Assembly: GCA_016871195.1 (NCBI GenBank) | Contig: VFZN01000013.1 | Coordinates: forward strand, 1-64,000 | DNA length: 64,000 nucleotides | Origin: Acidobacteriota bacterium | GTDB taxonomy: Bacteria; Acidobacteriota; Vicinamibacteria; Vicinamibacterales; UBA2999 | Reading direction: 5' to 3' | In this document: piece after piece, positions 1 to 64,000 of the stretch | Position numbering within the stretch: the first letter of the stretch is position 1 | How the letters are laid out: each line of letters starts with the position of its first letter | Notes under the pieces: model-generated | What the model was told of the DNA's origin: nothing | The model's input: only the letters and a program-made list of their open reading frames with translations | The model's database searches: none | Translations under genes and position numbers: made by a program

Positions 1-33
1 GCGATGATGGAAAAGTTCCGGATGTTGCGCTGA
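1..33 (+). CDS. possible 3' end of an upstream gene (partial)
   Basis: Reading from base 1, a frame stays open for ten codons (ending KFRMLR) and stops with TGA at 31-33, 32 bases before the next start. It could be the tail of a gene that begins outside the window. The stretch is too short to identify and may be chance. Confidence 0.3.
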   Translation, partial: AMMEKFRMLR

Positions 34-65
34 GTCAAGGCTCTCCCTGAAGATAGTCTTCCATT

Positions 66-1163
66 ATGGCCCATGCCGCCGACATTCCCACGCCTGCCCT
101 GGTCGTCGACCTCGACCGCTTCGAGCGCAACGTCGCCACCATGGCCGCCTTCCTGCGCGCCCGGGGCAAGGCGTTCCGCCCGCACGCCAAGACCCACAAG
201 TGCCCCGAGATCGCGCGGCGGCTCATCGCTGCCGGCGCCGTCGGTGCCTGCGTCGCCCGCCTCAGCGAGGCCGAGGTCTTTGCGGCACACGGCATCCGGG
301 GGCTGCTGATTACGACGCCGGTCATCGGGGCCACCAAGATTCAGCGGGCCCTGCAGCTGGCCATCGCCGCCCCCGACACCATCTTCATCGTCGATCACGA
401 GGCCAATGTGCGCGACCTCGATGCGGCCGCGGCGGCCCATCCGGGCGTGGTCCTCAACCTGGCCATCGACCTCTTCTTCGGCCGCACCGGCATTCCCCCC
501 GGTGAACCTGCCCTGGCCCTGGCTCGCGCCATCACCCGCTACGCACGCGTGCAGTTTGTCGGCCTGCAGTCGTACGACGGGCAGGCGGCCCACACCGCGC
601 CGTTCACCGCGCGCGAAGTCCGTAGCACCGGCAGCCTCGCCAGGGCCGTCGACACACGGCGGATGATCGAGGCCACCGGCATCGCCTGTCCGCTCGTCAC
701 CGGCGGATCGACCGGCACCTATCGCATCGACAGCGCCATCGACGGGGTGACTGAAATTCAGCCGGGGTCGTTCGTCTTCATGGACCTGGAATACGGGCAG
801 ATCGGCGGACCTGATTCGGCCGACTATCACGACTTCGAGCAGTCACTGCACGTTCTCTCGACGGTCATCTCGCGCCCACCCGGGCTCGCCGTCGTTGATG
901 CGGGTTTCAAGGCGTTTTCCACAGACCGTCCCTTTCCGCCGGCGCCGGTCGACATGCCCGATCTCACCTACGCGTGGGCCGGCGACGAGCATGGACGCCT
1001 CGACCTCAGCCAGTCCACACGCGAGGTGCGTGTCGGCGACCGCATCGCGTTTGTGCCGCCGCACTGCGATCCGACCGTGAACCTTTACGACCAGATCTAC
1101 GCCGTGCGCGGAGATCGTGTCGAAGGCGTGTGGCCCATTGCCGCCCGGGGCAAGAGCCAGTAA
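66..1163 (+). CDS. D-threonine aldolase / D-serine dehydratase family PLP enzyme
   Basis: A 365-residue protein with the fold-type III alanine-racemase-like N-terminal domain and the C-terminal D-serine-dehydratase-like domain. RPHAKTHKC places the PLP-binding lysine at about residue 42. PPHCDPTVNLYD near residue 333 supplies a metal site of the His-x-Asp type (H333, D335), as in D-threonine aldolase; D-serine dehydratases usually have His-x-Cys. The favoured reaction is therefore retro-aldol cleavage of a D-beta-hydroxy amino acid to glycine plus an aldehyde, with a divalent metal. The exact substrate cannot be read. The next gene starts directly after its stop, so the two are co-transcribed. 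There is no clear Shine-Dalgarno; a TAGTCT hexamer lies 6 bases before the ATG. Confidence 0.85.
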   Translation: MAHAADIPTPALVVDLDRFERNVATMAAFLRARGKAFRPHAKTHKCPEIARRLIAAGAVGACVARLSEAEVFAAHGIRGLLITTPVIGATKIQRALQLAIAAPDTIFIVDHEANVRDLDAAAAAHPGVVLNLAIDLFFGRTGIPPGEPALALARAITRYARVQFVGLQSYDGQAAHTAPFTAREVRSTGSLARAVDTRRMIEATGIACPLVTGGSTGTYRIDSAIDGVTEIQPGSFVFMDLEYGQIGGPDSADYHDFEQSLHVLSTVISRPPGLAVVDAGFKAFSTDRPFPPAPVDMPDLTYAWAGDEHGRLDLSQSTREVRVGDRIAFVPPHCDPTVNLYDQIYAVRGDRVEGVWPIAARGKSQ

Positions 1164-4046
1164 ATGACGCCCGACCGCCTGCACACTGACCTGGCGTCAG
1201 CCCTCGCCGGCGAGGTGCGCATGGACGCCGCCTCGCGGTCGCTCTACTCGACCGATGCCAGCGTGTATCAGATCGTACCGCGCGGGGTCGTCCTGCCTCG
1301 GTCGGTCGACGATGTGGTGGCCCTGGTGCGGGTGGCGTCGGCACATGGGGTGCCGCTGACAGCACGCGGGGGTGGCACGTCACAAGCCGGCCAGGCCGTC
1401 GGGGAGGGCGTGGTCGTCGATCTGTCGAAGCACATGAACCGCGTGCTGGCCATCGATCCCGTCGCACGCACGGCCCGCGTGCAACCGGGCCTGGTGCTCG
1501 ATGAACTCAACGCTGCAGCCGCACCACATCGCCTGCGCTTTGCACCCGATGTATCCTCGTCGAGCCGGGCCACGGTCGGCGGACTCATCGCCAACAATTC
1601 CTCCGGCGCACGGTCTGTGCTGTACGGCAAGACCATCGATCACGTCATCTCGGTGACGATGGTGATGGCTGACGCGACGGTGCAGGCCTTCGGCCGGCTC
1701 GAGCGAGACGAGTGGCAGCGAGTGTGCGGCGGCGACTCGCTCACGGCGAAGGCCTGGCGTGACATTCCTGCGCTCGCCCGCGCACACGCCGACGAGATCG
1801 ACCGCCGGTTTCCCAGAGTGCTCCGGCGGGTCGGCGGCTACAACCTCGACGCGTTTGTCGATCCTGCGGCCCCGGTCGATCTGTCACGTATCATCGTCGG
1901 GTCTGAGGGCACGCTGGGCATCGTGGTCGAGGCCACCGTGCGGCTGGTGCCGCTGCCGACGGCCAAGGCACTGCTGACCGCGGAGTTTCCGACGCTGCTT
2001 GAGGCCCTGGCAGCCACACCTCTCGCACTGGAGCATGAGCCCGCGGCGATCGAGGTGATGGATGACTTCATCCTGCGGCACACGCGCGAGCAGGCCTCGC
2101 TGGAGGCGCTGCGCCAGCAGATCATGCAGGGCGACGGTTCCAGCCTGCTGTGCCTCGAGTTCTACGGTGACGATGCAGCGGCGCTGCCCGCGCGCATGGA
2201 ACGCCTGACCGCGGCGTGGGCGTCGGCCGGCATCCGCCCTGCGGTGCGCCTGCTGACCGACCCTGCGGCCCAGGCGCGGGTGTGGCACCTACGCGAGTCG
2301 GCGCTGGGCCTCTCGATGGCGATGAAGGGGGACGCCAAGGCCGTGTCGTTTGTGGAAGACTCGGCCGTGGCACCCGAGCGGCTGCGCGACTACATCGCGC
2401 GGTTTCAGGACATCATCCGGCGCCATGGCACCGAGGCCGGCATCTATGCGCATGCGTCGGTGGGCTGCCTGCATGTGCGACCGGTGATCAACCTGAAGAC
2501 CGCCGAGGGCATGCAGGCCTTCGCGTCGATTGCGAACGACGTGGCCGACCTCGTGCTGGAATTCGGCGGGGCGCTGTCGGGCGAGCATGGCGACGGCCTG
2601 GTGCGCGGGGCGTTCAATCGCAAAATGTTCGGTGACGAGCTGTACGAAGCGTTCCGCACCGTCAAACGCACCTTCGATCCCACAGGGCTCTTCAATCCTG
2701 GCCGCATCGTCGACACCCCTCCCATCACGTCGCACCTGCGGTTCGGTGCAGGCTATGTCACGCCTGATCCGCCGACGCAGTTCGACTATGCCGCACACGG
2801 TGGATTTGGTCGGGCGGTCGAGATGTGCAGCGGGGTGGGCCTGTGCCGCAAGACACGCGGTGGCACCATGTGCCCGTCATACATGGCGACGCGCGACGAA
2901 ATGCACTCGACTCGCGGCCGCGCCAACGTGCTGCGGCTGGCGATGAATGGGCAGATGGCCAAGGCGGGCCTCGATGATCACGGCGTGAAGCAGGTACTCG
3001 ACCTCTGCCTCAGCTGCCGTGCCTGCAAGAGCGAGTGCCCGGTCGGTGTCGACATGGGGCGCTACAAGAGCGAGTTTCTGTCGGGCTACTGGAACCGGCA
3101 CGGGCTTGATGCCGGGGCAGCAGCGTTTGCGCGCATCCATGAGGTGGCCCCGTGGGCCAGTGCATTTGCACCGGTGGTCAACGCCGTGAGCCGCAGCCGT
3201 GCCGGGCGCACACTGGCGGCGGCCGCCGCAGACGTTGATATGCGCAGGCCCCTGCCACGCTGGTCGCGACGAACGCTGCGCGCGCAGATGCCGGCGCTGC
3301 CCGCGGGCGTGGTGCCTGCGGCCGTGCTGTTCGCCGACACCTTCACCAACCACATGCACCCCGAGATCGGACTCGACGCCGGGTATGTGCTGACCCGCGC
3401 GGGACTGCCCGCGACGCTCGCGCCGCATGTCTGCTGCGGACGGCCGCTGCTCTCACAGGGCCTGCTCGACGAGGCCCGTGATCTGGCCGCACGCAATGTG
3501 GCCCTGCTCTATCCGCGGGCTTCGCAGGGTCTGCCCATCGTGCTGCTGGAACCGAGCTGCCTATCGGCGATCAGGGACGACATGCCCGACCTGCTGCGCG
3601 GGCCGCAGGCCGAGCGCGCGCGTGTGGTGGCGCGCCAGGCCGTCCTGTTCGAGTCGTTCCTCGAGCGCGCCGTCTCCGACGGGCGCGCCTCGCTGCCGCT
3701 GCGCCAGGGACCCGCGCGCATCAGCCTGCACGCACACTGCCATCAGCGATCGATGGGACTGGCCGGTGACGCTGCCGCCCTGCTGCGACGCATTCCCGGT
3801 GCCACTGTGACCGAACTCGATGCCGGCTGCTGCGGCATGGCCGGTTCTTTCGGATACACTCGCGGGCACTTTGATGTGTCACAGGCCATCGGCGAACGCG
3901 TGCTGCTGCCCGCCGCACGCGCCCTCGGCCCCGATGATGTGCTCGTGGCCGCCGGCACGTCGTGCCGCCACCAGGTCGATGATCTCGCGCAGACCGAGGC
4001 CGTGCATCCCGCACGGCTGCTGCGCTCACTGCTGCAGGAGCCCTGA
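1164..4046 (+). CDS. FAD-linked oxidase / Fe-S D-2-hydroxyacid dehydrogenase (YdiJ/GlcD-like fusion)
   Basis: A 960-residue fusion. The N-terminal half is a PCMH-type FAD domain (RGGGTSQAGQAVGEG, then IANNSSGARSVLYGKT) followed by the FAD-oxidase C-terminal domain (GEHGDGLVRG, FDPTGLFNPGRI). The C-terminal half carries iron-sulfur motifs, with C615, C618, C621 and C625 of CLSCRACKSECP and an upstream Cys group from about C555. Two CCG motifs follow (CC at 757-758 and 889-890). Domain order and length match the YdiJ-type D-2-hydroxyglutarate / D-lactate dehydrogenase group, which passes electrons from a D-2-hydroxyacid to the respiratory chain. The ATG follows the preceding stop with no gap and the carrier gene begins 3 bases after it, so this is the middle gene of a three-gene operon. 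The substrate is unproven. Confidence 0.88.
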   Translation: MTPDRLHTDLASALAGEVRMDAASRSLYSTDASVYQIVPRGVVLPRSVDDVVALVRVASAHGVPLTARGGGTSQAGQAVGEGVVVDLSKHMNRVLAIDPVARTARVQPGLVLDELNAAAAPHRLRFAPDVSSSSRATVGGLIANNSSGARSVLYGKTIDHVISVTMVMADATVQAFGRLERDEWQRVCGGDSLTAKAWRDIPALARAHADEIDRRFPRVLRRVGGYNLDAFVDPAAPVDLSRIIVGSEGTLGIVVEATVRLVPLPTAKALLTAEFPTLLEALAATPLALEHEPAAIEVMDDFILRHTREQASLEALRQQIMQGDGSSLLCLEFYGDDAAALPARMERLTAAWASAGIRPAVRLLTDPAAQARVWHLRESALGLSMAMKGDAKAVSFVEDSAVAPERLRDYIARFQDIIRRHGTEAGIYAHASVGCLHVRPVINLKTAEGMQAFASIANDVADLVLEFGGALSGEHGDGLVRGAFNRKMFGDELYEAFRTVKRTFDPTGLFNPGRIVDTPPITSHLRFGAGYVTPDPPTQFDYAAHGGFGRAVEMCSGVGLCRKTRGGTMCPSYMATRDEMHSTRGRANVLRLAMNGQMAKAGLDDHGVKQVLDLCLSCRACKSECPVGVDMGRYKSEFLSGYWNRHGLDAGAAAFARIHEVAPWASAFAPVVNAVSRSRAGRTLAAAAADVDMRRPLPRWSRRTLRAQMPALPAGVVPAAVLFADTFTNHMHPEIGLDAGYVLTRAGLPATLAPHVCCGRPLLSQGLLDEARDLAARNVALLYPRASQGLPIVLLEPSCLSAIRDDMPDLLRGPQAERARVVARQAVLFESFLERAVSDGRASLPLRQGPARISLHAHCHQRSMGLAGDAAALLRRIPGATVTELDAGCCGMAGSFGYTRGHFDVSQAIGERVLLPAARALGPDDVLVAAGTSCRHQVDDLAQTEAVHPARLLRSLLQEP

Positions 4047-4049
4047 ACC

Positions 4050-5285
4050 ATGAGTCTCGCCTGGATGTCACTCGCCGCCCTCGGCGTGGCCATTACGCTC
4101 AGCATGGTGACCGAGATCAATGTCGGCGTGATTTCGCTGGCGCTCGCCTGGATTGTCGGCGTGTTCTTCGGAGGCATGCCCCTCGCGCAGGTCATCGGCA
4201 CGTTTCCCGTGCAGCTCTTCCTGACGCTGGCCGGCGTGACGCTGCTCTTCGGCATGGCCACCACCAACGGCACGCTCGAGCGGCTTGCCGCACGGGCCGT
4301 GGGCGTGTGCCGCGGCAATGCGGGCCTCATTCCCGTGATGTTCTTCATCATCGCCGTGGTGCTGTCGAGCGTTGGTCCCGGCAATATTTCGACCGCGGCC
4401 ATTCTCGCGCCCATGGCCATGGCTACCGCCGGTCGTGCCTCGATTCCGCCGTTCCTGATGGCCCTGATGGTGGGCAACGGCGCACAGGCCGGTGCGCTGT
4501 CACCCTTCGCCCCCACCGGCGTCATCGTCAACGGCATCATGGAGCGCATGGGCCTCGGCGGCGTCGAGATGGCCACCTTCGTCAACAACCTGCTCGCGCA
4601 TGTCGTGGTGACCTTCGTCGCCTACGCCGTGTTTGGCGGGCTCGCACTGTTCCGCCGCTCGGGCGTCGACGGTCACGAGGCCATCGCCCAGGAGCCCTTC
4701 ACTCCGGTGCACTACGGCACACTGCTCGTGCTGGCCACGGTCGTCATTGGCGTGGTGGGCTGGGATTTGCAGGTCGGCATGGCGGCGCTCACCGGGGCCG
4801 CCGTGCTGTCGCTCGCCGGCGCCGCGAATGAGAAAGACGCCATCAAGCGTATGCCCTGGGGTGTGGTGCTGATGGTGTGCGGTGTGACGGTGCTGATCGG
4901 CGTGCTCGAGAAGACCCAGGGGATGGCGCTCTTCTCTGATCTGCTTGCGAAGATTTCGACGCCGGGTTCGGCCACGTTCGTCGTCGCCTTGGTCACCGGT
5001 ACCGTCTCGGTCTACAGCAGCACCTCTGGCGTGGTGCTGCCCGCGTTCCTGCCGACCGTTCCGGGCCTGGTCGAGCGGCTCGGGGGCGGCGATGTGCTCG
5101 CCATCGCGTCGGCCATGAGCGTGGGCGGCCACCTCGTCGACTTGTCGCCGCTGTCGACCATCGGAGCCCTGTGCATCGCGGCGCTGCCCTCGACGGAAGA
5201 TCCGAAGCGACTCTTCAACCAGCTGCTCGGGTGGGGACTGTCGATGACCGTGGTCGGTGCCACGATCTGCTGGTTGCTCTTCTAG
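4050..5285 (+). CDS. MatC/SLC13-like carboxylate transporter
   Basis: A 411-residue, strongly hydrophobic protein with about ten or more membrane segments. It begins with the pattern of the dicarboxylate-carrier MatC N-terminal family (repeated ISLALAWIVGVFFGG-like helices, then SSVGPGNISTAAILAPMA). Members move di- or hydroxycarboxylates across the inner membrane. It starts 3 bases after the dehydrogenase and ends the operon, so it probably imports or exports the acid that the dehydrogenase handles (inference). The stop codon shares a CTAG palindrome with the stop of the convergent crotonase gene. Confidence 0.8.
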   Translation: MSLAWMSLAALGVAITLSMVTEINVGVISLALAWIVGVFFGGMPLAQVIGTFPVQLFLTLAGVTLLFGMATTNGTLERLAARAVGVCRGNAGLIPVMFFIIAVVLSSVGPGNISTAAILAPMAMATAGRASIPPFLMALMVGNGAQAGALSPFAPTGVIVNGIMERMGLGGVEMATFVNNLLAHVVVTFVAYAVFGGLALFRRSGVDGHEAIAQEPFTPVHYGTLLVLATVVIGVVGWDLQVGMAALTGAAVLSLAGAANEKDAIKRMPWGVVLMVCGVTVLIGVLEKTQGMALFSDLLAKISTPGSATFVVALVTGTVSVYSSTSGVVLPAFLPTVPGLVERLGGGDVLAIASAMSVGGHLVDLSPLSTIGALCIAALPSTEDPKRLFNQLLGWGLSMTVVGATICWLLF

Positions 5286-6055
5286 AAAAAGCGCGGCGGC
5301 CGACCTTCCAGAAACGCCCGCACGCCTTCACGGAAGTCGTCGCTGCCGTAACACGCCTCGACTACATCGTCTGCTGCCATCGACGGCAGGCGCGTCGTAC
5401 GAAGGCGCTGCAGCAGTGTGCGCGTGGCCGTGATGGTGCTGCGGGCCCGGGTGCACAGCTCAGCTCCGAGGGCCAGCGTGGCCGCTTCGAGCGACGCCGA
5501 CGGAGCCTCGCGCGTCACGAGGCCCAGCTGGCGGGCCTCGTCCACGTCCATCAGCCGGCCGGTCAGCATGAGGTCACGCACGCGCGCCTCGCCGAGCACG
5601 TGCACCAGCCGGGCCGCGTTGGCCATCGAGAGGCAGTTGCCCAGCGTGCGCGCGACCGGCACGCCAAATGTCGCCCGTGGAGAACACGCCCGCAGGTCGC
5701 ACGCCAGGGCCAGCAGTGCCCCGCCACCGACGGCCGCGCCGTCGATTTCGGCAATCGTGGGCACGGTCACCCGTTCGAGGCGGCTGATGATGGCATCGAG
5801 GCGCCGCTCATAGGCCACGCCGTCGGCACCCGACGCGAAGTGCTCGAATTGCGAGATGTCGGTGCCGGCCGCAAACGATCCGCCCGAGCCGCGTATGATC
5901 AGCACGCGGATGTCGTCCCGGGCGTCTGCGGCGTCGCAGGCGGCTTCAAGGGCGGCATACATGTCCCACGTGAGAGCATTCCGGGCCTCGGGCCGGTTGA
6001 ATGTCAGTACACCCAGTGAGTTTCCGATGTCCCAGCGCACGTTACTTGATGACAT
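5282..6055 (-). CDS. enoyl-CoA hydratase/isomerase (crotonase) family protein lacking both hydratase glutamates
   Basis: A 257-residue crotonase-fold protein with the usual N-terminus (LGVLTFNRPEARNALT), the first oxyanion-hole segment SFAAGTDISQF and the second GAAVGGGALLALACD. In true enoyl-CoA hydratases two glutamates follow, in GGGCE and QPE. Here the equivalent positions read GGGAL and VPV, so neither is present. The CoA-binding scaffold is intact but classical hydration is unlikely; isomerase, hydrolase or decarboxylase-type chemistry is possible. The ATG at 6055 lies inside the divergent CoA-transferase gene, and the 3' end overlaps the carrier gene by 4 bases. Confidence 0.85.
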   Translation of the reverse strand: MSSSNVRWDIGNSLGVLTFNRPEARNALTWDMYAALEAACDAADARDDIRVLIIRGSGGSFAAGTDISQFEHFASGADGVAYERRLDAIISRLERVTVPTIAEIDGAAVGGGALLALACDLRACSPRATFGVPVARTLGNCLSMANAARLVHVLGEARVRDLMLTGRLMDVDEARQLGLVTREAPSASLEAATLALGAELCTRARSTITATRTLLQRLRTTRLPSMAADDVVEACYGSDDFREGVRAFLEGRPPRFF

Positions 6056-7217
6056 TGTTGTGCTCGATGTGACCCAGGTAATGGCCGGGCCCTATTGCGC
6101 GATGGTACTCGCCGACATGGGTGCGCGCGTCATTAAAGTGGAACCACCCGACGGCGATGCCACCCGACGCATGGCCTGGGCCGAGGGCAGTGACAGCCCT
6201 GCCTTCTCGGCCCTCAACCGCGGCAAACGCAGCGTCGTCCTCGACCTGTCACAGCCGTCCGGGCGCGAGGTATTCGCGCGCCTCGTACGCACGGCCGATG
6301 TGCTGGTCGAAAATTTTCGCCCCGGGGTGATGCAGCGCCTCGGTTTCGACTACGCGACGCTGTCGGCGCAGCATCCGCGTCTGATCTACGCGTCGATCTC
6401 GGGCTTCGGCCAGACCGGCCCGCTCGCCTCGTGTGGCGGGTTTGACCTGGTGGCGCAGGGCATGTCGGGCATCATGTCGGTCACCGGCGAACCCGGCGGT
6501 CCCCCAATGAAGGCTGGTGTGCCCATCACCGATATGACGGCAGGGCTGCTGGCCCTCAGCGGCATCCTCGCGGCCCTGCACTGGCGTACCACGTCAGGCC
6601 GGGGACAGCACATCGACACATCGCTCTTCGAAGCGGGTCTGGCCCTCTCGACGTGGGAGACGACGCAGTACTTTTCCGGTCATGGGGTGCCCGGCCCCAT
6701 GGGCTCGGCGCATCGCATGGCCGCGCCGTATCAGGCCGTGCGGTGCCGCGATGGCCATCTGACGATTGGTGCGGCCAATGACCGCACCTTCGCAAGGCTG
6801 TCACAGGCCTTGGGTCATGGCGAGTGGCCGTCGGACCCGCGCTTTGGCAACGCCACCGCCCGAGTGGCGCACGTGAAGGAACTGGAAGCCTTGATCGAGG
6901 CCGAAACCGCGCAGCACACGCGCGACGAGTGGATGACCGTCTTCCAGGCAGCCGGCGTGCCCTGCGGCCCTATTCTCGACTATGCGGAGGCCATGACCCA
7001 TCCGCAGACCGAGGCGCGCGGCATGGTGGTCACCTCGTCGCATCCCCGCCTCGGCGAGCAGCGCACGATCGGCCCGGCCATCAAGTGCTCGGCCACGCCA
7101 CTCGATGGCACCGAGCGCGCGCCCATGCTGGGCGAACACACCGACGAAGTGCTGCTGTGGGCCGGCTACAGCCCTGACGAAGTGGAACAACTGCGCTACG
7201 CCGGCGCGGTGCGGTGA
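6027..7217 (+). CDS. class III (CaiB/BaiF) CoA-transferase
   Basis: A 396-residue family III CoA-transferase. The start at 6027 gives MSQRTLLDDIVVLDVTQ, the expected family N-terminus, followed by MAGPYCAMVLADMGARVIKV. The catalytic aspartate that forms the acyl anhydride should be D140 in GGFDLVAQGMSG. The C-terminal half has the usual GHLTIGAAND and GVPCGPILDY segments. The family moves CoA between carboxylic acids such as formyl/oxalyl, succinyl/malyl, carnitine or mesaconate; the pair used here cannot be read. Its first 29 bases overlap the 5' end of the divergent crotonase, and its 3' end overlaps the convergent ureohydrolase by 22 bases. The frame is open upstream to 5856, but those residues are antisense to the crotonase and do not match the family. 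Confidence 0.9.
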   Translation: MSQRTLLDDIVVLDVTQVMAGPYCAMVLADMGARVIKVEPPDGDATRRMAWAEGSDSPAFSALNRGKRSVVLDLSQPSGREVFARLVRTADVLVENFRPGVMQRLGFDYATLSAQHPRLIYASISGFGQTGPLASCGGFDLVAQGMSGIMSVTGEPGGPPMKAGVPITDMTAGLLALSGILAALHWRTTSGRGQHIDTSLFEAGLALSTWETTQYFSGHGVPGPMGSAHRMAAPYQAVRCRDGHLTIGAANDRTFARLSQALGHGEWPSDPRFGNATARVAHVKELEALIEAETAQHTRDEWMTVFQAAGVPCGPILDYAEAMTHPQTEARGMVVTSSHPRLGEQRTIGPAIKCSATPLDGTERAPMLGEHTDEVLLWAGYSPDEVEQLRYAGAVR

Positions 7218-8002
7218 GCCGCCAGCTCCTTCACACAACGCGCGGCCACGCGTGCGGTCAGGTCGCGCACATCGTTGAGGGGGTTGTATTCCACGACATC
7301 CGCGCCGACCAGCGGGGCCTTGAGCGCCCACAACAGATCGAGCACCTCGCGCACCAGCAGTCCTCCAGGCTCGGGATGCGACAGGCCCGGTGCCAGCATC
7401 GGTTCGAGCACGTCGAGATCGAGCGACACATAGACCGGTCCGCCGAGCGAGGCGACGACCGGCAGCGCGTCGCGCCACTGCGAGGGCCCGTAGACCTCAA
7501 CGCCGAAGCGCGTCACCTGCGCGCGCAGGTGTGCGGTCATTGATCGGATGCCCACCTGCACCAGCCGGTGCACTTGGCCTTCTTCCATGAGCCGCGCGAA
7601 CGGCGAGGCATGTGAATGGCGCTGGCCCTCGAACTCGTCGTAAAGATCAGAGTGCGCGTCGAGATGCAGCACCGTCAGCGGCTGATGTCGCCGTGCCACC
7701 GCCCGAATCACCGGATAGCTGACCGCGTGATCACCCCCGAGGCTGATCGGTCGGCGTCCGCTGTCGAGCACCGCGTCGATACCGGCCTCGATGGCGGCAC
7801 GCGCCGCTGCAGCATCCGTCGGCAGCACCAGATCACCGGCATCCGCAATCAGGCCCGGTGTCGCGAGATCGACGCCGTTGGCCGCGCACGTGTTGGTCGA
7901 CGCTGACCAGAGCGCGGCGCGGATGCGGGGCGGCGCAAGGGCCGCCCCCCGCTGATACGTCGACGACCCGTCCCAGGGAATGCCGATGAGCGTGACGGCC
8001 AT
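7196..8002 (-). CDS. agmatinase/arginase family ureohydrolase
   Basis: A 268-residue ureohydrolase. All six Mn ligands are visible: H92 in SLGGDHAV, D115, H117 and D119 in HLDAHSDLYD, and D195 and D197 in SLDLDVLEP. The family hydrolyses guanidino compounds to urea plus an amine. The short length and the SHASPFARL segment resemble agmatinase-type members more than true arginases, but guanidino-acid hydrolases are possible. The ATG at 8002 starts the family N-terminus AVTLIGIPWDGSS and lies 10 bases after the citrate synthase stop, so the two are co-transcribed. A longer in-frame extension to 8113 runs back through citrate synthase and is rejected. Confidence 0.88.
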   Translation of the reverse strand: MAVTLIGIPWDGSSTYQRGAALAPPRIRAALWSASTNTCAANGVDLATPGLIADAGDLVLPTDAAAARAAIEAGIDAVLDSGRRPISLGGDHAVSYPVIRAVARRHQPLTVLHLDAHSDLYDEFEGQRHSHASPFARLMEEGQVHRLVQVGIRSMTAHLRAQVTRFGVEVYGPSQWRDALPVVASLGGPVYVSLDLDVLEPMLAPGLSHPEPGGLLVREVLDLLWALKAPLVGADVVEYNPLNDVRDLTARVAARCVKELAAHRTAPA

Positions 8003-8012
8003 CTCCGGCACC

Positions 8013-9152
8013 TCAGCGGGTGTCGAGGGCACGAAACGCCTGCGGTGAAGCGGGCCCGACATAGTCGGCCCGGGGCCTGATGAGTCGGTTGTTGGCCACT
8101 TGCTCGAGCACATGCGCCGTCCAGCCCGAGATTCGACTGACCGCGAAGATCGGGGTGTAGAGCTCGAGCCCGATGCCCATTGTGTAATACGTGGTCGCCG
8201 AGTAGAAATCGACGTTGGGATGCAGCCCCTTCTCGGCCTTCACCAGCTGCTCGATGCGCTCGGACATATGAAACCAGCGCAGGTTGCCCGCGCGCTGCCC
8301 TAGCGTCTTCGACATCTGCCGCAGGTGCGTCGCCCTCGGATCTTCCGTGTGATACACGCGATGACCGAAGCCAGGAATTTTCACCTTCCGCGCCAACAGG
8401 TCGCGCACCTGCCGATCGATGCGCTCGGCGGGTGCATCTTCCCCAAGCCCGATCAGCATCTTCATGACCTCGGCATTGGCACCGCCGTGCAGCGGACCCT
8501 TCAGCGCGCCGATGCCGGCGACGATGGCCGAGTGAAGATCAGTCAGGGTGGCCGCGGCCACGCGCGCCGCGAACGTCGAGGCGTTGAGCTCATGGTCGGC
8601 ATGCAGGGTCAGCGCCACATCCATCGCCCGTACCGACTCGGCGTCGGGCCGCGTGCCGAGCAGCATGTAGAGGAAATTGGCGGCATGGCCTATGGCTGGG
8701 TCTGGCGCCACGGGGCCGGCGCCCTGCTGCTGGCGTCCCCACGCGGCCACGAGGCTGGCGATCTGCCCGGTGAGACGCACGGCGGTGCGATAGAGTCCGG
8801 CCGGCGTGCGATCCGCGACCACCGGATCGAGATGCCCGAGGGCTGATGTCAGGGTGCGCAGGGCATCCATGCCGTCGGCAGGCGGTAGTTGCCGCATCAG
8901 CCGCAGCACGGCATCGGGCAGTACTCGCGCCTCGGCCAGTTGCGTGTGCAGGTCGCCGAGCTCGGCTCGGGTGGGCAGGCGTCCGTGCCAGAGCAGGAAG
9001 CACGTTTCTTCGAAGGTCGCGTGCCGGGCGAGGTCGTGAATGTCGTAGCCGCAGTACGACAGCGTGCCGCGGTCGCCGTCGAGCAGGCAGATGCGCGAGG
9101 CGGTCGCGACGACATCCTCAAGGCCGCCCTTGCCGGCAGTGTCTGAAGCCAT
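8013..9152 (-). CDS. gltA: citrate synthase (or 2-methylcitrate synthase)
   Basis: A 379-residue, short-form citrate synthase. The catalytic triad is H222 in GPLHGGAN, H264 in GFGHRVY and D315 in PNVDFYSA. It condenses acetyl-CoA with oxaloacetate for the TCA cycle; 2-methylcitrate synthases of this length look nearly the same, so propionate use cannot be excluded. It is the first gene of a pair with the ureohydrolase. A perfect TATAAT lies 7 bases before the ATG with no Shine-Dalgarno between them, which suggests a leaderless message. Confidence 0.92.
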   Translation of the reverse strand: MASDTAGKGGLEDVVATASRICLLDGDRGTLSYCGYDIHDLARHATFEETCFLLWHGRLPTRAELGDLHTQLAEARVLPDAVLRLMRQLPPADGMDALRTLTSALGHLDPVVADRTPAGLYRTAVRLTGQIASLVAAWGRQQQGAGPVAPDPAIGHAANFLYMLLGTRPDAESVRAMDVALTLHADHELNASTFAARVAAATLTDLHSAIVAGIGALKGPLHGGANAEVMKMLIGLGEDAPAERIDRQVRDLLARKVKIPGFGHRVYHTEDPRATHLRQMSKTLGQRAGNLRWFHMSERIEQLVKAEKGLHPNVDFYSATTYYTMGIGLELYTPIFAVSRISGWTAHVLEQVANNRLIRPRADYVGPASPQAFRALDTR

Positions 9153-9159
9153 GCCGCCA

Positions 9160-9165
9160 ATTATA
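9160..9165 (-). promoter_or_regulatory. -10 hexamer TATAAT 7 bases before citrate synthase ATG
   Basis: On the minus strand a perfect TATAAT ends at 9160 and the ATG begins at 9152, leaving 7 bases (TTGGCGG C-type spacer). Transcription would start at or next to the A of the start codon, as in leaderless mRNAs. No good -35 is visible; the upstream 20 bases are a GC-only block (GCCGGC/GGGCCGGCCC). Confidence 0.45.
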
Positions 9166-9186
9166 GGGCCGGCCCGGGCGCCGGCT

Positions 9187-10680
9187 TCAGGCCTGCTTGT
9201 GTGCCACGGGCAGCGCCGAGGCGCCGCCGAACTGCTGGTAGAGCGAGAGTAGCCCAGTGTACAGGAAGCCCACCTGGAACAGCATCAGGAACGGAATCGT
9301 GCCGTAGATGCCGTTGGCAATGGCGTAGAACAGCGTGCCGGTGAAGTAGAGCCCGAGCGCCACTTCGATGAGCGGTTGCACCGCCACGGTCTGGCGATAC
9401 TTCTTCGCCGACCAGTCGTCTGACTTGATTTCGACGCCGTACTTGGGGGTGCGCGCAAACTCGCTGGGCTTCTGGAACAGCGCCTCGAGCACCGCCTTCG
9501 TGTTGTTGACCGCCAGGCCGATGCCAATCGACATGAGGAATGGCAGATACTTGAGCCGCTCGGTCCACGTGCGCGGATACAGCACGCGCTGCGAGACCAT
9601 ATAGAAATTGGCCACTGATGCCGTCGCCGCCAGGAACAGCGGAATGTCGATCAGCATCATTTCGTACCAGCCCATGTTGTAGCGGATGACCATCGACGGC
9701 GCCATCAGCACCGAGAGTACGCACATGAGCGGATAGTTGAGGTTGGCCGACAGGTGGAAGAAGGCCTCGGCCTTCACCTTGAAGGGCTGGTCCGACTGCA
9801 GGATGCGCGGCATCAGCTTGAGGAAGGTCTGAATCGAGCCTTTGGCCCAGCGGTGCTGCTGCGACTTGAAGGCATTCATCTCGACCGGCAGCTCGGCCGG
9901 GGCGACATGGTCCTGCAGGAACACGAACTGCCAGCCCTTCAGCTGTGTGCGATAGCTGAGATCGAGGTCTTCGGTCAGCGTGTCATGCTGCCAGCCGCCG
10001 CCATCCGCGATGGCCTCGCGACGCCAAATGCCGGCGGTGCCGTTGAAGTTGAAGAAGCAGCCGCCCAGATTGCGCGAGCCATGTTCGAGCACGAAGTGCG
10101 CATCGAGCAGAATGCCCTGGATGCGCGTCAGCAGCGAGAAGTCTTCGTTGATGTGCCCCCACCGCGCCTGCACCATCGCCACCTTCGGGTCAGTGAAGTA
10201 GTGCACGGTGCGCAACAGGAAGTCGGGGCGCGGCAGAAAATCGGCGTCGAAGATGGCGACGAACTGGCCGCGTGCCTGTTTCAGCCCAGCGTCGAGCGCG
10301 CCGGCCTTGTAGCCCGTGCGGTCGGTGCGGTGCAGATATTTGATGTCGAGTCCGGTGGCGGCCAGCCGCTGCGCGGTCCGCTCGGCGATGCCCCGCGTTT
10401 CGTCAGTCGAATCGTCGAGCACCTGAATCTCGAGCCGGTCTCGCGGATATTCAATGTCGGCCACGGCGTCGATGAGACGCTCGGCCACGTACATCTCGTT
10501 GAAGAACGGCAGCTGGATCGTCACGACCGGCAGGTCGGTGAACCGCGCCTTCGGGACCGGCCGATCATCCTTGTGCCGCATGTAGAGATACACCATGTAG
10601 TACCGGTGCCATCCATACACGGCAAGGATCAGCAGCACGAAGAAGTACGATGCGAGAATAAGGGTCTCGAGCGACGTCAT
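9187..10680 (-). CDS. family 2 glycosyltransferase, cellulose-synthase-like (CslA type)
   Basis: A 497-residue processive-type GT2. One N-terminal membrane helix (residues 5-25) precedes the catalytic domain, which shows the nucleotide-binding LDDSTDET, the DxD motif FDADF, the acceptor motif TEDLDLSYR and the product-binding QQHRW. Four or so hydrophobic segments follow near the C-terminus. This order is that of bacterial homologues of plant CslA glucomannan synthases and of curdlan/cellulose-like synthases, so it probably polymerises a beta-linked hexose at the inner membrane; the sugar is unknown. No partner synthase subunit is adjacent. It lies upstream of citrate synthase with 34 bases between and may be transcribed separately. 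Confidence 0.85.
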
Positions 10681-10790
10681 GCCGGGTCCTGAAAAAGTGG
10701 CGTTGCCGTAATATCCAATTGTAGTCCTGAAAACCCCGACACGGGCCGTTTCATTCCCGTAAATTCCTCCACCAGCCCCTGACCACCACC

Positions 10791-11546
10791 ATGAGCCCCG
10801 AACAGCTTCGCCAGCTCCTTGACGATGTGCAGGCCGGACGCCGACCGGCGGCCGATGCCCACCAGACCCTGCTCGGGGCGCTGCGGGCCGAACCGCTCGC
10901 CAACCTCGGCTTTGCCCGCGTCGACCATCACCGGTCTACCCGCCAGGGCTTCCCCGAGGTCATTCTGGGCCTCGGCAAGACCCCGCAGCAGATTGCCACC
11001 ATCGCCTCCGCCATCGCTGAGCGCGACCACCCCCTGCTCGTGACCCGCGCCACCCCTGAGGCCTTCGAGGCCGTCCAGGCCCGCATTCCCGACGCGCAGT
11101 ATCACGACGTGGCCCAGGCCATTACCCGCCCCCGGCCCGTCCCGCCCGGTCGGGGCACCATCACCCTGGTGTCGGCCGGCACGTCAGACCTGCCGGTCGC
11201 CGAGGAGGCCGGGGTCACCGCCGAACTGATGGGCAACACCGTCGAGCGCATCTACGACGTCGGTGTCGCCGGTATCCACCGCATCCTCCGCGAACGCCAT
11301 CGCCTCGAGGCCGCACGCGTCCTCATCGTCGTGGCCGGGATGGAAGGGGCACTACCCAGTGTGGCCGCCGGCCTCGTGCACGTGCCGGTCATTGCCGTGC
11401 CCACCAGCATCGGCTACGGCACCAGTTTCGGGGGGTTGGCCGCACTGCTCGGCATGCTCAACTCGTGCGCCAACGGCGTCACCGTCGTCAACATCGACAA
11501 CGGATTCGGCGCCGGATGCGTGGCCAGTATGATCAATCACCTGTAG
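10791..11546 (+). CDS. larB: LarB, pyridinium-3,5-biscarboxylate mononucleotide synthase
   Basis: A 251-residue protein with a short helical N-terminus and a C-terminal PurE/AIR-carboxylase-like domain ([56 protein letters not shown]). This is the LarB pattern. LarB carboxylates and hydrolyses nicotinic acid adenine dinucleotide in the first step of nickel-pincer cofactor synthesis, used by lactate racemase LarA and relatives. LarC, LarE and LarA are not in the window. It is followed 4 bases later by mutS2, an apparently unrelated partner. No Shine-Dalgarno is seen before the ATG. Confidence 0.9.
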
Positions 11547-11550
11547 CCCG

Positions 11551-13989
11551 ATGTTCGCTGTCCGCCCCCTGGAATTCGACCGCATCGTGGCCGCGGTGGC
11601 CGACCTGTCGGCCACGCCGCTGGGCCGAGCCATGCTGCTGGCCGTCGAACCCAAGGGCGAACCCCGGGCCGTCGCCCTGCTGCAGCAAGGGACGACCGAG
11701 GCCGTCCGATTCAGCGAGCAGCACGGCGGGTTTCCCCTGCGCGCCGGGCAGGGCCTGCCCGAGGCCCTCGATGCGCTACAGCTCGACGGCCAGCCACTCG
11801 AGCCGCTGGCCCTGCGCACGCTCGCCGACTTTGTCGACTCGGTCGGCCAGTCACGCACCGCCATCCAGAACGCCGGCCCGGCGTTTCCCCTCCTCGGCGC
11901 GCTGGTGGCCCCGCTCACCAGTTTCGACGAGGACATTGCCGCGGTCCGCGCTGCGATCGATGCCGGCGGCGATGTGCTCGACTCGGCCAGCCCCGCCCTG
12001 CGCGGCATCCGCGACCGGCTGCGGCGCCTGCGGCAGCAGTTGCTGCAGGCGCTTGAGCGGCTGACCCGCGGACGGGATACCGCCAAACACCTGCAGGACG
12101 ACATCGTCACTGAGCGGAATGGCCGTGCGGTACTGCTCGTGCGAGCTGAGCATCGGGCGAACGTGCCGGGCATCGTGCACGGCAGTTCTGCGAGCGGGGC
12201 CAGTCTCTTCCTCGAACCGTCGGCCGTGGTCGACCTCAATAACGACATCGTCGAAACGGGTGAGCGCGAACGCGAGGAGATTTTCCGCATCCTGCTCGCC
12301 CTGACCGACCGCTTCCGCGTGCGGGCGGCCGACATGCGGGTCGTCCAGACCGTCGCCACCGACCTCGATGTCGTGCAGGCCCGTGCGCGCTACAGCGCGC
12401 GCATCGGCGGCATGCCGCCCACGTTCGTCCAGGACGGCAGCCTGACGCTGCGCGGGGCGCGGCATCCGCTGTTGGCCGAGCCCGTGCCGATCGATGTCGT
12501 ACTTGACCCGCCGAGCCGCATCCTGCTCATCACCGGTCCCAATACCGGGGGCAAGACGGTGGCGCTCAAAACCGCCGGCCTGTTCGCGCTGATGGCCCAG
12601 GCGGGTCTGCACCTGCCGGCCACCACGGTGCGGCTGCCGGTCTTCCGCTCGGTGTTTGCCGACATCGGCGACGACCAGTCGATTGCCGCCAGCCTCAGCA
12701 CCTTCTCGGCGCACATCAGCAAGCTGGTGGCGATGGACCGGTCGCTCGACTTACCCTCGCTGGTGCTGCTCGATGAGGTAGGCACGGGCACCGACCCGAA
12801 TGAAGGCGGGGCGCTGGCGACCGCGGTGGTCAGCCACTTCCGCACGCGCGGGGCCCATCTCATCGCGACCACGCACTTCGATGCGGTCAAGACCTGGGGC
12901 ACGGCCACCGCGGGCGTGACGGTGGCGGCCTTTGCTTTCAACCCGCAGACTTATGCGCCCACGTATCGCTTGGTCTACGGGGCACCCGGCCGCAGCCTGG
13001 CCATCGAGATGGCGCAGCGCCTCGGCCTGCCGGCACCGGTCATCGCGGCCGCGCGATCGTTTCTGGGCGACGATCAGAAGCGGCTGCAGGCCCACCTCGA
13101 GCGCGTCGACGCGCAGGCCCGGCGGCTCGACGCCGAGCACGGTCGCCTCGAGCGCGAACGCCGTGCCCTGGCCGACGAACGCAAGGCCATCGATGCCCGC
13201 GAACGCGCGCTCACCGAGCGCGAGACCGCCTTCCGCACGCGTCTCAATGAGAAGGTCGACGACCGCATCCGGCAGGCGCGCCGCGAGATTGATGCCGTGA
13301 TCGAGCAGATGCGCGACCGATCGAATGCGTTGCTCGAGCAGGCCTCGTCGCGACCCGTGGCCGTACCGGTCAACACCGGGCAGACCGGCAGGGTGCGGGC
13401 CGAGGCCCGTGCGGCCGTGGAACAGATTGCCGAGCGGCTCAGGAATGGCGAGGTGCTCTCGCCCGTACGTCCCCTGGAGGACGCGACTTCGGACGCCACG
13501 CCGCTGCCGTCTGCCAGTGCCCCCTCGCGCGCAGCCACCCTGGCCCCCGGGGCCCGTGTGTCGGTCGGCGCGCTCGGCCTCGAGGGCACGGTGCAGTCGG
13601 TGTCGGGCGGCCACGTCGAAGTCGATGTCCGCGGCAAGCGGATGCGCGCGCGTGTGGGCACCGTCACCGTCATCAGCGGTCCACCCCCGGCGACGAAAGC
13701 CGCGCTGGTCAGGGTGCATGTCGACCTGGCTCCGCGCGAGGGCATGCTGAGCGAACTGCAGGTGATAGGCTGCGCGGTGGACGAGGCGGTCGACCGTGTG
13801 GCGACGTTCCTCGATAGCGCGATGCTCAGCGACCTGCGCGAGGTCCGCATTATCCATGGCTTCGGCACCGGGCAGCTGCGCAAGGGTATCCAGGCCTTCC
13901 TCAAGCGCCATCCGCTCGTGCTCGCCTACGGCCCCGCGCCAGAGACACAGGGTGGTGGTGGTGCCACGCTCGTCACCCTGAAGGACTAA
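11551..13989 (+). CDS. mutS2: MutS2 family ATPase with Smr domain
   Basis: An 812-residue MutS2. It lacks the mismatch-recognition domain of MutS and starts with the lever/core helices (MFAVRPLEFDRIVAAVADL). The ABC ATPase has Walker A GPNTGGKT near residue 330 and Walker B LVLLDEVGTGTDPNEG. A long Arg/Glu-rich coiled coil (about 505-600) leads to the KOW-like segment and the C-terminal Smr nuclease domain with RIIHGFGTGQLRKGI. The Smr LDLRG motif reads LQVIG here, which may weaken nuclease activity. MutS2 proteins act against recombination intermediates or collided ribosomes. The gene is packed between larB and dnaG (6 bases). Confidence 0.92.
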   Translation: MFAVRPLEFDRIVAAVADLSATPLGRAMLLAVEPKGEPRAVALLQQGTTEAVRFSEQHGGFPLRAGQGLPEALDALQLDGQPLEPLALRTLADFVDSVGQSRTAIQNAGPAFPLLGALVAPLTSFDEDIAAVRAAIDAGGDVLDSASPALRGIRDRLRRLRQQLLQALERLTRGRDTAKHLQDDIVTERNGRAVLLVRAEHRANVPGIVHGSSASGASLFLEPSAVVDLNNDIVETGEREREEIFRILLALTDRFRVRAADMRVVQTVATDLDVVQARARYSARIGGMPPTFVQDGSLTLRGARHPLLAEPVPIDVVLDPPSRILLITGPNTGGKTVALKTAGLFALMAQAGLHLPATTVRLPVFRSVFADIGDDQSIAASLSTFSAHISKLVAMDRSLDLPSLVLLDEVGTGTDPNEGGALATAVVSHFRTRGAHLIATTHFDAVKTWGTATAGVTVAAFAFNPQTYAPTYRLVYGAPGRSLAIEMAQRLGLPAPVIAAARSFLGDDQKRLQAHLERVDAQARRLDAEHGRLERERRALADERKAIDARERALTERETAFRTRLNEKVDDRIRQARREIDAVIEQMRDRSNALLEQASSRPVAVPVNTGQTGRVRAEARAAVEQIAERLRNGEVLSPVRPLEDATSDATPLPSASAPSRAATLAPGARVSVGALGLEGTVQSVSGGHVEVDVRGKRMRARVGTVTVISGPPPATKAALVRVHVDLAPREGMLSELQVIGCAVDEAVDRVATFLDSAMLSDLREVRIIHGFGTGQLRKGIQAFLKRHPLVLAYGPAPETQGGGGATLVTLKD

Positions 13990-13995
13990 TCGGCC

Positions 13996-15771
13996 GTGCG
14001 CTATCCGCAGACCTTCATCGACGAAGTCCGCACAGCGGCCGATATCGTTACGGTCATCTCTGACTATGTATCGCTGCGCCGCGCAGGCACGAGCTTCAAG
14101 GGGCTGTGCCCGTTCCATGGGGAAAAGAGTCCATCGTTCACCGTCAACCGCGACCGCGGATTCTTTCACTGCTTCGGCTGCGGCGTGGGCGGCGATGTGT
14201 TCAAGTTCATCGAGATGAAGGAGGCGCTCGGTTTTCAGGATGCCGTCCGCCATCTGGCACAGCGGTTCGGCATTCCCGTGCCCGAGCTGGAAGCCGACGC
14301 CGGCGCGCGCGATGACGCAGCGATCCGCGAGTCGCTGCTCAAGATTCACGAGGTGGCCACGGCCTGGTTCCGGGCGCAGCTCGAGGCTCCCACGGCCGCA
14401 CGCATCCGCACCTATCTGGCGGAGGCCCGCGGCCTCACCGGCGACACCATCCAGCGACTGCAGCTGGGCTATGCCCCGCCGGGTCGCGATGCGCTGCGCC
14501 AGCACCTGCTGGGGAGAGGCTTTGCTCAGACACTGCTCGCGGCCTCCGGGCTGATCTCACGGCGCGACGACGGGTCGGAGGTCGATCGGTTCAGGAATCG
14601 GCTGATGATTCCGATTACGCGTGATAGCGGGTCGGTGGTCGCCTTCGGCGGCCGTGCGCTCGACGCCGATCAGGTTCCCAAGTACCTCAACTCGCCGGAG
14701 ACACCGCTCTACACAAAGGGCCGTACGCTCTACGGCCTGCACCTGACGAAAGTCGACGTGCGCCGGCGGGGCTTTGTGCTGCTGGTCGAGGGGTACTTTG
14801 ACTATGCCCAGGTGCTGCAGGCGACCGGCCTGCCGGTCGTGGCGACCTGCGGCACGGCGCTGACCTCGGCCCAGGCGCAGCAGCTTCGGCGGTTCGCCCC
14901 AAAGGCCGTGCTGTGTTTCGACCCCGACACGGCCGGGCAGACGGCCGCCGAGCGCAGCTCGGCGCTGCTCGTGGCCGAAGGGTTCGACGTGAACGTGATG
15001 CAGCTGCCGGGCGGTGCCGACCCCGACACCTTCCTGCAGAAGGAGGGCCGCGAGGCATTTGTGCAGCAGCTCAAGACGTCGCGTCCCTATCTCGAGTTTC
15101 TACTCGAACGGGCCTCCCGCGGCCGTGACCTGACGCGCGACGAACCCCGGCGCGAGTTCCTGCACGCGATGCTGGCCGTCGCTGCCCAGATTCCCGACCC
15201 GGCGGCCCGCGACCAGTTCGCCGACCGGCTGGCGCACCGGGCCCGCGTCACCGAAGAGGTGGTGCGCGCCGAGATCCGGAAGGCGGCAGCGGCCCGGAAG
15301 ACCGAGCTGCCTGCCGGGCGCCTGCCCTCGTCGACCGGGCGCCTGCGGCCCGCCGAGCGCGATCTGCTGTGGGCGGTGATGCACGCCAGTGCACAGGCTG
15401 TCCCTGTGCTGCTCACGCTGGACGATGCCGACTGCGAGGGCCTGGCCGCCGGACATGTGCTGCTGACGGCGCGTGACGTGGCCCGCCAGCCGGGAATTCG
15501 ACCGGACGATGTGCCGAATCGCCTGTTTGAGCGTCTAACGGATCAGGAGCGCGGATGGCTGACCGCGACGGCCGACCGGGGCATTGCGCCGGTCACCGAT
15601 GTGGCCGGAGCGGCCCGGTCGCTGCGACGCCTGCGGCTGGAACGCCGGCGAGGCGAGGTGCAGCAGGCCATCGACCGCTGGCGCACCAGTGGTGGCGACG
15701 AGGCAGAACTGAGCCGGCTGCTCACGGAGAAACTCGAACTGCAGCGTCATCTTGAGCATGAGCTGACCTGA
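13996..15771 (+). CDS. dnaG: DNA primase DnaG
   Basis: A 591-residue primase starting with GTG. The N-terminal CHC2 zinc finger is complete (C38, H41, C59, C62: CPFHGEKSPSF and CFGCG). The catalytic core follows, with TOPRIM signatures LLVEGYFDYAQ and LCFDPDTAGQ. The C-terminal third is the helicase-binding region, with little recognisable conservation. It makes RNA primers at the replication fork. The gene lies 6 bases after mutS2 and about 73 bases before rpoD, matching the classical dnaG-rpoD macromolecular-synthesis order, but without rpsU. Confidence 0.96.
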   Translation: MRYPQTFIDEVRTAADIVTVISDYVSLRRAGTSFKGLCPFHGEKSPSFTVNRDRGFFHCFGCGVGGDVFKFIEMKEALGFQDAVRHLAQRFGIPVPELEADAGARDDAAIRESLLKIHEVATAWFRAQLEAPTAARIRTYLAEARGLTGDTIQRLQLGYAPPGRDALRQHLLGRGFAQTLLAASGLISRRDDGSEVDRFRNRLMIPITRDSGSVVAFGGRALDADQVPKYLNSPETPLYTKGRTLYGLHLTKVDVRRRGFVLLVEGYFDYAQVLQATGLPVVATCGTALTSAQAQQLRRFAPKAVLCFDPDTAGQTAAERSSALLVAEGFDVNVMQLPGGADPDTFLQKEGREAFVQQLKTSRPYLEFLLERASRGRDLTRDEPRREFLHAMLAVAAQIPDPAARDQFADRLAHRARVTEEVVRAEIRKAAAARKTELPAGRLPSSTGRLRPAERDLLWAVMHASAQAVPVLLTLDDADCEGLAAGHVLLTARDVARQPGIRPDDVPNRLFERLTDQERGWLTATADRGIAPVTDVAGAARSLRRLRLERRRGEVQQAIDRWRTSGGDEAELSRLLTEKLELQRHLEHELT

Positions 15772-15780
15772 AAACCGGGC

Positions 15781-15786
15781 TAGAAT
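15781..15786 (+). promoter_or_regulatory. possible -10 hexamer (TAGAAT) before rpoD
   Basis: TAGAAT lies in the 73-base gap between dnaG and rpoD, about 60 bases before the GTG. No convincing -35 is found at 16-18 bases upstream, so this may be a weak internal promoter or chance. Confidence 0.25.
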
Positions 15787-15831
15787 ATCGAGATCTCTCT
15801 GCTGAAAGATCCGGTCAAGTCCGCAACGTAT

Positions 15832-15837
15832 GGAGGT
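15832..15837 (+). promoter_or_regulatory. Shine-Dalgarno that sets the rpoD start
   Basis: GGAGGT is followed by 7 bases and then GTG at 15845. An ATG at 15830 is in the same frame but overlaps this ribosome-binding site, so the GTG is the better start. Confidence 0.75.
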
Positions 15838-15844
15838 AGGGCCT

Positions 15845-17554
<1,710 letters not shown>

Positions 17555-17565
17555 CCACCCCCGGC

Positions 17566-17638
17566 GGGCCCATAGCTCAGCGGTTAGAGCGGCCGGCTCA
17601 TAACTGGTTGGTCCCTGGTTCGAATCCAGGTGGGCCCA
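17566..17638 (+). tRNA. tRNA with CAU anticodon, probably tRNA-Ile2 (lysidine type)
   Basis: A complete 73-base cloverleaf. The acceptor stem is GGGCCCA with TGGGCCC, followed by discriminator A. D stem GCTC/GAGC, anticodon stem GCCGG/CTGGT with loop CTCATAA (anticodon CAU at 17600-17602), variable region TGGTC, T stem CCTGG/CCAGG with loop TTCGAAT. CCA is not encoded. The 8-base D loop, the TTGGTC segment and the C4-G69 and C5-G68 pairs fit tRNA-Ile2, whose C34 is converted to lysidine by TilS, better than elongator tRNA-Met. Methionine remains the alternative. Confidence 0.9.
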
Positions 17639-17651
17639 TTCCCCTCCGCCT

Positions 17652-17680
17652 CCGGGTCGTCGGTACACACCGGCACCCGG
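17652..17680 (+). terminator. nested hairpin after the tRNA, possible terminator or processing stem
   Basis: CCGGGT pairs with ACCCGG, and inside it CGGT pairs with ACCG around an ACAC loop, 14 bases after the tRNA 3' end. No T-run follows, so intrinsic termination is uncertain. Confidence 0.3.
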
Positions 17681-17686
17681 TCGCGA

Positions 17687-17692
17687 TACGAT
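17687..17692 (+). promoter_or_regulatory. possible -10 (TACGAT) for the zinc-ribbon/rnhA pair
   Basis: TACGAT, with a 4-of-6 -35 match (TACACA, 17664-17669) exactly 17 bases upstream. It uses the same -10 sequence as the strong dcw promoter. A Shine-Dalgarno GGAGG follows at about 17699-17703, and the ATG is at 17711. Confidence 0.35.
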
Positions 17693-17710
17693 GAGCGCGG
17701 AGGCTGACCC

Positions 17711-18430
17711 ATGCTGCCCGACCTCGAACGCCTCATCCAGCTGCAGGACATCGAACGCCGCGCCGCCGCTGCCGCTCGCATCGTCGCCGAGGCCCCGGGC
17801 GCGCTCGCGGCACTGGCCACCACCCTGGCCACCGCCAAGGCAGGCGTCGAGTCCGCGAAAGCGGCCATTGCCGACAATCAGGTGACTCGCCGCGCCCTCG
17901 ACCGCGATGTGCAGACCGCTCAGCAGCGACTCGACAAATACAAGGACCAGACGATGGCGGTGAAAACGAACGACGAATTTCACGCCATGCAGCACCAGAT
18001 GGCAGCCGTGAAAGCCGACATCGATCGCCTCGAAGGCAGCATTCTCGAGGTCATGATGACCGCCGATGCCCTGCAGGAACGGCTGGCCGGCGCCGAGTCC
18101 ACGCTCAAGGCACAGACGGCAGCGGTGGCCGCCCAGCAGGCCATTGTCAGCGCCGAACGCGATGCCAATGCCGCCATCGCGTCGGCCTGTGCGGCCGAGC
18201 GCGCGGCCCTGGTGGCGCAGATGACCCCGAGCGTCGTGGCCACCTTCGACAAGGTGGCGCGCCAGCGGGCAGGCGTCGGCGTGGCGCGCGCCGAACAGGA
18301 ACGATGCGTCGTGTGCCAGGTGCGGCTGCGACCCATGGTCTACTCGGCGGTCAAGCGCAACGACAGCATTACCCAGTGCGATTCATGCCAGCGCATTCTC
18401 TATTTCATTCCACCGACCCCCGCGTCGTGA
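17711..18430 (+). CDS. coiled-coil protein with C-terminal C4 zinc ribbon (COG1579 type)
   Basis: A 239-residue protein. Residues 1-190 are Ala/Gln/Glu-rich and predicted to form a long coiled-coil hairpin. The C-terminus carries two CxxC pairs (CVVCQVRLRP and CDSCQRILYF) forming a zinc ribbon. This is the conserved C4-type zinc-ribbon family often found next to RNase H or Nif3-like genes and thought to bind nucleic acid; a precise role is not established. A good Shine-Dalgarno (GGAGG, 7-base spacing) supports the ATG. The stop overlaps the next start as GTGA. Confidence 0.85.
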   Translation: MLPDLERLIQLQDIERRAAAAARIVAEAPGALAALATTLATAKAGVESAKAAIADNQVTRRALDRDVQTAQQRLDKYKDQTMAVKTNDEFHAMQHQMAAVKADIDRLEGSILEVMMTADALQERLAGAESTLKAQTAAVAAQQAIVSAERDANAAIASACAAERAALVAQMTPSVVATFDKVARQRAGVGVARAEQERCVVCQVRLRPMVYSAVKRNDSITQCDSCQRILYFIPPTPAS

Positions 18431-18852
18431 TTACGGCGTACTTCGATGGTGGGTCGCGCGGCAACCCCGGACCCGCCGGGTATGGCGCCTTCATCGTCGA
18501 CGATGCCGGGACGGTGCTGGCTGAGCTGGCGGGAGGCATCGGCGTGGCCACCAACAACGTGGCCGAATACCGCGGCCTGCTGGCAGCCCTGCAGTGGGCC
18601 GTCGACAACGACGTCCGTGCGCTGCATGTGCGGGGCGACTCGCTGTTGCTAGTGCAGCAGATGAAGGGCGTGTATCGCGTCAAGAACGAAGGCCTGCTAC
18701 CCCTCTACCGCGAAGCGAGGCACCTGTGCGCCCGCATCGGCACCGTGACCTTCGAGCATGTGCCGCGTGAGCGCAACAAGGACGCGGACCGTCTGTCGAA
18801 CGTCGGCATGGACAGCAACGGGCGCGCGTCGAGTGACACCCCACCCGCCTGA
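18427..18852 (+). CDS. rnhA: ribonuclease HI family protein
   Basis: A 141-residue RNase H. The four acidic active-site residues are visible in order: AYFDGGSRGNPGPAGYG (Asp), NNVAEYRGL (Glu), VRGDSLLLVQQM (Asp) and RNKDADRLSN (Asp). It lacks the basic protrusion of the E. coli enzyme and resembles the compact RnhA type of actinobacterial and plant proteins. It cuts RNA in RNA-DNA hybrids. The GTG start overlaps the stop of the zinc-ribbon gene (GTGA), giving translational coupling; upstream in-frame codons lie inside that gene and are not used. Confidence 0.9.
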   Translation: MITAYFDGGSRGNPGPAGYGAFIVDDAGTVLAELAGGIGVATNNVAEYRGLLAALQWAVDNDVRALHVRGDSLLLVQQMKGVYRVKNEGLLPLYREARHLCARIGTVTFEHVPRERNKDADRLSNVGMDSNGRASSDTPPA

Positions 18853-18860
18853 CCAGCGGT

Positions 18861-19766
18861 CTACGCCACACAGGTGCGACGACGGCCGATGAGGGCAATC
18901 ATGCGGCCAGCCTTCGCACCATCCCGACGGAACGATGCCAGCAGCGGCGCATGCGCACGGGTGCTGAGGCCCGCGACGTGGATCGCCTCGGTCCGCACGC
19001 CGGCTGTGGTCAGCTGATCGCTGTTCGCACGCCAGAGGTCGAGGCAGGGTGGGGCCCCTGGCTGTGGCTCATGAAACCACCGGTGGACCGAGGCCCTGTC
19101 GTGACCAGCAGCACGAAACTGATCGCGCAGCGCCTCACCGACTTCATAGTCCTCGCCAGCAATGCTGGGACCAATGGCCACCACAAGCTCATCCGGTCGG
19201 ACACCACTAACCTCGCACATCGTGGCCACAGTGCGCACCACAACTGATGCACAGGTGCCTCGCCATCCTGCATGCACGGCCGCCACCACGCGGCCACGGA
19301 CGTCAGCCAGCAGCAGCGGCACACAGTCGGCCACCACCACGCCGACGGCTACATGCGGATGCGTATTCACCAGGCTGTCGCCGTCCGGGCGGGTCACCGA
19401 TACCCACTGGCGGTCGTCATCGGTCGCAATCACCGCCACGTGAGCACCATGCACCTGCCGCAGGCGACAGATGACCGCATCATCGAGGTCTGCCGCGGCC
19501 GCCGCCGCCTGCCACGCCGGCTGGGCCACCGCATCATCCGCACCGGCCGGCAACTCCAGTTGCGCAGTTGTAAACACGTGTGGCGCACAGGCCTCGAGCG
19601 GCCCGCACCGCAACCCATGGCCCCATGACGTCGGCACCCAACCAAATGCTGGGGATGTCAACGCTGGAAGGAGGTGGGCGCGCACGCCCGACGGATAACT
19701 CGCGGAGTCATGTCCTGTCGCCACAGCCGAGATTTTCCTCTGAAATCGTGTGATTGCGGCTGGCAT
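18861..19766 (-). CDS. pgeF: PgeF, peptidoglycan editing factor (YfiH / laccase-domain family)
   Basis: A 301-residue YfiH-family protein. Family motifs are RQVHGAHV, VVADCVPLLLADV, HAGWRGTCASVV and IGPSIAGEDYEVG, and they include the His-Cys-His zinc ligands. The family hydrolyses wrongly incorporated amino acids (such as L-Ser) from UDP-MurNAc-dipeptide, fitting the nearby cell-wall genes; some members act as purine nucleoside phosphorylases. The C-terminal family Cys before FRRDG is replaced by Ser. The start is uncertain: GTG codons at 19724 (preceded by AGAGGA) and 19685 are closer to where family members begin than the ATG at 19766. Confidence 0.85.
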   Translation of the reverse strand: MPAAITRFQRKISAVATGHDSASYPSGVRAHLLPALTSPAFGWVPTSWGHGLRCGPLEACAPHVFTTAQLELPAGADDAVAQPAWQAAAAAADLDDAVICRLRQVHGAHVAVIATDDDRQWVSVTRPDGDSLVNTHPHVAVGVVVADCVPLLLADVRGRVVAAVHAGWRGTCASVVVRTVATMCEVSGVRPDELVVAIGPSIAGEDYEVGEALRDQFRAAGHDRASVHRWFHEPQPGAPPCLDLWRANSDQLTTAGVRTEAIHVAGLSTRAHAPLLASFRRDGAKAGRMIALIGRRRTCVA

Positions 19767-19829
19767 TCAACTTGAAAAGGAAGTGGGCATCACGCCGGTC
19801 CACGTGCCGGCTCCACTGGAGACACGACG

Positions 19830-20132
19830 ATGCTCATCAGGATTCTGCCCAACGACAAAGGCAATCCGGCCGGGAAGCTGGCCGATGCCGAGCTGCACTT
19901 TGAACACGGCGAGCTGGCCGGCCTCAAGCTGGTGGGGTTTGCGGTGTGGGAACGACGGACCGGCGACGGTCGCAATGTGACGTTCCCGGCCCGCGCCTAT
20001 TCGGTCAACGGCGAGCGCCGCAGCTTCGCGCTGCTGCGGCCGCTGGCTGACACTGCGGGCCAGGACCACCTGCGCGATCTCATCCTGCACGCCTACGCCG
20101 AGTTCGAAGCGCAGCTGGCCGTGGCTAGCTGA
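19830..20132 (+). CDS. small conserved protein of unknown function, SpoVG-like pattern
   Basis: A 100-residue soluble protein with an N-terminal MLIRILPNDKGNPAGKLADA. The alternation of strands followed by a C-terminal helix (DLILHAYAEFEAQL) resembles the small beta-sheet/helix layout of SpoVG: an internal basic PARAYSVNGERRSFALL block sits where SpoVG binds nucleic acid. The resemblance is weak and by eye only. GGAG sits 10 bases before the ATG. It stands alone between divergent pgeF and the convergent radical SAM gene. Confidence 0.7.
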   Translation: MLIRILPNDKGNPAGKLADAELHFEHGELAGLKLVGFAVWERRTGDGRNVTFPARAYSVNGERRSFALLRPLADTAGQDHLRDLILHAYAEFEAQLAVAS

Positions 20133-20200
20133 CTGGCCCGTCGTTCTCGGGTGCTGTCATGCCGACGCGACGACTGGCCGCCCGGCACACAGGCGAGGCC

Positions 20201-21943
20201 CTAGGTCAGCATAGGCAGCAGCCGTGCGTTCTCGCGCGCGCGCTTGGGGGGCAGCGTCCACTCGGCGCGCGCGCTCTTCTCGAGTTCGCTGCGGAAGAAC
20301 GCCGCCTTCATGCCGCCGTCGATGATGTCCCACGGCAGCAGCGTATCGGCCGAGCGATCACGATAGATGTAAAAGTCGCCGTCGACGCCCGTGTCAGCCA
20401 CGGCCTTGCGCCACTGGCCACCGTTGCGCTCGGCTGCCTCAATCACCGGGGCCACGCGCCGGTCGCCCAGCGACATCAGGGCCTGGTAGTACGAGTGACG
20501 CTCGCTCTTGATGTTGAACCACACGTTGTCGATGCCCGCCACGAGGCTGCGCAGCCGGTCCATCTTGCGTTCAATCACGTCAGCCCGTTCCATGGCCATC
20601 CATTGATAGGCCGTGCCAGGCTTGGGCACCAGGGGATTCACGCTGGCGACGATGCGGCCGATGCGACCGCGGCCTCTGGCGTGCCGCATCATGATGTCGC
20701 GCAGACGCAGCGTCAGGTCCCGAATGGCCACCAGGTCTTCGTCGTCCTCGCCAGGCAGCCCGATCATGTAGTACAGCTTCAGGTTCTCGAGCCCGTTGGC
20801 GAAGATCAGCTCGGCGGCCGCCTCAATTTCGTCGTTGGTCACCGTCTTGTTGATGACGCGGCGCATGCGGTCAGAGCCGGTTTCTGGCGCAATCGTCAGC
20901 GACCGCTCTCCGCTGTCGTGCAGCAGCCGCACGATGGCGGGCGTCAGGTCATCCAGGCGCAGCGAGGCCGGAGAAATCGCATAGCCCATGTCCTTCAGCG
21001 ACGTGAGAATGTGCTCGATGTCTGGGTGATCGCACAGGGCAATCGACACGAGGCCGACTTTGGTCGCATGTGCGCGCGCCTCGCGCGCGAGCTGCAGGAT
21101 GCGGTCGGTCGGAAAGGCGCGGACAGGCAGGTAGTTGTAGCCCGCCCAGCAGAACCGGCACAAGTTGGCACATCCGCGTACCACTTCCACCAGAAAGCGC
21201 GACCCGAATTCGGTGTCGGGTGTGAAGATGCGCGTCGAGGGCGGGTCGCAGGCCTCAGTCGTCTTCAGCGCGGCCTTGCGCACCGTCGGGGGTGCCCCGG
21301 TGCCCTCGCGAGCCGTCATGGTCGCCAGCATGCCGTGCTCGCCGTATGTGACGTCGTAGAACGACGGCACGTAAAAGCCGCGGTGCCCCGCCAGCGTGCG
21401 CAGCAGCTGGCTGCGCGAGGCAATGCCGCACGCCTCCACCAGGGCCGGTACCAGTGCCTCCCCCTCGCCGGCGGCAATCACATCGGCAAACGGGGCCAGC
21501 GGTTCGGGATTCACAAACGTCACCGCCCCACCAATCACCACCAGGGGATGCCGATAGTCGCGCTCGGCGGCCCAGAGCGGAATATCACTCAGTCGCAGCA
21601 GCGTCAGCACGTTTGTGTAGTCCCACTCGAACGACACCGAGAGCGCCACCACGTCAAAGTCACGCACCGGCGTCTGCGATTCCAGGGTCACCAGCCGCAT
21701 ACCCGACTGCAGCAGCGCGGCCAGTTCCTGCTTGGGCGGCAGGAAGAACCGCTCACACACCACATCGGCGTGCGCATTCAGCAGGGAATACATCGTCTGA
21801 AGGCCGAGGTTCGACATCCCAACGAAGTAGGTATTGGGAAACGCCAGCGCCACGCGCAGCCGATTGGCGTGCGGTTTTCTGATGGAGCCCACCTCTTTGG
21901 AAAGGATGAGCTGTGCGGAGTCGCGCTGCGAGCGGATTGTCAT
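20201..21943 (-). CDS. B12-binding-type radical SAM protein (TIGR03960-like)
   Basis: A 580-residue protein. The N-terminal part (about 25-200) is a cobalamin-binding-like Rossmann domain (VALAFPNTYFVGMSNLGLQT, LVVIGGAVTFVNPEPLAPF). The radical SAM cluster ligands are C258, C262 and C265 in RGCANLCRFC, followed by IAPETGSDRMRRVINK and LKLYYMIGLPGEDDEDL. This is the family often paired with a DUF2344 protein near RNase G and rplU; no such partner is seen here. Its substrate is not established. The ATG sits against a strong hairpin (21945-22011), and the gene follows ftsZ by 84 bases on the same strand, so it may extend the dcw transcript. Confidence 0.85.
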   Translation of the reverse strand: MTIRSQRDSAQLILSKEVGSIRKPHANRLRVALAFPNTYFVGMSNLGLQTMYSLLNAHADVVCERFFLPPKQELAALLQSGMRLVTLESQTPVRDFDVVALSVSFEWDYTNVLTLLRLSDIPLWAAERDYRHPLVVIGGAVTFVNPEPLAPFADVIAAGEGEALVPALVEACGIASRSQLLRTLAGHRGFYVPSFYDVTYGEHGMLATMTAREGTGAPPTVRKAALKTTEACDPPSTRIFTPDTEFGSRFLVEVVRGCANLCRFCWAGYNYLPVRAFPTDRILQLAREARAHATKVGLVSIALCDHPDIEHILTSLKDMGYAISPASLRLDDLTPAIVRLLHDSGERSLTIAPETGSDRMRRVINKTVTNDEIEAAAELIFANGLENLKLYYMIGLPGEDDEDLVAIRDLTLRLRDIMMRHARGRGRIGRIVASVNPLVPKPGTAYQWMAMERADVIERKMDRLRSLVAGIDNVWFNIKSERHSYYQALMSLGDRRVAPVIEAAERNGGQWRKAVADTGVDGDFYIYRDRSADTLLPWDIIDGGMKAAFFRSELEKSARAEWTLPPKRARENARLLPMLT

Positions 21944-21944
21944 T

Positions 21945-22011
21945 GGAGACCCAGGGGACCGTCGAACTGCACCTGCACCGCAGGCGGCGCCGCCGTGTCC
22001 CGTGGGTCTTC
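21945..22011 (-). promoter_or_regulatory. leader hairpin touching the radical SAM start codon
   Basis: In the RNA sense the arms AGACCCACGGGA and TCCCCTGGGTCT pair over 11 of 12 positions, with two further G-C pairs outside. They enclose a 12-base palindrome GGCGGCGCCGCC (21983-21994) and a CTGC/GCAG stem. The 3' arm ends one base before the ATG, and no Shine-Dalgarno is free. It could be an attenuator after ftsZ or a translational block. Confidence 0.5.
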
Positions 22012-22027
22012 CTACTGTATCACCGGC

Positions 22028-23290
22028 CTACAGGTCATTCCGTCGCAGAAATGCCGGCACGTCGAGATCGAGTTGCGGCGTTCCGTCCTGATCGGCCGCT
22101 CCTGTGGCGTCTGCCGCGCCCTCGGCTTCCGGAGCAAACGTCTGTCCCACAGCCACGGCTCTTGGCAGTTCGATCGCCGGACGGCGGTTGATGTTTACCG
22201 ACGGAGTATGCGCCTCGCGCGGCTGCGGCACCGGAATGGCGCGGGCGACCCGCGCAAATTCCGACAGGTCGGTGGGCGTCGTCGACGCGGACCGAGGTGC
22301 TGACCGGTCATCGAAACCGGTGGCAATCACGGTGATCTTGACGCGTCCCTCGAGTGTCGGATCAACCACGGCCCCGAAGATGATGTTGGCATCCTCGTGG
22401 GCCGCGTTCTCGATGATCGACATCGCCTCGTTCACCTCGATGAGTGACAAATCGTGGCCCCCAGTCACGTTGACGATGACGCCGCGGGCGCCGTCGACCC
22501 TGGCATCCTCCAGCAGCGGGCTGGAGATGGCCCGCGTGGCGGCGGTCGTCGCGCGGTCATGACCGTCCGCGATCGCCGTGCCCATCATCGCCACCCCCAT
22601 GCTCGACATGATGGTCTTCACGTCGGCAAAGTCGAGGTTGATGATGCCGGGGAACAGAATCAGGTCGGAAATGCCCTGAATCGACTGTCGAAGCACATCG
22701 TCGGCCGTCGTGAAGGCGTCGAGCATGCTGGTGTTCCTGTCGATGACCGACAGCAGACGTTCGTTGGGGATGGTGATGACCGTGTCGACCACCTCCTGCA
22801 GGGCGGCCAGTCCCGCATCGGCCTGGCGGGCGCGCTTGCGTCCTTCGAACTTGAAGGGCTTGGTGACCACCGCCACGGTCAGCGCACCCAGCTCACTGGC
22901 GAGCGAGGCGATGACGGGTGCGGCGCCAGTGCCGGTGCCTCCACCAAGGCCGGTGGTGACAAACACCAGATCGGCCCCGGTCAGGGCGTGCACCAACGCG
23001 TCAGTATCTTCGAGCGCCGCCTGCCGACCGACGTTCGGGTCGGCGCCTGCGCCCAGTCCCTTGGTCAGCTTGTCGCCGATCTGCAGCTTGATCGGGGCAG
23101 GGTTGCCACGCAGGGCCTGGGCGTCCGTATTGGCGACGATGAACTCGACGCCCGACAGGCCGGCCTGCACCATGCGGGTCACGGCATTGCTGCCGCCACC
23201 GCCCACCCCCACCACCTTGATGCGGGCACCGGGTCGCTGATTCTCATCCAGGGTCAGTCGTGGCACGTTGCTGCTCATGTGATCTCCCAT
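22028..23290 (-). CDS. ftsZ: cell division protein FtsZ
   Basis: A 420-residue tubulin homologue. The nucleotide pocket has [11 protein letters not shown] and the signature [13 protein letters not shown]; the synergy loop is [12 protein letters not shown] variable linker of about 60 residues ends in the conserved tail [10 protein letters not shown], which binds FtsA and other partners. It polymerises into the division ring. AGGAGG (23295-23300) overlaps the ftsA stop and sits 4 bases before the ATG at 23290; a second ATG at 23278 is also possible. Last gene of the dcw cluster. Confidence 0.97.
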
Positions 23291-23298
23291 CCCGCCTC

Positions 23299-24528
23299 CT
23301 AAAAAAACTCTTTGAAGACTGTCCGCAGTCGTTCGAATAGTCCTGCCCATGCCTGTCCCGACTCCGGCGCGGTCGATACCCGCTGCCGCTCGGCATAGCG
23401 CACCAGACCCACTGCCGTCGCATACGACGGATTGGCGACGTGGTCGGCCAGACCACCCACACCCGTCGGCGATGCCCGCCTGATCGGCAAGTCGAAAATC
23501 TGCTCGGCAATTTCGGCCAGCCCGTCAAGCTGTGCACCACCACCGGTCAGTACGAGGCCCGAATTGAGCGATTTCTCGTAGCCCGACTTTGAAATTTCAT
23601 CCCACACCAGGTGAAACAATTCCTCTGCTCTCGGCTGCAGAATGTCCGAGAGCATGCGGCGGGCCATCACGCGCGGACGACGTCCGCCGATGCTGGCCAC
23701 TTCCATCGTTTCCTCTTCCCCGACCATCGACGACAGCGCGCAGCCCACGCGGCGCTTGACCTTCTCGGCCTCGGGCAGCGGCGTCCGCAGGCCCACGGCC
23801 ACGTCGCTCGTGAAGTGATCGCCACCGACGGCGACGACACCCGTGTGCCACAGGCTGCCGCGCTCGTAGATTGCAAGGTCGGCTGTGCCACCACCAATGT
23901 CGATGAGGGCGACGCCCAGGTCTTTTTCGTCGGCCGTCAGCACAGACTCGGCGGCGGCCAGTTGGCTGACCACGGTCTGGCTGACCTCAACGCCGGCCCG
24001 GTTGACGCAGGCCACCAGGTTCTGGATGGCGGTCGCGCTGCCGGTGACAATGTGGACGTTGACTTCCAAGCGAGCCCCGGTGAGGCCGACCGGCTCGCCG
24101 ATGCCTTCCTGCTCATCGACCACAAAGTCCTGGGGCAGCACATGGATGATCTCGCGGCCCGAGGGGAGCGACACGGCGCTGGCGGCATCGATGGCACGGC
24201 GCACATCCTCTCGACTGACCTCGCGATTCCTGCCAGCCACAGCCACCACGCCGCGCGAGTTGAAGCCCTTGATGCCCGGGCCGCTCAAGGCCAGGGTCAC
24301 CGATCCGATCTCGACGCCGGCCATGTGTTCGGCTTCGTCGATCGAGCGCTTGATGGAGTCGACGGCCGCGTCCAGGCTGACCACGACTCCACGCTTGATG
24401 CCCTTCGACTCGGTCGATCCAATGCCAATGACGTCGACCTGGCCGGGCCCGTGGATTTCCCCGACAACCGTGCACACCTTCGATGTGCCGATATCCAGTC
24501 CCACGACATAGCGGTCAGGCTGTGCCAT
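23299..24528 (-). CDS. ftsA: cell division protein FtsA
   Basis: A 409-residue actin-like ATPase that tethers FtsZ to the membrane. Motifs: [17 protein letters not shown] (phosphate 1), [16 protein letters not shown] (phosphate 2) and [16 protein letters not shown] (adenosine). The C-terminus ends in a short basic/hydrophobic amphipathic helix ([12 protein letters not shown]). The ATG at 24528 follows GGAGG with 4-base spacing; the in-frame GTG just before it is too close. It sits 8 bases upstream of ftsZ and 20 bases after ftsQ. Confidence 0.96.
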
Positions 24529-24548
24529 CACTCCTCCGATTCCTCACA

Positions 24549-25397
24549 TCAGGGCCGCGGGCCGGCCGAGGCCTGGCGCACGGGCTTCACATACAAGCGG
24601 TCAGGAAACCGCAGGTCCACATACTCGAGGCCAGACGACAGCCGCTCGCGCACCGTCGCACCAAGGTCGAGATACTGCTGCACACGTGCGGCAAACTGGT
24701 CGGTGCCCAGATAGAGGGCCGTAGGATCGCCGTTGAGCCAGACCACGACGTTGCCGGCGTCCGACACATCAACCTGCGACACCTGCCGGGCCAGCGCCGG
24801 CTGTGTCCCGAAGGAACTGAGGACCCGACCCGTCAGCGACAACCGCTCTGCATCGATCGCCAGGGCCACGCTGCCCGGGGTCAAGAGTCCCTCGACAATC
24901 GGTAGGTTGAACGCCGCATACGCCGGGCCGTATTCGTCGATGATCATGCCGTCACTGTCGACGAGATACAGCGTGCTGCCGAGCCGCGCAATGGCGATCG
25001 GCGACCGCTCGGTGATGCGCACGGCGACGGTCGACGGCAGCTCTCGCCGAAGCGTGGCGTCGTGGACCCACGGCAGCGCATGCAGGCGGTCCTGCCACTC
25101 GGCCAGGTCGACGTCGAATATGTGCCGGCCCTTGAGCTCGTCGAGCACACCCAGCACGTCGCCCTCCGACATGCGGTGGGTGCCAGTCACCCTGATGTCC
25201 TGTACGCGCAACCACGGCGAGGTGAGGCCTGACACCACAGACCATGCCATCGCCACCAGCACGCCGACCACCGCCACGATCAGGGCTGCCACACGCCATC
25301 GCGGCGACGGCGTCGTGCGTCGGGGTTGTGTCGACGGCTTGACCTGCGCACGCCGAAACCGCTTGTCGGCCGGGGCTGTGACAACAGGCGCGGTCAT
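24549..25397 (-). CDS. ftsQ: cell division protein FtsQ
   Basis: A 282-residue bitopic protein. A basic cytoplasmic stretch (to about 38) is followed by one membrane helix (VAALIVAVVGVLVAMAWSVV) and the POTRA domain (LRVQDIRVTGTHRMSEGDVL). The FtsQ beta domain ends at the C-terminus. It scaffolds FtsB/FtsL and the septal synthase FtsWI. The ATG overlaps the murC stop as ATGA. murB and ddl, which often lie between murC and ftsQ, are missing. Confidence 0.93.
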   Translation of the reverse strand: MTAPVVTAPADKRFRRAQVKPSTQPRRTTPSPRWRVAALIVAVVGVLVAMAWSVVSGLTSPWLRVQDIRVTGTHRMSEGDVLGVLDELKGRHIFDVDLAEWQDRLHALPWVHDATLRRELPSTVAVRITERSPIAIARLGSTLYLVDSDGMIIDEYGPAYAAFNLPIVEGLLTPGSVALAIDAERLSLTGRVLSSFGTQPALARQVSQVDVSDAGNVVVWLNGDPTALYLGTDQFAARVQQYLDLGATVRERLSSGLEYVDLRFPDRLYVKPVRQASAGPRP

Positions 25398-26812
25398 GCC
25401 GTCCCTCCGTCCGCCGTCATCGCCGAGAGCGCCACCACGACACGGGCCGCCGTGCCACCGATCGAACCGGCACCGAGCGTGATGACGAGATCGCCAGGAC
25501 GCGACAGGCGGGCGACGGCCGACGGCAGCGCCGACAGGTCGGGCACCACCTGCACGGGCGTGCCGTGTTCCGCCCGGATGGCCGCCGCCAGTGCCTCGAT
25601 GGTCACGCCGGGAATCGGGGCCTCGCTCGCGGGATAGATGTCGGTCAGCACCACGGCGTCAGCCGTGGCCAGGGTGCGCGCGAACTCGGGCATGAGGTCA
25701 CGCGTCCGCGTGAACCGATGCGGCTGGAATGCCAGCACGATCCGGGTGGGCTGCGCGGCGCGCGCAGCCGCCAGCACGGCGGCGATCTCCGTGGGATGAT
25801 GCCCGTAGTCGTCAACGACCACCACGCCGTTCACCTCGCCCACGCGCTGGAACCGGCGATCTGCGCCGCGGAATCCGGCAAGGGCCTCCGCCATGCGGGC
25901 AAAGGGCACGTCGAGTTCCAGGGCCACCGCCACCGCGGCCAGCGCATTGAGCACCGAGTGCCGTCCTGGCACCTGCAGGCGCAGATCGCCGAGCACCTGG
26001 CCCTCGCCCGCGCGGTGCGCGTCGTGCAGCACGAGGCGGCAGCGCGATCCGAATCCCTCGAGGACCACATCGGTCGCCACCAGTTGTGCCTCAGGATGGT
26101 CGATGCCGTAAGTCACGGTGCGCCGCGTCAGCCTCGGAAGAATCGCACGCAGCGGGGCATCGTCAGCGCACGCAATGACTGCGCCGTAGAACGGCACCTT
26201 CCCTGCGAACTCGACGAAGGCCGATTCGAGATCGGCATAGCTGCCGTAGGCGTCCATGTGTTCGCGGTCGAGATTGGTGATGACCGCCAGGGTCGGTGAC
26301 AGCCGCAGGAACGACCGGTCACTTTCGTCGGCCTCGACGACCATCCACTCGCCCCGCCCGAGGCGGGCGTTGCTGCCAAAGGCACTGAGCTTGCCACCAA
26401 TCACGGCGGTGGGATCAAGCCCGGCCTGCTCGAGCACCAGCGCCACCATCGAGGTGGTACTGGTCTTGCCGTGCGCACCGGCGACTGCAATGCCCGACCG
26501 CAGGCGCATCAGCTCGGCGAGCATTTCCGCCCGGGGAATGACAGGAATGTGCCGCTGCCGCGCGTCGATCATTTCAGGATTGTCAGGACGGATGGCCGAC
26601 GAGTAGACCACCACATCGGCGTTGCCGACATGCGATGCGGCGTGTCCGACATGCACCGTGATGCCCAGCTGTGCGAGCCGGTCGGTCAGGTCGGTGCGGC
26701 GCGCATCTGAACCCGACACCCGGTAGCCGAGGTTGACCAGCAACTCGGCAATGCCGCTCATGCCGATGCCCCCGATGCCGATGAAGTGCACCCGCCTCGT
26801 CTTACCCAGCAA
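25394..26812 (-). CDS. murC: UDP-N-acetylmuramate--L-alanine ligase MurC
   Basis: A 472-residue Mur ligase. Motifs: N-terminal VHFIGIGGIGMSGIAELL (UDP site), ATP loop GAHGKTSTTSM, and VVVDDYGHHPTEI in the C-terminal domain. It adds L-Ala to UDP-MurNAc in the cytoplasm. The TTG at 26812 gives MLGKTRRVHFIG, the typical N-terminus, and overlaps the end of murG by 11 bases; the longer ATG-started frame (26878) lies in murG and adds an atypical Arg/Pro-rich leader. Confidence 0.94.
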   Translation of the reverse strand: MLGKTRRVHFIGIGGIGMSGIAELLVNLGYRVSGSDARRTDLTDRLAQLGITVHVGHAASHVGNADVVVYSSAIRPDNPEMIDARQRHIPVIPRAEMLAELMRLRSGIAVAGAHGKTSTTSMVALVLEQAGLDPTAVIGGKLSAFGSNARLGRGEWMVVEADESDRSFLRLSPTLAVITNLDREHMDAYGSYADLESAFVEFAGKVPFYGAVIACADDAPLRAILPRLTRRTVTYGIDHPEAQLVATDVVLEGFGSRCRLVLHDAHRAGEGQVLGDLRLQVPGRHSVLNALAAVAVALELDVPFARMAEALAGFRGADRRFQRVGEVNGVVVVDDYGHHPTEIAAVLAAARAAQPTRIVLAFQPHRFTRTRDLMPEFARTLATADAVVLTDIYPASEAPIPGVTIEALAAAIRAEHGTPVQVVPDLSALPSAVARLSRPGDLVITLGAGSIGGTAARVVVALSAMTADGGTA

Positions 26813-27884
26813 GGGCCACCACCTGATCGGCAATGCGCGCCGCCGCATTGGCATGCGCGAGGGTGCGGGCACGGGCACTCATCGCCGCGCGCCTCGGGGC
26901 ATCGGTCGCCAGCGCCAGTACGGCCTCAGCCAGGCGTGCGCCGGTCAGCGTGGCCTGCTCGAGGACCAGCGCCGCACCGTCGCGGGCAAACGCCTCGGCG
27001 TTCTTCCGCTGATGGTCATCCGTCGCCGTCGGCAGCGGCACCAGAATCGCCGCCCGCCCAGAGGCCGCCAGCTCAGACAGCGTTGTCGCTCCGGCGCGAC
27101 AGACCACGAGATCGGCGTCGCGCATGGCCTGATCCATGTCGTACAGAAACGCGTCGACGTGCACGTCCAGCGCAGTCTGTGCATACCCCGTGGTGACCTC
27201 CGCCTGGTCACGCGCCCCGGTCTGGTGCGTCACCTGCAGCGCCACGCCCGAGGCCGCCAGCAGCGGCGCGGCCTCGACCATCGCCCGATTAATCGCCTGT
27301 GCGCCCTGCGACCCACCAGACACCAGCACACGGACCCGCGCCCCGTTCACGGCCACGGCCGCAGGTGCGTGAAAAAAATTCTCGCGCACGGGATTGCCCG
27401 CCAGAAAACCCACACGGGGGAAGAACCGCAGCGCCTCGGCGAAGTTGACGGCTGCCGCCCGCACGACCGGCGCGAGCAGCCGGTTGGTCAGGCCCGGCAG
27501 CGCATTTTGCTCCAGCAGCAGCGTCGGCATCCGTCGCAGCGCCGCCAGAGCGAGCACTGGCCCTGACGAGTAGCCACCGACGCCCACCACCACCGACGGA
27601 TGCCGCACCGAAAGAACGCGCCACGCGTCAATTGCTGACAGGGGCAGGGTCAGCAGGCCGCGCACCAGTGCCACGACCGACTTCCCCTTCAGCCCGGCCA
27701 CGCGAATCGTGTCGAGCACAAATCCTTCGCGCGGCACGACGCGACTCTCAAGGCCCGCCATGGTGCCAACAAACGTCACCACGGTCGACGCATCGCGCCG
27801 CTGCAGTTCGCGGGCGACCGCGATGCCCGGATACAAATGGCCGCCGGTGCCGCCACCGGCGATGAGCACGCGACGGGGCATCAT
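26802..27884 (-). CDS. murG: UDP-GlcNAc:undecaprenyl-PP-MurNAc-pentapeptide transferase MurG
   Basis: A 360-residue GT28. Family motifs: IAGGGTGGHLYPGIAVA (first G-loop), GGYSSGPVLALAAL, VSGGSQGAQAIN (third G-loop) and LVVCRAGATTLSELAASG, then LPTATDDHQRKNAE. It makes lipid II from lipid I at the inner face of the membrane. The ATG at 27884 overlaps the ftsW stop as ATGA. The long upstream extension in frame is antisense-like sequence inside ftsW and is rejected. Confidence 0.95.
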   Translation of the reverse strand: MMPRRVLIAGGGTGGHLYPGIAVARELQRRDASTVVTFVGTMAGLESRVVPREGFVLDTIRVAGLKGKSVVALVRGLLTLPLSAIDAWRVLSVRHPSVVVGVGGYSSGPVLALAALRRMPTLLLEQNALPGLTNRLLAPVVRAAAVNFAEALRFFPRVGFLAGNPVRENFFHAPAAVAVNGARVRVLVSGGSQGAQAINRAMVEAAPLLAASGVALQVTHQTGARDQAEVTTGYAQTALDVHVDAFLYDMDQAMRDADLVVCRAGATTLSELAASGRAAILVPLPTATDDHQRKNAEAFARDGAALVLEQATLTGARLAEAVLALATDAPRRAAMSARARTLAHANAAARIADQVVALAG

Positions 27885-28990
27885 GTCGATTTCCGTCCCT
27901 GGCTGACATGCTGCGAGATGTTCAGCAGCACCCCGACACCCACGAGATTGATCAGCAGCGACGACCCGCCGGCACTGACGAGCGGTAGCGGAATGCCCTT
28001 GGTCGGTGCCAGCCCCAGCACGACGCTCATGTTCACGAATGCCTGCAGCACGAGCATCAGCGTGAGACCGAGCGCGAGATAGGAACCGAATGGATCCTGA
28101 ATGCGCGCTGACAGCCGAAGCCCGCGCCATGCCAGCACACAGAAGCACGCCAGCACGATCACGGCGCCGACCAGGCCTGTCTCTTCGGAAATCACCGCAA
28201 AGATAAAGTCGGTGTGCGGGTCGGGCAGGTAGAAAAATTTCTGCGTGCTCTGCATCAACCCCTTGCCCGTCACACCGCCGGTGCCCACCGCCTGCAGCGA
28301 CTGAATGATCTGGAAGCCATCGCCGCGCGGATCGGTCCAGGGGTCGAGAAACGTGGTCAGTCGGCGCCGTCGATAGTCGGCCTGCATGAGGACGACGAAT
28401 GCCGCCGGCACTCCCACCAGCAGGATGGTCCCCATGTAACGCCAGCTGAGACCCGCCGCAAACACCATGCAGCCGACCACGGCCACGATGGCGACCGACG
28501 TGCCGAAGTCTGGCTCGATGACGATAAGCCCGGCGAGCGTGCCCACCACCGCAATGATGGGCAACAGAGTCTGGGGGATGTCGTTGATGCGATCCGCCCG
28601 TCGCTCAAGCATGATCGCGGCGAACAGAATTGCCGCCAGCTTCGCCACTTCCGAGGGCTGGATGCCAAAGCCCGCCAGGCCAAACCAGCGCCGCGCGCCA
28701 TTGATCGGCCGCGAGAACAGAACGGCCACCAGCATCACCACCACCAGACCCAGCAGCGTCCACATCAGCCGGTCATTGCGATACCGTCGATAGTCGACGT
28801 GCATCATGCCCACCATGAAGACGCAGCCCAGCAGGGCCCACATCAGCTGCTTGCTCGAGAAGGCCGTCGATTGCTGGAAGCGGACGTCGGCCATGACCGC
28901 CGACGCGCTGTACACCATCACCACGCTGATGAGCACCAGCGCAATGGTGGCTATGAACATCCATCGATCCGATTGCAGCTTCTGGGCCAT
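27881..28990 (-). CDS. ftsW: septal peptidoglycan glycosyltransferase FtsW
   Basis: A 369-residue SEDS protein with about ten membrane helices, starting MAQKLQSDRWMFIATIALVLI. The family segments are LAGFGIQPSEVAKLAAILF, IIQSLQAVGTGGVTGKGLM, HTDFIFAVISEETGLVGA and LPLVSAGGSSLLINL. It polymerises glycan from lipid II at the septum with FtsI. It is preceded by a 217-base gap holding a large inverted-repeat structure, the only sizeable gap in the dcw cluster. Confidence 0.95.
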   Translation of the reverse strand: MAQKLQSDRWMFIATIALVLISVVMVYSASAVMADVRFQQSTAFSSKQLMWALLGCVFMVGMMHVDYRRYRNDRLMWTLLGLVVVMLVAVLFSRPINGARRWFGLAGFGIQPSEVAKLAAILFAAIMLERRADRINDIPQTLLPIIAVVGTLAGLIVIEPDFGTSVAIVAVVGCMVFAAGLSWRYMGTILLVGVPAAFVVLMQADYRRRRLTTFLDPWTDPRGDGFQIIQSLQAVGTGGVTGKGLMQSTQKFFYLPDPHTDFIFAVISEETGLVGAVIVLACFCVLAWRGLRLSARIQDPFGSYLALGLTLMLVLQAFVNMSVVLGLAPTKGIPLPLVSAGGSSLLINLVGVGVLLNISQHVSQGRKST

Positions 28991-29067
28991 GCGAACTGTC
29001 GCGTCTCTCTTTCTTCCGATACGGGGCTAAAGTTTTCCGCGCCCGGTTCGATACAACGGATGCGGTG

Positions 29068-29199
29068 CACAGAAGCCGCCAGCGGTCGTCAGCCGACTGA
29101 GGGGATGAGACACAGGTCTCGCAGGCGGAACTGCCTGCGTTCCCAGCGACCCGCTCTCACCCGCCATCATCCGACTGACGACAGCTCACGGCTTCTGTG
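29068..29199 (-). repeat. 132-bp nested inverted-repeat element between murD and ftsW
   Basis: Outer arms CACAGAAGCCG (29068-29078) and CGGCTTCTGTG (29189-29199) are perfect 11-base complements. Inside lie GTCGTCAG (29085-29092) with CTGACGAC (29175-29182), then TGAGA plus GGG (29102-29110) with TCTCACCC (29155-29162), GGTC with GACC, and an apical CGCAGGC/GCCTGCG stem (29120-29126, 29133-29139) with a 6-base loop. The nesting is colinear, so the RNA would fold as one long rod. No ORF or T-run is seen. It may be a structured leader or processing site for ftsW, or a MITE-like insertion; no clear target duplication flanks it. Confidence 0.65.
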
Positions 29200-29207
29200 T
29201 GACGTGC

Positions 29208-30590
29208 CTATTCGGTCCCCGCGGCTGCCGATGCCAGCCGCGTCACCTCCTCCCGAAACTGCTCTCCCCGGTCCGCATAGTCGCGGAACATGTCAAAACT
29301 CGCGCAGGCGGGCGCCAGCAGCACCACCCCGTCGGGCCGAGCCCGTCGCCAGGCCAGCGCCACGGCGTCTGCCAGCGTGTCGGCCTCGTCAACCGGCACG
29401 GTGTCCGCCAGCGCCTCGCGCACCTGCGGCCGCGATTGCCCGATGGCAACGACACCCCGCCCGTGCTGCGCCAGCGGCAGCGCCAGATCGCGCAGGTCGC
29501 CGCCCTTGAACACGCCGCCGACGATGGCAACCACGGCATCAAAACTTTCGATCGACCGTGCGGCGGCCTCGATGTTGGTGGCTTTCGAATCGTTAATGAA
29601 TCGCACGCCCTGGACAGCGCCCACGGGTTCCATCACATGCGGCAGCCCCCGGAAGTGCTCGAGCGCGCGCTGCATCCCCGCAGAGCTCGCGCCCGCCAGG
29701 TGGGCGACGGTGCAGGCGGCCACAACGTTGCCCTGCTGGTGCGCGCCGGGCACCTGCACCATGTGCAGCGGTACCAGTACCTGCGTGGTGCCGTCTGCAG
29801 CCCGATGCCTGATCGCCCCGTCGTGCACAAAGACTGACGTGCCGCCCGACGGCTGCCGTCCATAGCGCACCACCTGCGCATGCGAGACCGTCGCCATCCG
29901 GCACGACGTGTCGCTGTCGGCGTTGATCACGAGCCAGTCGCCGTCGGTCTGGCGTGCCGTGATGCGGGCCTTCGCCTGCCAGTACGCCTCGAACGTGGCA
30001 TGCCGATCGAGATGATCGGGTGACACATTCAGCACGGCAGCAATCCACGGGTGAAACGTGTCGGTCGAATCGAGCTGGAAGCTGCTGGCCTCAACCACGT
30101 GCAGGGTCTCGGGCGTTGACGCATCGACCTGTGCACTGAGCGGCACGCCGATATTGCCGCCGACCAGCACGGGGTGACCGGTGGCCTCGAGCATGTGTCC
30201 GACCAGTGCCGTGGTGGTCGACTTGCCCTTGGTGCCGGTGATGGCAATCAGTCGCCCGCGAATCCAGCGAGCGGCCAGTTCGAGCTCGCCGATGACCGGC
30301 ACGCCTGCGGCACGGGCCGCGGCCAGGGGGGCCAGTGTGGTTGGCACGCCGGGGCTGGTGACAATCAGATCGGCCGACGTGAAGAGGGCCTCGGTGTGCT
30401 GTCCCAGTTCGAGCTGCACCGACGCGACCTGCAGCGCCACCGTATCGGCCTCGGGCAGCGAGGCCCGCGCATCCGTCAGCGTGACGAGCGCCCCGCGACG
30501 CGCCAGCAGCAGCGCGGCGGCGACGCCGCTGCGGGCGGCCCCCACCACCAGCACGCGCTGGCCTGCGACGGAGAACGGTGCGGGCATCAT
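29208..30590 (-). CDS. murD: UDP-N-acetylmuramoylalanine--D-glutamate ligase MurD
   Basis: A 460-residue Mur ligase. An N-terminal Rossmann segment (VLVVGAARSGVAAALLLARRG) precedes the ATP loop ITGTKGKSTTTALVGHM, followed by LNVSPDHLDRHATFEAY and the C-terminal FINDSKATNIEAAARS. It adds D-Glu to UDP-MurNAc-L-Ala. The start overlaps the mraY stop (ATGATG/TGA). It ends 217 bases before ftsW. Confidence 0.95.
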   Translation of the reverse strand: MMPAPFSVAGQRVLVVGAARSGVAAALLLARRGALVTLTDARASLPEADTVALQVASVQLELGQHTEALFTSADLIVTSPGVPTTLAPLAAARAAGVPVIGELELAARWIRGRLIAITGTKGKSTTTALVGHMLEATGHPVLVGGNIGVPLSAQVDASTPETLHVVEASSFQLDSTDTFHPWIAAVLNVSPDHLDRHATFEAYWQAKARITARQTDGDWLVINADSDTSCRMATVSHAQVVRYGRQPSGGTSVFVHDGAIRHRAADGTTQVLVPLHMVQVPGAHQQGNVVAACTVAHLAGASSAGMQRALEHFRGLPHVMEPVGAVQGVRFINDSKATNIEAAARSIESFDAVVAIVGGVFKGGDLRDLALPLAQHGRGVVAIGQSRPQVREALADTVPVDEADTLADAVALAWRRARPDGVVLLAPACASFDMFRDYADRGEQFREEVTRLASAAAGTE

Positions 30591-31672
30591 CGCAGCTTCA
30601 GGCTCGTGAGACTGAACAGCGCGAAGATAATCGCGATGATCAGGAACCGGGTGATGACCTTGGGCTCGGCCCAGCCGATCAGTTCAAAATGATGGTGCAG
30701 CGGCGCCATGCGGAATACCCGCGTGCCACGCAGCTTGAATGAGGTGACCTGGATGATTACCGAGGCGGCTTCCATCACGAATACGCCGCCGACGAACACC
30801 AGCAGGATTTCCTGCTTGATCAGAATGGCCACGATGCCGAGGGCGCCTCCGAGGGCCAGGGACCCTACGTCGCCCATGAAGATCTCGGCCGGATGGGCGT
30901 TGTACCAGAGGAAGCCGAGGCTGGCACCGACGAGTGCGCCGCAGAACACGGTCAGCTCGGCCGCCGGAGCAAAGCGCACCAGCAGCAGGTAGTCGGCAAA
31001 CACCTTGTGCCCGGTCACATATGCCAGCGCCGTAAGTGTGGCTGCCGCCACGGCAAACGTGCTGATAGCCAGTCCGTCGAGGCCGTCGGTCAGGTTGACG
31101 GCGTTGCTCCACGCCACCAGCACGAAGACCGCAAACGGCACATAGAACCATCCCAGATCGGGGATCCACTGCTTGAAGAACGGGAAGATGAGGCGCGTGT
31201 TGTAGAGGTCCTGAGTGGACATCCACATCAGTACCAGGCTCACCGCGAGGCCCGTGACCATCTGCAGGCCCATCTTGTAGCGCGGTGCCAGCCCGCCCGA
31301 AGACCGTCGCGTGATCTTCAGGTAGTCGTCTAGAAATCCGATGCCTCCGAACGCGGCCGTCGTCAGCACGGCCAGCCACACCGGCAGGTTCGTGAGGTCG
31401 GCCCACAGCAGCGTCGGCCCAAGGGCCGCCGCCAGAATCAGCAGGCCCCCCATCGTAGGCGTGCCGGCCTTGGACTGGTGCGACTGCGGCCCCTCCTGGC
31501 GAATGACCTGCCCAATCTGGAAGGTGCGCAGCCGCCTGATCAGCCAGGGCCCCAGCAGCAGACTGATGGCCAGCGCGGTCAGGCTGGCTGCCGCCGTCCG
31601 GAATGTGATGTAGCGTGCCACATTGAGAAACGGCAGCGATGGCACGAGCGGCAGCAGGAGGTGATACAGCAC
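30587..31672 (-). CDS. mraY: phospho-N-acetylmuramoyl-pentapeptide transferase MraY
   Basis: A 361-residue, ten-helix enzyme that makes lipid I. Catalytic and Mg-binding motifs: GFLDDYLKITRR, NAVNLTDGLDGLAIS, FMGDVGSLALGG and the HHHFELIGWAEPKV loop. It begins with the usual MLYHLLLPL. It is separated from murF by 2 bases and overlaps murD by 4. Confidence 0.97.
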   Translation of the reverse strand: MLYHLLLPLVPSLPFLNVARYITFRTAAASLTALAISLLLGPWLIRRLRTFQIGQVIRQEGPQSHQSKAGTPTMGGLLILAAALGPTLLWADLTNLPVWLAVLTTAAFGGIGFLDDYLKITRRSSGGLAPRYKMGLQMVTGLAVSLVLMWMSTQDLYNTRLIFPFFKQWIPDLGWFYVPFAVFVLVAWSNAVNLTDGLDGLAISTFAVAAATLTALAYVTGHKVFADYLLLVRFAPAAELTVFCGALVGASLGFLWYNAHPAEIFMGDVGSLALGGALGIVAILIKQEILLVFVGGVFVMEAASVIIQVTSFKLRGTRVFRMAPLHHHFELIGWAEPKVITRFLIIAIIFALFSLTSLKLR

Positions 31673-31674
31673 CG

Positions 31675-33081
31675 CTAGGCTCCCGTCTCCAGCAGGCGGT
31701 CGACGACCAGATCCGTGCGGGTGCCGCGCGATCCCTTCACCAGCACGAGATCACCGGGCTGCACCAGGGCGGCCACGCGGGAGGCGGCCTCGGCACTGGT
31801 GTCAGCATGCACCCATGCCGATGCGGAAAGTCCGGCAGCGACGGCGGCGTCGCCCAGGACCCGGGCCGGGGCCGGCCCGACCGTGACCAGCAGGCCGACG
31901 CCCGACGCGGCGGCCGCGCGACCGCAGTCGGCATGCAGCGACTCTGAGGGCGCACCAAGCTCGAGCATTTCGCCCAGCACGGCGATGCGGCGGCCAGGGC
32001 AGGCGCTGTGCGACAGCATCTCGAGGGACCGCCGCAGGGCGGAGGGACTCGAGTTGTAGCTGTCGTCGACGACCGTGAGACCCGAGGGCAGCGCATGCAC
32101 CTCACCCCTCCGATGCGCCGGCCTGAGCGTGGCGATGCGTGCCGGCAGTGCAGACAGCGGCACCCCGAAGGCCAGCGCCACCGCAATGGCGCAGAGCACA
32201 TTCGACAGCTGCGCGAGACCCGGAATCTGCACCGTGATGCTGCACGTGCCGCCTGGCGTTTCGACCAGGGCCCGTGTCCCCAGGACACCCAGGTCGCTGA
32301 CGCGGGTGGCCCGCACCTCGGCGCCCGGCGACAGACCGACGGTGATGACACGGCCCGGGAACGCCGCCGTGCGCGTCATCACGCGAGGGTCATCCGCGTT
32401 CGCGACAAAGACCGTGTCGGGCCCGGCCCCTTCGAGAATTTCGGCTTTGGCGTCCGCAATACGCTCGGCACTGCCGAAGTTGCCGATGTGCGCGTCACCC
32501 ACGTTGGTCCACACACACACATCCGGCTCGGCGATACCGACCAGTGTGCGGATTTCCCCGGCGTGATTCATGCCGAGTTCCATCACGGCGACGTCGGCGC
32601 CATGCCGAAGCGCGAGCAGCGACAGCGGCAGCCCGATGTGATTGTTCAGGTTGCCCTGGTTTTTCACGACGGCATGGTGGCCGTCGAGCAGCGCGGCGAT
32701 CGCTTCCTTCGTGCTGGTCTTGCCGGCGCTGCCAGTGATGGCGACCACGCGCGCCCCCGAGTGCCTCCGCACCGCACGTCCCAGCCGCTGCAGGGCACGC
32801 ACCGTATCGTCCACCAGTACCACGGTGGTCCGGGACGCCAGCCGCTCGGCCACGTCGGGCCGGCTGACCACGACCAGCGAGGCACCGGCCGCGATGGCCG
32901 CGTCGGCAAACTCGTGTCCATCACGAGCAGCGACGATGGCCAGGAACGCGCTGCCCGGCTGCAGCTGTCGCGAGTCGTAGGCCCAGCTGTCGGGCACGGT
33001 GTCGGCCGACCCGCCGACCAGGGTCCCGTCCATCCAGATGGCGGCCTGTCCGGCGGTGAGTGTCAGGGCATGGCCGGTCAC
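31675..33081 (-). CDS. murF: UDP-MurNAc-tripeptide--D-alanyl-D-alanine ligase MurF
   Basis: A 468-residue Mur ligase. ATP loop AITGSAGKTSTKEAIAALL, then GNLNNHIGLPLSLL, MELGMNHAGEI and VVDDSYNSSPSALRRSLE. It adds D-Ala-D-Ala to the tripeptide. The ATG overlaps the murE stop by 4 bases. No ddl gene lies in the window to supply the dipeptide. Confidence 0.95.
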   Translation of the reverse strand: MTGHALTLTAGQAAIWMDGTLVGGSADTVPDSWAYDSRQLQPGSAFLAIVAARDGHEFADAAIAAGASLVVVSRPDVAERLASRTTVVLVDDTVRALQRLGRAVRRHSGARVVAITGSAGKTSTKEAIAALLDGHHAVVKNQGNLNNHIGLPLSLLALRHGADVAVMELGMNHAGEIRTLVGIAEPDVCVWTNVGDAHIGNFGSAERIADAKAEILEGAGPDTVFVANADDPRVMTRTAAFPGRVITVGLSPGAEVRATRVSDLGVLGTRALVETPGGTCSITVQIPGLAQLSNVLCAIAVALAFGVPLSALPARIATLRPAHRRGEVHALPSGLTVVDDSYNSSPSALRRSLEMLSHSACPGRRIAVLGEMLELGAPSESLHADCGRAAAASGVGLLVTVGPAPARVLGDAAVAAGLSASAWVHADTSAEAASRVAALVQPGDLVLVKGSRGTRTDLVVDRLLETGA

Positions 33082-34586
33082 ACGGCACGTCCCTTCCGGG
33101 CCCGGCGCGACGCCAGGGCCGCGCGCGACTCCGCCACATCGTCAAATGGCAGCACCTCGGCGCCGATGTGCTGGGTCTTCTCGTGTCCCTTGCCAGCGAC
33201 CAGCACCAGGTCACCGGCCGTCGCCATGCGAACCGCGCGCGCGATGGCGGCCGCCCGATCTTCGATCGCCGTCACCTCCGAGTGCCGCTGCCCCTTTGCA
33301 TCAGGGGTGATTCCGCGCCTGATGTCCTCGATGATGCGGCCTGGTTCCTCGCTGCGCGGGTTGTCGGACGTGATGATGACGACGTCGCTCAGACGGGTGG
33401 CCACCATGCCCATCAGCGGTCGCTTGGTCCGGTCGCGATCGCCACCGCACCCGAACACCGTCAGCAATCGCTGCGAGGCGAGCGGACGCGCCGTCTCAAG
33501 CAGGTTACGCAGCGCATCATCGGTGTGTGCGTAGTCGACCACGACCGTGATGTCATCCTCCGGGGACGACACCACCTCAAAGCGACCAGGCACGCCCGGC
33601 AGCGAGGCGATGCCGCGTGCAATGGCCTCAGGGGAAATGCCGAGTGCGACAGCGGTCGCCGTGGCGGCGAGGATGTTGTACACATTCGGTCGCCCCACGA
33701 GGGACGACTGCACATAGATGGCGCCAACCGGCGTCTGCAGCGTGCACCGCAACCCCGTCAGCGACATGGCCAGATCGGTGGGCATCACGTCGGCTGCCTG
33801 CGTGATGCCGTAGGTAACATGCCGGGGACACGCGGCCATCAGCTGTGACCCGCGCGGGTCATCCATGTTGATGACGCCCGGCGCCTCAGCGTCAAGCATC
33901 TCGAACAGGCGTCGCTTGGCCGCGAAGTACGCTTCCATATCGCCGTGGAAGTCGAGATGATCACGCGTCAGGTTGGTGAACACGCCCGCCGCGAACCGCA
34001 TGCCGTCGACGCGCCGCAGCGCCAGCGCATGCGACGACACTTCCATCACCGCCGACCGGCAGCCGTAGTCGATCATCTCGGCCAGCAGCGCCTGCACGTC
34101 TGTCGACTCGGGCGTCGTGCGCGCGGCCCCGCGCTCCTCACGCCCGATTCGGTATGAGACGGTACCGAGCAGGCCGGCCGTCATTCCCGCCGCATCGAGA
34201 ATCGACGCCAGCAGGTAGCCGGTCGTGGTCTTGCCATTTGTGCCGGTGACGCCGATGACCGGCATGCGTCGGCTGGGCGAGTCGTAAAACCGATCGGCCA
34301 AGAGGGCAATCGCCAGCCGCGCATCGCCTGTGGGAATCCACGCGTGGCTGAAGCCCTCGGGACACGGCGCCTCGGACACGACGGCGATCGCCCCGCGCGC
34401 CACCGCCTGCGGCACATAGCGCGTGCCGTCGTCCTTCAGTCCCTGCAGGGCGACGAACACGGCGCCTGCCTGCACCTGCCTCGAGTCGTAGGCAATCTGC
34501 GTCACGCGCGTCTCACCGCCGTGGGGCCCCAGCGCCGCTACTGCGGTCCCGGCCGGCACGACGCCGATGACGTCAGACAGTGTCAT
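33078..34586 (-). CDS. murE: UDP-MurNAc-dipeptide--meso-diaminopimelate ligase MurE
   Basis: A 502-residue Mur ligase. ATP loop GVTGTNGKTTTGYLLASIL, and NLTRDHLDFHGDMEAYFAAKRRLF holding the carbamylated-lysine segment. The specificity loop reads TSDNPRSEEP; DNPR is the signature for meso-diaminopimelate rather than lysine. The stem peptide should thus be of the Gram-negative type. The start overlaps the ftsI stop by 4 bases. Confidence 0.96.
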   Translation of the reverse strand: MTLSDVIGVVPAGTAVAALGPHGGETRVTQIAYDSRQVQAGAVFVALQGLKDDGTRYVPQAVARGAIAVVSEAPCPEGFSHAWIPTGDARLAIALLADRFYDSPSRRMPVIGVTGTNGKTTTGYLLASILDAAGMTAGLLGTVSYRIGREERGAARTTPESTDVQALLAEMIDYGCRSAVMEVSSHALALRRVDGMRFAAGVFTNLTRDHLDFHGDMEAYFAAKRRLFEMLDAEAPGVINMDDPRGSQLMAACPRHVTYGITQAADVMPTDLAMSLTGLRCTLQTPVGAIYVQSSLVGRPNVYNILAATATAVALGISPEAIARGIASLPGVPGRFEVVSSPEDDITVVVDYAHTDDALRNLLETARPLASQRLLTVFGCGGDRDRTKRPLMGMVATRLSDVVIITSDNPRSEEPGRIIEDIRRGITPDAKGQRHSEVTAIEDRAAAIARAVRMATAGDLVLVAGKGHEKTQHIGAEVLPFDDVAESRAALASRRARKGRAV

Positions 34587-36589
34587 GGCCGCACCACTCC
34601 CGGCACCAGGGCCTGGGGTGGCACACGTACCAGCGTCAGCGTCGCGAGCCCGCCTAGTTCAATGGGACTGCCGGCGGCAGGCGTCTGGTCGACCACCAGG
34701 CCCTGGCCACTGATCCGCGGCGTCAGGCCGAGCCGCACCAGTTCGTGCACCGCCTCGCGGGCCCCGAAGCCAGTCAGGTCTGGGACCGTGCTGTCGGTGG
34801 ACTGCACCGCGGCCGTCTGAATAATCTCGGGCGTGGTGGAGGTCATGCGCGCCGCCGCGTGCCGCGTCACCACGACCGGCGGGGCCGCATCGATGTTGGG
34901 CGCCACGCCCAGGTGACGCAGTGCGGCTGTCGCCACGCGCTGGAAGACCGGTGCCGCGATGATGCCGCCTGTGTCACCACCGACGCGCGGCGAATCGATC
35001 ATCACAATCATCGCCAGCACAGGATTGCGCGACGGCACAAAACCGGCGAACGACACGTTCTGCTGCGACGCCGAGTAGCGGCCACCCACCAGCTTGTCGG
35101 CGGTGCCGGTCTTGCCCGCCACGGTGTACCCCGCCACCTTTGCACGGGTCGCCGTACCGCGTTCGACAACGGCTTCCATGATGGCCGTCATGGTGGCGGC
35201 AGTCTTTTCGGAAATCACCCGGCGCTTCGCGGTCGGGGCCGTCACCGTGCGTACGCCGTCCAGCGTGATGGCCCGCACGAGGCGGGGCTCGTACAGGGTG
35301 CCTCCGTTGGCAACCACCGATGCCGCAGTCACCACCTGCAAGGGTGTCACGCCCACCTGGTAGCCCATCGACACTGAGGCCAGGGCACTTGGATCGAGCT
35401 GGCGATACACAATGCCACCGCTCTCGCCCGCAAAGTCGCGAGACGCAGGCCGCCCGAAGCCGAATGCCCGCACATACTCGAGCATGCGTTCGGCACCGAC
35501 ACGCGCGCCCACCTTGATGGCTCCGACATTGCTCGACTTCACGATGACATCGGTGAACGACAGGGGCCCGTAGCGATGCATGTCATCGATCACGCGGCTG
35601 CCGAAGCGAATCATCCCCGCGCTGACATCAATCACATCATCGGGGGTATAGAGGGCATGCTCGATGGCCGCTGAGGCGGTGACGAGCTTGAAGGTCGAAC
35701 CCGGTTCGTAGATGTCCTGCGTCGATCGGTTACGCCGTGCATCGGCAGAAGCCGTGCCGTAGACATTCGGATTGAACGTGGGCCAGTTGGCCATGGCGAG
35801 AATCTCGCCCGTGTGCGGATCGAGGGCCACGAGACTGCCGCCATCGGCACGGTGGGCCTCGACGGCGGCCTTCAGCTCTCGTTCCGCGATGTACTGCAGC
35901 TGCGCATCGACCGTCAGTTCAACCGATGCCCCGGCCGTGGGGACCCGTTCGATGCGGCTGAACACGTTATGGCGCGCATCCTCGAGCGCCAGCAGCGTAC
36001 CCTCACGGCCACGGACGACGCCGTCGAGCGTCGCCTCGACGCCGGCCAGCCCCTTGTTGTCGAGCCCGGTGTAGCCCAGCACGTGCGCGGCCAGCTCGCG
36101 GTGCGGATAGACCCGCCGCGTTTCCTTCGTGAATCCGACACCGGGCAGTGCCAGCGCGGCGATCTGCTGGGCCTCAACCGGGCTGACGCGGCGGCGCACG
36201 TAGACGAAGTCGCGCTTCTGCCGCAGGCGGGCTTCAATGTCCTCCCGGCCGCGCCGATCGCACGACGGCAGTGCCCGGCACAGGGCCTGCGCGGCCAGGG
36301 CCGGGTCACCGACGCGGTTGGGGACCGCGTAGATGCTGTCGGCATCAACACTGGATGCGAGCACACGACCGCTGCGGTCGGCGATTTCCCCCCGGTTCGC
36401 CGGGGTCTGCACGGTCCGTCGCCCCTGCGCGGCCACGCGCGCGGACAGGGCGTCGTAGCTAATCACCTGCAGGAACACCAGCCGCACCACAATGGCCACC
36501 GTCCACAGCGCGAACACACCGGCCATGACGAGCAGCCGCGAACGCAGCGCGGTGCGGGGCGGCGGGGCGGTGGGTGACGGCGCAGGCAT
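34583..36589 (-). CDS. ftsI: septal penicillin-binding protein FtsI (PBP3) with a C-terminal PASTA domain
   Basis: A 668-residue class B PBP. One membrane anchor (about 18-42) precedes the pedestal domain (NRGEIADRSGRVLA). The transpeptidase motifs are complete: S298-T-F-K301 in YEPGSTFK, S352-S-N354 and K493-T-G in AGKTGTADK. A PASTA-like domain follows at about 600-668 (TVPDLTGFGAREAVHELVRLG). It crosslinks septal peptidoglycan with FtsW. The C-terminal PASTA is usual in Spo-VD or Gram-positive types and also seen in Acidobacteriota. It lies 25 bases after ftsL. Confidence 0.95.
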   Translation of the reverse strand: MPAPSPTAPPPRTALRSRLLVMAGVFALWTVAIVVRLVFLQVISYDALSARVAAQGRRTVQTPANRGEIADRSGRVLASSVDADSIYAVPNRVGDPALAAQALCRALPSCDRRGREDIEARLRQKRDFVYVRRRVSPVEAQQIAALALPGVGFTKETRRVYPHRELAAHVLGYTGLDNKGLAGVEATLDGVVRGREGTLLALEDARHNVFSRIERVPTAGASVELTVDAQLQYIAERELKAAVEAHRADGGSLVALDPHTGEILAMANWPTFNPNVYGTASADARRNRSTQDIYEPGSTFKLVTASAAIEHALYTPDDVIDVSAGMIRFGSRVIDDMHRYGPLSFTDVIVKSSNVGAIKVGARVGAERMLEYVRAFGFGRPASRDFAGESGGIVYRQLDPSALASVSMGYQVGVTPLQVVTAASVVANGGTLYEPRLVRAITLDGVRTVTAPTAKRRVISEKTAATMTAIMEAVVERGTATRAKVAGYTVAGKTGTADKLVGGRYSASQQNVSFAGFVPSRNPVLAMIVMIDSPRVGGDTGGIIAAPVFQRVATAALRHLGVAPNIDAAPPVVVTRHAAARMTSTTPEIIQTAAVQSTDSTVPDLTGFGAREAVHELVRLGLTPRISGQGLVVDQTPAAGSPIELGGLATLTLVRVPPQALVPGVVRP

Positions 36590-36614
36590 GGCGTACGTGT
36601 TCCGAGGCGACGGG

Positions 36615-37016
36615 TCAGCGGACGGCGACGACCGACGGCGCCGGTGTGGGGGCTGGGGGAACGGTTTCGATTACGAGCGTCTGCCCAGGACCAGGCGTGA
36701 CCATCTCGAGCTGCTGGGTCGCGAGGCGTTCGATGCGCTGCGGCGATTGCAGGGCTTCCAGTTCCGCGCGCAGGTGACGTCCGGTCTCGGCCTCGCGTGC
36801 CCGCTCGTTCTGCAGCGTGTTGAAGTCATAGCCCAGCTGGATGATTTCGAAGCGCTGCCGCATCGTGAACAGGACCGCCCCGCCCACCAGCACGGCGACC
36901 CCCAACCACTTCCAGAGCTCGCGATGCCATCCCGTGTCGACCTCGCGCACGACGGGGTTGTTGCGCACGTCCCGGTGAATCTCGTATGCCTGCGCTCGTT
37001 CGTCGTGCATGCTCAT
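36615..37016 (-). CDS. ftsL: cell division protein FtsL
   Basis: A 133-residue bitopic protein. A charged cytoplasmic N-terminus is followed by one membrane helix (LWKWLGVAVLVGGAVLFTM, about 34-52) and a leucine-zipper-like coiled coil (to about 100). It ends in a Pro/Thr/Val-rich tail. Sequence conservation is low, as usual for FtsL; identity rests on size, topology and its place between rsmH and ftsI. The ATG overlaps the rsmH stop as ATGA. Confidence 0.85.
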   Translation of the reverse strand: MSMHDERAQAYEIHRDVRNNPVVREVDTGWHRELWKWLGVAVLVGGAVLFTMRQRFEIIQLGYDFNTLQNERAREAETGRHLRAELEALQSPQRIERLATQQLEMVTPGPGQTLVIETVPPAPTPAPSVVAVR

Positions 37017-37933
37017 GCCCCCATCCGTTCCAGCACCCGCAGCTTCGCGCTCCGCGCCCGAGGATTGGCCGCCACCTCGGCCTCTCCCGCCTCAATCGGC
37101 CGCCGTGTCAGGACGCGGACCGCAGGGGTATCGCCCTGCGTCAGCGCCCGAAAGGCGTGCTTGACCATCCGGTCTTCCAGCGAGTGGAAGCTGATGATGG
37201 CCAGCCGTCCACCCGTGCGTCCCGACCCGTCAGGCACCTGCAGCCGCGGCCACATGCGCCCGATCACCTGCTCAAGCGCACCCAGCTCGTCGTTGAGCCA
37301 GATGCGCAGGGCCTGAAACGTGCGCGTGGACGGATCGATCCGCTGCCACGGCCCACCCACGGCCCGCCGCGCCACGGCGGCCAGCTGCCCGGTCGTCGCG
37401 AGCACGCCCTGCCGTCGTGCGTGGACGATCGCCCGCGCCACCCGCCGTGACTTCCGCTCGTCGCCGTAGCGGTAAATCACGTCGGCCAGCGTCTGCTCGT
37501 CCACGTCGTCCAGTCGCTCGGCCAGCGTCGGCCCCTGCGACTGGTCCATCCGCATGTCGAGCGGCTCATCGCGGCGGAAGCTGAACCCGCGCCCCGCCTC
37601 GTCGAGCTGCATCGACGACACTCCGAGGTCAAGCAGCACCCCGGCCACTGACGCCACCCCCTGCGCGTCGAGCACCGACGGCAGGTCGCGGTAGTCGGCA
37701 TGCACCAGCGCGACGCGGTCCCCGAAGCGCGCCAGCGTCTCTCGCGCCAGCGCCAGGGCCCGCAGGTCGCGGTCCACACCAATCAGCCGGTCGGCTCCGC
37801 CGTCCAGCAGACGTTCGGCGTGGCCACCGCGCCCCACCGTGCCATCAACGAACACGCCCCCGCGCTCTGGCGCGAGGGCGGCCTGCACCTCGTCGAGCAG
37901 GACAGACACATGGGGGGCCTCGAGGCTGGTCAC
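37013..37933 (-). CDS. rsmH: 16S rRNA (cytosine-1402-N4)-methyltransferase RsmH
   Basis: A 306-residue SAM methyltransferase (MraW). Motifs: HVSVLLDEVQAALAPERGG, the SAM loop VDGTVGRGGHAERLL, GVLLDLGVSSMQLDEAGRGFSF and LAIISFHSLEDRMVK. It methylates 16S rRNA C1402. The GTG start directly follows the mraZ stop with no gap. Confidence 0.95.
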   Translation of the reverse strand: MTSLEAPHVSVLLDEVQAALAPERGGVFVDGTVGRGGHAERLLDGGADRLIGVDRDLRALALARETLARFGDRVALVHADYRDLPSVLDAQGVASVAGVLLDLGVSSMQLDEAGRGFSFRRDEPLDMRMDQSQGPTLAERLDDVDEQTLADVIYRYGDERKSRRVARAIVHARRQGVLATTGQLAAVARRAVGGPWQRIDPSTRTFQALRIWLNDELGALEQVIGRMWPRLQVPDGSGRTGGRLAIISFHSLEDRMVKHAFRALTQGDTPAVRVLTRRPIEAGEAEVAANPRARSAKLRVLERMGA

Positions 37934-38374
37934 CTAAATGCCAAAACCCGCCAGCGCCGCCGCATCGTCATCGGTGAACGGTTCGCGGATGAGGCGCGCC
38001 ACGAACCGTTCGTGATTCCAGACCTCCAGATAGTTCTGCTGCCCCAGTACGTCGACCTCTCCCGCCATCTGCGCGCTTTCGCGCAAACGGGCGGGAATGA
38101 GCACACGCCCCTGGTCGTCGAGGTCAGCCACCTGACCAAAGAAGTTGATGCGATCGAGAAATTTCTGCCGCGCCGGATGCGTGGACGGCATCTGCGCCAG
38201 CCGGCGTTCGATCTCGAGCCACACCGGCATCGGATAGACACGCACCGACTCGCCTGTGAGACTCGTGACAAACAGATCGCGACCGTGCGCCTCCTGCATG
38301 GCGACGCGAAAGCCGTTCGGGACTTTCAGGCGTCCCTTGTCGTCGATTTTGGCCGGTGAGTTGCCCCGAAGCAC
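37934..38374 (-). CDS. mraZ: MraZ, transcriptional regulator of the dcw cluster
   Basis: A 146-residue protein with two SpoVT/AbrB-like repeats: the first has AKIDDKGRLKVPNGFR, the second DLDDQGRVLIPARLRESA. MraZ binds tandem repeats before its own gene and represses or tunes the dcw operon. Three GTGGA boxes with a 10-base period lie just upstream (38384-38408), the last overlapping the Shine-Dalgarno GGAG (38383-38386), which is 8 bases from the GTG start. Confidence 0.95.
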   Translation of the reverse strand: MLRGNSPAKIDDKGRLKVPNGFRVAMQEAHGRDLFVTSLTGESVRVYPMPVWLEIERRLAQMPSTHPARQKFLDRINFFGQVADLDDQGRVLIPARLRESAQMAGEVDVLGQQNYLEVWNHERFVARLIREPFTDDDAAALAGFGI

Positions 38375-38383
38375 GTCAGTTAC

Positions 38384-38408
38384 TCCACTTCACTCCACAA
38401 TTTTCCAC
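38384..38408 (-). promoter_or_regulatory. MraZ operator: three GTGGA boxes at 10-bp period
   Basis: On the minus strand GTGGA occurs at 38404-38408, 38394-38398 and 38384-38388, so 5-base boxes are separated by exactly 5 bases. This is the arrangement known for MraZ (three TGGGN-type repeats with 5-base spacers), with TGGA in place of TGGG. The boxes cover the predicted transcription start and the ribosome-binding site. Confidence 0.8.
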
Positions 38409-38412
38409 ACGC

Positions 38413-38441
38413 ATCGTAGGTGAGGGCCGGGGTGATGTCAA
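38413..38441 (-). promoter_or_regulatory. sigma-70 promoter of the dcw cluster
   Basis: A perfect -35 TTGACA (38436-38441), a 17-base spacer and -10 TACGAT (38413-38418) read toward mraZ. Transcription should start near 38406, inside the first MraZ box. Confidence 0.8.
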
Positions 38442-38470
38442 TTGAGAACGGGCGGCGGAAGTCGTGTAAT
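38442..38470 (+). promoter_or_regulatory. divergent sigma-70 promoter of the glycan locus
   Basis: TTGAGA (38442-38447), a 17-base spacer and TGTAAT (38465-38470) read toward the GT4 gene, each box matching consensus at 5 of 6. The -35 directly abuts the -35 of the dcw promoter, so the two polymerases cannot bind freely at the same time. Confidence 0.7.
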
Positions 38471-38522
38471 TTCTTACAGTTACGTCTTTGTTTCGCCTTG
38501 AGGCGTGCAGCCGCGTGCTAGC

Positions 38523-39581
38523 ATGCACCCTTCCGTGGGCATCCGTTCGATTCTGGTCTGCGAAACTCAGGTGCCGTTCGTCCGCGGTGGAGCCGAACTG
38601 CTAGTCCAGCAGCTCGTCGACCAGCTTCGCCGTCGCGGGTTCACCACCGACAAAGTCTCGGTGCCGTTCCAGTGGCATCCCAAGCAGGAAGTGCTGGCGC
38701 ATGCTGCGGCCTGGCGGCTACTGAATCTCTCGGAAAGCAACGGGCAGCCAGTCGACCTGGTCATCGCGACCAAGTTCCCCACCTACTTTGCCCGCCATCC
38801 CCGCAAGGTCTGTTGGCTGGTGCACCAGCACCGGGCCGTATACGAGCTGGCCGACACACGCTTCAGCGACTATGCCCACGACGAACTTGACGTGGCGCTG
38901 CGCCGGCAGGTGATGGCCCTCGACGAGCAGATGCTCGCGGAATGCGCCGGGTGCTACACGATCTCGCAGACGGTCACGGACCGGCTGGCCCGATTCAACG
39001 ACATCAGTGCGCCGCCGCTCTACCATCCTCCGCTGCTGGCCCCACGCCTCGAGTCGGGGCCGTACGGGTCGTATGTGCTGTCGGTGTCCCGCCTCGAGGA
39101 TAACAAGCGGGTCGACCTCACCGTGCAGGCCATGGCGCAGGCACCGCCGGGGCTCTCGCTCATGGTCGTGGGGGAAGGGTCGCAACGCCGCCGCATCGAA
39201 CAGATGGCCGTTACGCTGGGTATTGGCGACCGCGTACAGTTTGCCGGCGCGGTTAGCGACGATGATCTAGTGACGCTGTATGCCGGGGCATTGGCGGTGG
39301 CGTATGTGCCGTTCGATGAAGACTATGGGCTGGCGACCCTCGAAGGATTTCTCGCGGCGCGTCCCGTCATCACGGCGACCGATTCAGGGGGCACCCTGGA
39401 ATTTGTGACCCATGACGAGACAGGTCTGGTCTGCGACCCGTCGCCCGAGGCCATCGCGGCCGCCATGGCTCGGCTCGACGCCGACCGCGCCCTGGCCGCC
39501 AGGCTCGGCGAGGCCGGCAGGGCGGTCGCCCGGCAGATCACCTGGGATGCGGTCATCGAGCGTCTGGTGTCGCATGGCTGA
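38523..39581 (+). CDS. family 4 glycosyltransferase
   Basis: A 352-residue GT-B protein. The N-terminus has CETQVPFVRGGAELLVQQL (acceptor-side glycine motif). The C-terminal donor domain has LSVSRLEDNKRVDLTVQAM, MVVGEGSQRRRIEQ and the EX7E-like DEDYGLATLEGFLAARPVI. It transfers a sugar from a nucleotide donor in surface-glycan assembly. The ATG at 38523 is preferred; GTG codons at 38505 and 38535 are alternatives and no clear Shine-Dalgarno decides. It is the first gene of the plus-strand locus and overlaps the next start by 8 bases. Confidence 0.85.
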   Translation: MHPSVGIRSILVCETQVPFVRGGAELLVQQLVDQLRRRGFTTDKVSVPFQWHPKQEVLAHAAAWRLLNLSESNGQPVDLVIATKFPTYFARHPRKVCWLVHQHRAVYELADTRFSDYAHDELDVALRRQVMALDEQMLAECAGCYTISQTVTDRLARFNDISAPPLYHPPLLAPRLESGPYGSYVLSVSRLEDNKRVDLTVQAMAQAPPGLSLMVVGEGSQRRRIEQMAVTLGIGDRVQFAGAVSDDDLVTLYAGALAVAYVPFDEDYGLATLEGFLAARPVITATDSGGTLEFVTHDETGLVCDPSPEAIAAAMARLDADRALAARLGEAGRAVARQITWDAVIERLVSHG

Positions 39582-40434
39582 GGTCGGCACGATCTCGGTG
39601 GTGATTCCCGCCTGCAACGAGGCGGCGGTCATCGGCCGTGTCGTGACGGCGCTGAGCGCCTGCGCCGCATGGCACGAGGTGCTCGTCATCGACGATGGGT
39701 CGACCGACGGCACCGCCGACGCGGCCACAGCCGCCGGAGCACGTGTGGTTCGCCATCCCTACAACAAGGGCAACGGGGCGGCCGTCAAGACCGCCATCAG
39801 GCAGGCCACCGGCGACTGGATCATCGTGACCGACGGTGATGGCCAGCATCGCCCCGACGATGTTGTCGCGGTCGCCGCCGCGCTGGGCGACTATGACCTT
39901 GTGGTAGGTGCACGGCGGGCCGAGCATCAGGCCTCAGCGGGTCGCCGGGTGGGCAACGCGGTCCTCAACCGCATCGCCACCTACCTGACCGAGCGACCGG
40001 TGCCTGACCTAACCTCGGGATTGCGGGGGGCGCGTCGCGAGCGCCTGCGCGAGTTCCTGCACCTGCTGCCCAACGGGTTCTCCACTCCGACGACCACGAC
40101 GCTGGCCTTCATCAAGGCGGGCTACAACGTCACGTTCATTCCCATCGAGGTGCAGCCGCGCGTGGGCGTGTCGAAGATCAGGCTAGCGCGCGACGGAGCC
40201 CGCTTCCTGCTGATTCTGGTGAAAGTCATCACGCTGTTCAGTCCGCTGCGCATCTTCCTGCCGCTGAGCGGGGCGTCGCTGCTGCTCGGCCTTGCCTATG
40301 GCGTCTGGCAGGTGATCGCCAAGGGACGCATTCCCAACGGGGCGGTGCTGCTGCTGATGTTTGGCGTGATGGTGTTTCTGGTAGGGCTGGTGTCCGAACA
40401 GATCTCCTCGCTGCGGTCGGAAACGCGCGACTAG
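39574..40434 (+). CDS. family 2 glycosyltransferase, DPM1/DPG-synthase-like, membrane-anchored
   Basis: A 286-residue GT2. The catalytic domain has SVVIPACNEAAVIGRVV, VLVIDDGSTDGTADAA and the DxD in VTDGDGQHRPDD. Two C-terminal membrane helices follow (ILVKVITLFSPLRIFLPL region and AVLLLMFGVMVFLVGLV). This layout is that of polyprenyl-phosphate glycosyltransferases that make dolichol/undecaprenyl-phosphate sugars. The start overlaps the GT4 stop (ATGGCTGA). Confidence 0.85.
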   Translation: MAEVGTISVVIPACNEAAVIGRVVTALSACAAWHEVLVIDDGSTDGTADAATAAGARVVRHPYNKGNGAAVKTAIRQATGDWIIVTDGDGQHRPDDVVAVAAALGDYDLVVGARRAEHQASAGRRVGNAVLNRIATYLTERPVPDLTSGLRGARRERLREFLHLLPNGFSTPTTTTLAFIKAGYNVTFIPIEVQPRVGVSKIRLARDGARFLLILVKVITLFSPLRIFLPLSGASLLLGLAYGVWQVIAKGRIPNGAVLLLMFGVMVFLVGLVSEQISSLRSETRD

Positions 40435-40439
40435 GGCGG

Positions 40440-40475
40440 CTGCCGGTCGGACCTTGTGCCGATACGGTCCGGCAG
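40440..40475 (+). terminator. hairpin after the first two glycosyltransferases
   Basis: GGACC pairs with GGTCC and CTGCC with GGCAG, with a 4-base bulge on the 5' arm, starting 5 bases after the stop codon. The tail GTTTACAATT is only partly T-rich, so termination would be partial. TACAAT (40479-40484) in the tail could be a -10 for the next gene. Confidence 0.35.
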
Positions 40476-40499
40476 GTTTACAATTGCCACGCGCCTGTC

Positions 40500-41276
40500 A
40501 TGTTTGTGAGCCCTACGACGCCGAGCCTGAGCGTCTTCTTCCCCGCGTACAACGACGCCGGCACCATCGCCAGCCTCGTGATCTCGGCCGTGAAGACCGC
40601 GGCCACGCTCACCGACGATTACGAAGTGCTGGTCATCAACGACGGCAGCCGCGATGACACGGCCACCACCCTTGACGAACTGGCACGCGTCTACCCGCAG
40701 CATGTGCGCATCATCCACCACACGGTAAACCGCGGCTACGGCGGCGCGCTGCGCTCGGGCTTCGAGCACGCGCGCAAGGACCTGGTGTTCTACACCGATG
40801 GCGACGCCCAGTACGATCCAGCCGAAATGACCATGCTCTGGACGCACATGACGCCCCACGTCGACTGGGTGAATGGCTGGAAAATCAGTCGCTCTGATCC
40901 GTGGCACCGCATCGTGATCGGCCGCCTCTACCACCACACCGTCAAACGGCTGTTCGGCCTGCAGGTGCGCGATATCGACTGCGACTTCCGCCTCATGCGA
41001 CGCCGCATCTTCGACGTGGTGCAGCTCGAGAAGAGCAGCGGCGTCATCTGCCTCGAGATGATGAAGAAGTTCCAGGACGCCGGCTTCCGCGTGGCCGAGG
41101 TGCCGGTGCATCACTATCACCGGATGCACGGGCAATCGCAGTTCTTCAATATGCCGCGCGTCGCGCGGACGCTCGTCGATGTCATGAAACTCTGGTGGGC
41201 GCTGGTCATCCGGCGCGAACACCTCTCCGGGCAGCGCGCACGCGCCGCAGCCCTCGGGATGCCCCCCGCCGCATGA
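40500..41276 (+). CDS. family 2 glycosyltransferase (soluble)
   Basis: A 258-residue GT2 without membrane helices. Motifs: LSVFFPAYNDAGTIASLV, VLVINDGSRDDTATTL, the DxD in FYTDGDAQYDPAEM and the later DIDCDFRLMRRRIFDV. It resembles dolichyl-phosphate-mannose-synthase-type catalytic domains, but lacks an anchor. A 65-base gap with a hairpin separates it from the previous pair. Its stop overlaps the next start as ATGA. Confidence 0.85.
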   Translation: MFVSPTTPSLSVFFPAYNDAGTIASLVISAVKTAATLTDDYEVLVINDGSRDDTATTLDELARVYPQHVRIIHHTVNRGYGGALRSGFEHARKDLVFYTDGDAQYDPAEMTMLWTHMTPHVDWVNGWKISRSDPWHRIVIGRLYHHTVKRLFGLQVRDIDCDFRLMRRRIFDVVQLEKSSGVICLEMMKKFQDAGFRVAEVPVHHYHRMHGQSQFFNMPRVARTLVDVMKLWWALVIRREHLSGQRARAAALGMPPAA

Positions 41277-42265
41277 CGTCTCTCGACGACTACCGCGGAC
41301 GTCGCGTCCTCATCACCGGCGGCCTCGGCTTCATCGGCAGCAACCTGGCGCACCGGCTCGTCGCACTCGGAGCCGACGTGCTGCTGGTCGATTCGCTGAT
41401 TCCCGATTACGGCGGCAATCTCGAGAACATTGCCGGGCTCGAGTCGCGGGTGCGGGTGAATATTGCCGATGTGCGCCAGGCCAGCACGATGAACTACCTG
41501 GTGCAGGGGCAGGATGTCATCTTTAATCTCGCCGGGCAGGTCAGCCACATCGACAGCATGCGCGACCCGCACACCGACCTCGACATCAACTGCCGCAGCC
41601 AGCTGACGATCCTCGAGGCGTGCCGGCACCACAACCCCGGGGTGAAAGTGGTCTATGCCAGCACGCGGCAGATCTACGGCCGCCCTGACTCGCTGCCGGT
41701 GACCGAGCAGCACCTCGTGCGGCCTACGGATATCAACGGTATCAACAAGGCCGCCGGCGAGTACTACCATCTCGTTTACAACAATGTTTTCGGCGTAAAG
41801 GCCTGCGCGCTCCGCCTCACGAACATCTACGGCCCGCGGCAGTTGCTCAGGCACAACCGCCAGGGGTTCATCGGCTGGTTCGTGCGCCTCATCCTCGAAG
41901 ATCAGGAACTGCAGGTGTTCGGCGATGGGTCGCAGCTGCGCGACTTCGTCTTCGTCGACGATGCGGTCGAGGCCTTCCTCGCAGCGGGGCTGAGCGACGC
42001 GATGAACGGCGAGGCGCTCAATGTCGGTGGTGACACTCCCATCAGCCATCGCGACCTGGTCGAACGGATGATTGCCGTGGCCGGCACCGGGCGCGTCCGC
42101 TATGTCGAATGGCCTGCCGAGAAAAAGGCCATCGACATCGGCAGCATTTACTCGGACGCGTCGCACTTCTCCGCCGTGACGGGCTGGACGCCACGCGTCG
42201 CCCTGGACGAAGGCCTGCGCCGCACGTTCGAGTACTATCGCTCACGCTTGGTCCACTATGTCTGA
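41273..42265 (+). CDS. NAD-dependent sugar epimerase/dehydratase with atypical active site
   Basis: A 330-residue extended SDR. The NAD loop is ITGGLGFIGSNLAHRL. The usual YxxxK active site is replaced: TDINGINKAAGEYYH keeps the Lys but has Asn four residues before it. The substrate half includes LRLTNIYGPRQLL and GDGSQLRDFVFVDD. The family converts nucleotide sugars; the missing Tyr means the acid/base step must differ or the product is unusual. It is packed between the GT2 (ATGA overlap) and the aminotransferase (8-base overlap). Confidence 0.82.
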   Translation: MTSLDDYRGRRVLITGGLGFIGSNLAHRLVALGADVLLVDSLIPDYGGNLENIAGLESRVRVNIADVRQASTMNYLVQGQDVIFNLAGQVSHIDSMRDPHTDLDINCRSQLTILEACRHHNPGVKVVYASTRQIYGRPDSLPVTEQHLVRPTDINGINKAAGEYYHLVYNNVFGVKACALRLTNIYGPRQLLRHNRQGFIGWFVRLILEDQELQVFGDGSQLRDFVFVDDAVEAFLAAGLSDAMNGEALNVGGDTPISHRDLVERMIAVAGTGRVRYVEWPAEKKAIDIGSIYSDASHFSAVTGWTPRVALDEGLRRTFEYYRSRLVHYV

Positions 42266-43349
42266 CCCCTCGCGCGTGGTCTTCAATGCCCTGCGGCCCG
42301 CCGAGGACGCCGATGCGATCGCAGCCGCCCTGGTCCGCGTCGTCGCGTCGGGCTGGTACATTCTCGGCCCCGAGGTCGAGCAGTTCGAGGCCGAGTTTGC
42401 CGCGGCCTGCCACGCCACACACGCGGTCGGCGTCGGCACTGGCACCGATGCCATCACGCTTATCCTGCGCGCCCTCGACATCGGCCCGGGTGACGAAGTC
42501 ATCACGCCGCCGCTGTCGGCTGCCTACTCGGCCCTCGCGGTCATGATGACCGGTGCGACGCCGGTCTTCGCGGACATCGACCCGCAGCGCCTGACCATCG
42601 ACCCGCAGGCTGCCGCCGCCGCCGTCACGCCGCGTACCCGCGCCCTGCTGCCCGTGCACCTGTATGGTCAGTCGGCAGACATGACACCGCTGCTGGCGCT
42701 GGCCGAGCGGCACGGCCTCGCCCTGGTGGAAGACTGCGCACAGGCCCACCTCTGCACCAGCGAAGGACGGCCGGTCGGGACGATGGGCATTGCCGGGGCC
42801 TTCAGCTTCTATCCGACGAAAAATCTCGGGGCCCTGGGCGATGGTGGAGCCGTCGTGACGCGCGATGCGACGCTGGCCCAGCGGCTGCGTCGCCTCAGAA
42901 ACGGCGGACAGACCACGCGGTATCACCACGAGGAAGCCGGCGCGAACAGCCGCCTCGATGAGATACAGGCGGCGGTGCTGCGCGCACGCCTGCCGTATCT
43001 CGCCGGCTGGACGACGCGACGCCGCCAGATCGCGCAGACCTACCGCGCCGGCTTGACCGGCACCGCGGTGCACGTGCCTCCCCCGTATGATGACGGGCAC
43101 GTCTACCACCTGTTTCCCGTACTGACACCGCAGCGGACGGCGTTCCAGGCCCATCTGCTGGCACAGGGTGTTGAAACGCTCATCCACTATCCGGTGCCGA
43201 TTCCCCGACAGCCGGCGCTGTCGTCCCTGCATCCGCGGCAGTGTGCCGTGGCTGACCGCATCTGCGGCGAGGTGTGCTCGCTGCCACTGTATCCCTCCCT
43301 GTCCGACCCCGAGGTCGATCGCGTGATCGCCTCTGTCAGGAGTTTCTGA
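42258..43349 (+). CDS. DegT/DnrJ/EryC1/StrS family sugar aminotransferase
   Basis: A 363-residue PLP enzyme. The PLP-binding Lys is in SFYPTKNLGALGDGG; other family segments are GVGTGTDAITLILRAL, VHLYGQSADMTPLLALA and EDCAQAH. It transfers an amino group to a keto sugar nucleotide, such as a 3- or 4-keto sugar, for amino-sugar glycans. The start overlaps the epimerase stop, and its stop shares one base with the next ATG (TGATG), so the three genes are tightly coupled. Confidence 0.9.
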   Translation: MSDPSRVVFNALRPAEDADAIAAALVRVVASGWYILGPEVEQFEAEFAAACHATHAVGVGTGTDAITLILRALDIGPGDEVITPPLSAAYSALAVMMTGATPVFADIDPQRLTIDPQAAAAAVTPRTRALLPVHLYGQSADMTPLLALAERHGLALVEDCAQAHLCTSEGRPVGTMGIAGAFSFYPTKNLGALGDGGAVVTRDATLAQRLRRLRNGGQTTRYHHEEAGANSRLDEIQAAVLRARLPYLAGWTTRRRQIAQTYRAGLTGTAVHVPPPYDDGHVYHLFPVLTPQRTAFQAHLLAQGVETLIHYPVPIPRQPALSSLHPRQCAVADRICGEVCSLPLYPSLSDPEVDRVIASVRSF

Positions 43350-44326
43350 TGCGCGTGCTCATCACCGGGGGCGCTGGCTTCATCGGTTCGCACCTCTGCG
43401 AGGCGTTGCTGGCCGCAGGCCATCACGTCGATGTGCTCGACAATCTGTCGACCGGGCGCCTCGAGAACCTGGCCGCGTTCCGCGACTCGCCCCGCTTCAC
43501 CTGCACCATCGACACGGTCTTCAACGAGTCGCTGGTGGCCGCGATGATCGCCCGTGTCGACGTGGTCTTTCACCTGGCTGCGGCGGTCGGCGTCAAGCTC
43601 ATCGTCCAGGAGCCCGTGCACACCATCGAAACCAATGTGCACGGCACCGAGGTGGTGCTGCGCCAGGCAGTACCCGGCAGGCAGCTCGTGTTCATCGCGT
43701 CGACGTCAGAGGTGTACGGCAAGAGCACCGCGGTGCCCTTCCGTGAGGATGCCGACCTGGTGATGGGCTCGACGACACGCCATCGCTGGGCCTATGCGTG
43801 CAGCAAGGCCCTCGATGAATTTCTGGCGCTCGCCTACTGGAAGCAGCACCAGCTGCCGGTGATTGTGCTGCGATTCTTCAACACCGTGGGTCCGCGCCAG
43901 ACGGGGCAATACGGCATGGTGCTGCCGACGCTGGTGCGGCAGGCCCTGACCGGTGCGCCGCTCACGGTATTCGGCGACGGTACACAGACTCGCAGCTTCA
44001 CCTATGTGGGTGACGTCGTGTGGGCGCTGCTGCAACTGATGCAGACACCCTCGGCCGTGGGACAGGTCTTCAATGTGGGCAACACCGGCGAAATCTCGAT
44101 TCGCCATCTGGCCGAGCGCATCCTCGCCATCACGGGCAGCCCCTCGCCCATCGTGACAATTCCCTACGAAGAAGCCTACGACCCGGGCTTCGAGGACATG
44201 CCACGGCGCGTGCCCGACCTGTCAAAGCTGACCGCCGCCATCGGCTACCAGCCGAAGGTGCAGCTCAACGAAATCATCCAGCGGGTGGTCGACAGCCAGC
44301 GCGAGTCTGAGCCCGCCCTCCCGTAA
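43349..44326 (+). CDS. NAD-dependent nucleotide-sugar epimerase (UDP-glucose 4-epimerase/UDP-glucuronate decarboxylase-like)
   Basis: A 325-residue extended SDR. NAD loop ITGGAGFIGSHLCEALL, Ser/Thr site FIASTSEVYGKS, and an intact Y-x-x-x-K in HRWAYACSKALDEF. RFFNTVGPRQTGQYGMV and FGDGTQTRSFTYVGD follow. It interconverts UDP-hexose or UDP-uronate sugars; the exact substrate cannot be read. The ATG overlaps the aminotransferase stop by one base. Confidence 0.88.
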   Translation: MRVLITGGAGFIGSHLCEALLAAGHHVDVLDNLSTGRLENLAAFRDSPRFTCTIDTVFNESLVAAMIARVDVVFHLAAAVGVKLIVQEPVHTIETNVHGTEVVLRQAVPGRQLVFIASTSEVYGKSTAVPFREDADLVMGSTTRHRWAYACSKALDEFLALAYWKQHQLPVIVLRFFNTVGPRQTGQYGMVLPTLVRQALTGAPLTVFGDGTQTRSFTYVGDVVWALLQLMQTPSAVGQVFNVGNTGEISIRHLAERILAITGSPSPIVTIPYEEAYDPGFEDMPRRVPDLSKLTAAIGYQPKVQLNEIIQRVVDSQRESEPALP

Positions 44327-44362
44327 CTCCGGAGGACACCATCGTGACGCAGACCGCGGGCG

Positions 44363-44368
44363 TATAAT
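44363..44368 (+). promoter_or_regulatory. perfect -10 hexamer (TATAAT) before the STN-domain gene
   Basis: TATAAT lies 16 bases before the ATG at 44385, with no good -35 at 16-18 bases. The predicted start near 44375 falls inside the purine-rich GAGAGAGG ribosome-binding site, giving a very short leader. Confidence 0.4.
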
Positions 44369-44384
44369 CGTGAGAGAGGTCGCC

Positions 44385-45224
44385 ATGCACACGATGCCCC
44401 TGCCGAGTCTTGCGCTCGCCGCTGCACTGGTCGCCTGCGGTGCCCAGGCACACGCGCAGGGGCAGGCGACCCTGCACTTTGCCGAGGGACGCGTGAGCGT
44501 GTCAGCCGCCAATGTGCCGCTGCGCACCCTGCTGGAAGACTGGGCCCGCCTCGGGCAGACCCGCATCGTCAATCTCGATCGGGTCGTGACCACTCCTGTC
44601 TCCATCACCCTCGAGAACGTGCCCGAGGCCGAGGCCCTCGAAGTCATCATGCGCAGTGCGGCAGGCTACATGGCAGCCCCGCGCGCCGTGCGCCTGGCCG
44701 GAGCCTCGACCTTCGACCGCATTCTCGTCATGCCTGTGGGCAGCGCGTCAGGCGACGCCGCTGCTGACGATGGAGCGCGACGGGGCGCTGGCGCTGATGC
44801 CTCGGCGCGGCAGCGCAGGGGACGCGGAACAGGGGCGCCGTCGATCGACCCCGTGCCCATGCCCGACATCGTCAACACCGATGCCGATTCGCCCTTCGGG
44901 CAACCGGTCGACAATCCCTTTCAGGCCAATCCATTCATGAACGCCGGGCAGCCACCGGCGTTCGGCCAACCGACGCCGTTCGGGACCCCGGTGCTGCCGG
45001 GACCCACGCCGCCCCCGCTGTTCGGGCCTGTCGATGGTGCGGGGGCCACGTTCCCGACCCAGAATCCCTTCCTGCAACTGACCCCGATGCAGCCGTCGGG
45101 CGCACCACTGGCCCCGGCCGCAGGTCCGTCTAACGGCCTCGGCGGCGCCACCCTGCCGGGCGTGGTGATGCCCACCACGCCACCTCCCGCGGGCACCCCC
45201 GGCCGTCCGCCCGGCGGCGCCTAG
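44385..45224 (+). CDS. secreted STN-domain-like protein with Pro/Asn-Pro-Phe-rich tail
   Basis: A 279-residue protein. Residues 1-25 form a signal peptide (LPSLALAAALVACGAQAHAQ). Residues 30-100 match the secretin/TonB short N-terminal (STN) pattern: VSAANVPLRTLLEDWARLG, then VSITLENVPEAEALEVIM. The rest (about 110-279) is low-complexity, rich in Pro, Gly, Gln and Phe with three NPF motifs and several PFG motifs, and has no recognisable fold. STN domains normally cap secretins or TonB receptors; here the barrel is absent. It may bind an outer-membrane glycan export channel. GAGAGAGG supports the ATG; an upstream GTG at 44370 is less likely. Confidence 0.65.
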   Translation: MHTMPLPSLALAAALVACGAQAHAQGQATLHFAEGRVSVSAANVPLRTLLEDWARLGQTRIVNLDRVVTTPVSITLENVPEAEALEVIMRSAAGYMAAPRAVRLAGASTFDRILVMPVGSASGDAAADDGARRGAGADASARQRRGRGTGAPSIDPVPMPDIVNTDADSPFGQPVDNPFQANPFMNAGQPPAFGQPTPFGTPVLPGPTPPPLFGPVDGAGATFPTQNPFLQLTPMQPSGAPLAPAAGPSNGLGGATLPGVVMPTTPPPAGTPGRPPGGA

Positions 45225-45255
45225 GCGCGCCCGGCGCACCAGCCCGCATCCGTCG

Positions 45256-46296
45256 ATGGCCGACATCGAACTGTTCTCGCCCGACGACCGTCGCAGCCTC
45301 GACCTGCTCTTCCGACGCACCGAGGGACACGAGGCCGCCGACCGTCTCGCGTTTCTCTGGGACTGGGAACGCCGCAATCCCGCAGGCCTCGGAGGACGTC
45401 CCTCCATTCTGGTCGTGCGTGAAGGACCCACAGTCATCGCGGCCTGTCCCGTCATGCGCGTCCGGGCCGTGGTTCACGGTCAGGTGGTGACCGGCGCGTG
45501 GAGCGATGGCCCCCTGGTGGTCGGCGAACGCCAGCGGCAGGGGCTGGGGGGCGCGCTGCTCCGCGCCTGGGACCGCAGCAGTGGCCTGACGCTCGGGGCA
45601 CGGCTCACCGAGGCCACGCGGCAACGCCTCGACGAGATGCGCTGGCCGGCCGCCGTCAGTGTGCCCTGCCTCGTGAAGCCCATCAGCCGCCGCGCCCTGC
45701 GCCTGCCGCATTGGCCCGTGGCCCTCAACCGCCTGGTGTCGGCGGTGACGCTGCCGTTCGTGCGCCTGGTCTCGCGGCTGCAGCCTATCGCCGACGAAAT
45801 TGAATCGGTGCGCCGGTTTCCCGCCGAGGTCGATACCCTCTGGGCCGAGGTGCGCGACAGCTTTGATGTGGCCGTCTGCCGCGAGGCCACCTATCTCAAC
45901 TGGAAGTTCCTCGAGGCCCCGCACGTGCGCTATCACGTGGCCCTGCTGCGCCGCGACGGACAGCTGCGCGGCTATGTGGTCTATCGCCATGGCCGCGAAC
46001 CTCAGGGCCGGGTGACGACCATCATCGATTTGCTGGCACACCCCGGCGACGTCCGCACCATCGCGGCGCTGGCCAGCTGGGTCGATCGCGAAGCCCGCAG
46101 CGAAGACGTCGACAAGGTCCGCTGCTATGTCACCCACAAGGGGTTCCGCCGCGCCCTGAGGCGTCTGGGGTTCTTTGCCGTGCGATCTGATCTGGCATTG
46201 ACCGTCAAGGTCAACGGCGTCAGCGTCGCGCCGGCCTTCTATACCGATACGGAACGGTGGCACTTCACCCTCGGTGATGGCACGATCGATCACTGA
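45256..46296 (+). CDS. GNAT-fold acyltransferase
   Basis: A 346-residue protein with a GNAT-like acetyl-CoA site in its N-terminal half (LVVGERQRQGLGGALLRAWD, an R/Q-x-x-G-x-G/A pattern) and a second, degenerate GNAT half (YLNWKFLEAPHVRYHVALL, GQLRGYVVYRHG). The YLNW(R/K) pattern is common in GNAT proteins of polysaccharide clusters, where they acylate amino sugars. It follows a DegT aminotransferase two genes upstream, which would provide the amine (inference). No signal peptide. Confidence 0.65.
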   Translation: MADIELFSPDDRRSLDLLFRRTEGHEAADRLAFLWDWERRNPAGLGGRPSILVVREGPTVIAACPVMRVRAVVHGQVVTGAWSDGPLVVGERQRQGLGGALLRAWDRSSGLTLGARLTEATRQRLDEMRWPAAVSVPCLVKPISRRALRLPHWPVALNRLVSAVTLPFVRLVSRLQPIADEIESVRRFPAEVDTLWAEVRDSFDVAVCREATYLNWKFLEAPHVRYHVALLRRDGQLRGYVVYRHGREPQGRVTTIIDLLAHPGDVRTIAALASWVDREARSEDVDKVRCYVTHKGFRRALRRLGFFAVRSDLALTVKVNGVSVAPAFYTDTERWHFTLGDGTIDH

Positions 46297-46317
46297 TGTC
46301 CGAGAAACGAGCGTCCC

Positions 46318-46770
46318 ATGTCCCTTGAAACACAGCTGAGCACCGATATCGCCGCCGCCATGAAGGCCCGCGACACGGTGCGCCTGTCGACCTTCCGCAT
46401 GCTCAAGACGGCGCTGACCACCAAGAGCATCGAGAAGGGCCGTGCCCTCGAGCCGGCCGAAGAGCTGCAGGTCGTCAGCGCGCTGGTCAAGCAGCGCCGC
46501 GATTCGATCGAACAGTTTGTCGCCGGTCACCGTCCCGATCTCGCGGCGAAGGAGCAGGCCGAAATCGAGGTGCTCGAAACGCTGTTGCCACCGGCCGCCT
46601 CCGACACCGACATCGCCGACGCTGTCGAAGCTGCCGTCACCGAAACGGCCGCGACCAGCGCGAAGGATATGGGACGCGTGATGAAGGCCGTCATGGCCAG
46701 GCTGGCCGGGAAGACAGCCGACGGACGGAAGGTCAACGAGGCCGTGCGCGCACGCCTCGCGCAGGGATGA
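46318..46770 (+). CDS. yqeY: GatB/YqeY family protein
   Basis: A 150-residue, all-helical YqeY protein: RLSTFRMLKTALTTKSIEKG, LVKQRRDSIEQF and the C-terminal KDMGRVMKAVMARLAGKTADGR. The last part matches the tail domain of GatB that grips tRNA. Stand-alone YqeY proteins have an uncertain tRNA-related role. It often lies near dnaG; here it is beside murJ and overlaps its start (ATGA). Confidence 0.9.
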   Translation: MSLETQLSTDIAAAMKARDTVRLSTFRMLKTALTTKSIEKGRALEPAEELQVVSALVKQRRDSIEQFVAGHRPDLAAKEQAEIEVLETLLPPAASDTDIADAVEAAVTETAATSAKDMGRVMKAVMARLAGKTADGRKVNEAVRARLAQG

Positions 46771-48356
46771 CCGCCCCCCGGCTGGCCCGCTCGGCCAGTG
46801 TCATCGGGCTGGCCACCATGTCCAGCCGCCTGCTCGGCCTCGTGCGCGAGCAGGTGCTGGCCTACTACTTCGGCGCCAGCGATGCGATGGATGCCTTCCG
46901 CGTCGCCGTGCGCGTACCCAACCTGCTGCGCGACCTGTTTGCCGAAGGGGCCATGAGCAGCGCGCTTGTGCCAACGTTCACTGCCACGCTGACGCGTGAC
47001 GGACGGCCCATGGCCTGGCAGCTGGCGCACTCGGTCTTCAGCGCGCTCACCCTCATCACCGGCATGCTCGTGCTGGCCGGCATCCTCTTCGCACCGGCCC
47101 TCATCCGCTTCATGGCCGACGACTTTGCCGACGTGCCCGGGAAGTTCGAGCTGACCGTACAGCTGTCACGCATTGCCCTGCCGTTTCTCACCCTGGTGGC
47201 CCTCGCAGCCGCCTGCATGGGCATGCTGAACGCGCTCGGCACGTTTTTTATTCCTGCGCTCTCGCCGGCCATGTTCAATGTGGCCAGCATCCTGCTGGTC
47301 ATTCTCCTCGTACCCTTCGCCGACACGCTCGGCCTGCCGCCCATCGTCATCGTCGCCATCGGCATGCTGGCCGGCGGGGCCGGCCAGGTGGCCCTGCAGT
47401 GGCCCGCGCTGCGCCGAGAGGGCTATCGCTATCGGCCCGCGCTCGACCTGGGTGACCCGGCGCTGCGCCGCGTGCTGCTGCTCATGGGTCCGGGGACTAT
47501 GGGACTCGCGGCGACGCAGCTGAATGTGTTCATCAACACCATCCTGGCAACCGGTGAAGGCACGGGTGCAGTGTCGTATCTCGACTATGCCTTCCGGCTG
47601 ATGTATCTGCCCATTGGCGTGTTCGGCATCTCGGTGGCCACCGCCACCACACCGGCGGTGTCGAAGCTGGTGGCCACCGGCGAGCGGCACCGCATCGGCG
47701 AGACCATCACGCAGGCCATCGGCCTGACGGCGCTGCTCAACATTCCGGCCACGCTCGGGCTCATCGTGCTGGCCGAGCCGATCATCCAGGTGATCTACGA
47801 GCACGGCAGCTTCACGCCCGGTGACACGCTGGCCACGGCCGCCGCGCTGCGCTTCTATGCCGTGGGACTCATGGGCTACGCCGTCGCCCGCATCATTGCC
47901 CCGACGTTCTATGCGATGGGCATGAGCCGCACACCGGTACTCATCAGCATGCTGTCGGTCGCGGTCAGTGTGGCACTCAACCTGCTGCTGGTGCAGTCGC
48001 TCAGCTATCGCGGCCTGGCGCTGGGCACCTCGTTCGCGGCGCTCCTCAATGCCAGCGCGCAGATGTGGATGCTGCGCCGGGCCCTGGGCACCCTCGAGAC
48101 CAGCGCAGTGATCGACACCGTCCTGCGGGTGCTGCTGGCCAGCGGGGCCATGTCGGCCGCCGCCTGGGGCAGCCACCGCCTGATGCTCACCGCGCTTCCG
48201 GGCGACGCGGTGCTGCTGCAGGCGACGCGCCTTGGTGCGGCCATCGCGGCCGGGGTCGCCGTGCTGGCCCTGGCCGCATGGGTCCTGCGCGTCGCCGCCC
48301 TGCGTGACGTGGTGCAGTTGGTGGCGCGCCGCATCGGAGGCACGCGTCGTGACTGA
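46767..48356 (+). CDS. murJ: lipid II flippase MurJ (MviN)
   Basis: A 529-residue MOP-family flippase with 14 predicted membrane helices. N-terminal SASVIGLATMSSRLLGLVREQV and DAMDAFRVAVRVPNLLRDLFAEGAMS are typical, with the functionally important charged residues in the central cavity helices. It moves lipid II to the periplasm for FtsW/FtsI. Position after glycan genes may also reflect an O-unit-type flippase role, but the sequence is of MurJ type. Overlaps yqeY (4 bases) and the MFS gene (8 bases). Confidence 0.93.
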   Translation: MTAPRLARSASVIGLATMSSRLLGLVREQVLAYYFGASDAMDAFRVAVRVPNLLRDLFAEGAMSSALVPTFTATLTRDGRPMAWQLAHSVFSALTLITGMLVLAGILFAPALIRFMADDFADVPGKFELTVQLSRIALPFLTLVALAAACMGMLNALGTFFIPALSPAMFNVASILLVILLVPFADTLGLPPIVIVAIGMLAGGAGQVALQWPALRREGYRYRPALDLGDPALRRVLLLMGPGTMGLAATQLNVFINTILATGEGTGAVSYLDYAFRLMYLPIGVFGISVATATTPAVSKLVATGERHRIGETITQAIGLTALLNIPATLGLIVLAEPIIQVIYEHGSFTPGDTLATAAALRFYAVGLMGYAVARIIAPTFYAMGMSRTPVLISMLSVAVSVALNLLLVQSLSYRGLALGTSFAALLNASAQMWMLRRALGTLETSAVIDTVLRVLLASGAMSAAAWGSHRLMLTALPGDAVLLQATRLGAAIAAGVAVLALAAWVLRVAALRDVVQLVARRIGGTRRD

Positions 48357-49530
48357 CCTGGCCGCATCAGCACCTGCCCGACGGGGATGGCTTGAGCTTG
48401 ACCTGCGCATCTGGAAGGTCGCCTCGACGCACCTCGTCGTCGATGCCTATACGAACCTCTACGCGCCGCTGCTGCCGCTGCTCATTCCACATCTCGGGCT
48501 GTCATTGACTGCCGCAGGCACGCTGGCGATGGCCTTTCAGATGGCCAACTCGGTGTCGCAGCTGGCCTTCGGCGCACTGGCCGATCGGTGGCGACCGCGG
48601 GCCCTGATGCTGGGGGGCCCGCTGCTGGCCGTCGTGGTGCTGAGCTTCATCGGGCTCAGCACATCGCCGCTGATGCTCGGGGCGATTCTGGTGGGCGGCG
48701 GCCTCGGGGGCGCCGCGTTTCATCCGCCGGCGGCAGCGCTGGTCTATCGCCTCGCCGATCACCGCAAGGGTCTCGCGATGTCGGCGCACATCTCGGGTGG
48801 CTCGCTGGGCTTCGCCCTGTCGCCCATCCTGTTTGTACCCTTCATCGCGCGCATGGGCCTGACGTGGTCGCCGCTCATCATGCTGCCCGGCCTGCTGGCC
48901 CTCGGCTGGACCCTGCGGCAGATTCCCGTCATGCCCCGATTGGCGACGCACAAACGATCGGGCTGGGCCAGCCTGCGCCCGGCCGCCATGCCGCTGGCGC
49001 TGGTGTACTTCACCGTTGTGCTCCGCACCGCCACGTCGTACGGCTTCATGACGTTTGCGCCCACGCTGCTGACCACGCGCGGCCTCTCGATCGACCAGGC
49101 CTCGAGGGCCATCTCGCTGTACCTGCTGACCAGCGGCATTGGCGGATTCATCGGCGGCCCGCTCGCCGATCGCTACGGCGCCCCGCGCGTGATGGTCGTC
49201 ACGCTGCTCGCCTCAGTGCCGTTCCTTGCTGTGGCTCCGACGCTGTCGCCGTGGGGCTTCACCCTCATGCTGGCCATCGGCGGACTGCTGCTGCAGTCGA
49301 CCCTGCCGGTGAGCGTCACCTATGCACAGTCGCTGACCACGGCGGGAGCCGCCACGGTGTCGTCGCTGATGATGGGCGTGGCCTGGGGCATGGGCAGCCT
49401 GGCCGTGCCACTCATCGGCCGCATGGCTGATGCGTACGGAATCAATACCGCGCTGCTGGTGATGTCGGCGGTGCCGATTGTCGCGGCGGCGCTGGCCGCA
49501 CAACTGACGCGCGTACAGACCGCGCGTTGA
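48349..49530 (+). CDS. MFS transporter of the fosmidomycin-resistance (Fsr) type
   Basis: A 393-residue, twelve-helix major facilitator protein. The first helix reads STHLVVDAYTNLYAPLLPLL, the H-x3-D-x-Y pattern of Fsr-like exporters, followed by FGALADRWRPR (motif A). A basic loop between helices 6 and 7 splits it in two. Substrate is not known; fosmidomycin resistance is only the name-giving example. The GTG start (48349) overlaps the murJ stop (GTGACTGA). Confidence 0.85.
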   Translation: MTDLAASAPARRGWLELDLRIWKVASTHLVVDAYTNLYAPLLPLLIPHLGLSLTAAGTLAMAFQMANSVSQLAFGALADRWRPRALMLGGPLLAVVVLSFIGLSTSPLMLGAILVGGGLGGAAFHPPAAALVYRLADHRKGLAMSAHISGGSLGFALSPILFVPFIARMGLTWSPLIMLPGLLALGWTLRQIPVMPRLATHKRSGWASLRPAAMPLALVYFTVVLRTATSYGFMTFAPTLLTTRGLSIDQASRAISLYLLTSGIGGFIGGPLADRYGAPRVMVVTLLASVPFLAVAPTLSPWGFTLMLAIGGLLLQSTLPVSVTYAQSLTTAGAATVSSLMMGVAWGMGSLAVPLIGRMADAYGINTALLVMSAVPIVAAALAAQLTRVQTAR

Positions 49531-49564
49531 ACGCATGCGGTGCCCCGATCGCCCACGCCCGTAG

Positions 49565-49570
49565 TACGAT
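49565..49570 (+). promoter_or_regulatory. -10-like TACGAT 6 bases before the rhomboid start
   Basis: TACGAT, identical to the dcw -10, ends 6 bases before the GTG at 49577. No Shine-Dalgarno or -35 is visible. It suggests a leaderless transcript. Confidence 0.35.
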
Positions 49571-49576
49571 CGCCCC

Positions 49577-50314
49577 GTGGCACGCTACCGCACATTCTCG
49601 AGCTATCAGATTGGGCCCGGTCCCATGGGGCCAGCCGTCACCGTACTGCTCGTCGCCAACGTCGCGATGTGGCTGCTGACCCTGCTGGTGCCGCAGATGA
49701 CGCTGCGGCTCGGCCTGGCACCGCGCGATGTCTTCGAACAGTTCGCGCTGTGGCAACCGTTCACCTACATGTTCCTGCACGACACCGGCGGGCTGTCGCA
49801 CCTGCTGTTCAACATGCTGTCGCTGTGGATGTTCGGCACCGAACTTGAGCGTACCTGGGGCACGCGCCGATTTGTCAGGTATTACCTCACTACCGGCATC
49901 TGCGCCGCACTGCTGACGCTGGTCGTCTCGCTCGTCGTGCCGGCGCTCTACTTCACGCTGACCGTCGGGGCATCAGGCGCGATTTACGGACTGCTGCTGG
50001 CCTGGGCCCTGCAGTTTCCACACCGGTCGATCTATCTGTATTTCGTCTTTCCCGTGCCTGCACGCATCTTCGTGCTCATCGCTGGCGCGGTCGCGTTCTT
50101 CTCGTCGATCGGCGGGCCCGGCGGCAGCGTGGCGCACCTCGCGCATCTCGGTGGCCTGGTCGTCGGCTATGCCGCGCTGCGCACGCGAGGCCTGCGGCTG
50201 CGCGACCTGTGGACCCGGTGGTGGCGGGACCGCAGCCGCTTTGATGTCTACAACGGGGGCCGCGCACCACGGCGAGACGACGGGACGCAGGACTGGAAGA
50301 AGCACATCCACTGA
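49577..50314 (+). CDS. rhomboid family intramembrane serine protease
   Basis: A 245-residue, six-helix rhomboid. The catalytic dyad is Ser in TVGASGAIYGLLLAW and His in AHLAHLGGLVVGYA. The substrate-gate segment HLLFNMLSLWMFGTELERTWG is intact. It cleaves membrane-anchored substrates within the bilayer. A basic/acidic tail of about 40 residues follows the last helix. It ends just before a strong terminator. GTG is the start. Confidence 0.9.
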   Translation: MARYRTFSSYQIGPGPMGPAVTVLLVANVAMWLLTLLVPQMTLRLGLAPRDVFEQFALWQPFTYMFLHDTGGLSHLLFNMLSLWMFGTELERTWGTRRFVRYYLTTGICAALLTLVVSLVVPALYFTLTVGASGAIYGLLLAWALQFPHRSIYLYFVFPVPARIFVLIAGAVAFFSSIGGPGGSVAHLAHLGGLVVGYAALRTRGLRLRDLWTRWWRDRSRFDVYNGGRAPRRDDGTQDWKKHIH

Positions 50315-50316
50315 CG

Positions 50317-50341
50317 CGGGGGCACGGCGCGCGTGCCCCCG
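50317..50341. terminator. strong hairpin terminator between convergent rhomboid and cupin genes
   Basis: CGGGGGCACG and CGTGCCCCCG form a perfect 10-base stem with a GCGCG loop. It starts 3 bases after the rhomboid stop and ends 10 bases before the cupin stop, so it can serve both strands. The plus-strand tail (TCTGTCGAACTCATTTCTT) is partly T-rich. Confidence 0.7.
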
Positions 50342-50351
50342 TCTGTCGAAC

Positions 50352-50717
50352 TCATTTCTTATGAAAGTACGTGTCGGTGCCATCCAGCCAGTCGTGCCGG
50401 ATGGGGCTGAACACATCCATTTCGAACGTATCTGCCAGTGCCTCGGCCTGGTGCGGCACCCATGAGGGAATATGCAGCACCTCGCCCTCGCGCACGGTGA
50501 TCGTCTCGCCGTGGATGAGAAACCTGAGCGCCCCCTGGAACACATAGGTCAGCTGCTCGCTCTCGTGCGAGTGCATGGGCACCACCGCTCCCTGCTTGAG
50601 GTGGATGTGCGCGATCATCTCGCGCTCGCCCGTGATGATCTTCCGCGAGATCATTTCGGTCACTTTCTCGAGGGGAATAGACTCCCAGGCATGCAGTGTC
50701 ACCGGCGCGTCGCTCAT
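50352..50717 (-). CDS. cupin-domain protein
   Basis: A 121-residue single cupin. Metal-binding motif 1 is MHSHESEQLTYVFQG (two His, Glu) and motif 2 is VLHIPSWVPHQAEAL (His). Small cupins act as dioxygenases, isomerases or binding proteins; none can be named here. GAGG lies 7 bases before the ATG at 50717. It is divergent from the fused E1 gene with a 62-base intergenic region, so common control is possible. Confidence 0.85.
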   Translation of the reverse strand: MSDAPVTLHAWESIPLEKVTEMISRKIITGEREMIAHIHLKQGAVVPMHSHESEQLTYVFQGALRFLIHGETITVREGEVLHIPSWVPHQAEALADTFEMDVFSPIRHDWLDGTDTYFHKK

Positions 50718-50766
50718 GATTTTTCCTCGTGGATTCAGGTCGTTTCCCGCATCATTCCGGATGGTA

Positions 50767-50772
50767 TACATT
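50767..50772 (+). promoter_or_regulatory. -10-like TACATT 7 bases before the fused E1 start
   Basis: TACATT (TANNNT type) ends 7 bases before ATG 50780; no Shine-Dalgarno lies between. The same 7-base spacing is seen before citrate synthase. Confidence 0.35.
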
Positions 50773-50779
50773 GCTGTCT

Positions 50780-52924
50780 ATGAAGGCAGCCGCAGTTGCA
50801 CCACTCGCCAGCGTTCCGTCCGCCGCCACCGCCACGGCCGCGTGGCAAGGACTGACGCCGGCTGATCTGCGGCGGGCCTACCGCGTCATGCTGCTGTCAC
50901 GGCGGCTCGATGACAAGGAAATTCAGCTCAAGAACCAGAGCCGCATCTATTTCCAGATCAGCGGGGCCGGTCACGAGGCCATCGGCGTTGCCAGTGGCCT
51001 CCACCTGCGCGGCGGCCACGACTGGTTCTATCCCTATTATCGTGATCGCGCACTCTGCCTGACCATCGGCATGACGCCGCTCGACATGCTGCTCGGCGCC
51101 GTCGGCTCGGTGCAGGATCCGAATTCGGGTGGCCGGCAGATGCCCTCGCACTGGGGGCACCGCCTGCTGAATATTCCGTCGCAGGGCAGTCCCACCGGCA
51201 CACAGGCCCTGCAGGCCATCGGCGCGGCCGAGGCCGGCATGCTCTACCGCGACATCCCGGGCATTCCCGATGCCGCGTCGCGGCAGCACCCTGACGAAGT
51301 CGTCTACATGTCAATCGGTGAGGGCGCGACCAGCGAGGGCGAATTCTGGGAATCGCTCAACACCGCCTGCACCCGGGTCACGCCCGTCCTCTTCATGGTG
51401 GAAGACAACGGCTATGCGATCTCGGTGCCCGTCGAGGTGCAAACGCCCGGCGGAGACATCTCGCAGCTTGTCACAACCTTCCCGCACCTCAAGATCGTGC
51501 GCTGCGACGGCACCGACTTTCTGGCCAGCTATGCCGCCGTCGGCGAGGCCGTCGACTACATCAGGCGCGAGCGCAAGCCGGCCTTCGTGCACGCGCGCGT
51601 CACACGCCCCTACTCGCACTCGCTCTCCGACGATGAGCGGCTGTACAAGACGCCGGAAGAGCGCGCAGCCGAGGCGGCGCGCGACCCGATTGTGCGGATG
51701 CGCGCCCTGCTGCTCGAGCATCACCTCGCCACCGAGGCCGATCTCGAGGCGGTCGCCGCCGATGTTGATCGCGAGATTCTGGCCGCCACCGATGCCGCCC
51801 TCGCCGCTCCACGGCCCGATCCTGCAGATGCCGCGCTGTTTGTCTACTCGCCCGACGTCGATCCCACCTCGTCGGCGTTCTCGACACCGGAAGCGCCCTC
51901 AGGCAAGCCCGACACAATGGTCGCGGCCATCAACCGCACGCTGCACGCTGAAATGGCGCGCAATCCGCGCATGGTGGTGTTCGGCGAGGACGTAGCCGAT
52001 GCCAGCCGCGAAGCGGCACTCGGCACGGTGCAGGGCAAGGGGGGCGTCTTCAAGGTGACGCACGGCCTGCAGAAGACCCACGGCAGCGTGCGCGTGTTCA
52101 ACTCGCCGCTCGCCGAGGCCAACATCATCGGGCGCGCCGTCGGCATGGCCACGCGCGGTCTCAAGCCGGTCGTCGAGATCCAGTTCTTCGACTACATCTG
52201 GCCTGCCATGATGCAGCTCAAGGACGAGATGTCGATGCTGCGCTACCGCTCGGGCAACAATTTCTCGTGCCCCATGGTGGTGCGCGTGCCGATCGGCGGC
52301 TATATCAACGGCGCGCCCTACCACAGCCAGTCGGGCGTCAGCATCTTTGCCCACTGCCCCGGCATCCGCATCGCGCTGCCCTCGAACGCCGTCGATGCCG
52401 CCGGGCTGCTGCGCACCGCCATCCGCTGCGACGATCCGGTGCTCTTTCTCGAGCACAAGCACCTCTATCGCCAGACCTACAACAAGGGCACCTATCCCGG
52501 CGACGACTTCATGATTCCCTTCGGCAAGGGCGCGCTCCGTCGGGAAGGCACCGATGTCGTGGTGCTGACCTGGGGCGCGCTCGTGCAGCGCTCGCTGCTG
52601 GCGGCGCAGCAGGCCGAGAAGGACGGCATCAGCGCCGCCGTGTTCGACCTGCGCACGATCATGCCCTACGACTGGGACGGCATCGCCGCCCTGGTGCGCA
52701 CGACCAATCGCGTGGTCATCGCCCACGAAGACACGCTGACCAGCGGGTTCGGCGCCGAAATCGCCGCCCGTATCGTCGACGAACTGTTCAGCGAGCTCGA
52801 TGCCCCGGTGCGCCGCGTGGCCGCGCTCGACTGCCCGGTGGGCTACGCCCCCGAGTTCGAGAAGGCGATTCTGCCGCAGTCGGCCGATGTGCTGAAGGCC
52901 ATCAGGGAAACCGCTGCCTATTAA
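50780..52924 (+). CDS. fused 2-oxoacid dehydrogenase E1 (alpha-beta), thiamine-diphosphate dependent
   Basis: A 714-residue fusion. Residues 30-360 are E1 alpha, with the thiamine-binding [15 protein letters not shown] and [13 protein letters not shown]. Residues 385-714 are E1 beta, with [35 protein letters not shown] and the C-terminal [16 protein letters not shown]. Such fusions decarboxylate 2-oxoisovalerate-type branched 2-oxoacids (or pyruvate) and pass the acyl group to an E2, which is not in the window. The ATG at 50780 is chosen because the alpha domain begins there; upstream codons have no homology-like features. Its 3' end overlaps the likely signal sequence of the next gene. Confidence 0.92.
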
Positions 52925-52927
52925 TGC

Positions 52928-52935
52928 GATCGATC
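52928..52935. repeat. tandem GATC (2 units) after the ATG of the Tat-type gene
   Basis: ATG at 52924 is followed by C and two GATC units. With two units the ATG is out of frame with the RRVFI signal sequence; with zero or three units it would be in frame. It is a candidate slippage site. GATC is also the Dam methylation site. Confidence 0.45.
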
Positions 52936-52964
52936 GCCGCGTCTTTATCAGCCGGTCGCTATCC

Positions 52965-54047
52965 GTGGCAGCGGCTGGCCTCACCGCGAGCGGCCTCGAT
53001 CTGCATGCTGCGCATGACGACCGCTTCGACCACGCCACAGTCCATCGCGCCACAGACAGCCTCGCACAGACCCTGAACCGCCGCACCGAGACGCTGCGCG
53101 CCATCGACAGCCTGCCCGCACACATCGTCGGACGCCTGCGCGAGCCGCTGGCCTGCGCACGCACCGAGCGCGGCCCCTACTATCTGTTCGATCGCCGCGG
53201 CCACGCCGTACACACCTTTGACCCGGCCGATCATGTCTTTCGCACGCTCGTCGACATCGGCAGTGAAGACGGACGGGTGCTGGAACCCAGCGGCTTTTCA
53301 CTCGCCCCCGATGGCAGCTTTGCGGTGAGCGATGCGCCCGGCGGGCGCGCACGCGTGCAGATCATCGGTCCGGCCGGCCTCCGGCGGCATGTCTTCGCAC
53401 GGCCGCGCACCATGGTGACACGCCTGCGCATCGGGCCGCTCGCGCTCGGTGGTGCCGGGTCGCTGCACTTCACCGGCGCACGCGTGGTCGTCAGTGAACC
53501 GGAATCGGGATGGCTCATCACCGAGCTGGACCTGGACGGCACGCCGGTGCGCAGCCTCGGACGCCTGCGTGCCACCGGACAGGAACACGACCCCGAACTG
53601 CATCTCGCGCTGAACGCCGGCATCGTGTGCCCTGACGGCTCGGGCGGCTGGTGGTTTGTCTTCCTCGCCGGCACACCGGCCATCAGGCGCTATGACGCCG
53701 ACGGGCAACTCGTGTTCGAACGCGTGCTGCAGGGACCGGAGCTCGACGCCGTGGTGGCCGCACAGCCACAGCGCTGGCCACGCCGATCGATCGACGGCCG
53801 CGAGGTGCCACTGGTGGTGCCCATCATCCGTGCCGCAGCCGCATCACGCGACGGTGCGCTCTGGGTGTCGTTCGTGGTCCCGGTGACCTACGTCATCGCA
53901 CCTGACGGCGAGAAGCTCTGCACCCTGACCTTCGACGCAGCAGGCGAGGTGGCGCCCACCAGCCTGTCATTCCCCTCGCGCGACACCGTCATGGTGACGC
54001 CCGCCTGCGCCCTGTTTCAGATTCCCAGCTGCGCGCGCAACGCATAG
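52965..54047 (+). CDS. beta-propeller protein with twin-arginine signal; start displaced
   Basis: A 360-residue protein from the first conventional codon in frame (GTG). The frame continues upstream to at least 52920 and reads IDRRVFISRSLSVAAAGL, a typical twin-arginine signal peptide, so the true protein begins earlier. No ATG, GTG or TTG exists there; only ATT (52920) or CTG (52914). The mature part has repeated beta-strand blades (GFSLAPDGSFAVSDAP, ITELDLDGTPVRSLG, VCPDGSGGWWFVFLAG, IRRYDADGQLVFERV), like a six-bladed NHL/TolB-type propeller. It should be periplasmic. Function unknown. The 3' end overlaps the convergent YdcF-like gene by 31 bases. Confidence 0.65.
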   Translation: MAAAGLTASGLDLHAAHDDRFDHATVHRATDSLAQTLNRRTETLRAIDSLPAHIVGRLREPLACARTERGPYYLFDRRGHAVHTFDPADHVFRTLVDIGSEDGRVLEPSGFSLAPDGSFAVSDAPGGRARVQIIGPAGLRRHVFARPRTMVTRLRIGPLALGGAGSLHFTGARVVVSEPESGWLITELDLDGTPVRSLGRLRATGQEHDPELHLALNAGIVCPDGSGGWWFVFLAGTPAIRRYDADGQLVFERVLQGPELDAVVAAQPQRWPRRSIDGREVPLVVPIIRAAAASRDGALWVSFVVPVTYVIAPDGEKLCTLTFDAAGEVAPTSLSFPSRDTVMVTPACALFQIPSCARNA

Positions 54048-54787
54048 TAGGCGCGGCCATAGCCTTCGCGCAGCGCCTGCTGTGTGGCCCGCAGGTTGTT
54101 GGGGTGCGGCACCACCAGCGGCCAGCCGAGCCGCAAGCGCCCCCCTTCAAAGTCGACCGGATACGGATGCACCACCAGCCCCTGCTGCTCGAACAGTGAC
54201 ACCGCCCGCGGCATGTGGAAGGCCGAGGTCACCAGCAGCACACGCGGTGACGACACGCCGCGATCACGCAGCAGCGTGGCCACCTCACGCGCCTCGTCTG
54301 CCGTGTTGAAGACGTAGGGTGTGACGACAGTAGCAGTCGCGGGCACACCGCGCGCGATCGCTTCGGCGGTGAGCAGCGACCCCTCGGTCGGCTGCGGCTG
54401 TTCAGGAAGGATCGGGGCTCCCGTAAAGACCAGCAGCGGCGCACGGCCTGCGCGAAACAGATCAAGCCCGCCCACGAAGCGATTGGCGTCGAGCCACTCG
54501 TAGCGGACCACGGGCCCAGGCACGGGAAGCCACCCGTAACTGAGCACGGCGATGGCGTCGGCCTCTGGCATGGTCGACGGGTCGAGGGCCACCGCCCACT
54601 GCTCGGCCGCGCGCGTCAGCGTATAGGACACCACGCGGTTGCTCGACAGATAGAGCAGCAGCACAGCCACTTGCACCAGTCGCCACTGCCGGCGCCACAC
54701 CGCCAGCACCAGCAGGACGAAGACGACATTCAGCGGCAGGACCAACTCGGGCAGGAACTTGTGAAGAAACTCCATGGTGCCTGCCAT
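54017..54787 (-). CDS. YdcF-like (DUF218) membrane protein
   Basis: A 256-residue protein. Two N-terminal membrane helices (LVLPLNVVFVLLVLAVW and LVQVAVLLLYLSSNRVV) are followed by the DUF218 domain: DAIAVLSYGW, LLVFTGAPIL and VLLVTSAFHMPRAVSLFEQQG. The family includes SanA/YdcF proteins tied to envelope permeability and elyC-type control of undecaprenyl phosphate. Start may be the second ATG (54775). It lies 30 bases after the acylase on the same strand. Confidence 0.82.
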   Translation of the reverse strand: MAGTMEFLHKFLPELVLPLNVVFVLLVLAVWRRQWRLVQVAVLLLYLSSNRVVSYTLTRAAEQWAVALDPSTMPEADAIAVLSYGWLPVPGPVVRYEWLDANRFVGGLDLFRAGRAPLLVFTGAPILPEQPQPTEGSLLTAEAIARGVPATATVVTPYVFNTADEAREVATLLRDRGVSSPRVLLVTSAFHMPRAVSLFEQQGLVVHPYPVDFEGGRLRLGWPLVVPHPNNLRATQQALREGYGRAYYALRAQLGI

Positions 54788-54817
54788 CCCCGATCACGCA
54801 CCGGTACCCGGCCGCCC

Positions 54818-57007
54818 TCAGGGCTTGCCGGGTGTGTATTCGCGCTCGATATGACCGGTGAGTTCGTCGCGATAGAAGTACACATCGCGCAGGTTGCCGG
54901 TGGCATACCGCTCGGCCTGATCGTTGAAGTGCTTCGACCCGGGTACGCTATTGAGGCCGCCGGCCGTCACTGCTTTTGCCTTCACGCGATCACCGAACTC
55001 CACCGCCGCCACAAAGCTGTTGCCGCTGGTGCCGTACCACTTCTTCGTGTTCGGGTAGGCACGCGCGCCGAACGACGCCAATGATCCCCAGCGGGCCGAG
55101 GCAAACCCGACCGGCGTGCTGACACCCTCGTCGCTGAAGGTCTGCACGATGTCGGCCGTCAGACGCTGGAAGCGGTTGATGTCGCCCCAGGGCGTGTCCC
55201 ACTTGCCGAAGTCCTGCGTCAGCTTCTCGACCGCCGCTGCAAGCGCGTCGAGCTTCTGCTGTGCCGTCGCCTTCGTGCGCAGGTATCGGTAAATGTCGAT
55301 CTCCGACGCGCGGGCGTCTGCCGCGGACCGACGCCACAGTTCTTCACCCCAGAACGTCGCCACCGAATTGGCCACCGAGGTCACGCTCCAGCGGTAATCC
55401 CATCCGCGCAGCACGTCGATGGGCCCCTTCAGCGTGGCCTTCTGCGGATGTGCCGCCGGCAGCGCATCGTAGGCCTGAATCAGGCCAGGCACGAGCGCCT
55501 CGAACTCAGGCTGGTGGCTGTCGAAGGCCAGATCGCGCAGCGTGTCGATCGTGAAATTGCGCATCTTCCCGAACAGCTGCACCGCGTGCACTCCGCGCGG
55601 ATTTTCGCCGCTGCCGTCGAAGTACGCCGGATAGTCTTTCTCTTTCGGGCTCTCGGCACCCGCCGCAGAGTAGGGCCAGTTATTGGTGTTCTGAATCCAT
55701 CCGCCCTTGGGATTCACCACATTCGGGCTCTCGGCATACGTGTGGATGCCCTGCCAGTCGGTAGCCGGGTTGCTGCCGTCCACCGGCTGGTCCCAGTTGA
55801 GCGTCGGGGTGCGCTTCGGCACGAAGTTCGAGTGGAAGTAGGCGATGTTCCCGTCGGCATCGGCATAGACGGTGTTGTTCGACGAATTGGTATGCGCCTC
55901 CATCACCTGCAGATACTCGGCCATGGTCTTCGCCTTGGTGCGCGAGTACGACTGGATGAGCGCCTTCAGCGGCTCTTCCATCAGGCGCACGGCAATCCAC
56001 TTGCCGTCGGCCTGGCGCACAATCGGACCGTGGTGCGTGCGATAGGCCGTGAACTCGCGCGTGGCCATGCCGGTGTCGGTCTTGTAGGGAACGGTGATGG
56101 TGCGCGTCTGCACGGGACGCTCCTCGGTACCGTGCCGGTAGAACACCTGCCCGTCGCGGCGCACAATCGTTTCCAGGTATTCATCGATGTTATCGACGCC
56201 ACTGGATGTATGCATCCAGCCGAGGCGGTCGTTGAAGCCCTGATAGATGAAGAACTGGCCCCACGTCAGCGCGCCGTAGGCGTTCAGGCCCTCCTCGCTC
56301 ACCATCTGCGCCTCTTCACGGAAGAAGAACGACGTGTGCGGGTTGATGAAGAGCATCGCCTTGCCTGACGCCGAGTTCGACGGAGCCACCGCAAAGCCGT
56401 TCGAGCCGGTCGGTTCCTCGAAGAGCGGGAAACGATCGGTCGAGGCGGCCTTCTCGGTCGCCGCCAGCCCGGTGTAGAACGCCTCGAGCTGCGACAGCGA
56501 GACACTCTCGATGTCGCCACCGATGCTGCCTTCGCTGAAGCTGAGGGCCATCCACGGTTCAAACTGCGTGATGACGCGCGGCTTCACCTCGGGATGGGTC
56601 GCCAGGTAATAGTTGAGGCCACCGGCCCAGGCGTCCATCAGCGCGCGCAGCCACTCGGGGCTCTGCTGATAGGTGGCCTTCAGCTGGTCGGGATCGATGA
56701 ACAGCTTCATTCGCAGGTCGCGCCAGATGGCCGACTCGCCCTCGGCTTCGGCGAGGCGCCCCAGGCTGTTGAGGAAGTTGGTTTCGACGCGATTGAAGTC
56801 GTCTTCGGCCTGTGCATACATCAGCCCGAAGACCACATCCGCATCGGTCTTGCCGTAGATATGGGGCACACCCCAGTCATCGCGGACGATGCGGATGCCT
56901 TCGGCGCGGGCCTGGGCCGCGGCCACCTCGGGGCTGACAGGCGGCGTCGCGGGCGCCGTGGAACAGGCGGTCAGGAACAGCGTGAGGACAAGCGCGGCCT
57001 TCTTCAT
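54818..57007 (-). CDS. penicillin-acylase family (S45) lipoprotein
   Basis: A 729-residue Ntn-hydrolase precursor. The N-terminus MKKAALVLTLFLTACSTA ends in an LTAC lipobox (Cys15), so it is a lipoprotein. The alpha region has RDDWGVPHIYGKTDADVVFG; autoprocessing should free the nucleophile Ser202 in EPTGSNGFAVAPSNSASGKAML. Family members cleave penicillins, acyl-homoserine lactones or aculeacin-type amides; the substrate here is not known. The ATG at 57007 is chosen for its signal peptide; the in-frame GTG at 57076 adds an unlikely leader. A GC-rich leader with alternative stems precedes it. Confidence 0.88.
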   Translation of the reverse strand: MKKAALVLTLFLTACSTAPATPPVSPEVAAAQARAEGIRIVRDDWGVPHIYGKTDADVVFGLMYAQAEDDFNRVETNFLNSLGRLAEAEGESAIWRDLRMKLFIDPDQLKATYQQSPEWLRALMDAWAGGLNYYLATHPEVKPRVITQFEPWMALSFSEGSIGGDIESVSLSQLEAFYTGLAATEKAASTDRFPLFEEPTGSNGFAVAPSNSASGKAMLFINPHTSFFFREEAQMVSEEGLNAYGALTWGQFFIYQGFNDRLGWMHTSSGVDNIDEYLETIVRRDGQVFYRHGTEERPVQTRTITVPYKTDTGMATREFTAYRTHHGPIVRQADGKWIAVRLMEEPLKALIQSYSRTKAKTMAEYLQVMEAHTNSSNNTVYADADGNIAYFHSNFVPKRTPTLNWDQPVDGSNPATDWQGIHTYAESPNVVNPKGGWIQNTNNWPYSAAGAESPKEKDYPAYFDGSGENPRGVHAVQLFGKMRNFTIDTLRDLAFDSHQPEFEALVPGLIQAYDALPAAHPQKATLKGPIDVLRGWDYRWSVTSVANSVATFWGEELWRRSAADARASEIDIYRYLRTKATAQQKLDALAAAVEKLTQDFGKWDTPWGDINRFQRLTADIVQTFSDEGVSTPVGFASARWGSLASFGARAYPNTKKWYGTSGNSFVAAVEFGDRVKAKAVTAGGLNSVPGSKHFNDQAERYATGNLRDVYFYRDELTGHIEREYTPGKP

Positions 57008-57078
57008 GCGATCTCCGGTCGAGGGGGCAGGGGCACACCGGGCGGGGGCCCGGCCACACCCGGGCGATTGTGCCACAG

Positions 57079-58080
57079 TCAGGCCCGCGGGCCGAGCACA
57101 CGCGTCAGAAAGCGCCCGATATGCGCCCCGATCATCGCGGTGTCGTGCGGCGCAATGATGCGGCCGGCCAGCACGTGGTTGTCAGGGTCTTCGCTGTCGG
57201 GCACCGTCTGCATCTCTTTCACCGCCGTGCCAAACCGGGCAAACGCCCGCTCGGTGCGGGCCGGATTCACCACCTGATCATTGGGCGAGTAGATCACCAG
57301 CGTGGGCACCCGCACCTGCTCGAGCGGCGCCTCGCGCACCTGCGTCACGACAGCCATCATGGGCAGCAGGGCCCGTGACGGATAGCGCCACGTCCAGTAG
57401 CGGGCCTGCTCGTCGTTGAGGGGCGTCCACGTGTACTCGTCGCCCTGCAGCAGCCGCAGCAGCTGCGGGCCCCAGGGGCCCGTCAGCACCTCTGACAGCG
57501 CGTTTTTCGGGCCGAAATTGGGCGAGACCAGCACCAGGGCCGCCATCGCCTCGGCCTCGGGCCTGAGCGCCAGCCAGGTGCCCAGCGTGCCGCCGGTCGA
57601 GGTGCCCACCACAATGACGCGCTGCCCGATCCTTCGGCCAATCGCCAGGGCTTCCTCGGCATCGTGCAGCCAGTCGGTGCCAGTCACGTCACCGATCGCC
57701 GCCGGCACACGACCGTGCCCCGAGAGGCGGGTATAGAACAGGTTCGCGCCCAGTGAACGCGCCAGGTCATCGCTGAGCGGCGCAGTCTCCTGCCGCGTCG
57801 CCGTGTACCCATGCAGATAGACCACCGACAGCGGTGTCTGCTGACGCGCGGGCGTCGCCCAGATGATGGTCTTCTCCGTCCCGGGAATGATGTCGGGATA
57901 GGCGCGTTCGCGCGCGGCCAGATAGTCGTCCAGGACCGCCGGAGGGCCCGGCGGCAGCGACACCGGCGATACGGTCGGGTCGAGGGCATACCGCGGGCCG
58001 CTCACATAGGCGAGGGCGAGTGACGCCACCACCACCGCACTGCCAATCCACGCACGTCGTCTGTTCACGGCCCTCAGCAT
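57079..58080 (-). CDS. alpha/beta hydrolase (serine aminopeptidase S33-like)
   Basis: A 333-residue protein with an N-terminal membrane anchor or signal (AWIGSAVVVASLALAYVSG). The hydrolase fold shows the oxyanion YLHGYTATRQE, nucleophile elbow VGTSTGGTLG, catalytic Asp in VIYSPNDQVV and His in DNHVLAG. It resembles the monoacylglycerol-lipase/S33 group; substrate unknown. It is upstream of the acylase on the same strand, with 71 bases between. GTG at 58068 could also be the start. Confidence 0.82.
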   Translation of the reverse strand: MLRAVNRRRAWIGSAVVVASLALAYVSGPRYALDPTVSPVSLPPGPPAVLDDYLAARERAYPDIIPGTEKTIIWATPARQQTPLSVVYLHGYTATRQETAPLSDDLARSLGANLFYTRLSGHGRVPAAIGDVTGTDWLHDAEEALAIGRRIGQRVIVVGTSTGGTLGTWLALRPEAEAMAALVLVSPNFGPKNALSEVLTGPWGPQLLRLLQGDEYTWTPLNDEQARYWTWRYPSRALLPMMAVVTQVREAPLEQVRVPTLVIYSPNDQVVNPARTERAFARFGTAVKEMQTVPDSEDPDNHVLAGRIIAPHDTAMIGAHIGRFLTRVLGPRA

Positions 58081-58192
58081 GCCTCTCGCAGGGCTGCAGG
58101 TTCAAGCGGAGCCCGCCGCGGGCCTGCCGCACGGCTGCCGGCCCCGCACGACCAGGGTGAGTACGCACCGTGGCCGCCTCCGCCGCGACCCG

Positions 58193-58972
58193 TCACTCGA
58201 CGTCCGCTCCCCGGAGTGTGGCGGCAGGCACGAGCGCCGGATTGACGATGTAGCCGGTCGAGGCGTTGCCGAAGACATCGACGGCCACCGTGTGGCGCTG
58301 GGCCCAGCAGGCCGCCACATAGGCACACGTCACCGCATCGAGCGTGTCCTCGTGGGCCTTGAGGGCCTGTCCGCGCAGCTCCTCGACATCGCGCGTCAGC
58401 AGCCGGGCCAGCAGTGCCGAGGGCTGGAGCGGTGCGGTGCCGATACGCAGGCGGCCCAGCAGCCCCGACAGCGCGCGCAGGCCCGCGCGCTTCTGCGCCA
58501 CGCCACCGCGCTTGTACTTGAGCGACTGCGGAAGGTCGAAGCTGGCCACCAGCGCCGCGTGCGGATACACCTCGAGCATGGCGCGCGCCTCGGTGTCGCG
58601 GGCCTCGGGCGCATGCCGATAGCCGCGACGGGCCAGCCACTGCGCCAGGGCCACACTCGACGCGTCGGGATAGAGCGACAGATTGGCTGGATGACAGCCC
58701 GCCTGACGCCGCGCGTACACAGCCCCGAGCGCGGCTTCGCACGGGCGCCGTCCCGTCGCATTGCGGATGATGAGCGGGGCATCGACGGCGACCACGGTGC
58801 GGGCCGTCTCGTGCTGTGCAACAAAGGCCTGCACGGCCTGCAGCGATCGCAGGCCATCACCCACCGCGATCAGCTCGGCGCGCAGACCGGTGAGATGCAG
58901 CACGGCGGCCCCCGAGTGGTTCCGGTCGGCCTGCCACGCCAGATCGAGCCCGATGCAGGTGACCCGGGCCAT
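58193..58972 (-). CDS. DUF429 domain protein
   Basis: A 259-residue protein. The N-terminal CIGLDLAWQADRNHSGAAVL and the later VVAVDAPLIIRNATGRRPCE and MLEVYPHAAL are typical of DUF429, an RNase H-like nuclease-related family of unknown function. The acidic residues of the LDLAW and AVDAPL strands and the EDTLDAVTCAYVA helix could form an RNase-H-like active site (inference). It follows tauE by 6 bases and ends 112 bases before the hydrolase gene; that gap holds nothing recognisable. Confidence 0.82.
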   Translation of the reverse strand: MARVTCIGLDLAWQADRNHSGAAVLHLTGLRAELIAVGDGLRSLQAVQAFVAQHETARTVVAVDAPLIIRNATGRRPCEAALGAVYARRQAGCHPANLSLYPDASSVALAQWLARRGYRHAPEARDTEARAMLEVYPHAALVASFDLPQSLKYKRGGVAQKRAGLRALSGLLGRLRIGTAPLQPSALLARLLTRDVEELRGQALKAHEDTLDAVTCAYVAACWAQRHTVAVDVFGNASTGYIVNPALVPAATLRGADVE

Positions 58973-58978
58973 CTCGCG

Positions 58979-59752
58979 TCAGAGCAGGCCCAGCATGAGC
59001 GCGGTGCCCGTCACCAGCAGCAGTGCAGCGACGATGCGCTGTACGCCGGCCATGGTCATGCTGCCGATCCACTTCTGTCCGAACAGGGCGCCGATGCAGG
59101 CGCACACGACCGCCACCTGCACCACCGACCAGTCGATCTGATCGCGCACCTGCACGAGGGCCGACGCATACACCGGCAGCCGCGACAGATCGATCAGCAC
59201 ACCAATGGCGCTGCCTGTCGCCACATACGCGCGTGGCGCGAGTCCGGCCCTCACAAGGAAAGCCGAGCGCAGCGCGCCTTGCAGGCCCGAGAGACCGCCA
59301 AAGAAGCCGCTCAGCACACCACCCAGCATCAAATAGCGCGGTGCGAACGTCAGCCCGCGCAGCGACGGCCGCAGTTCAATCGCGGCAAACGCGCACAGCA
59401 GCAGTCCGACCACAAGCTTCACGGGGGTGACCTGCGCGACGCGACCTGCCCAGTGCCATTCGGCGAGCACGGCAGCAGTCGACAGTGACAGCAGCAGCTC
59501 GGCACCGACCACGGCGGCCACCGCGGCAGGCAGGCCGAACCGCAGGAACACACGCCAGTCGATGTGCAGCCCCACCAGCGACAGCTTGAAGAGACCGTTG
59601 AGCACATGCACGAGGCCGGTCAGCGCCACGGCATGTTCCAGGGGCAGGAATGCCCCGAAGGCGGGCAACAGCAGCGTGCCGAGTCCGAAGCCCGACACAA
59701 AGGTCAGCCCCGACGCCAGCAACGCAATCAGCCCGACCAGCAGCAGCGTCAT
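58979..59752 (-). CDS. TauE/SafE family sulfite/organosulfonate exporter-like permease
   Basis: A 257-residue permease with about eight membrane helices. Two TauE-type repeats are seen: GLTFVSGFGLGTLLLPAFG at the N-terminus and LGGVLSGFFGGLSGLQGALR in the second half. The family exports sulfite, sulfoacetate or related anions; substrate unknown. It sits between the OXA-like gene and DUF429 in a minus-strand run with small gaps. Confidence 0.85.
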   Translation of the reverse strand: MTLLLVGLIALLASGLTFVSGFGLGTLLLPAFGAFLPLEHAVALTGLVHVLNGLFKLSLVGLHIDWRVFLRFGLPAAVAAVVGAELLLSLSTAAVLAEWHWAGRVAQVTPVKLVVGLLLCAFAAIELRPSLRGLTFAPRYLMLGGVLSGFFGGLSGLQGALRSAFLVRAGLAPRAYVATGSAIGVLIDLSRLPVYASALVQVRDQIDWSVVQVAVVCACIGALFGQKWIGSMTMAGVQRIVAALLLVTGTALMLGLL

Positions 59753-59767
59753 CGGTCAGGGCATCGA

Positions 59768-60646
59768 TCAGCGAACCGCGGGCAGCACACCCAGTTCGCG
59801 CAGCATCTCTCGCGTCAGCGACAGCCGCACCGGCAGCATGGCATCGTCTGCGACCGGCGGCTGCAGCACCGTGGCAAAGTAGGTCACGCGCGTCCCGCGC
59901 TCGACCCAGCCCACCCACCAGCCCACCGCGGGCGCCCCCTCCGGCGTGACATAGCCCGTCTTGGCCCGAAGGCGGTACTCGGGGGTCTCTTCAAGCAGCA
60001 TGATGTCCTTCACGACGGCCATGGTGCGCGGCTTCAGGGGCAGGTCGTCATGGTAGAGCCGCTCGAGCAGCTGCACCTGTTCGCGTGGCGTGATGCGCAA
60101 CGCCCCGGCTCCCAGCCAGAATGCATCGATGGGCATCGAGATCGTCCGGTTGCCATACCCGACCCGGTCGAGATACTGCTGCATCCGTTCGCGTCCGTTG
60201 GCGCGGGCCAGCGCCTGGAAATGCGGCAGCGACGATAGCTGGAACGCGTCGCGCAGCGTGAGGTCGCGGTTGGTTTCCTTCCGCTCGCGCACGACCCCGT
60301 CCCACTTCAGGACCGTATCGGCTGAGGCCACCGTGCCGAGGTCGACCGACATGAGCGCGTTCATGATCTTGAACGTCGAGGCCGGCTGCAGCGCCGTGTC
60401 GACCCGCTCGGCGTGTCCGGCCTGACAGTCGCGCGACGATCCCTCGCACACGAGCATCACGCCGCCCCATCCGGTGCGATCAAGGGCCGCGCGCATTCCC
60501 TGATGCTCACGCACCGCAGCGACCGACTGGCGCGCCGCCTTCACGCGCTCGCGCATCGCGCCGCGCGCCGGAGTGCCCGGCATCACGCTCACGCTGACGA
60601 TGAGGGCCGCCGCCGCACCGACCCACCGAACACGACGCATATCCAT
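59768..60646 (-). CDS. class D (OXA-type) beta-lactamase homologue
   Basis: A 292-residue protein with a signal peptide (AAAALIVSVSVMPGTPARGA). Class D motifs: S90-T-F-K93, the SxV position as S138-S-L140, Y164-G-N, FWLGAG and K229-T-G with GWWVGWVERG. All are in the normal order and spacing, so it acts on a peptidoglycan- or beta-lactam-like substrate in the periplasm; Val-to-Leu in SxV may affect activity. It could be a true beta-lactamase or a BlaR-type sensor domain; no membrane sensor part is attached. The ATG could be 60646 or 60640. It lies 38 bases after DUF5916. Confidence 0.85.
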   Translation of the reverse strand: MDMRRVRWVGAAAALIVSVSVMPGTPARGAMRERVKAARQSVAAVREHQGMRAALDRTGWGGVMLVCEGSSRDCQAGHAERVDTALQPASTFKIMNALMSVDLGTVASADTVLKWDGVVRERKETNRDLTLRDAFQLSSLPHFQALARANGRERMQQYLDRVGYGNRTISMPIDAFWLGAGALRITPREQVQLLERLYHDDLPLKPRTMAVVKDIMLLEETPEYRLRAKTGYVTPEGAPAVGWWVGWVERGTRVTYFATVLQPPVADDAMLPVRLSLTREMLRELGVLPAVR

Positions 60647-60684
60647 ACTCTGATTCCCACAGCCGGCACGCCGGCGCACGCTGG

Positions 60685-62961
60685 TTACTTTTGCAGCAGA
60701 TACGTCAGCTTCATGACCAGCTGGCGATCTTTCCGCCCGAAGATATCGGCCGGCAGTCCCGTCTGTATCTGATCGGTGTACACGAGATACAGGTCGCTGC
60801 CGGGGCGATAGATGAAGTTGAAGCGGATGTTCGTCGAGACTTCGCTCGTGCTGGTGTTGTACTGCGTGAGGCTGCGCAGCGTCATGCGCGGCGAGAACGT
60901 ATAGTCGACGCGTGCCGAGGCGAGGTTGACGACAAAGTTGCCCCACGGCATCTTCACGTCGTTGCGGTTGTACTGCACCTCGGTCGACAGCTGCGACGAC
61001 AACCGCACACCGGCTGCTGCAGACATGTTGAGGCGCGTGCCGCCGTAGAATTGCACGGGCGACACCGTGAGGCGTTCATACAGCCGCTTCCCCGGACTCG
61101 TGTTGTAGGTGAGAATCACCTCGTTCATGCGGTACTCGCCCGTAGGAATCGTCACATCGGGCCTGATGCGGAACGGCGCATCAAGCACATCGACCACCTG
61201 CTGGAAAATCACGTTGATGAACGAATCGTCGCGCAGCGTCGTGCCCAGCATGTAGTGCCCCTGCCGGTAGACCATGCGGTTGGTCTGGTCGGTCATGTAG
61301 GTGAACACGTACATCGGCTCGAAGAACTTGACCGGCCCGCGCTTCGGACGCGGCGTCTGGCTCACATAGGCCTTGGTTGTCCGCACGCCGGTGCGCTGCA
61401 CGAAACCGGCCTCGGCGTTGAAATTTTCCTGCACGTCGAGATAGTTCACATACAGGTTCCACTTGGGGTCGCGATAGGCAATGCGGCCGTACATCGCCAT
61501 GTCGTTGCCGACCTTGCCGGGCGTCTCGGTCTTCGCCAGATACGAGCTCACCTGCAGGCTGCGACCCAGCGCAAAGTTGGCATCGACGCCCATGGTCCGG
61601 TTGAAGTAGCCGGTGCCCGACTGATCCTTGTTGATGAAGACGGCGCCGACGCGCGACCGCCGCAGAATGTCGCGGCTGTAGCGGCTGACGAAAAAATTGT
61701 CGCCGGGCCGCCCGAAGGCGCTGTCGGTCTGGATGTTCAGCACCCCGATGTTGTTGCGGCCCGCCTTTCCCGCCAGCCGGGCACCGCCGATGATGGGCAC
61801 GGCCTGGCCCGTCGGTGACAGGCCGATGCGCCGGCTGAAGAACAGGTCGGTCTGCACCTGCGTGGTCGTGAACGATGGCCCGGTGCCCATCGTGAAGAAG
61901 TTCGAATTTTCTAAAAAGAAATCTCTTTTCTCAGGAAAAAACAGGCTGAAGCGCGTGAGATTGACCTGCTGATCGTCGACTTCCACCTGCGCAAAGTCGG
62001 TGTTCACCGTGAGGTCGAGGTTGAGGCCCGCCGTCAGCCCATAACGTGCATCGAGGCCGATGTCGCGCACCACCGACGTGGTGTTGACCGACGGCGCCGT
62101 CGAGATGATGCGCCCGCCGCCCACGGTGAACGGCTTGAGCCGCAGGTCGAGCCCGCGGCTGAGATTGCGCAGGCCATCGAGTTCGCCCGCCAGACTCACG
62201 CGCGTCAGGCTGTAGGCCCGGGGAATAGGCGACCAGTAGGTAATCTCGTTCTTCCGTCGGGTGTGCCGCAGGAGGTTGATCCCCCACACCTGCTCGTCGG
62301 CCGGACGGAACCGGACGGTCGTAAAGGGAATCAGCAACTCGGCCGTCCAGCCCTCGTCGGTGATCTTCGCCGCCGAGTCCCACACTCCGTCCCAGTTGCG
62401 GTTGATGGTCGACGTCGCGCCGCGACCGCCGCCCTCGCCTTCGTCGAAGATCTGCTGCTCGAGACGCGCCCCGAGCGGGGTCGTCACGAACATGTAGCCA
62501 TTGCGCGAGTCGTGAAAGGTGTCGAGGATGACCTGAAAGTTGTCTTCGTCAAACAGCCGATCGGCATCGCGCCGCATCTCGGTGGCCACGACCGGCACGG
62601 CCGACGTGGCCTTGAAGCCGATGTAGAGGTTGCCCTTGTCGTACAGCACCCGCACCTCGGTGCGGTCGGTGGCCGGCTGGCCCGGCGAGGGCTCCTGCTG
62701 CACGAATCCTGTGGCAGGCACGGCCTGCTGCCAGGCATCCTCGTCGAGGATGCCGTCGAGCTTGATCGAACCGTCGGTGCGGCTCGCCGTGACCCGGCGA
62801 CGCCCACCCGTCGTGGTCGGCGCGACCGGACTCGCAGGACCCGGGGCAGGCGACTGCGCCTGGGGGGCCGGATGCACATGGGGTTCCTGGGAGGCACGTG
62901 CGGTGGCGGGCAGGCCCAGAAGCACGACCAGAAGGGGACACAACAGACGCAGACGACTCAT
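60685..62961 (-). CDS. DUF5916 outer-membrane protein with CBM9-like N-terminal domain
   Basis: A 758-residue protein. A signal peptide (LLCPLLVVLLGLPATARA) and a Pro/Gln-rich linker precede a CBM9-like domain at about 55-230 (IKLDGILDEDAWQQAVPATGF, VRVLYDKGNLYIGFKA). The rest is strand-rich, with aromatic-ended strands and a C-terminal LTYLLQK, as expected for a beta-barrel (DUF5916). Such proteins are common in Acidobacteriota and Bacteroidota, sometimes annotated as hydrolases; no activity is known. The ATG overlaps the SGNH stop by 4 bases. Confidence 0.85.
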   Translation of the reverse strand: MSRLRLLCPLLVVLLGLPATARASQEPHVHPAPQAQSPAPGPASPVAPTTTGGRRRVTASRTDGSIKLDGILDEDAWQQAVPATGFVQQEPSPGQPATDRTEVRVLYDKGNLYIGFKATSAVPVVATEMRRDADRLFDEDNFQVILDTFHDSRNGYMFVTTPLGARLEQQIFDEGEGGGRGATSTINRNWDGVWDSAAKITDEGWTAELLIPFTTVRFRPADEQVWGINLLRHTRRKNEITYWSPIPRAYSLTRVSLAGELDGLRNLSRGLDLRLKPFTVGGGRIISTAPSVNTTSVVRDIGLDARYGLTAGLNLDLTVNTDFAQVEVDDQQVNLTRFSLFFPEKRDFFLENSNFFTMGTGPSFTTTQVQTDLFFSRRIGLSPTGQAVPIIGGARLAGKAGRNNIGVLNIQTDSAFGRPGDNFFVSRYSRDILRRSRVGAVFINKDQSGTGYFNRTMGVDANFALGRSLQVSSYLAKTETPGKVGNDMAMYGRIAYRDPKWNLYVNYLDVQENFNAEAGFVQRTGVRTTKAYVSQTPRPKRGPVKFFEPMYVFTYMTDQTNRMVYRQGHYMLGTTLRDDSFINVIFQQVVDVLDAPFRIRPDVTIPTGEYRMNEVILTYNTSPGKRLYERLTVSPVQFYGGTRLNMSAAAGVRLSSQLSTEVQYNRNDVKMPWGNFVVNLASARVDYTFSPRMTLRSLTQYNTSTSEVSTNIRFNFIYRPGSDLYLVYTDQIQTGLPADIFGRKDRQLVMKLTYLLQK

Positions 62962-64000
62962 TGCGATACGGCGGGCATCGTAACACGCACGGCAGAGTCG
63001 AACAGCGGCACCATTCGCAGGGCGGCGTGGTCTGTCAGATGATGGCGGTCACGATAGAGCGGGCGTCCGTGCTCGGCCACCAGACAGCCCCGCCGCTCGT
63101 CGCACCGCAGCGGGGCCGGGTCGAGCAGCGTCACCAGGCCTTCGGCCGCCAGCCGCTGCAGTGCCGCGTCGACCACGGCCTGTGCATCGCGGTGGGCCGC
63201 GAGCGAGGGACCGTAGACCGGCTGCCCGCGTGCGTCGAGCCCGCGCGCCACATCGCCGCGCAACTGGCGGCCCGGACCCTCAAGGCTCTGCCCCTGCAGG
63301 CCGCCTCCCTGCAGACTCTGCACCGTCGCCTGCTGCGGCACCCGGTCACCCTCGAGCCGGGGCACATCGCGCAGGACGCTGACCCTTCGTCCCGCCCGCA
63401 CCAGGGTCTCGACGGTCGTCCGCAGCGCCGCCTCGAACGCCTCGCCCGTGGGAAACGGATCGGGTAGGCCATAGAGCCAGTAGCCGGCGAGCACCACATG
63501 GGGAATGCCGCGGTCGATCACATAGTCGACCGACGCCCGCGTCAGCGCCTCGCACTCGGGCCTCGCCGGCAGCCGCACCCCCAGCATCGGCATGCAGCGC
63601 GACCGCGCCATCACGAGCGCCGTCACACCTGCCTCGCGCGCCGCCGCGCCAATCGCTCCGATGTACATGCGCGCATGCGAATCGCCCAGCACGGCCAGCG
63701 CGGGCACAGGGGCCGCGGCGGGTGTTGCCGTCGCTTCACGGGGCAACACCGCGCCTGTGGCCGCATCGACCCCGGCCCCGGCGAGGCAGCCTCCGCCTGT
63801 CCGTCGGCTCTCGGCTTCATCGCTCGAGCCCTCGCACCACCAGCCGGGCGTCACCTCGAAGTCGCGGGCCAGCTGCCACAGCGGCTCGTTCAGCGGCTGC
63901 GCCAGTGGAATCGTCCTGGCCACGACACCGCGCACGACCCACCCCGCACCGAACATCGCCACCAGCGCCACCAGCCCCGCACCACACACCCAGCCGGCCG
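62958..64000 (-). CDS. SGNH-domain protein, C-terminal part, probably of an acyltransferase-3 fusion (partial)
   Basis: The frame runs off the window edge without a stop, so this is a 3' part (at least 347 residues). A membrane helix (LVALVAMFGAGWVVRG) is followed by the SGNH hydrolase domain: block I LAVLGDSHARMY (Ser nucleophile) and block V DRHHLTDHAAL (Asp and His). This layout matches OafA-type acyltransferase-3/SGNH proteins that O-acylate surface glycans; the acyltransferase part would lie outside. A Gln/Gly-rich insert (SLQGGGLQGQSLEGPGRQL) interrupts the domain. GTG at 63989 could start a shorter protein. Confidence 0.75.
   Translation of the reverse strand, partial: AGWVCGAGLVALVAMFGAGWVVRGVVARTIPLAQPLNEPLWQLARDFEVTPGWWCEGSSDEAESRRTGGGCLAGAGVDAATGAVLPREATATPAAAPVPALAVLGDSHARMYIGAIGAAAREAGVTALVMARSRCMPMLGVRLPARPECEALTRASVDYVIDRGIPHVVLAGYWLYGLPDPFPTGEAFEAALRTTVETLVRAGRRVSVLRDVPRLEGDRVPQQATVQSLQGGGLQGQSLEGPGRQLRGDVARGLDARGQPVYGPSLAAHRDAQAVVDAALQRLAAEGLVTLLDPAPLRCDERRGCLVAEHGRPLYRDRHHLTDHAALRMVPLFDSAVRVTMPAVSQ

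Follow-up and report, generated by a model that had tools for sequence, protein, structure and literature searches.

The murD-ftsW intergenic region

The window, which is the whole stretch of 64,000 nt analysed here, carries on its minus strand a dcw cluster, one of the most conserved operons of bacteria, in which mraY, murD, ftsW and murG are named by NCBIfam. The upstream gene murD (29208..30590, minus strand; TIGR01087, 412.9 bits) and the downstream gene ftsW (27881..28990, minus strand; TIGR02614, 382.7 bits) are separated by a gap of 217 bases (28991-29207, by the open reading frames of the window) which houses an inverted repeat at 29068..29199. Read in the dcw-sense direction (minus strand), the repeat begins 8 nt past the murD stop codon and ends 77 bases before ftsW. 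The initial annotation had placed it at 29068-29199, after murD and about 78 bases before ftsW, in the sole large gap of the cluster, and both statements agree with the open reading frames.

The 132 bases were observed to fold far better than shuffled sequence. The minus strand reaches -93.9 kcal/mol compared with a shuffle mean of -60.8 (z -7.9), while the plus strand, folded as 148 nt, reaches -78.6 kcal/mol compared with -55.0 (z -5.6), and none of 200 shuffles was as low in either case. The five nested stems described in the initial annotation were recovered as stated, except that an 8-nt purine-rich internal loop is located near the top of the rod.

Structure and covariation

The element consists of three helices, all defined on the minus strand. 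The outer helix P1 is formed between residues 29165..29199 (5' arm) and 29068..29102 (3' arm), as seen from the minus-strand fold and from covariation, with changes on both sides in 16 of its 26 pairs. The middle helix P2, which belongs to the core, pairs 29148..29162 with 29103..29118 and shows such changes in 14 of 15 pairs; its 3' arm carries a conserved GUGUC that includes one bulged G, as found in the core alignment. P2 is followed by the asymmetric internal loop GCUGGGAA (29140..29147), located from the alignments, and by the apical hairpin P3 (29120..29139), in which residues 29139-29133 pair with 29126-29120. The pairing in P3 is almost complete (99.5% of cells) and is retained even where its sequence is swapped entirely, as in members L013, L052 and L054. 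The apical loop (29127..29132) is AGUUCC in the window and RCCCC in most members. Together, P2, the GCUGGGAA internal loop, P3, the CCCC apical loop and the bulged GUGUC form a core of 78 nt.

The hairpin is a conserved structured RNA, as the covariation among related genomes confirms. Changes on both sides were found in 37 of the 49 consensus pairs, and 282 compensatory cells were counted, whereas shuffles gave 86.4 (sd 11.7) and controls with slid partners at most 60. Similarly, pairing holds in 95.7% of cells, and sliding the partners lowers this share to 43.9% or less. Neither of the two outcomes named as refuting in the initial annotation was therefore seen, since the fold has a large energy advantage over shuffles and the related genomes show strong covariation.

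In the internal loop, GCUGGGA does not vary in any of the 52 host copies or in the 26-sequence core alignment that includes phage copies. Residues UUCC of the apical loop in the window are complementary to the GGAA found in the internal loop, and at least three contiguous Watson-Crick pairs between these two loops (GGG with CCC) can form in 50 of the 52 sequences. Since the internal loop never varies, we infer this pseudoknot between the apical and internal loops from complementarity, as a possible interaction. In P1 of the host copies, a near-invariant G.G mismatch was noticed where a UGA faces a UGA (first-row positions ~29187/29084 of alignment A2), and the P1 sequence carrying this mismatch is absent from the phage cores. 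A K-turn was considered and rejected by eye, because the sequence does not fit the G.A/A.G pairs that such a motif calls for.

The strand of a structured RNA can be read from the asymmetry between G.U and A.C cells. On the dcw-sense strand the non-Watson-Crick cells comprise 378 G.U and 38 A.C, a ratio of about ten to one, and the minus strand is lower in energy than its antisense in all 52 sequences. Because G.U greatly outnumbers A.C and the sense fold is always the more stable, the selected molecule is an RNA on the minus strand, co-directional with the dcw genes.

Distribution in Vicinamibacterales

Two covariance models were used to follow the element. The model R1 has 133 positions and was built partly from the window sequence, which it matches at 29066-29197 on the minus strand with 121.8 bits; it matches 155 of the 162 genomes of the order. 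The model R2 describes the core, is not palindromic, and matches 153 of the 162 genomes, at one place in nearly every genome, where the misses are draft assemblies. The second R1 match observed per genome came for the most part from reading this palindrome on its opposite strand, and was gone with R2. R1 matches in genome G438 and in G008:C10 were discarded as simple GCAGTC-type repeats; the two G438 loci, L207 and L208, are long palindromes of degenerate GCAGTCG(G) repeats which trigger R1 through a chance likeness to the outer arms.

The source genome contains a single copy: a search there recovered the element, its reverse complement and nothing else, and R2 gave one match. With BLASTN, most of 59 relatives showed strong similarity over about 120 bases, and the element lies between murD and ftsW in all 52 relatives that were fetched with both flanks. 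A single conserved, covarying copy before ftsW is what the initial annotation had expected of a regulatory RNA. Scanning 84,980 named species genomes for a sequence pattern yielded 110 stretches. Among the 80 matches listed, 74 are flanked by murD and ftsW and six run off the stored stretch; nearly all of those listed are titled Acidobacteria or Vicinamibacterales, and a few carry other titles, for example Acidimicrobiia or Cyanobacteria. The order name given to the carriers follows these record titles. No convincing host copy was found elsewhere in the phylum Acidobacteriota, and where murD and ftsW are adjacent in its other orders they abut or overlap (gap of -73 to 58 nt).

Among the 52 relatives, the distance from the murD stop codon to the RNA has a median of 6 nt, and the RNA overlaps the 3' end of murD in 25. 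The distance from the RNA to ftsW has a median of 104 nt and ranges from 37 to 357 nt. Genome G114 (L260) has two tandem core copies between the two genes, at 1941-2018 and 2162-2239.

Core copies in phages and mobile regions

The core also occurs outside the dcw cluster. Pattern scans of viral contigs revealed six distinct viral copies (L210/L211, L232, L233/L234, L235, L236 and L239). In addition, genomes G005 and G151 have second copies in which R1 finds only the core to be kept, and R2 detects a core copy beside phage-like genes in G090 and another in a prophage-like region (L258, 2985-3062) of G079, which belongs to another order of the class. In G079 no copy is present at murD-ftsW, where the two genes overlap. 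The core copies L201 and L202 belong to mobile regions and have ArdC-like and HigB/HigA-like genes as neighbours, and a tRNA is found close to L202. Most of the loose viral pattern matches (L237, L238 and L240-L257) were judged by their fold to be chance, L263-L268 did not match R2, and a search for the core in INPHARED phages gave noise only.

Among the genes next to core copies, PHROGs identifies an Rz-like spanin, a tail fibre protein, a terminase and an endonuclease, and Pfam identifies ArdC and HigB. As examples, the L210 copy lies in an Rz-like spanin region, the L235 copy at a tail fibre gene and the L202 copy at a nuclease gene. We read open reading frames beside the copies in L232, L258 and L259 as putatively holin-like. 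A stop codon is found a short way upstream of most phage and mobile copies, and the majority of the copies close a run of late or lysis-region genes. Several of them (L210, L211 and L232) are at the end of late genes and before convergent genes, while the copies in L233 and L236 are within structural gene runs and not at an end.

A sigma28-like motif on the opposite strand

The plus strand carries, in the stretch that separates the RNA from ftsW, a conserved motif, TAAAGTTT-N11-TTCGATAC (29028..29054), whose spacing is that of a sigma28 (FliA/WhiG) promoter, for which it is a candidate. It is oriented into the RNA and antisense to murD. The consensus of the motif on this strand is TAAAGTTY-N11/12-YCGAWA(C). 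The relaxed motif was found in 34 of the 52 gaps, with a shuffle expectation of 0.02, and never on the sense strand; as the pattern was written after the sequences had been seen, these counts make the evidence look stronger than it is. By eye, a closely similar variant can be seen in most of the other gaps, and the strict motif occurs once in the 3.08-Mb source genome, at this site. The strand bias and the uniqueness of the motif are plain despite the post hoc pattern. A sigma28 promoter calls for a TAAAGTTT-N11-GCCGATAA-like sequence and a cognate sigma factor in the genome, and both were found for the predicted promoter: 20 of 21 relatives, the source genome included, encode FliA/WhiG-type sigma factors with scores over the cut-off of the family.

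Proposed function

We tentatively favour, at a probability somewhat short of even, an RNA that acts in cis on the 3' side of the upstream transcript as an intercistronic module of mRNA processing or stability. Its function may be tied to the upstream mRNA because the RNA hugs murD, because the distance to ftsW varies and because the positions of the phage copies agree with this. In the initial annotation the element was an RNA that could set the ratio of Mur enzymes to FtsW/MurG/FtsZ; by its anatomy it belongs with the 3' end of murD more than with ftsW. The long outer helix P1 would either be cut as double-stranded RNA or stop exonucleases that degrade in the 3'-5' direction, and an RNA-binding factor of the host would grip the core, which is compact and possibly pseudoknotted. 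In the host, mraZ-murD and ftsW-murG-ftsZ would thereby become uncoupled halves of the mRNA, each with its own half-life, and phages would recruit this factor to the 3' ends of their late or lysis-region transcripts. Plain exonuclease blocks such as REP hairpins need no invariant internal loop, and for this reason the module would need an added specific ligand or protein.

Several observations support such a module. The RNA is on the sense strand (G.U 378, A.C 38), its structure is under selection and it is attached to murD; the phage and mobile copies follow shortly after stop codons and mostly lie at the ends of gene runs. An intrinsic terminator, searched for as a GC hairpin with a U run, was not found on the minus strand, which is consistent with a module without a terminator of its own, and in orders without the RNA the gap does not reach a comparable size (-73 to 58 nt). 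The puf operon is a precedent for intercistronic hairpins that cause differential decay, as reviewed in PMC7509114. Counting against the module are the need for an added ligand or protein, the L233 and L236 phage copies within structural gene runs and the conserved opposite-strand promoter motif, which it leaves unexplained.

Among the alternatives, a trans-acting RNA seems somewhat unlikely. Here the hairpin would be cut from the dcw transcript or be a stable product that acts elsewhere, for example by binding a protein, with phages carrying decoys or their own versions. The occurrence of the core in unrelated gene contexts, phages included, and the variable spacing to ftsW would suit it, as would UpsM, an sRNA derived from a dcw leader (PMC5089854). 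Such an RNA would, however, not need strict murD-ftsW synteny across the order, and the conserved unpaired bases are in an internal loop where they may be paired, leaving no evident free seed. An RNA produced from the other strand, as a transcript antisense to murD that starts at the sigma28-like promoter, would account for the presence of the motif in 34 of the 52 gaps, where 0.02 would be expected, and for the FliA/WhiG-type sigma factors in 20 of 21 relatives. We regard it as very unlikely since the G.U to A.C counts and the lower energy in 52 of 52 sequences show that it is the minus-strand RNA whose structure is selected. A MITE-like insertion had also been proposed in the initial annotation, and a mobile palindrome (MITE or REP) or a site at the DNA level, such as a cruciform or a protein-binding palindrome, would fit the long inverted repeat and the presence of some core copies in mobile elements. 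MITE and REP elements have many non-syntenic copies per genome, whereas this one has a single copy at one syntenic place across the order, no other full-length copy and compensatory changes, which refutes the MITE. An excess of G.U over A.C is, moreover, a mark of RNA that a DNA site would not be expected to show, and the whole group of such explanations is extremely improbable.

Two further explanations place the effect downstream of the RNA. A transcription-elongation element, as in the processive antitermination of HK022 put or Bacillus EAR, could be carried by the polymerase into ftsW-ftsZ and into phage late genes. The sense strand, the position within operons, the lack of specificity for the downstream gene and the sharing with phages agree with this, but it makes little sense at operon ends that face convergent genes (L210, L211 and L232), and we consider it decidedly unlikely. 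A cis-regulatory switch of ftsW, whether a riboswitch, an attenuator or a protein-binding leader, is quite improbable in our view. Its conserved pocket-like core, possible pseudoknot and constant position upstream of ftsW in the host are what such a switch would show. On the other hand, 37-357 nt of poorly conserved or unconserved sequence separate the RNA from the start codon, neither a conserved terminator nor an anti-SD adjoins it, and the core copies in phages without ftsW argue against an ftsW-specific switch. For a riboswitch in particular, no expression platform was seen next to the gene.

Returning to the processing or stability module, a wider and more speculative picture, which as a whole we think unlikely, is that of a new RNA class. 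A pseudoknotted core bound by a dedicated host factor would serve Vicinamibacterales in their division and cell-wall operon and phages in their late or lysis-region transcripts. In the host the antisense sigma28-type promoter would oppose it, and the border of murD and ftsW would thus hold a two-strand switch. Throughout an order, an RNA of about 130 nt occupies one fixed point of the dcw cluster, with both its structure and its sequence kept. Together with the phage core copies, the element may offer a handle on the balance between the wall-synthesis and division segments of the operon outside the model phyla, and it points to a putative RNA-binding partner.

Comparison with known RNAs

The initial annotation knew of no described element with these arms, and this still holds for the sources searched. 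A scan of the window with Rfam 15 gave only miRNA-precursor noise far below the cut-offs and nothing at the gathering cut-off, ten phage and mobile loci gave tRNAs only, and no description of an RNA between murD and ftsW was found in the literature. 6S RNA (RF00013) is likewise a long rod-like hairpin RNA, and it was rejected as a candidate: RF00013 does not match here, and 6S RNA lies elsewhere (G000:C19:28825-29012, 86.8 bits) and was found in 20 of 21 genomes, away from the locus.

The intercistronic hairpins of the Rhodobacter puf operon, which give its segments different decay rates (Klug and Cohen 1990, in PMC7509114), are proposed as a functional analogue; the likeness is one of function and not a comparison of homology, and the relevant passage of PMC7509114 describes neither a conserved internal-loop core nor phage copies. 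UpsM, an sRNA from the dcw leader of Rhodobacteraceae, resembles the element in being a structured RNA transcribed with dcw in one clade only (PMC5089854). UpsM, however, precedes mraZ, has its 3' end at a Rho-independent terminator and is a substrate of RNase E, while the element is found after murD and ahead of ftsW, lacks a terminator of its own, belongs to another phylum and has phage relatives.

Further parallels are found among the motifs of Weinberg 2010 (PMC2864571). The mraW motif (RF01746) is also a conserved RNA structure of the dcw cluster but is associated with mraW in Actinomycetales and had no match in the Rfam scan. The L17 downstream element (RF01708) is structured, is on the 3' side of a gene and had its strand likewise inferred from G.U pairs, whereas its gene and taxa are different and no Rfam match was obtained. 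The manA and wcaG motifs are RNA structures common to bacteria and phages, as is the core, but they are leaders of metabolic genes with another structure and again had no Rfam match. The element is therefore, apparently, an undescribed RNA family of a known general kind, and what sets it apart is the combination of a fixed place in the dcw cluster with relatives in phages.
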